A stretch of DNA of 64,000 nucleotides, taken from contig NC_135997.1 in assembly GCF_048128805.1 (NCBI RefSeq), positions 20,806,815-20,870,814 on the forward strand, written 5' to 3'. The notes below the pieces were generated by a model. It was given only the letters and a program-made list of their open reading frames with translations. It was not told the DNA's origin and did no database searches. This document shows positions 1 to 64,000 of this stretch, piece by piece. The first letter of the stretch is position 1. The number at the start of each line of letters is the position of its first letter. Origin of the DNA: Centroberyx gerrardi. Lineage: Eukaryota; Chordata; Actinopteri; Beryciformes; Berycidae. Position numbers and translations under genes: made by a program.

Positions 1-786
1 TCTGTGTCTGTATCTCCCTCTTAAGCTGGCCTTGTTAAAGTCATATTGCAGCACACCACATCCACCCACTCCATCTTAAACAGCCCTGCCACCAAAGTAT
101 TTTGAAGTATGTGTGAATGTGGCATTCACACATACTGAGAGAGCTGCATGGGCCTTTCGGAGTGTGTCAGATTGGGCTTGATAAATGCTGTTTGCTTTGC
201 TTTGCTTTGTTTTCCTAAGAGGCAAGGCATGCCTCTCCCTCCTCTTCTCTGCTCTGTCCCACCCTGACTGTCTGTACAACAGGGGATGACAGGACCAGAG
301 AAAGTACTCTGTTAAATTGGAATTTTATTGTATTATTAAATTATTTAGTTGAAGCGGGCTTACTCCAAAAACAATTAACTAGTTAAGCAGGCAGTCTGCC
401 TTCCTTCAGAGTGCACAGATGGCAGATAGCAAACACACTTCACCACACACACTTCAGATTCCTGCTGGTGTATTGTGTGTGTGTGTGTATCATCTTCAAT
501 AGTGCCATCACTTTAATAAAGGAGGTATTAAGGAAGCAGAGTAAAAAGGCTTGTTAAGCCCTTCATCTGCTGAACCAGTTCCCTGCCACAGCTCAGCCAG
601 CCAGATACTGTAGCAGTGCCAGGCCAGTCGAGAGGCGATCTCTCTTAAATCTAAAGTCACGAACTTTAATCCGAGGCATACGGAGGGCCTGTGTGGTGAT
701 GGAAGTGACGATGATGACTGCAAGGATCATGATGATAGTGATGATGAAGATGTAATAATGTGACACCCCCTCCCTCCTTGCAGGCG

Positions 787-905
787 GTCAGGCTGCAGGT
801 TCAGCTACAGAGCAGCAGCCTGGAGCTGGTATGCACTAAGTGTCTTGCCTAAGGACACTTCAGCAGAGCGGACGCTTACCAACACAGAGGTTAAAACCAG
901 GCTGT
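787..905. repeat. L2-like 3'-end relic
   Basis: GTCTTGCCTAAGGACACTTC, AGCAGAGCGGACGCTTACCA and the CAGCTACAGAGCAGCAGCCT lead resemble the copy at 43394-43480 in the same order. No coding remnant. Confidence 0.5.
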
Positions 906-1604
906 CCAGTTTAAGGACAACCTTCCTATTAATTACTCCACCCTGCTCCCCAATAATCATGTAATTATTGTAAGGTGGAGGAAGATGGAGAATCTTCAGT
1001 ATTAAGACGACAGACAGCAAAGGGTGAGGCGGTAAAAGGAAGCGGCTGGTGATGAAACCAGAGCAAAGCCAAGCAAAACTGCAAAGAGACACTGCATGAA
1101 TTGTCAGCCGTCCTATCCCATTACTCATCCAAGTGTGTGTGTGTGTGTGAATCTATCCCTCTGTGTGTGTGTATGAAAGAGAGAAGCAACACAAGCACAC
1201 TTCTTCAACAGCCACACGTGCGTGCATCCATAAACACACATTGAGGCCATAAAAGCTACAGCGATATTTTGCCCGCCTGCCCAGTGGAATGACTTTCCAC
1301 TCCAATCACAACAGCACAGTGACTCCCCATCTTCTGTCGCAGGCTGGAAACTCATTTCAAGAAGTAGCCTACCTCACGTCACCCTGTTCCTACTGAGTGA
1401 TTCCCCTCTCTGCTCTCTCACTTGACTTAAAAATCCCCTCTGCCTCTATCTTTAGCTCTTATTGTATTTCTTTCCCTTGCACTCATTCTTATATGATCGT
1501 TCTATGGTCAGAGGAATATTGCAAGAGCACGAAGGCCCTGACCTTTGCTCTCCTTATTTTGGGTTGCATGGAATTTTTGGCAATATAGGAATTGAAGGTT
1601 ATGC

Positions 1605-1675
1605 TATGGTTGCACTGATTGTAAGTCACTCTGGATAAAAGTGTTAAATGCCTAAAATGTAAATGTTAAATGTAC
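1605..1675 (+). repeat. SINE/LINE 3' tail relic
   Basis: TTGTAAGTCACTCTGGATAA followed by AAGTGTTAAATGCC and an AAATGTAAATGTTAAATGT tail is the common fish retroposon 3' end (GTAAGTCGCTYTGGATAAAAG type) with its TAAATG-like repeat. Confidence 0.7.
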
Positions 1676-2574
1676 TTAATGTTTTTTCCAGCCCAGGATC
1701 TAAACTCAGTCTCACCCACAGACCCAGTATGGGACACGCCAGTAGAAATAAAACGTTATATCATGGGCAACACCGGACCACAGATTCCCATCCTTGACAA
1801 TCTGAGACTATATACCGCCCTCTCTCTCTCTTTCTCTCTCTCTGTCAGTAAGATAAACTGATAGACTAACATTCCCTGATCACTTGTCACGAGCCAGTCT
1901 GAGACAAGACCTGCAACCTGCTCGACTAGTTTGGACCGAGAAGAATTTAGGCGACTTCCCTGCAAATCTGCCTTTAAAAATTAAAAACCTAACTTCACCT
2001 TACTGAAACAGCACTAAATACCCTACGTTTGGGTATCGATAATCATCCCCATATTCTGAAATCATAACTTCAATCCCATGCCAGGTTGTTCTGGGGAGAG
2101 ATCAGAAGAGAAGCATCACCCCCCTATAAAGATCGATGCGTTTCACATTTCTGAGTTAAGGAAGATAAACTAAACACACATTTACGTAGAACAATATGAC
2201 CCCATAAGCTCTCTATCCTAACATTACCATAACAATATCAAACTTACACTCATGCTTAGATAAGCAGTTTTGGGTGCGTACCTCTCTCACCACGGGCAAA
2301 AAAACATGAACTTCCAAGCTTTCTACGGGCCAGAAGTTAACATCCACCACTCCTGGACGTTTTCCTAGTTGCAGTGTGGATGTTTGGTGTCGGCAGAGAG
2401 CGATAATCCTTCCCGAAATGTGAAGTTTGGTACTCCTAAAGACCTGTTGCTGACAGCTCTGTGTCACACAAACAACATGGCTGACGAGTGTTCAGCTCTG
2501 GCTGGGCGCTGTTAACGTCTGACCGTTCACTGAGTGGGAGGAGAGAGAGGGAGAGAGACATAGAGGAAGACAAG

Positions 2575-2655
<81 letters not shown>

Positions 2656-2719
2656 GGAGGGAGAGAGAGAGAGTTGAAGAGACGGAGAAAGGAGGAGAAT
2701 GGAATTTGATAGGAGAGCT

Positions 2720-2773
<54 letters not shown>
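2575..2773. repeat. (GA)n purine tracts
   Basis: Two long GA runs (about 2575-2648 and 2723-2773) joined by other purine-rich sequence, about 650 bp upstream of the gcfc2 start codon. Confidence 0.95.
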
Positions 2774-2775
<2 letters not shown>

Positions 2776-3427
2776 GGGAGACAACATCAGAAACTATAAA
2801 TTAGAGGCATATTTATTTGCAGTCCTATAATGAATGACTTGAACCTGTCCTAAATGTGCCAGAGTGTTGATAGGGGACAGGACAGGTGATCATATTCCTA
2901 CTCATCTCATCTGAGCTTGCCTGACAGTTTACCAGAGTCTCCTTACATAGTTTATTTCTTCTGTTTCTTCTTTGTATATTCGTGTTATTTAGCCTATAGA
3001 ATTCAAATTCCAATTTGCTTTATTGACATAACAAGTATTCTCATATATCTGATAGAACAAATGGACTTGACAAACTGTTAGATTGCCTAAATAATGACAG
3101 GCCTATATTACAGTCCAGCATACTTTGTAAATCTACATCTCTGGGCGACATTGCGTTTTCTGATTTGTACAAATGTAGCGATTTCTTATGCCGGGAATAG
3201 TCAAAAAATACTGTAAAAAGTTAAAAGTCACCTCAAATTTGGTCTCTGTGCAGTTTAATGACCTCAACAGCATACTCACTACATAGTCCATAGTGCTTTG
3301 CGGGTTGCATTACGACAGATTTGACGACTCTTTCAACTAGTTTCCGACGTACCGTATTACGGTTTGCTTGACTACACCAAGGAGGTTCTAGTAACTTACT
3401 GCTGCTGCTAATAGTGCCTGGATCGAA

Positions 3428-15286
<11,859 letters not shown>

Positions 15287-15831
15287 ACTGTAAAGACGGA
15301 GTGGAGTGGATGATGGTTGATCAAACTGTGAAGATGGTGGACTGTAATTTTGAGAAACAGGAATTCTCACATAAATTCCATGGCAACCGGGAACTGTGTG
15401 TTTTCCGCCTTGTGGAAGAGATAATGGTGACCGCCCAGCTCTGCTCAGGTGACAGCACCACCCGCTCCTTGTTTGTGTTTCCAGCCTGGTGGTTAAAAAC
15501 TTCCCACTCTCCAAGAACCGATAAGAGAGGACAAAGATGTCATCATCTGGTGGTCTGACCAGCACTTTGGCCATAATACAGACCGTCTTTTAAATTCAAA
15601 CTTCAGGTAAAACTAACAGAAAGAAAGGAGAACATTTAAATCATATGTATGTGTGTGTATGGTGGGGGGCTGAACGGGTATGAAACAAGTACATCCTTTG
15701 TTAAGGTTTGCAAAATTGTAAAGACAAATTGTGTGGCAAAAACGGTTTGCCTCTGCGATACCTCTGATCTTGTTCATTGTGAACAATTTGCCAGCTGTCT
15801 TTTTTGTACAGGAGAGAACTGTATTTTTATG

Positions 15832-15858
15832 AATAAATATTAGAATTTCGGTAATAAA
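15832..15858 (+). promoter_or_regulatory. gcfc2 polyadenylation signals
   Basis: Two AATAAA hexamers (15832-15837 and 15853-15858) lie about 550 bp after the gcfc2 stop at 15284-15286. They give a plausible 3' UTR of 15287 to about 15880. The remaining ~230 bp before the pfn4 start is then the pfn4 promoter and 5' leader, so the two genes are tightly tandem. Confidence 0.6.
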
Positions 15859-16107
15859 TCTCGTAAGTTCTATTAATTTTCTATTCTCTATATTGCTCAA
15901 TATTTTGTGAGACAAAATGTTTATGGTAAACATGGTTAATAACTAATTATTTATTATTTCTCACGAAGGTATGTAGTGACACAAGAGCAAGGTACAGGGC
16001 AAGGTTCATCTCGACGTCAGTGTTACACTTGTCTCCACGGAAACGACCAGCGTACACATTGTTCACTGAGCAGTGAGCAGTCAGCTCAGCTAAAATTTAA
16101 ATCAACT

Positions 16108-16653
16108 ATGAACCAATATCAGATTTTAATCAACGACTGTCTCATTGGCACAAAACATGTAGAAACGGCAGCACTGCTGCTAGCAAAGGATGCTTCAATT
16201 ACGGCCGCATCGCCAAGGTGTCAGGTAGGTCAACAATGCCTAGCTTCACTAATAAAGTTCACAACAAGTAAGGTAAGATAAGCTAGGTAAGCTAACTTTA
16301 CTGACAAAACTTTTGAGCTAGCTCACTCATTAACAACTTATCCAAGTATAAGTTTGGTTTATAAGGATATGAAGCTAACGTTAACATTAACGGCTACCTG
16401 TTTTGGGTTCAGATTTATCGTTAAGCTGTTCTTCACAGAGTAGCCGACATACTGTATGTGCATGTCTGTCAATGTACGCGCGTGTATATAACCAGTGATG
16501 AAGCGTAGTATAAAATGAAAAGCATTAATTTATGCCCTTTCTTCATATAATTTACATCAGTGTGATAGGCCACTATTTACTATGAAGTATAACTTTACAT
16601 AATTTATGTCAGCCCTAAAAAGGTGAGTAAACTGAGTTCTGGTGGATTTATGT

Positions 16654-16695
<42 letters not shown>

Positions 16696-19600
16696 ATCGT
16701 CCCTCCACAGATAAGTCCCCAGCAGGCTCAGTTGTTCACAGACTCCTTCAAATACACGTCCACCACCAGAGAGAAAGGCCTCCACTACCAGGACAGACAG
16801 TACACCTGTGTCCGAGCTGACCACAGCTCCATCTACTGCAAATCTGTCAGTCTGGTATCATGTCACAGAATGAATGGAGGGAGGGAGGGAGGGAGGAATG
16901 GATGGTTTCATGGAGGATCTACAGATGGATGAATGGATCGTTGATGCGTGTATGGAGGGATGATGAGATAGCTGGCTGCTTTGAGGAAAAAATAGAAAGC
17001 TTGGTTTTTTTTCTTTCCTTCCAATTGATTCTATCTACTGCAAATCTGTTGGTTTGACACTTTACCCATGTGATGGTGGTAGGGGGGGGGGGAGATGGAT
17101 GGACCAGAATGAATAATTGGTTTATTTACAGGTTTTTGGTATTTACAAGTCATGACCATTGATATTAAAAACAGTGATTCTACGGGATCCAGCTACAGGC
17201 ATTGAGCCTACCTGTTGCTAAAACTGAGGCCCGGAGTAAAACTTGCCAGTTGTGCAACCTGACACAAGGTGGCAGTAGAGCAGCTATTAGTAGTGGGACC
17301 TAAATCTCAACAAGTCCATTTTTTACTTTTGATCTAATGTTAATGAACCCACATGGAGTGTCTCTCACATAGATAGACCTATTGAAGGCTTCACAAAGTT
17401 CATAGAACCTCACAGGCACTGTGCGTATAACACATTTTATTATCATTTCCATTCAGTCACCAAAAAACATTGTATAGGCTGCAATGAATTGAGAAACTGA
17501 GGCATGGGATACATCATGCACAATTATATTGTTAATGTATCAATATGTTAGGGAAAAACAACAACCGACCTGCCCACAGTTAACAGTTAGCAGTACAAGT
17601 GCCTCTATACTGTACAGTATGGGGGCACAGTACTGTTCAGTATTATCCATAAGTGTTTTAAGTAAGCATCCTTATTTACCCTAAACCCGTGGTTTAATGA
17701 AGCTGTATGTTTTGTCTGATAGGATGGCCATGGTCTGATCATAGTGAAGACGTTGCTGTACGTGCTGGTGGCCACATACAATGACAACATGTACCCCAGT
17801 GTGTGTGTAGAGGCTGTGGAGAAACTAGGTGAGTGTAGTGATGATGATAATGAATAGATAGACTTTATGAAAGTAGATTCCTTTTATTTGAAATGCACAC
17901 CTTCACATAATGTGAATATATTGGTAAATTATCATACTTTCCAGTTACATAGAATAGATTACTTTGCGTAGATCTAAAAAAAAAAATCCCCCCCAAAATG
18001 TCTGTCCTTTAAAATAATGTTATGTAGCACAAAATGCACAAAATCTCAAGGGGGATAAATTCTTTTTTTGAGTAACTACAAATGGATTTTCTTTTATACA
18101 CACAATTCACACAAAAAGGCTATAATAATTCAACAATTCTCTCAGTTCAGCAGTGAACTAGACTAGCTCAGCTCATCATGAATTAATCTAGAATTGAAAT
18201 CTTTGACAAGTCCTCATTCTATAAACCTCCAGTGACGGATGACAAGCTATGACAAGTGATGAGACGGATGACTTCCTATTACAAAGGCAAATTCATCACT
18301 GTGTGTGTGTGTCTGTCTGTGTCTGTGTCTATGTCTATGTCTATGTGTGTCTGTGTCTTGCTTCCACACCTGTGTACCTCCATACACATTGTGTCAATAA
18401 CGGATGAACACACTAGCAAATAGAAGACTTTCTAACACATGGATTGAGGTTTTCTCTTCAAAGCAGCTTTTTAAGTCTTAGGATAGTGTATTACAATATT
18501 TTGATTTAGCCCCAATTAGTTTATCACCCTCACCAAATGTGTATGAAGTCAGGGTTGAAATCCAACACCATAGTTTTTCTCAGAGGCTTTCTTATGGAAG
18601 AGGATTAGGGCCACGTGAAAAAAAACATTTGAGTATTCTGACTTTTTTCTCAGAATTCTGACTTTAATCTCAGAATGTCAGAATCTCAGAATTCTGACTT
18701 TAAACTCAGAATTTTGACTTTAATCTCAGAATTCTGAGATTACTTTCTTGTAGCAGCCTAGTCAGGAAGATTTGACTGGGATGCCAACTTAAGGTGTCTT
18801 TCAGTGTGCATCCAGCTTTCTCTCAGGTCAATGCTCTCAGGCACAGGTTAGCTTCCCAGCTCTGTACAGGTAAATTAAGGGTTGGCCCAGCCCGCACAGC
18901 ATTGCCAGAGACATAACCGCATTTACAAGAGTACTGGAATCTTTTATGTCTTCTTCCAGAGATAGAACCAGCACTGGTGGCAAATAATTGACCACAAAAG
19001 TTGCCAGGTGAACCAAAATGATGTTAAAAGCTCTTCTCTTCATGTTGTTACCCCCTTCTCTCTCCTTCTCCCTCTCCCTTTCCCCTGGCCCTGGCTGCTT
19101 CAGAGACCAGAGAAGTGAGAGGCAGCAGTACAGAATTAAGCACGCTGTGAGAGCAAAGCAGGGCAGAATAATATATAGTTCCACAGTTGGCCATATCGAA
19201 GAAAACACAAAACAGACAAAGAGGATGCACCAGGCCAGACCACAACAGGCCACTCTGTACCTCAGGGGCTTGAACCTGTGGAAGAAAGCAGAGTACTGAG
19301 GTTCAGTAGATGAGCAGTATTTTTACAACCGTGACATTGTCAGACTGCAATTTCACTAGAAAGGCAAGTTTGATCATTTTACCCAAGAGTTCGTTACCTG
19401 ATGAAGATCAAAGGGTGGACCACTGCCAAGTAACGCTCCACACTGATACAACACCGGAACAGGGGGCGGCCGATCCATATAAAATTCCACATTCCCGGCG
19501 CCAGGATTACAAAGACACCACTAAAGCAGTACAAAGAGTAAACGGTGGCTGGGATTGTCAAACAGAAAAGGATCTCACAGATAGCCAAGTTGAGAAGAAA

Positions 19601-20986
19601 AAAGTTTGTAGCAAACAAATCTTTGGTTCCATGACTAATGAGCCAAACCATCCATACATTTGCTGGGAGGCCCACCACAAAGTCAGTGAACAGGGAGCTG
19701 GAGATGATAGACAGACTGGCAACAGTCTGGTCTGGTGGGTAGATGTGGCATCCGTTGGAGGGTGAGATGAGCTGAGAGTTGTTTAAAAGAGACACGTTGA
19801 GTTGAATAGTGGACATTGTCTTGAATGCTCACCGTATGTTCTCTCAGGTTGTAAACTTTGGTAGATCCTTCAATATCCAAAGCGCTTAGTCACGGATTTG
19901 CTAAGTTGGTGTTGAAATTAAGATAGACCACATTACACCTCCACCTTCCCTCCTAGTCCTAACCAGTGGAAGCAGCTCAAATTGACTTTTATCTAGTGAA
20001 AAGTCTCGATGTGTCTTGACACCTTGTGTCTTCACAGTCCCCTGCTGTGGCAGTGCTTTCTGTCCTGCTCACCTGTGTTATTTATGGTTCACTTGTCCCT
20101 TTTACCTCTCTCTAGCTCAACACTCGTGACATGAAACATCTTTAAAGCAAAACAAATGCATAGCATGCAAATATCTTGATGTGACTGATGACAGTTGGTT
20201 AGTAGAGAGCTGTGGATAGACAAATTTGCAAGCAAAACGTGCCTTTTGCAAACTGCACTCTTATGCAAACTGCCTTGTTCATTTATCATTTTCATAATTT
20301 CACTGGTAGTTGTAATCTTTATTCATGGTGTTTATATTCTCAAAACAATGCTACAAAGCACTTTTCAATAAATAAATGACATAATTATTACGCATTCAGC
20401 CAGCCATCTTGTAGAGGGAGCAATCAGGTCGAGCTTTAACAGATAGAGTGCTTCAGAAATACAGGGATAGTATAATGAGCATGCACTTTTACTTTTGATA
20501 ATTCAGTAAATACCTTTACATCAAATACACACTTTCTTGAATGGTGGGCTTTCACCAGAGCACTATTCCACAAGAATATTTCTACTTTTAGTGAAAGGTA
20601 CTAGGTAGAGCTTTTTGACATCAATAAATCATTGCCACATTAATTTTGAGACATAATGTAGTTACTGTAAACAAACAAGACCATCAGTGAGTAGATTGGA
20701 AGCCTCTACGTTGCATTTTATATTGTGTGCCACGGGTTGGATGGCTCAAGTTCTTAGGAAATCTGTTGGATTGCTTTGTGGCACAAAGGGAGATTGCTTT
20801 TGAACACAAAACAGGAAGAGGGACGCTGTTCTGGCAGTGCAAATGGAGCTAAAGCTTTCAGAGTTTCTGGCAGATGAAAAAAAATCTTTAAGTAAAGAAT
20901 TTGTATACTTATTCCATCACTGGACTAGAGACTGATCATGATGAATATCTTTTACAGCGGAGTACCTGAGAGAGAAGGGAAAGTGA
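16108..20986 (+). CDS. pfn4: Profilin-4, 4 exons
   Basis: Family knowledge: PFN4 is a divergent profilin, mainly of male germ cells, with weak actin binding and phospholipid binding. Seen: exons 16108-16224, 16711-16845, 17723-17828 and 20958-20986 join in phase into 128 aa, one residue short of the human protein. Matches include LIGTKHVETAALL, TREKGLHYQDRQYTCVRADHSSIY and IVKTLLYVLVATYNDNMYP, with terminal EYLREKGK before the stop. Exon 2 has two in-phase donors: GTCAGT at 16846 (chosen, since it gives the same spacing as human) and GTATCA at 16855 (adds three residues). AATAAA at 21098-21103 ends the transcript. It follows gcfc2 in tandem with an ~820-bp gap. Intron 3 (17829-20957) carries an antisense receptor gene. 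Confidence 0.93.
18633..18742. repeat. ~20-bp tandem repeat with palindromic core
   Basis: Five to six copies of a unit near CTCAGAATTCTGACTTTAAT, each containing the palindrome CAGAATTCTG, some degenerate. Located in pfn4 intron 3 about 100 bp beyond the receptor stop codon, so it may fall in the receptor's 3' UTR. Confidence 0.85.
18837..19816 (-). CDS. Class A (rhodopsin-like) G-protein-coupled receptor inside pfn4 intron 3
   Basis: Seen: two minus-strand exons, 19816-19398 and 19275-18837, join across a GTAACG donor and TTCTTCCACAG acceptor into 285 aa. TM1 (ASLSIISSSLFTDFVVGLP), TM2 (FFLLNLAICEILFCLTIP), TM3 ending in VERYLAVVHP in place of DRY, TM4 (GLAWCILFVCFVFSSIW), TM5 (PCFALTACLILYCCLS), TM6 (LATFVVNYLPPVLVLSL) and TM7 (GLGQPLIYLYR in place of NPxxY) are all visible. 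The exon break falls in intracellular loop 2. The second extracellular loop is almost absent. Intracellular loop 3 is a run of Arg/Glu from a CT repeat. The motifs look most like delta-group (purinergic-like) fish receptors, but I do not recognise an orthologue and name no ligand. It lies wholly inside the last intron of pfn4, antisense. Confidence 0.85.
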
Positions 20987-21097
20987 AGACAATTGGAAAG
21001 CCATCGTCTCCATATGGACAAGCCAACAAAGTGGTGTTGGACCTGTCACACATACACCAACAAGTACAACTTTCATTTGAAGTGTTGCTTATAAGGC

Positions 21098-21103
21098 AAT
21101 AAA
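21098..21103 (+). promoter_or_regulatory. pfn4 polyadenylation signal
   Basis: AATAAA 112 bp after the pfn4 stop codon; the only clear signal nearby. Confidence 0.65.
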
Positions 21104-21109
21104 GCATGA

Positions 21110-23849
21110 TAAGGCAATGTAAGCATACTGCAATACATCATAACCACAACAATAAGCAATATTATATATATATAACAAATATGGTATACTGCATTCTGAT
21201 ACTGCACCACTAGGGCCTGTGTTTCTACTGAATAACTGTACTATGAATGTCAGCAGGTAGTTTAGTGAAATAGCAAGCAAGAACAAGAAAGAGAAACGTG
21301 TTGAAAGCTACAGTACACCTCTAATGTACTTAAGATACTTCAATTTCACAGGCATTTGTAGAGTATACCTTATTCAATATATAACATATTGTGTTTTCCC
21401 TTGTGATTATAATGCGCTCATAATGGACTTCAAGTGGGTGTATGATGCCTCAAAATGTGTCAAATTTTCAAGTAAAGTGTTATCCAAACAAATATTATTG
21501 AGGTAAAGCATGAGAGATGAATCCCGTATGTGCCTTTGGCAAGCTGTGCTCAGATTTCATGGTATTTAGAAAATTTCACCATGAAAAAATGATTGTCTTT
21601 GTTTAATCCATCTTCCATGAATATTTATTTAATTTGTCTGGAAAAGAACCAGAAAAGGCGACACAACAATCATTTATATTTTTCAAATCTTTTCAGTGAC
21701 ATTAATGCGTTCCAATGTTTGCGTAAAGCTCCTGGATGGATTACAATATCTTGACAGTATAAATATATTTGAATAGAAATTATATTGATTATATCATAGT
21801 GAAGAAATTATGTTTTGCTTAACATTACAGTGGGTGTGTTAATGAACATATGGCTGTTAAATGTTATTCTAGCAAGGACACTTGAAGTTCCTGAGACAGT
21901 ATGAAATCCTCTTACACTTTAAGATTATTTGTTGAACTGTGTTAAAAGATTTTGCTGTCAACACTAACTACTCTTTGATTTGTGAGGAATTGAGAAAATT
22001 GGATCAGTGACAGTTACTGCACTGGTCATCACAACTCATTTGGCATGAAAGTGTGATTTCATTTAAGAATTGGCATTCGGGTGTACGCAGATGAGATTCT
22101 TGTTATTTGATGGGATTAAATTTCATAATGCATGTGAACGCTCTGTACCGTAGTACATTTAGTTCCAAACATGCCCATTTGTAAACATTACAACAAAACT
22201 GACCGGTCTGTTCAGTCACTGTAGGATGTGAAAGTTGCAAACAGACTGTTTTAGCAATAGCAATTCCTGTCAAAATTGTGTTTTAATATAACAATTACTG
22301 ATCTACTTCAACAATGTTGAATTGGGACTTTAAAAAATGTATCTATAAATCAGTGTGATCTGTGAAAGACACAAAAGACTTGTTCCTATCAGCAGAGTTG
22401 GCTTTATTTATGAGATCAAGACAGAGCAAAACAAGCCAAACACAAAAACCCAAACAAACTGTCACACCTGCACACATATTCATACATCAAAACAGGTTAA
22501 CATTATCATTGTGTGTGTGTGTGTGTGTGTATCAAACAATTCCAAGATTCAAGCGACAAGCACTTCTTTAGATGACCAAACCAAAAAAAAAAAAAAGCAC
22601 AGTTCACACATTTGTTAAATGACCAGCATTGATGGTCTGGCAGGCGAGTACGTGCACACACAGCAAGATGACGCTTTTATTTTCTATTGACGCTTTTACT
22701 CCACTGAGCCAAAACAACACCAGTAGAACTAGCTTGTTAGTGCTACTTATGCCTGGGTGCTTTTACAGCTATGGTACATTTACAACATTGTAGATGGACA
22801 ATCTTCCAACAGTTATAGTCAACACTATTTATTATTTTTATTTTTCCACATCGATTTCATCCCACTTAACAATCCCCAACCCTGCTGAGGGCAATATTAC
22901 CCAGGTATCATTGCCCTTCTACACTTGCTACTATGAGGCTCTCAGCCTGCTAAATATTCAATGACATGGGCCAGATTTACACAAAAAGAGAACATGTGAT
23001 TTTTAACTCTGAGCGACTTTGATCTGATCAATTTGCCATGTTAAACCAGCAAGAAAAATATCACCTCTGGGCCACATGGGATTATAAATCAGACTATCTA
23101 TTCCTGTGTAAATAAACCCTGGATAGACTCTAAACGTATGACAAATAAACTGGAAATTTTATCCAGTTGATATGGATTCAGGAACATTCAAGGAACTGTG
23201 TGATTTGTTAATTTTATCACTATGTAGTTGGATCACACCTCCATTTCTGTGTCTGTACACAATATCTATAAACGGATATGTTGATATTTTAGTATGTTGT
23301 TATTACCTGATGGTGCACATTGGTTTTAAAGAGGTTTTGGTAATAAGCCATTTTCAGTAAACTGAAGTACAAATGTAAAATTGCATTACAACTCAAAATG
23401 TCAATATTTCACCTTAACATTTGAGTTGACTGACATAGATCAAGCCAAATCCTGGACCGATTCCTTCTTTCAATAGTGATGATAATGTTAGTCGAGAACC
23501 AGACTAAACCAATGTCGACAAAACTGTCCCTCAACGTTCTAGGGCTAGGACACACTGTGCTGCTGTCACGCTATCCGTCTGGCAAGCAGAGGGTTAATAG
23601 TACGCTCAAGCCAAATGGGGACTGGAAAGTTTCTGACCCAATGAAGAGGATAAGTGCTGAGAGGACACTGTCATCATCACCAGAGCCTGAACCAGACTGT
23701 TAAAACTTTATCCATCCCTGGGCTCTCGGCTCTTGTGATGAAGCGGTCCTCTCTTCCCAGGAAACTTCCCAGTTCCCAGTTGTTACATATGCAGCTTAGT
23801 GAAGTGCTGGAGAAAACCTGGAGTGCGGCATCAGGGAGGGGGACAAACT
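21110..23849. other. Intergenic region between convergent pfn4 and sccpdh
   Basis: AT-rich DNA with a short GT tract (22511-22530) and no open frame I can support. The sccpdh 3' UTR enters from the right. A minus-strand AAATAAA (plus TTTATTT near 22405) and others are candidate poly(A) signals, so the 3' UTR may be up to 1.4 kb long. No transposon ends were recognised. Confidence 0.5.
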
Positions 23850-31661
<7,812 letters not shown>

Positions 31662-32966
31662 CGTCGCAGCAAGCTAGCCAGTCGCTCAGTTGCAGGACAG
31701 AGGAGCTCTTTGCTACACCGCACACCGATGCAAGTCGGAATGACAACGGGGATAGCAGGCAGCGTGCGTTTTGACAGCTCTCGCTGGGCCACTTCCGTAG
31801 CACCGTTATGCTAATATGCTAACCACCTACGCTGACAACAGAACTAACGCTAGTCTTTGCAATGGGTCGAAACACCCCAGTGTAAACAACATGCGTTACA
31901 CCAAATATTTGAGTTTGATGGATTAGTTCAAAAGAATTTCTTATTTTTGTTTATAGTGCTGAAGTGATGAGTGAGTTCGTGTATTTGTTAGCATTAGCAA
32001 GATAGCTCGGCAATTTCCGTATAAAACTAATCTATTTAAATTACTGTAGGTGGGCGTGGTCGTATAAATCAGAAGTTTTAATTGGGTCTTATCGGCGTCC
32101 GTCAATTTAGATCACTAGTCGCATGACAATGACGAAATCCAGATGAGCCGCTTACCACCACGAGCCGTGCAACAACAATTTGCGGAGGGTCAAGATGCAG
32201 TACTGTCAATGTCACGGAGTCTTTCCTACAGACAGACAGCCAGAAGCCAACCGTAAATGATTATTATCGTCAGATCTGGATATAGAGAACCTGAAATAAG
32301 GTCTGTCTGTCTTTCCTTTGATGAAACGATATTGAACAAGTTTCGCATGTAGAGCATCTTAGCTTAAGTAATGTTAGCTTACAGCTAGGCTACGGCTAAT
32401 AACTTGGGTAATAACGTTATATCCCATCTGAATTTACATCGCCTTCATTTGAAACAATAAACGTGCGGCACTTTTACTTTAGCGAACCAACGCCAACCAA
32501 ATTGTAGTAGAGGCTGAAAGAAAGCTAATGTTAGCCAAATCAAAATAAGGAGTAGTTTATCTGCCCACGTGCACTCAGAACATTCTGTACTCAGTTTAGT
32601 ACGTGTATGCTACAGATATTTTAGAAATATTACAATATTAACCTCACGTCAAAGAATATGTATACTGTATTATTTCTATTTGTAGCTATTTTACATAACG
32701 TACCCTTTAGACAGTGTTGCTAACTGCTAGGTACAAGTGCAGTTTTTACTGAGATTGCCTTGAGTGTAATACATTTTTTGAAATGGTAATATATGTTTGT
32801 TTGAATGGACTTTATGTCACTGAATTGTCTGTTACTAACACTAGATAGTTGTTCATGCTAATATCCCTTCTCTTTTCCTTCCTGTTCTCTCCAGGCAGTG
32901 ACCTCCTGAAGAGGTCCCTCAACCTCCCTCCCTCTTCTCCTCCATCCATCCATCCATCCCTCCGTC
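31662..32966. promoter_or_regulatory. Divergent promoter region of sccpdh and tfb2m
   Basis: About 1.3 kb between the two start codons. An ETS/NRF-2-type core ACTTCCGT lies at about 31791-31798, upstream of sccpdh. The tfb2m side contains an untranslated first exon, possibly ending near AAATAAG/GTCTGT at about 32299, spliced to the acceptor at 32894-32895 before the coding exon. No TATA box was recognised, and the region holds no protein-coding signal. Transcription start sites cannot be fixed from sequence alone. Confidence 0.5.
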
Positions 32967-34011
32967 ATGTCGACTCAGATTTGCAGGCTGGTGGTTCTGG
33001 CGATGCGCTCTGCTTGCTGCCACAGCAGTAGACCTCGTTTGCGGCAGGCAGTGTTGGCTCCTGTGGGCTCATCTGGACTCTGTGTTCCTGGGGCCCCCAT
33101 GCCCCAGAGAAGGGCCTACAGTCTCGACTCTCTTTCCTCGGGTCCCGGGCGGCCCACGCTTGGCCCCAACTCCCAGCAGCATCAGAATGAGAGGACCTCC
33201 CCCTCCTCAGCCCTCACACACAGGAACCTGTCTGCTGTGGCTGTACAGGTAGGTTACTGTCTCTCTGTGCTATGCCACTTTTTATGTACATATGCTACCT
33301 CCATTCATAAATATGTTCTTATTATCATAGTGCTAATTAGAACAGTAATGTACACATTCTGTACATGTTATCTACAGCTATGATTTGAATATATTTGATA
33401 AGTTGTATTATTTTTACAATGCATTTCTGCACACCTAGACACTTTTTGTACATATGTATAGCCCTCTGTAGACCAGTTAATGTGACTGCAGCACATTTTG
33501 CGTCTCCTGTATAAATGCTGTATTTTCACCTATTTGCATATTCTCATTTTATCACATTTGTTTTATATGTAGATATTTTTCATAACTTATTTCGTACTAC
33601 ACAGTTTTTTTTATATCATATCATATATTTTGTATTTGTAATCCATCCTTTTACATACTTTCATTTCTACATTTCTACTTGTTACACTGTTGAAACATAC
33701 ATGCATATGTATATATGACCCTCTTTTACTATATTATTATTCATATTCTATCTTTCTTGGCTGTATCCTGTTACTATTTGCCACTGTAGTGGCCCAATTT
33801 CCGGGGGGATCATCAGGGATCATTAACGTTTCATGTTATCCCTTATGTTAATATTCCATTATCAAGAGTTTCTTGGCTTCTTAACTAAGTGTGTGTGTGT
33901 GTGTGTGGAAAGAAATTATGAGCTCAGGCAATAAATTTAGGAATACGGACAGAAAAATAATGATATACCAACGTTCTGAACATATTCTGACCTTATTTCA
34001 ACTATGTTGTT

Positions 34012-34077
<66 letters not shown>

Positions 34078-35760
34078 TCCAGGGCCAGTGTCGTCCTCTG
34101 TGCCGGTATGATTTCCTGGACATCGGGGAAGTAGAGGAGAATATCCGCCAGGCTCAGGCCTGTAAAACAATCAGACGCTTCATAGTAGATCCACACCTGG
34201 CTAAGCTGGTAACACAGCACCTAGGACCTGACCTGGAGGACACCAAGGCCGCTATCTTCGAATGTAACCCAGGTGTGTGTGTGTGTGGGATAGAGAGAGT
34301 CGGAGAGAAATTGAATTAGTTCTCTTGGAAGTTCAATCTTGTTGTGCAAGTTTGAAGAATTCCGATTCCTATCTGTAAGCAGGCATCTTTCATTACACAT
34401 GAAAACTGACTTGACAGCTCTGCTATTTGTGTGTGTCTCTCTCAGGCCCCGGGGTGCTGACTCGAACACTGCTGAATGCTGGAGCTCAGAGAGTCGTGGC
34501 TCTGGTGGGGGACAAGTTCTTCCTACATGATCTCCAGGTAACAAACACACACAGGCAAACACCCAAACATGCGTATGTATAATGGTAATGCAGACATTTC
34601 ATTGACTTCCATCCATTTTCCATCCACTGGTAAATTCCTTATCCCAAAACGTACCCCAAGTTTAACCAATCCCTAGTTCTAACCTAATCTGAAGTCTAAC
34701 CCTAAAATTACCAATTTTTAAAAGGTATACAAATAAAGTCAGAATTTAGGAAGATTTTCCTAATCATGGTCTTTATAAGGATGGAATTGCAAAAACTTGA
34801 GTTGGTGGCTGGATGGCCTAGTGGTTAGTGATGTTTTCCCCCAACCATAGACACCTGAGTTTGATCCCCATACCTGCCGAAGTATCCTTGAGTAAGATAT
34901 TCGACTCCTACCTGATCCCATCTCACGCACACACAACCTGCCTGACCCTGCACAGCAACCAGAGGGCAGAAAGAGAATTTCCCCCTCAGGGAAGGAATAA
35001 AGTATATGAAAATTAGAGAAATGTGTACTCTATGTTTGATTTTTCATAGAATGTGTCTTTCATTTAAATTTAACACCATAGATGATAAGATTAGCCATCA
35101 GCAAGTTAGATGTAAAAATAAATGTATGAAAACATGAATTCTGTGTGGTAAATGGTAATAAATATGCTATACAGTTAAGTAAAGATGTGCAAGTCTTGGA
35201 GGGTTGATTGAACAGTCACCCAGAAGTATTCCATTGTGGCAGTTGTAAACTGGATGCCCATTTTATGTGTATTGATTCCAATTGAATAAATAAATGTTTC
35301 ATGTTGCAGGAGCTGGAGGGTCGTCTTGACGGTCAGCTAGAAGTGGTCCACTGTGACTACTTTAAACTGGACCCCATCGGCAGTGGAAACCTCAAACCCC
35401 CTGTCATGTTCACTGACAAACTCTTCACTGACCTGGGAATATCAGAAGCTAGCTGGACTGATGGTGAGACAAAACACACACACATACAGACTGGAAACCT
35501 CAAAACCCCTCAGTTCACTGGCAAACTCTCGCACACAGACACTCATCAACAATGTCTGCAAGCAAAAAACACACGCATTTACATTTATGTCTGTATTTAC
35601 AGAAATTGTACAGGCATAAGCAATAAACATGGTAATGTTTAACATGACTTGCTAGTTATGTAGTTTGTTGATAATTAAATGTTGTAAAATCTTAAATGAA
35701 TGAACACTGTGCATTGTTCAGGGTACCATCCCTCTTATGTGTCTTTGCTGTTTATGTAAT

Positions 35761-35791
<31 letters not shown>

Positions 35792-36793
35792 CTCTAGACA
35801 TCCCAGTGAAGGTGGTGGGGATCCTGCCCCAGCGTAATGAGCGCGGCATGCTGCTGAAGATGGTGTACGCTCTGTTTGAACGACTGTCTGTCTTCAGATA
35901 CGGACGAGTAGAGCTCAACCTCTTCATAAGCGAGAAGGAATACCTGGTAAGAGCGAGAGAACTGAAGTGTATCTGTGCTTGAATGTCTGTCTATAGATAT
36001 GAAGGAGTAAAACTCAACCGTTTGATCATTAAGAGGAGAACTGGGAGCAACTGGAGCCGCTTTAGATCCGTATTTGATTATAGCTGTCAGTCTGTTAATT
36101 TTAACCATCAGCCTAGGGATCCATGTTGAAGATTGCCAGATCCATACTGGCAAAAGCATTGCTAATTGATGCAGGGGGAGACTAGTGTCCCATGAGCTAA
36201 ACTGACTGGATAATCTAATTGTGTGTGTTTAGTCTTTGTCCAAACCATTCATTAATACCATTATTTCTCCATCAGAAAATGGTGTCTCCTCCAGGCAACA
36301 TGATGCACTACAGAGCCTTCAGCGTCCTCTGGCAGATGGCCTGTGATATCCAACTACTGCACAAGGTAGACTGTGAGGGAGAGGGGTAAAGAGCATTTTG
36401 GTGGTTATGAAAATGTTTTATTACCAGCAAGGTAAAGATTTTTAAACGGGCATTCATCGCCTAAAACAGGAAAGTCTCCCAAACTATAAGAAATTAGGCA
36501 TTATTTGAGACCAGATGCTTAAAACGGTTTATGGTACTTCCTCAAAGCCACTGTCTGGGATCAAATCATGTGGGAGCTTTCCTGTGTCTCCCCTCCTCTT
36601 TCTCCTTTCCTACTGTCACTGAACCCCAAAAAACACTTCTCATAGTTGACCTCTTCTTCTCTGTATGTGCAGGAGCCCTGGGAGTCATTTGTGATGTCTT
36701 CGAAACACAGTGTGCCTCTTCCCAAGGGCAAGGTAAGGGAGACAGCAAACTCTATAATAACAATGTAAACTTGCTTTGTATAGTGCATTAAAT

Positions 36794-36851
<58 letters not shown>

Positions 36852-37332
36852 CTCTCTCCCTCGTCCTCTCCCCATAGCTTCCTAATGACCACCTGTGCCT
36901 GGTGCGTCTGCGTCCACGAGCCGATCTCTTCTCTTCAGGCCTGACTCCGTCCAATGCTGCCACTCTGCTGATGATGGTCAAACAGTGTCTGGCCAAGAGG
37001 AAGGTCAGGCTCATCGACAGGCTCAAGTACGTAAGACACACACACACACACAGAACGCTGGTGAGGCAGGCTGTGCACGCAAACATAATGTCTTTCACCC
37101 GTACTTTTCTTCTCACTCACTCTCCCTCCCTTGCTTTTTCAGTCTCTGGTCTCCAGACAGCGGCAGTAAACTACTATCAGAGATGCGCATGCCGGAGGAC
37201 ATCCTGACAGGCCATGTGTATCCAGAGGAGTACCGTCAACTGTTCCAGTTGATGGAGAAGAGCCAGGAGTTCACACAGAGCTGGCTGTACGAGGAGATCC
37301 TGGAGAACACACAGAGGGAGGGCTGGGCCTAG
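32967..37332 (+). CDS. tfb2m: Mitochondrial dimethyladenosine transferase 2 / transcription factor B2, 9 exons
   Basis: Family knowledge: TFB2M descends from rRNA adenine dimethyltransferases and works with mitochondrial RNA polymerase and TFAM to melt promoters in mitochondria. Seen: exons 32967-33248, 34083-34272, 34446-34537, 35310-35463, 35798-35946, 36276-36365, 36673-36732, 36878-37026 and 37143-37332 join in phase into 451 aa. The Arg/Ala-rich start ([18 protein letters not shown]) fits a mitochondrial presequence. [14 protein letters not shown] (~155-168) is the SAM-binding motif [18 protein letters not shown] and [20 protein letters not shown] match the TFB2M core, and EPWESFVM follows. 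An in-frame TGA at 32907-32909 lies upstream, so 32967 is the first available Met. The protein is longer than human (396 aa), mostly in the N-terminal ~94 residues. AATAAA at 37772 and 38495. Confidence 0.94.
34012..34076. repeat. (GT)n microsatellite before tfb2m exon 2
   Basis: About 64 bp of GT ending 5 bp before the exon 2 acceptor AG (34081-34082), so it fills most of the usual polypyrimidine tract. Confidence 0.95.
34795..35020 (+). mobile_element. tRNA-derived SINE in tfb2m intron 3
   Basis: TGGCCTAGTGGTTAGTG (A box) and GAGTTTGATCCCCA (B box) are followed by AGTATCCTTGAGTAAGATAT, the central motif also present in the minus-strand copy at 13937-14064. The tail is a GGAATAAAGTAT-type 3' end. 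An almost full-length copy in the direction of tfb2m. Confidence 0.85.
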
Positions 37333-37623
37333 AACATGGACATACGTAATTCATATGCATTAAGTTATAGAAATGATACACCAAAACGGCACGCATACAC
37401 ACAGATAATATAATATAATATTATATAATATATAATATAATATACCCCAAAACAGTCCTAAGAAAAACACACATGAAATGTACACAGCAGAATGAAACTG
37501 AATGAATTCACTGTTGAAGTACTTCGGCTGTCTGACAGCATACGCATTTGTGGACATTCTCTTGGGAATGATTGAAGGGTGTGAAAAAGGTTGGATGTTG
37601 GTGACTTACTTTTGGATTGCAGA

Positions 37624-37659
37624 CCTAAACTGGGTAACAGAAATGCTACCCAGTTTGGG
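37624..37659. repeat. Hairpin in tfb2m 3' UTR
   Basis: AAACTGGGTA (37627-37636), a 10-nt loop and TACCCAGTTT (37647-37656). The stem extends to about 13 bp with one wobble. It lies upstream of the first AATAAA, so it is probably transcribed in the tfb2m 3' UTR. Confidence 0.75.
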
Positions 37660-37771
37660 GATGCTTTTTGGGCCCTTACTGAGATTAGCAATATGTTTTT
37701 CTTCTAACTGGGTTCCAGTGAGAGACAAAAAAATTGGTTTGTGGGATGAAATGGTTGAAGAATTCCTGTTA

Positions 37772-38500
37772 AATAAAGGTCATAGTGATAATGACTGAAA
37801 TGATGGAAACAATCAAACCCCTGCACGATGATGAAAAAGCCTCAGATGCTGCATCATCAGGTCACACAAACATTTTTTGTCAAACAAAACTAGGTCACAA
37901 TTCTGGTATAAATTCTGAAGTTGTAATGCTAATGCTGTAGTTTTGCTAATGCAGCATACAGTGATGGCTTTTGTGTAAGTCCCACAATCCTGCATTAATA
38001 CTGTAGGATTTTACCTGTTGGGTGGAGAAAAACTGTATGCAGTAACAAAGAGGACTGTATCTGCATGAAATGAAATGAGTGTAGGGTTGCCACTGAATAC
38101 CTTCATAACTTGTATATTTTTGTATATTCATAGTGAGTGTAAAAACCTGTCTCAATGTCTGACAGGCTTATCTTTTTTGTAGAACATGTAAACTATTTGG
38201 CTAATATTAATTTTTAACAAATCATTAAATCAGAATTTTGTGAACTGGTTTTGGGGGCCAAGCCTCACAAGCCTCCTCACACCACAAGAGAACTGTATGC
38301 TTTGATGAGTCTGGGTCATGGGGCAAGACTAAATCTACCGGCTTGGTTCCCTGGTTGCATAAAGTGAAAACCTGATCATCAGGTGGGTTTGCCTTTGCAT
38401 TTCTGAATGGCTGTGCCCAAAGGTTATGAAAGCTTCTTTTACATGGTTTCATGGTGTGTAATGCAATAATACATCTGTATCAAAAAGATTGTGAAATAAA
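37772..38500 (+). promoter_or_regulatory. tfb2m polyadenylation signals
   Basis: AATAAA at 37772-37777 and 38495-38500, 440 and 1160 bp after the stop codon; either or both could be used. Confidence 0.55.
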
Positions 38501-38799
38501 TTATTATACAGTAATGTTCACTTGGTAGATTTGATTTTTATGACACCGGTCTTTTAAAGAATGACTTAGAGCAGATAGACAAAACTGCAATCCAAAACTG
38601 CTGTCTTTCCAAGTCTACCATGTAATGTGGGCAGAATGAAACACTAAGTTACTGTAATGTAGTGTACCAAAAACTGTAAACTGCTACATTTACCAACACA
38701 GTAGTGTAAAAGCTCTGTTGGATTCCCAGATCAAAAACACTGGCTTAATGCCTTTGTTGCTCACAGCTCAGTTAATAGATGAAACACACGTACTGACAG

Positions 38800-39033
38800 T
38801 ATAGAAACACGAGATGGCGATATTAAAGCTGTTATTCCTCAGAGGGCCGTCCATAGCTTGAAGCACGCAGGCCCTGTGACAGAGGTAGCGACGACCCCTG
38901 GCTGGTAGGTAGCGTTAACATTCATTACAATATCACCATCAGTCGGTCAGAGCGAGGTGACAGATGCGCAGGGATTTACCAAATTAACCAGTCTGTTCAA
39001 CCGTGATTGCCGTTTGCTTGTTTTGTCTTCCAG
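38800..39033 (+). promoter_or_regulatory. Probable cnst promoter and untranslated exon 1
   Basis: A strong donor CAG/GTATGA at 39033/39034 ends a GC-richer stretch with no good Met. The next recognisable exon begins at 41729. This is the likeliest 5' end of cnst, inferred only from splice signals and position. The 39034-41728 intron contains GT and CT microsatellites (39486-39521, 41212-41254) and no other gene that I can support. Confidence 0.4.
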
Positions 39034-39484
39034 GTATGATAGCTTATATTATATTAAACGCTTTACCTTTAGAGCAAACGTAAGGTTTGTGTGAAAACGT
39101 TTGCTCTATGGTGTGTTGTCCAGATGTGCCTGAGCATTACACAGGCTAGCTAACGTTAGCTAACAGCAGCAACTATACAGTATAACGTCTTAGCTTCTGC
39201 TGTTTGGTCTACCCAGTTATTTATGTTTCCCTATTTCCTAGCGATTTGATTAAACAAAACAAGCTTGTCGTCAGAGATAGGGTCGCCTTGGTAGCTAGTC
39301 AAGACGCATTAAAGCAACACATCTATGCTAGAATGGTAACGTTAGCGACCAAGCTAGTCTCCTAATAACTATCAACCAACCTACCTAACGTTAGCTGGCT
39401 AGCCAGCCAGCAGCTAACTAACTGGTAGTTAACGTGAATAGAACCACTGTCAATCGTGATGTGGCGAAATGAATAAACTGTCAG

Positions 39485-39524
<40 letters not shown>

Positions 39525-41204
39525 AGACGCAGGGTCCATAAGCTAAATATGACACTAAACAGACGAACATAAACGTGTCCTTTCAAACTATACACTTGTC
39601 GCGACATTCTGCCATAAGTATTCTGTCTTATAACAACATTACCGGTCTAATAACGCTACAATGGCAATAACACGATGATGTCCCCCCTCTCTGAATTATT
39701 GAGGATGCCATTAATGCCGACGTTTCACTTCAGCTTAGCTAGATTTTTAGTATCACAGTCTTTCAGGGAGTGTTCATGTAAACTGCCTGGTCTGCCTTTC
39801 TCACTGTACGATACTGAGTATGTCTGTCTTCCTGTCCACCTGTCTCTCTCTTTCTCTCTATCTGCCTCTTTCAGATTGTTTCAGGCTGTTTCTATGTTTC
39901 TGCCTCTCTGCCTGTCTGTATCTCTACCTGTCTGTTTTTGTCTGTTTGCCTGTCTCAGGTATTTCCACCTGCCTTTCTCACAGTCTGTTTCTCTCTTTCT
40001 GTCTCTCTGTCCTTCATTATTCATGATCCCCTGTGGAGAATGGCACAGACAAACAGACACAAAGAGAGGAGAGGATGGATGGTCGTGTGGATGGATGGCT
40101 CTGGGGGAGAGGGAGGTAGAAAGACAGATTAAAAAAGGCCATCTACAAAGCATGAGAGAGAGGTTGGGCAGGCCCTGGGGAACTGCAGTCTAAACAACAC
40201 CTCTGTGTAATCTGGAGGTCGCTGTTGCATAAGCCCCAGGTAGCAGTTGTTTGTCTTGGTCTGGGACTGTTTCAATTTCCATTGGGACGTACAGAGCTTA
40301 GAATAATTAGAGACCAGATCAATCTGTCATCCCATGCTTTGTATCTTAAAACCAAGTTAATATCTAGGGAATAGATATAGAGGGTTTTGTCTCCCATGGG
40401 GACATACAGTACATATCCATAGGGTGTTGTCTCCTGTTGAGATATATAGAGTTTATAACAACAAGACAAGATAGTTACATCATCCTGTAGGTTGTTACCT
40501 CCCAGTCAAGAGAACAGGCCTTGGTGCTGCTTTGTTCATGGGATTGTTTCCTTAAGTGTTTTTCTACTGGACATTTCTGTGTGTCGTCAGTTTTTATGGA
40601 CAAAAAGGGCATCGATGGACGCAGGAAACCCAAGTTGTAGCAGGGTCCTCTGTCTTGGCTTTATTTATAGATGTTTGGGCTGATTGAGTCTCAGACAGTG
40701 CTATACAGGGTTACAGGAGGAACAATTAGCTTAGTGCTGGTGGAAACCAGGACAGCATTATTCCTCTGGGATAGGCCTTCATTAGCCTGGATGTGTGTGT
40801 AAGCTATGCTTTTTACCATCTTATGGGGTCCAGATTTCACTAGAAACTAGAATACCCAGACTTGTGAGGGCCATTTTCTGAACCTCATTAGGAAAAAGGT
40901 TATGGTTAAAATTAGAGTTGGTATGGATTAAGGCCAGGCATGTAGTGGCCAGGGGAAAAAGTCAAAGTCAATGTAATGCCCTCATAAGGGTTACAGTTAA
41001 TGTATTAAAACATGTCTGTGTATCTGTGCACAATATATTGCTATGCATAACTCCATAACTTGTCCTTCAGAGTGTTGCTTGTTTTTCTACACTGGGTTCA
41101 CATCGTAAATAGTTATTCTGTGGATCTCCCTTTCTCCCCAAGTCATAAATCCTTCCACAGTAAATTAACAATTTAATGCCATAGCTGACAACTGAATTAC
41201 TAGG

Positions 41205-41257
<53 letters not shown>

Positions 41258-41656
41258 CTGTCTCTCTTTTTTTTTGTTTTAGTTAAGGATAAGTGGTGTT
41301 GGCTACTATTGTGTGGTATCCTATTAGTTAGGTAATATCAATCAATTTCAATTCATTTAAACCTCTTCTGTCATCATGTTGTACAATGCTGAGCCAGCCA
41401 ATTGTTTCTGGCAAGTCTTGGGACTTGTGCAAAGAGTTGTCACTTGCTTCAGTTTTGTTTTCTGAGTAGTCAGTTTCATATCTTAAGAGCAAGTGAAATA
41501 ATTAGAAATCCCCATAATCACTAATCACAATCTATTTGTGTGTAGACTGTCGCTCCAGCTCAGGACAAGGTGTTGGTGGGGCTGCTACGCTCTGAAGGGT
41601 TTTTATATCTTAGTAGGTCGTAGGGTTTGTTTGGCAACTCAGGAATGATGCTAAAC

Positions 41657-41694
<38 letters not shown>

Positions 41695-41804
41695 TGTCTC
41701 TCTTCTCTCTTTCTCCTTACCTCTGCAGGCTTGAAGAGGGGAGTGTCTAGCAGGCGGGATTGACCTTCAAGCTGAAAGGTCAAAGGTTGTGAGGGCGGAG
41801 CCTG

Positions 41805-58515
<16,711 letters not shown>

Positions 58516-61500
58516 CGGCAAAGCCATGAGGATTCGTTTCAATGTTGCGGAGCCGCCGGCCTGGCTGTTCATCTGGAAGACTTCTGCCACTGAAATGCCA
58601 CTGCAGATCCCAAAAGTTCCTGCTACTTCCTGGTAGAACCTTCTCTGAGCTAATGGTACCAGGCAGCAAATACAATTCCAGCCACTAAGCAGAGTTACTG
58701 GCTATGACGCTGTTTAATTGGCTGTAAGATTATATAAGATATACTTTGCATTTGTAAGTCTTCCCCATCGTCATTTTAGAACTCTTTTATTACTGTTCCT
58801 GGGCTAGTTGAAACTAAAAGTCAGGGGTTGGTCCATGGGTCCCTCAGATCTCCCTCTCCAACATTAAGGGAAAGAGGAGAGAGAGAAGGATAAAAAAGGA
58901 AGAGGAACAGCACATTACCGGTTATTGTCTGACAGAAAATCAGCTGTAATCCTGGACCTGCTACAGCGGTGGATAGCACTCTACTGAACACTGGCTCATT
59001 CAGGCTCTTTGAGTGGAGTGTAATTGACCTGCGCCCAACCCAACCCTGACCACGAGAGATATCTAGGCTTATAAATTCTCATTATGTTTTTAATGTCCCA
59101 TATACATAGCTGAGAGCTGACTCCGCACACAGACAGACACTCACTCTCAGCCAATGAAGGTATTTCCGTTTCCAAGGTCACTGGCTGATTTAGAGTCAAC
59201 CATGATGACTGGATGTAAACTGTCACTGGCCCACGCTGGACCCCAAGCCTCTACGCTGTCACTAAAGGACATATCTGACCAATTATAGTTGTCAGCCTGC
59301 CCAGTCAGCACATTCAGCAAACAAAAACAAAAAACAAACAAACTGCAACCCACAGAGCTGTAAAATTATATATGATGTATATTTCTTTAAGTGGAGCCCA
59401 CAGAATTGTTCTCATGGAGACTCCACACACACACCGCACAAATGGAAAGTAGCCCAGCGGTCGTTTTAAAAACTGCTGCAACCACTGGTGTTGCGTTTTT
59501 ATCGTTGACATTTTTAAATCCTAACTGCAATTTTGGAATGAACAAATCATTCTGTGGCGTACCGCTCAAATCATCATGTCTTAATCATGTCTTAAATCCT
59601 CTTAATGATTAATGAATGAATGTTTGGGGTTTTATGTTTCACTTTGTGTTATCTGTGTGGGCATTTATAGAGTGGCAGAAAAACATGGAGTGGGTTATTT
59701 TGCAATTGACAGTTGCAAAATTTGCAGTGTCGTGAAGTTTGTACCATGGGGAAAAATTTGTAAACAACTGATACAACTGAGTATCGTCACCATGCTGATG
59801 CTATGCTGTCCTTTACAACTGTGATCTTATGTTACAGTGGACAGCTGCTGAAAAACTATCAGCTGTTTTAGAATGTTTTTTGACATACCAACTTTTCCCC
59901 CCTGTACACATTTGACATGAGCGCCCTGTTGCTGCCCCTTCTCTATAACTACCAACCATGGATTGGCCATGGATTGTCGAGCTAACGTTGCTGCCACTGG
60001 AAACTACAAAGTCAAACTCTGTCTGTCTATGGGTCTCGTTGAGCCTAGCTGGATTTAGCACTGCTGTGTGTATCAGTGAGATATATGCAACACGGACAGG
60101 GACACAATGCACCTCTGTATATATTGTCAAAGAATGTTTAACGTCTTGCACATAAGATTGGTACGACAGTTAGATGATGCATTTTGTTTTCTGAGATTGT
60201 GTAATATTTCTACAGGCATTGTTCTGTCAGCCCGAGACTTAACACAAGATTTAAATGATTTGATGAGAAAGAAGAAGAACTAGAGGAGTTTGTATTTAAC
60301 ATATTGGGGACAAACGTATCTTTATAGTAACTAAAACAGCCTCTGAAATTAAAAGCTGATCTTTATCCACAAACCACTGTTCCCTGGTTCAGTGACCATC
60401 AGTTATGCATAGATCAGTTACACTTGAACAGAAAATGCTCAAACCTTGAATCTTCCAAATAGGAATCAATGAACGAGAATTGTACAATCGATCAATAATA
60501 GTCCATAATTATTCAGGTTACTATATCAGCACAGGCCTTGATATTGGAATCATTTGAAGCTTTGTGCCGGTCCAGCTCTGTGTCTGCCTGAGTGTCTTCT
60601 GTTGGTCGTAGTCTGGGCATCATCCTCACTGTGTGATCGTCATGGAGTCGGTTTCACAGCTGTGGATTAAGTCTATAGTCCGAACCTCAACCAATTTTCA
60701 GACATTTTCTCTTGTGACCCCTTTTTTCAAAACAATTTTTTCAGAACCCAAAATGATTTTGCTAAGACTTGACCATTCCGAGGGGTTAATTAAACATTTA
60801 AACAAACATTTAATTAAAATTCCCCCTTTTTTTTAGGCCTTTAACATGCTTATCTCCACTGAATTTCTCAAATTTGAGTCTTGGTTTGAAAACGATCTTG
60901 TAATGAAGTGAATTCCATATGAAAAGCATTTTGGTCTGGAATGAGGACTAATCTTTGTCCATGAAACCAAACCCTTTATCCAGTGCTTTACCTCTTACTT
61001 TTGATTAGTTTAAAACAGATTTTTGTATTGTCTTATTGGCTTTTTTTACTGCTTCATCTCACCTTTTGCCTGTTCAGTCATCCTGAAGTTGTGTTGTTTT
61101 ATTTTTGATGTGTCTTTTGAATATAATGCAGTTTTTTGTGTCCTGCTAATTATTTTTTTCTCTAACTCGACGTAGTAGTGGATGCCATAAAAAAGTGCCC
61201 TGGAAAAACCACATATCTCCAAAAGGTCAACTTTTTCAGCAACTGAAAAAGGTTAAAATCTCTCATCAGAGAGGAGAGGTTCAAGTCTCTCATCTATGCA
61301 TTTTGAAAATTTTTCAATAAGATAATATCATCTGTCACTTGTGGTTTCTCACTCACAAAAAGGTGAAAACTGGCTGGAGATACAAGGTTTTCCCAGGACT
61401 CAAGAAATAGTGGATTTATCCTTTATTCTTGTTTTTATTTGCACACGTCTTCTGGCTGGTTCAGATGACAATCACTCAGAAAATCTCTTAGGATATTAGA

Positions 61501-61600
61501 TGATATTAATTATTTATGTTATATTAATACTAGGGGTGTTAAGTATAAGTGGTTTAAAAGGAAAAAAAATGAGGTGCATCTTGAATTTTATTTTTCTGCT
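58516..61600 (+). other. cnst 3' UTR and downstream sequence
   Basis: No AATAAA occurs soon after the cnst stop codon. ATTAAA at 60348-60353 is the first reasonable variant, implying a 3' UTR near 1.8 kb. AATAAA at 62538-62543 is an alternative. No other gene was seen in this stretch. Confidence 0.45.
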
Positions 61601-61613
61601 GTTTTGGATTGAT

Positions 61614-62165
61614 TATCGTCATCATCATCAGATGTTTAACTTTTCATCTGTCATGTTGTTCTTAAAGAGGATCTGAAAGAGAATTTAATTAATTCTTTTG
61701 TGAATTAACTCTTCTGACCACCATCGTCTTAGTCGTCATCATGGATTGTTTATATTTTAATTAATTTTCCCTTATTAGTTCCTGAAGATTTTGAAGATTT
61801 GAAATTGGGGAATTTGTTCTACTGTGAATTGTTACATTGAACTATCATTACCATCATCATCGTCATTTTCGTCATAGGTTGTTAAATTTTTCATCTGTTC
61901 TCCCTCCTTTAATTTTAGAGATGATTTGGAGAATTGAATTTGTTCTTTAATGAATCAACACTTAGTATTGTCATCATCATCATCCATTGGTTTTAAAACA
62001 GAACATTTGAAATGAATGAATGAAAATGTTTTTTTTTTTGTGAATCACTACTTTGTACCACTATCATCATCGACATCATAGGTTGTTTATGTATCCATGA
62101 ATATTTTCACTTTGTTCTTAAAGGTTATAATGGGGAGATGAGGTCATTCTTTTGTTGAGATCCAC
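61614..62165. repeat. Degenerate ~120-bp tandem repeat, about five units
   Basis: Units share the order TCATCATC(G/A)TCAT, (A/G)GTTGTTTA, TTTTCATCTGTT, TTCTTAAAG, GGAGAATTGAATTTGTTCTT and GTGAATCAACTC. Repeats start near 61614, 61725, 61850, 61970 and 62065. Divergence between units is high, so the array is old. No open frame runs through it. Confidence 0.75.
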
Positions 62166-63477
62166 TCTTCCCTGTTGACATGTCTCTTGTCTCTTGTTAA
62201 AACCGTGAGAAAAAAAAAAAAGGTGTCCGTTACCAACTGTCTGCTTGTGAGCCTCCGGTCTGTCTGTTCTGTAACACTGCTGACCCGGGACCTCGTAAAG
62301 GTCATTTGGGATTCTTGGGCTTGATCCCCGGTGAAAAACTCCTTCTGGTACACTACTAAATTAAGCATCCAAAGCGGCGTCTAGGGAAAATAATGGAACA
62401 CACCCATAGAAAACAACTCACACAAGGGCAATAGAGTGTACAGTCATCACATTGGGGGAAAATCTTACCTGGTTATCTTCAAAGTAGAATGGGCCTCTCT
62501 CTGAATCACTGAAGTTTCTTGTCAGAATCTGTTGGAAAATAAACCCGCCTCATGGGACTGACCTAAACTACATTCACATTTTACACATTTAACAAAGTCA
62601 ACTGTAAACCTAATGTTTGCTCGACCCTCTTGTAATGATGCCAGCTGACTTAAACACACTTAGTTACAGCAGTTTATTCTTGGCCTCTGAGGATTTCAGT
62701 GGGATCACAGCAGGTGTCTTGTGTAACGGCATTTCAAAAGTAGCTGTTTCAAAATCTTACTGTAGCATCCTTTACTTACAAAAATGGACCAGAGTTGGGT
62801 ATTTGAGTTGTTTCTGCAGGTAAGAAGCATTTGGAGGCTCTTAAATTGCTTGTTGATCGTTTATGGAAGAGCAGGGCGGGGCCACTGTTGGCAGCCATGG
62901 AGGAGGCGACTGCCTTCCAGTCGACGCTCGGAAGCTGAATCTGAATTAAGAAAACTGAATTTGAAATTATAGTTACATAAAGTTACATTAAATAATCACA
63001 TTCCATTTTAAGCGATTGCATGCAGATTCAAATTGTGCCTCAAATTAGATTTTGGAATTCATTTATTCAACAAATTAATTTTTTTGAAGTCAACAGTTCA
63101 ATATGAGCAGAACAAATTCAAATTGATGCAATTCATATCCATTCTCTGCTGGAGCTAATCTCTTTCCATAATCCATAGCCCACAGGCTTTGAAACTGCAT
63201 ATGTAAATATTAATGGGTTTTAATTCCACCACCTCAACCACACAGCCATGTGCCTAGTATAAATATATGTTGGAAGGTTTCCACACTGAAAGGTAGATGG
63301 CAGGTGCAAGCGAGGTGCTGTCGTCCTCTGCTGATGGCAGAGTGAACAACCTTTGAAACGTCTTACAGCTTGGGGCACTTTGCATGGTCGCTCTGAGATT
63401 TCTGCACTTGCTCTCTCACAACAAACACGACTGTTGAAGAAGTGGCAGCTGGAAGACGGTGGAGCAAGGCTTGCACA
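62166..63477. other. Intergenic stretch without a supported gene
   Basis: AT-rich sequence. One 60-bp minus-strand segment (62529-62470) has exon-like borders but no recognisable family; see the rejected list. No transposon ends were recognised. Confidence 0.4.
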
Positions 63478-63550
63478 GGACTTGTTGGTCTAGGAGAATG
63501 ATTCTTTCCTGGGATGTGAGAGGTCTTGGGTTCAAATCCCAGACAAGCTC
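63478..63550 (+). pseudogene. tRNA-Pro-like sequence (pseudogene or SINE head)
   Basis: TTGGTCTAGGAGAATGATTC matches the D arm of vertebrate tRNA-Pro, and GGGTTCAAATCCCAG the T arm with its B box. The anticodon loop would read CTGGGAT (GGG, proline-type), but the anticodon stem has a T-T mismatch and the acceptor stem (GGACTTG/CAAGCTC) a mismatch and a wobble. Probably not a functional tRNA. No T-run terminator follows directly. Confidence 0.6.
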
Positions 63551-64000
63551 ATGCAAATAAAGTCTCTGTAACCTTCTGGGGCCCTGGTGTTCACATTTGC
63601 TTGTACAGTTTAAAACTAAACATTAGAGCACAGACACGGCAGAGGAATCTGAGCCAATGGGTCTGTTTCTCCTACTCGGAACATCTCAACCACTAATTGT
63701 CACCTTAGCCCTACATTTTTCCTCTCACAACTGCTTTCTGCAACAAGTACAAAACCCACTTTGTGTCAAATGCACGAGATGTAGTGTATCTGAGGTTTCA
63801 AATCTGTTAATCAGCTTCTGCTCAAAATTGTGCATTGGCTGAATTTAAACCAGGTCAAGTACTTTGCAGTGCAGCTAGTCACCACTATACCACCACTGCA
63901 CAAATGGAGGCCAGCTTTCTGCTTAGAAATGACCAAGAACCCAGGTTGTTTGTGGTAGGCATATTAGCATTGGGTTAAACAGTAAGGGACTCCCACTTCT

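Follow-up and report, generated by a model that had tools for sequence, protein, structure and literature searches.

A probable two-exon class A receptor gene on the opposite strand of the third intron of a pfn4-type profilin gene of Centroberyx gerrardi

Results

The host gene and its third intron

The window analysed here, a 64-kb stretch of Centroberyx gerrardi DNA, carries on its plus strand a profilin gene with four coding exons, located at 16108-16224, 16711-16845 (with the donor GTCAGT), 17723-17828 and 20958-20986, the last being given up to the stop codon. Together, these exons encode a protein of 128 aa, which matches the Pfam Profilin family with an E-value of 4.7e-35. In view of human PFN4, this gene is presumably pfn4 rather than another profilin, and we refer to it as pfn4-type. 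Mammalian PFN4 is described as testis-expressed (PMC2694148; PMC12452346), and one review presents zebrafish PFN4 as a predicted gene of unknown expression and function (PMC12452346). Within the host gene, the 27-nt stretch at the end of exon 2 that includes the donor (16828-16854) has an 85% copy some 200 bp further downstream in intron 2, at 17030-17056.

Intron 3 of the host gene (17829-20957, plus strand) is 3129 bp long and contains a receptor gene. As originally predicted, the latter lies wholly within this single 3.1-kb intron and on the opposite strand, with host coding exons on both sides.

The receptor gene

The receptor gene comprises two coding exons on the minus strand. Coding exon 1 (19398-19816) covers the N-terminus, TM1 to TM3, the ERY motif and the start of intracellular loop 2, whereas coding exon 2 (18837-19275) covers TM4 to TM7 and a tail of 10 residues after a QPLIY motif. 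The intron predicted between them (19276-19397, minus strand) is 122 bp long, of the GT-AG type and in phase 2, with CAG/GTAACG at the donor border and TTTCTTCCACAG/GTTC at the acceptor border. Once the exons are joined, a single open frame of 285 aa runs from the start codon at 19816-19814 to the TGA stop codon at 18839-18837. In a trial of donor ends 19392-19403 against acceptor ends 19268-19291, two combinations showed GT/GC-AG ends, and 19398/19275, the splice of the original 285-aa two-exon prediction, was the only pair among the ends tried that kept the frame. The GC content is 0.476 in the receptor exons, compared with 0.402 in the receptor intron and 0.370 in the remainder of host intron 3. 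At codon positions 1, 2 and 3, it amounts to 0.455, 0.409 and 0.563, which resembles the values of pfn4 (0.488, 0.380 and 0.612). Just past the receptor stop codon, direct and inverted TCTGACTTTAATCTCAGAAT-type repeats form a small cluster at 18627-18752.

With regard to family membership, a Pfam-A search of the receptor protein at E ≤ 0.1 returned one family, 7tm_1, with an E-value of 1.2e-15 and 58.1 bits for a curated cut-off of 30.5. This match places the protein in class A, the rhodopsin-like GPCRs, which is the class that had been predicted. Among solved structures, 175 distinct sequences matched at E ≤ 0.001, and the best 60 of these 175 are all receptors, with their best-matching stretches within residues 18-182 of the protein. 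The top match is GPR4 (E 1.9e-11), followed by GPR183, the kappa opioid receptor, CCR2, LPAR6a, GPR17 and others. Judged by sequence, the solved receptors that come closest to the first half of the protein are GPR4, GPR183 and other purine-like and peptide receptors.

The similarity to GPR4 extends over TM1 to TM4 and stops around residue 156, while the second half is devoid of any significant match. Exon 2 alone (145 aa) gave no significant match to solved receptors, the best E-value being 0.21. At E ≤ 10, eight sequences were retrieved, each of them hydroxycarboxylic acid receptor 2; their alignments cover TM5-TM6 at the expected place, and GPR4 is absent among them. As its similarity to GPR4 does not run over the full length, the receptor is not assigned to GPR4 or to the proton-sensing receptors. 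A tblastn search of the 64-kb window with the 285-aa protein found no paralogue beyond the gene itself, the next match having an E-value of 0.21. In collections that do not include fish, exon 1 gave 3 pattern matches in viral contigs and 34 in bacterial and archaeal genome contigs, none of which was confirmed. NCBIfam, whose models are made for bacteria and archaea, returned no family.

Unusual anatomy of the receptor

Several features of the receptor are unusual, and these had not been noticed in the original prediction. N-glycosylation sequons are present at residues 7 and 12, TM1 carries GLPANV, and the end of TM3 exhibits ERY at residue 127. The hydropathy profile shows overlapping stretches that are compatible with seven helices, not all of them separated. 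The Ballesteros position numbers used below were placed on the receptor by eye. At position 2.50, E81 aligns with the aspartate of GPR4, so that the usual D2.50 is replaced, although by a conservative change. In TM7, the motif read by eye at residue 271 is QPLIY in place of NPxxY.

A further difference concerns the cysteine pair linking TM3 to the second extracellular loop (ECL2). The TM3 cysteine at position 3.25 is missing, the corresponding residue being V103 in a gap-free count or a proline in the GPR4 alignment, and no cysteine is found at residues 162-178. The GPR4 alignment contains five gap positions in the receptor between TM2 and ERY, of which one falls where TM2 ends and the other four within TM3, and the distance from the TM2 proline to ERY, counted from this alignment, is 38 residues in the receptor compared with 43 in GPR4. 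If TM3 is instead read without gaps, it carries arginine at 3.39 and 3.43 and proline at 3.40, which would be odd for a membrane helix.

A structural model of exon 2, built from a single sequence and of low confidence (mean pLDDT 60.4, pTM 0.40), contains five helices. Four of these are long and follow one another as TM4-TM7 would. In this low-confidence model, only WPTV (residues 168-171) is non-helical between TM4 and TM5. The link between these two helices may therefore be about four residues long, in which case the second extracellular loop would be almost absent.

The absence of the cysteine pair does not exclude the receptor from class A, since MRGPRX1 also lacks the TM3-ECL2 disulfide (PMC10286997). 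MRGPRX1 forms another bond instead, a substitute TM4-TM5 disulfide (PMC10286997), no counterpart of which was seen here, so the loss of the TM3-ECL2 disulfide does not by itself imply a loss of function. No MRGPR is present among the best 60 of the 175 full-protein matches to solved structures or among the eight exon 2 matches.

Discussion

Nature of the receptor gene

Based on these observations, the locus probably harbours a real class A receptor gene, made up of two coding exons and nested on the opposite strand within the third intron of a pfn4-type gene. We read its product as a divergent class A member of the purine-like kind, and its nesting as ordinary. The receptor most likely forms an independent transcription unit: a promoter of its own upstream of 19816, within the host intron or beyond it, would give rise to a minus-strand RNA, from which the 122-bp intron would be removed by the one splice within its coding part. 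The product would be a short seven-helix membrane protein with its two glycosylation sequons in the N-terminus. With regard to its clade, a survey of class A receptors across vertebrates describes 30 purine-group clades without human orthologues, 27 of which were novel in that work (PMC6504862). With so many such clades described, an unnamed receptor of this group would not be surprising, and our receptor is most likely a divergent member of one of the purine-like clades without a human orthologue, although this is a guess.

The losses described above could also have been retained by selection. The gene would then have been maintained within pfn4 in a lineage of fish and encode a conserved, functional receptor that dispenses with ECL2, with its disulfide and with the usual sodium-site pair, E2.50 and Q7.49 standing for D and N. 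Its pocket would be open, and it might signal constitutively or act as a decoy. We consider this proposal unlikely, but if the losses were common to orthologues under selection, they would provide a natural test of the minimal extracellular structure of a class A receptor and of which switch residues such a receptor needs.

Other explanations of the locus

As several losses occur together, the main alternative is that the receptor is losing its function: selection would have been relaxed recently, so that the frame is still open while the ligand loop, the disulfide and the switch motifs have eroded. The missing cysteine at 3.25, the connection of some four residues that the model leaves between TM4 and TM5, E2.50, Q in place of N7.49, the Arg-Pro-Arg in or near TM3, a stretch between TM2 and ERY that is five residues shorter than in GPR4 and the lack of a significant match of exon 2 to solved receptors all point in this direction. 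Against it, the 285 codons show neither stop nor frameshift, the splice ends are legal, and every missing stretch is in frame. Assuming a kappa of 4 and one indel per ten substitutions, with 85% of indels frame-breaking, an unselected frame would remain free of stops and frameshifts with a probability of 5e-5 once 0.1 substitutions per site have accumulated, compared with 0.7% for 0.05 substitutions per site, values that are only a guide, as they depend on the assumed rates and on the age of the gene. Overall, we judge a decaying receptor distinctly unlikely. It is exceedingly unlikely that the gene model itself is wrong, as a chance open frame or as a piece of a longer gene. Such an error would fit with possible 5' non-coding exons and with an ORF length that is not rare: when the pfn4 intron was simulated 300 times with a first-order Markov model, 9 copies contained a stop-to-stop frame of at least 161 codons and 14 one of at least 144 codons, so the length by itself is only mildly unusual. 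It is the 7tm_1 match, at E 1.2e-15, and not the ORF length, that excludes a chance frame, and the receptors among the solved structures, which account for all of the best 60 of the 175 matches, likewise argue against a wrong model.

A further possibility is that one of the two genes, receptor or profilin, regulates the other by transcriptional interference, and that the nesting has been kept for this reason. The geometry, with the receptor on the opposite strand and fully inside the 3.1-kb host intron, is compatible with this proposal, and such effects are reported for nested genes in one source (PMC3192792). In contrast, CASK mRNA is reported not to differ significantly in mice without GPR82 (PMC3247265), and one review gives the expression of PFN4 in fish as unknown (PMC12452346). 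We regard interference as very unlikely.

Comparison with known nested receptors

Returning to a real receptor gene in an ordinary nesting, its arrangement is of a known type and adds one more receptor to those nested antisense in introns. The original prediction had described nested antisense receptors as uncommon, which is misleading in view of the published cases, namely GPR34 and GPR82 in CASK, P2RY5 in RB1, and P2RY12 and P2RY13 in MED12L. According to a paper on nested genes, a gene in a host intron with the opposite orientation is the commonest arrangement (PMC3933685).

Like the receptor described here, GPR34 and GPR82 are class A receptors that occupy an intron of their host gene in antisense. 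The host and the receptors differ from ours, and the 450 million years over which the nesting is said to have been kept apply to the CASK locus (PMC3247265). P2RY5 (LPAR6), a class A receptor reversed inside intron 17 of RB1 (PMC2361346), has one coding exon in a 72-kb host intron, whereas two exons in 3.1 kb are observed here. P2RY12 and P2RY13 are likewise tabulated as different-strand nested genes of MED12L, again with a different host and different receptors (PMC3933685). Searches of the literature on pfn4 and intron nesting, and on pfn4 and GPCRs in zebrafish, found no report of a receptor/pfn4 pair.

Other features of the window

Ten proteins of the window were submitted to Pfam, and two of them matched (the profilin and a consortin C-terminus), the other eight having no match. 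Three frames, at 27280-27594 (minus strand), 33885-34319 (plus strand) and 3395-3844 (plus strand), may correspond to SCCPDH, TFB2M and a GCFC-type gene; none of the three pieces had a match in Pfam. The consortin C-terminus is encoded at 58141-58515 on the plus strand (Pfam E 3.1e-36), and a tRNA-Pro with the anticodon GGG was called by ARAGORN in bacterial mode at 63478-63551.
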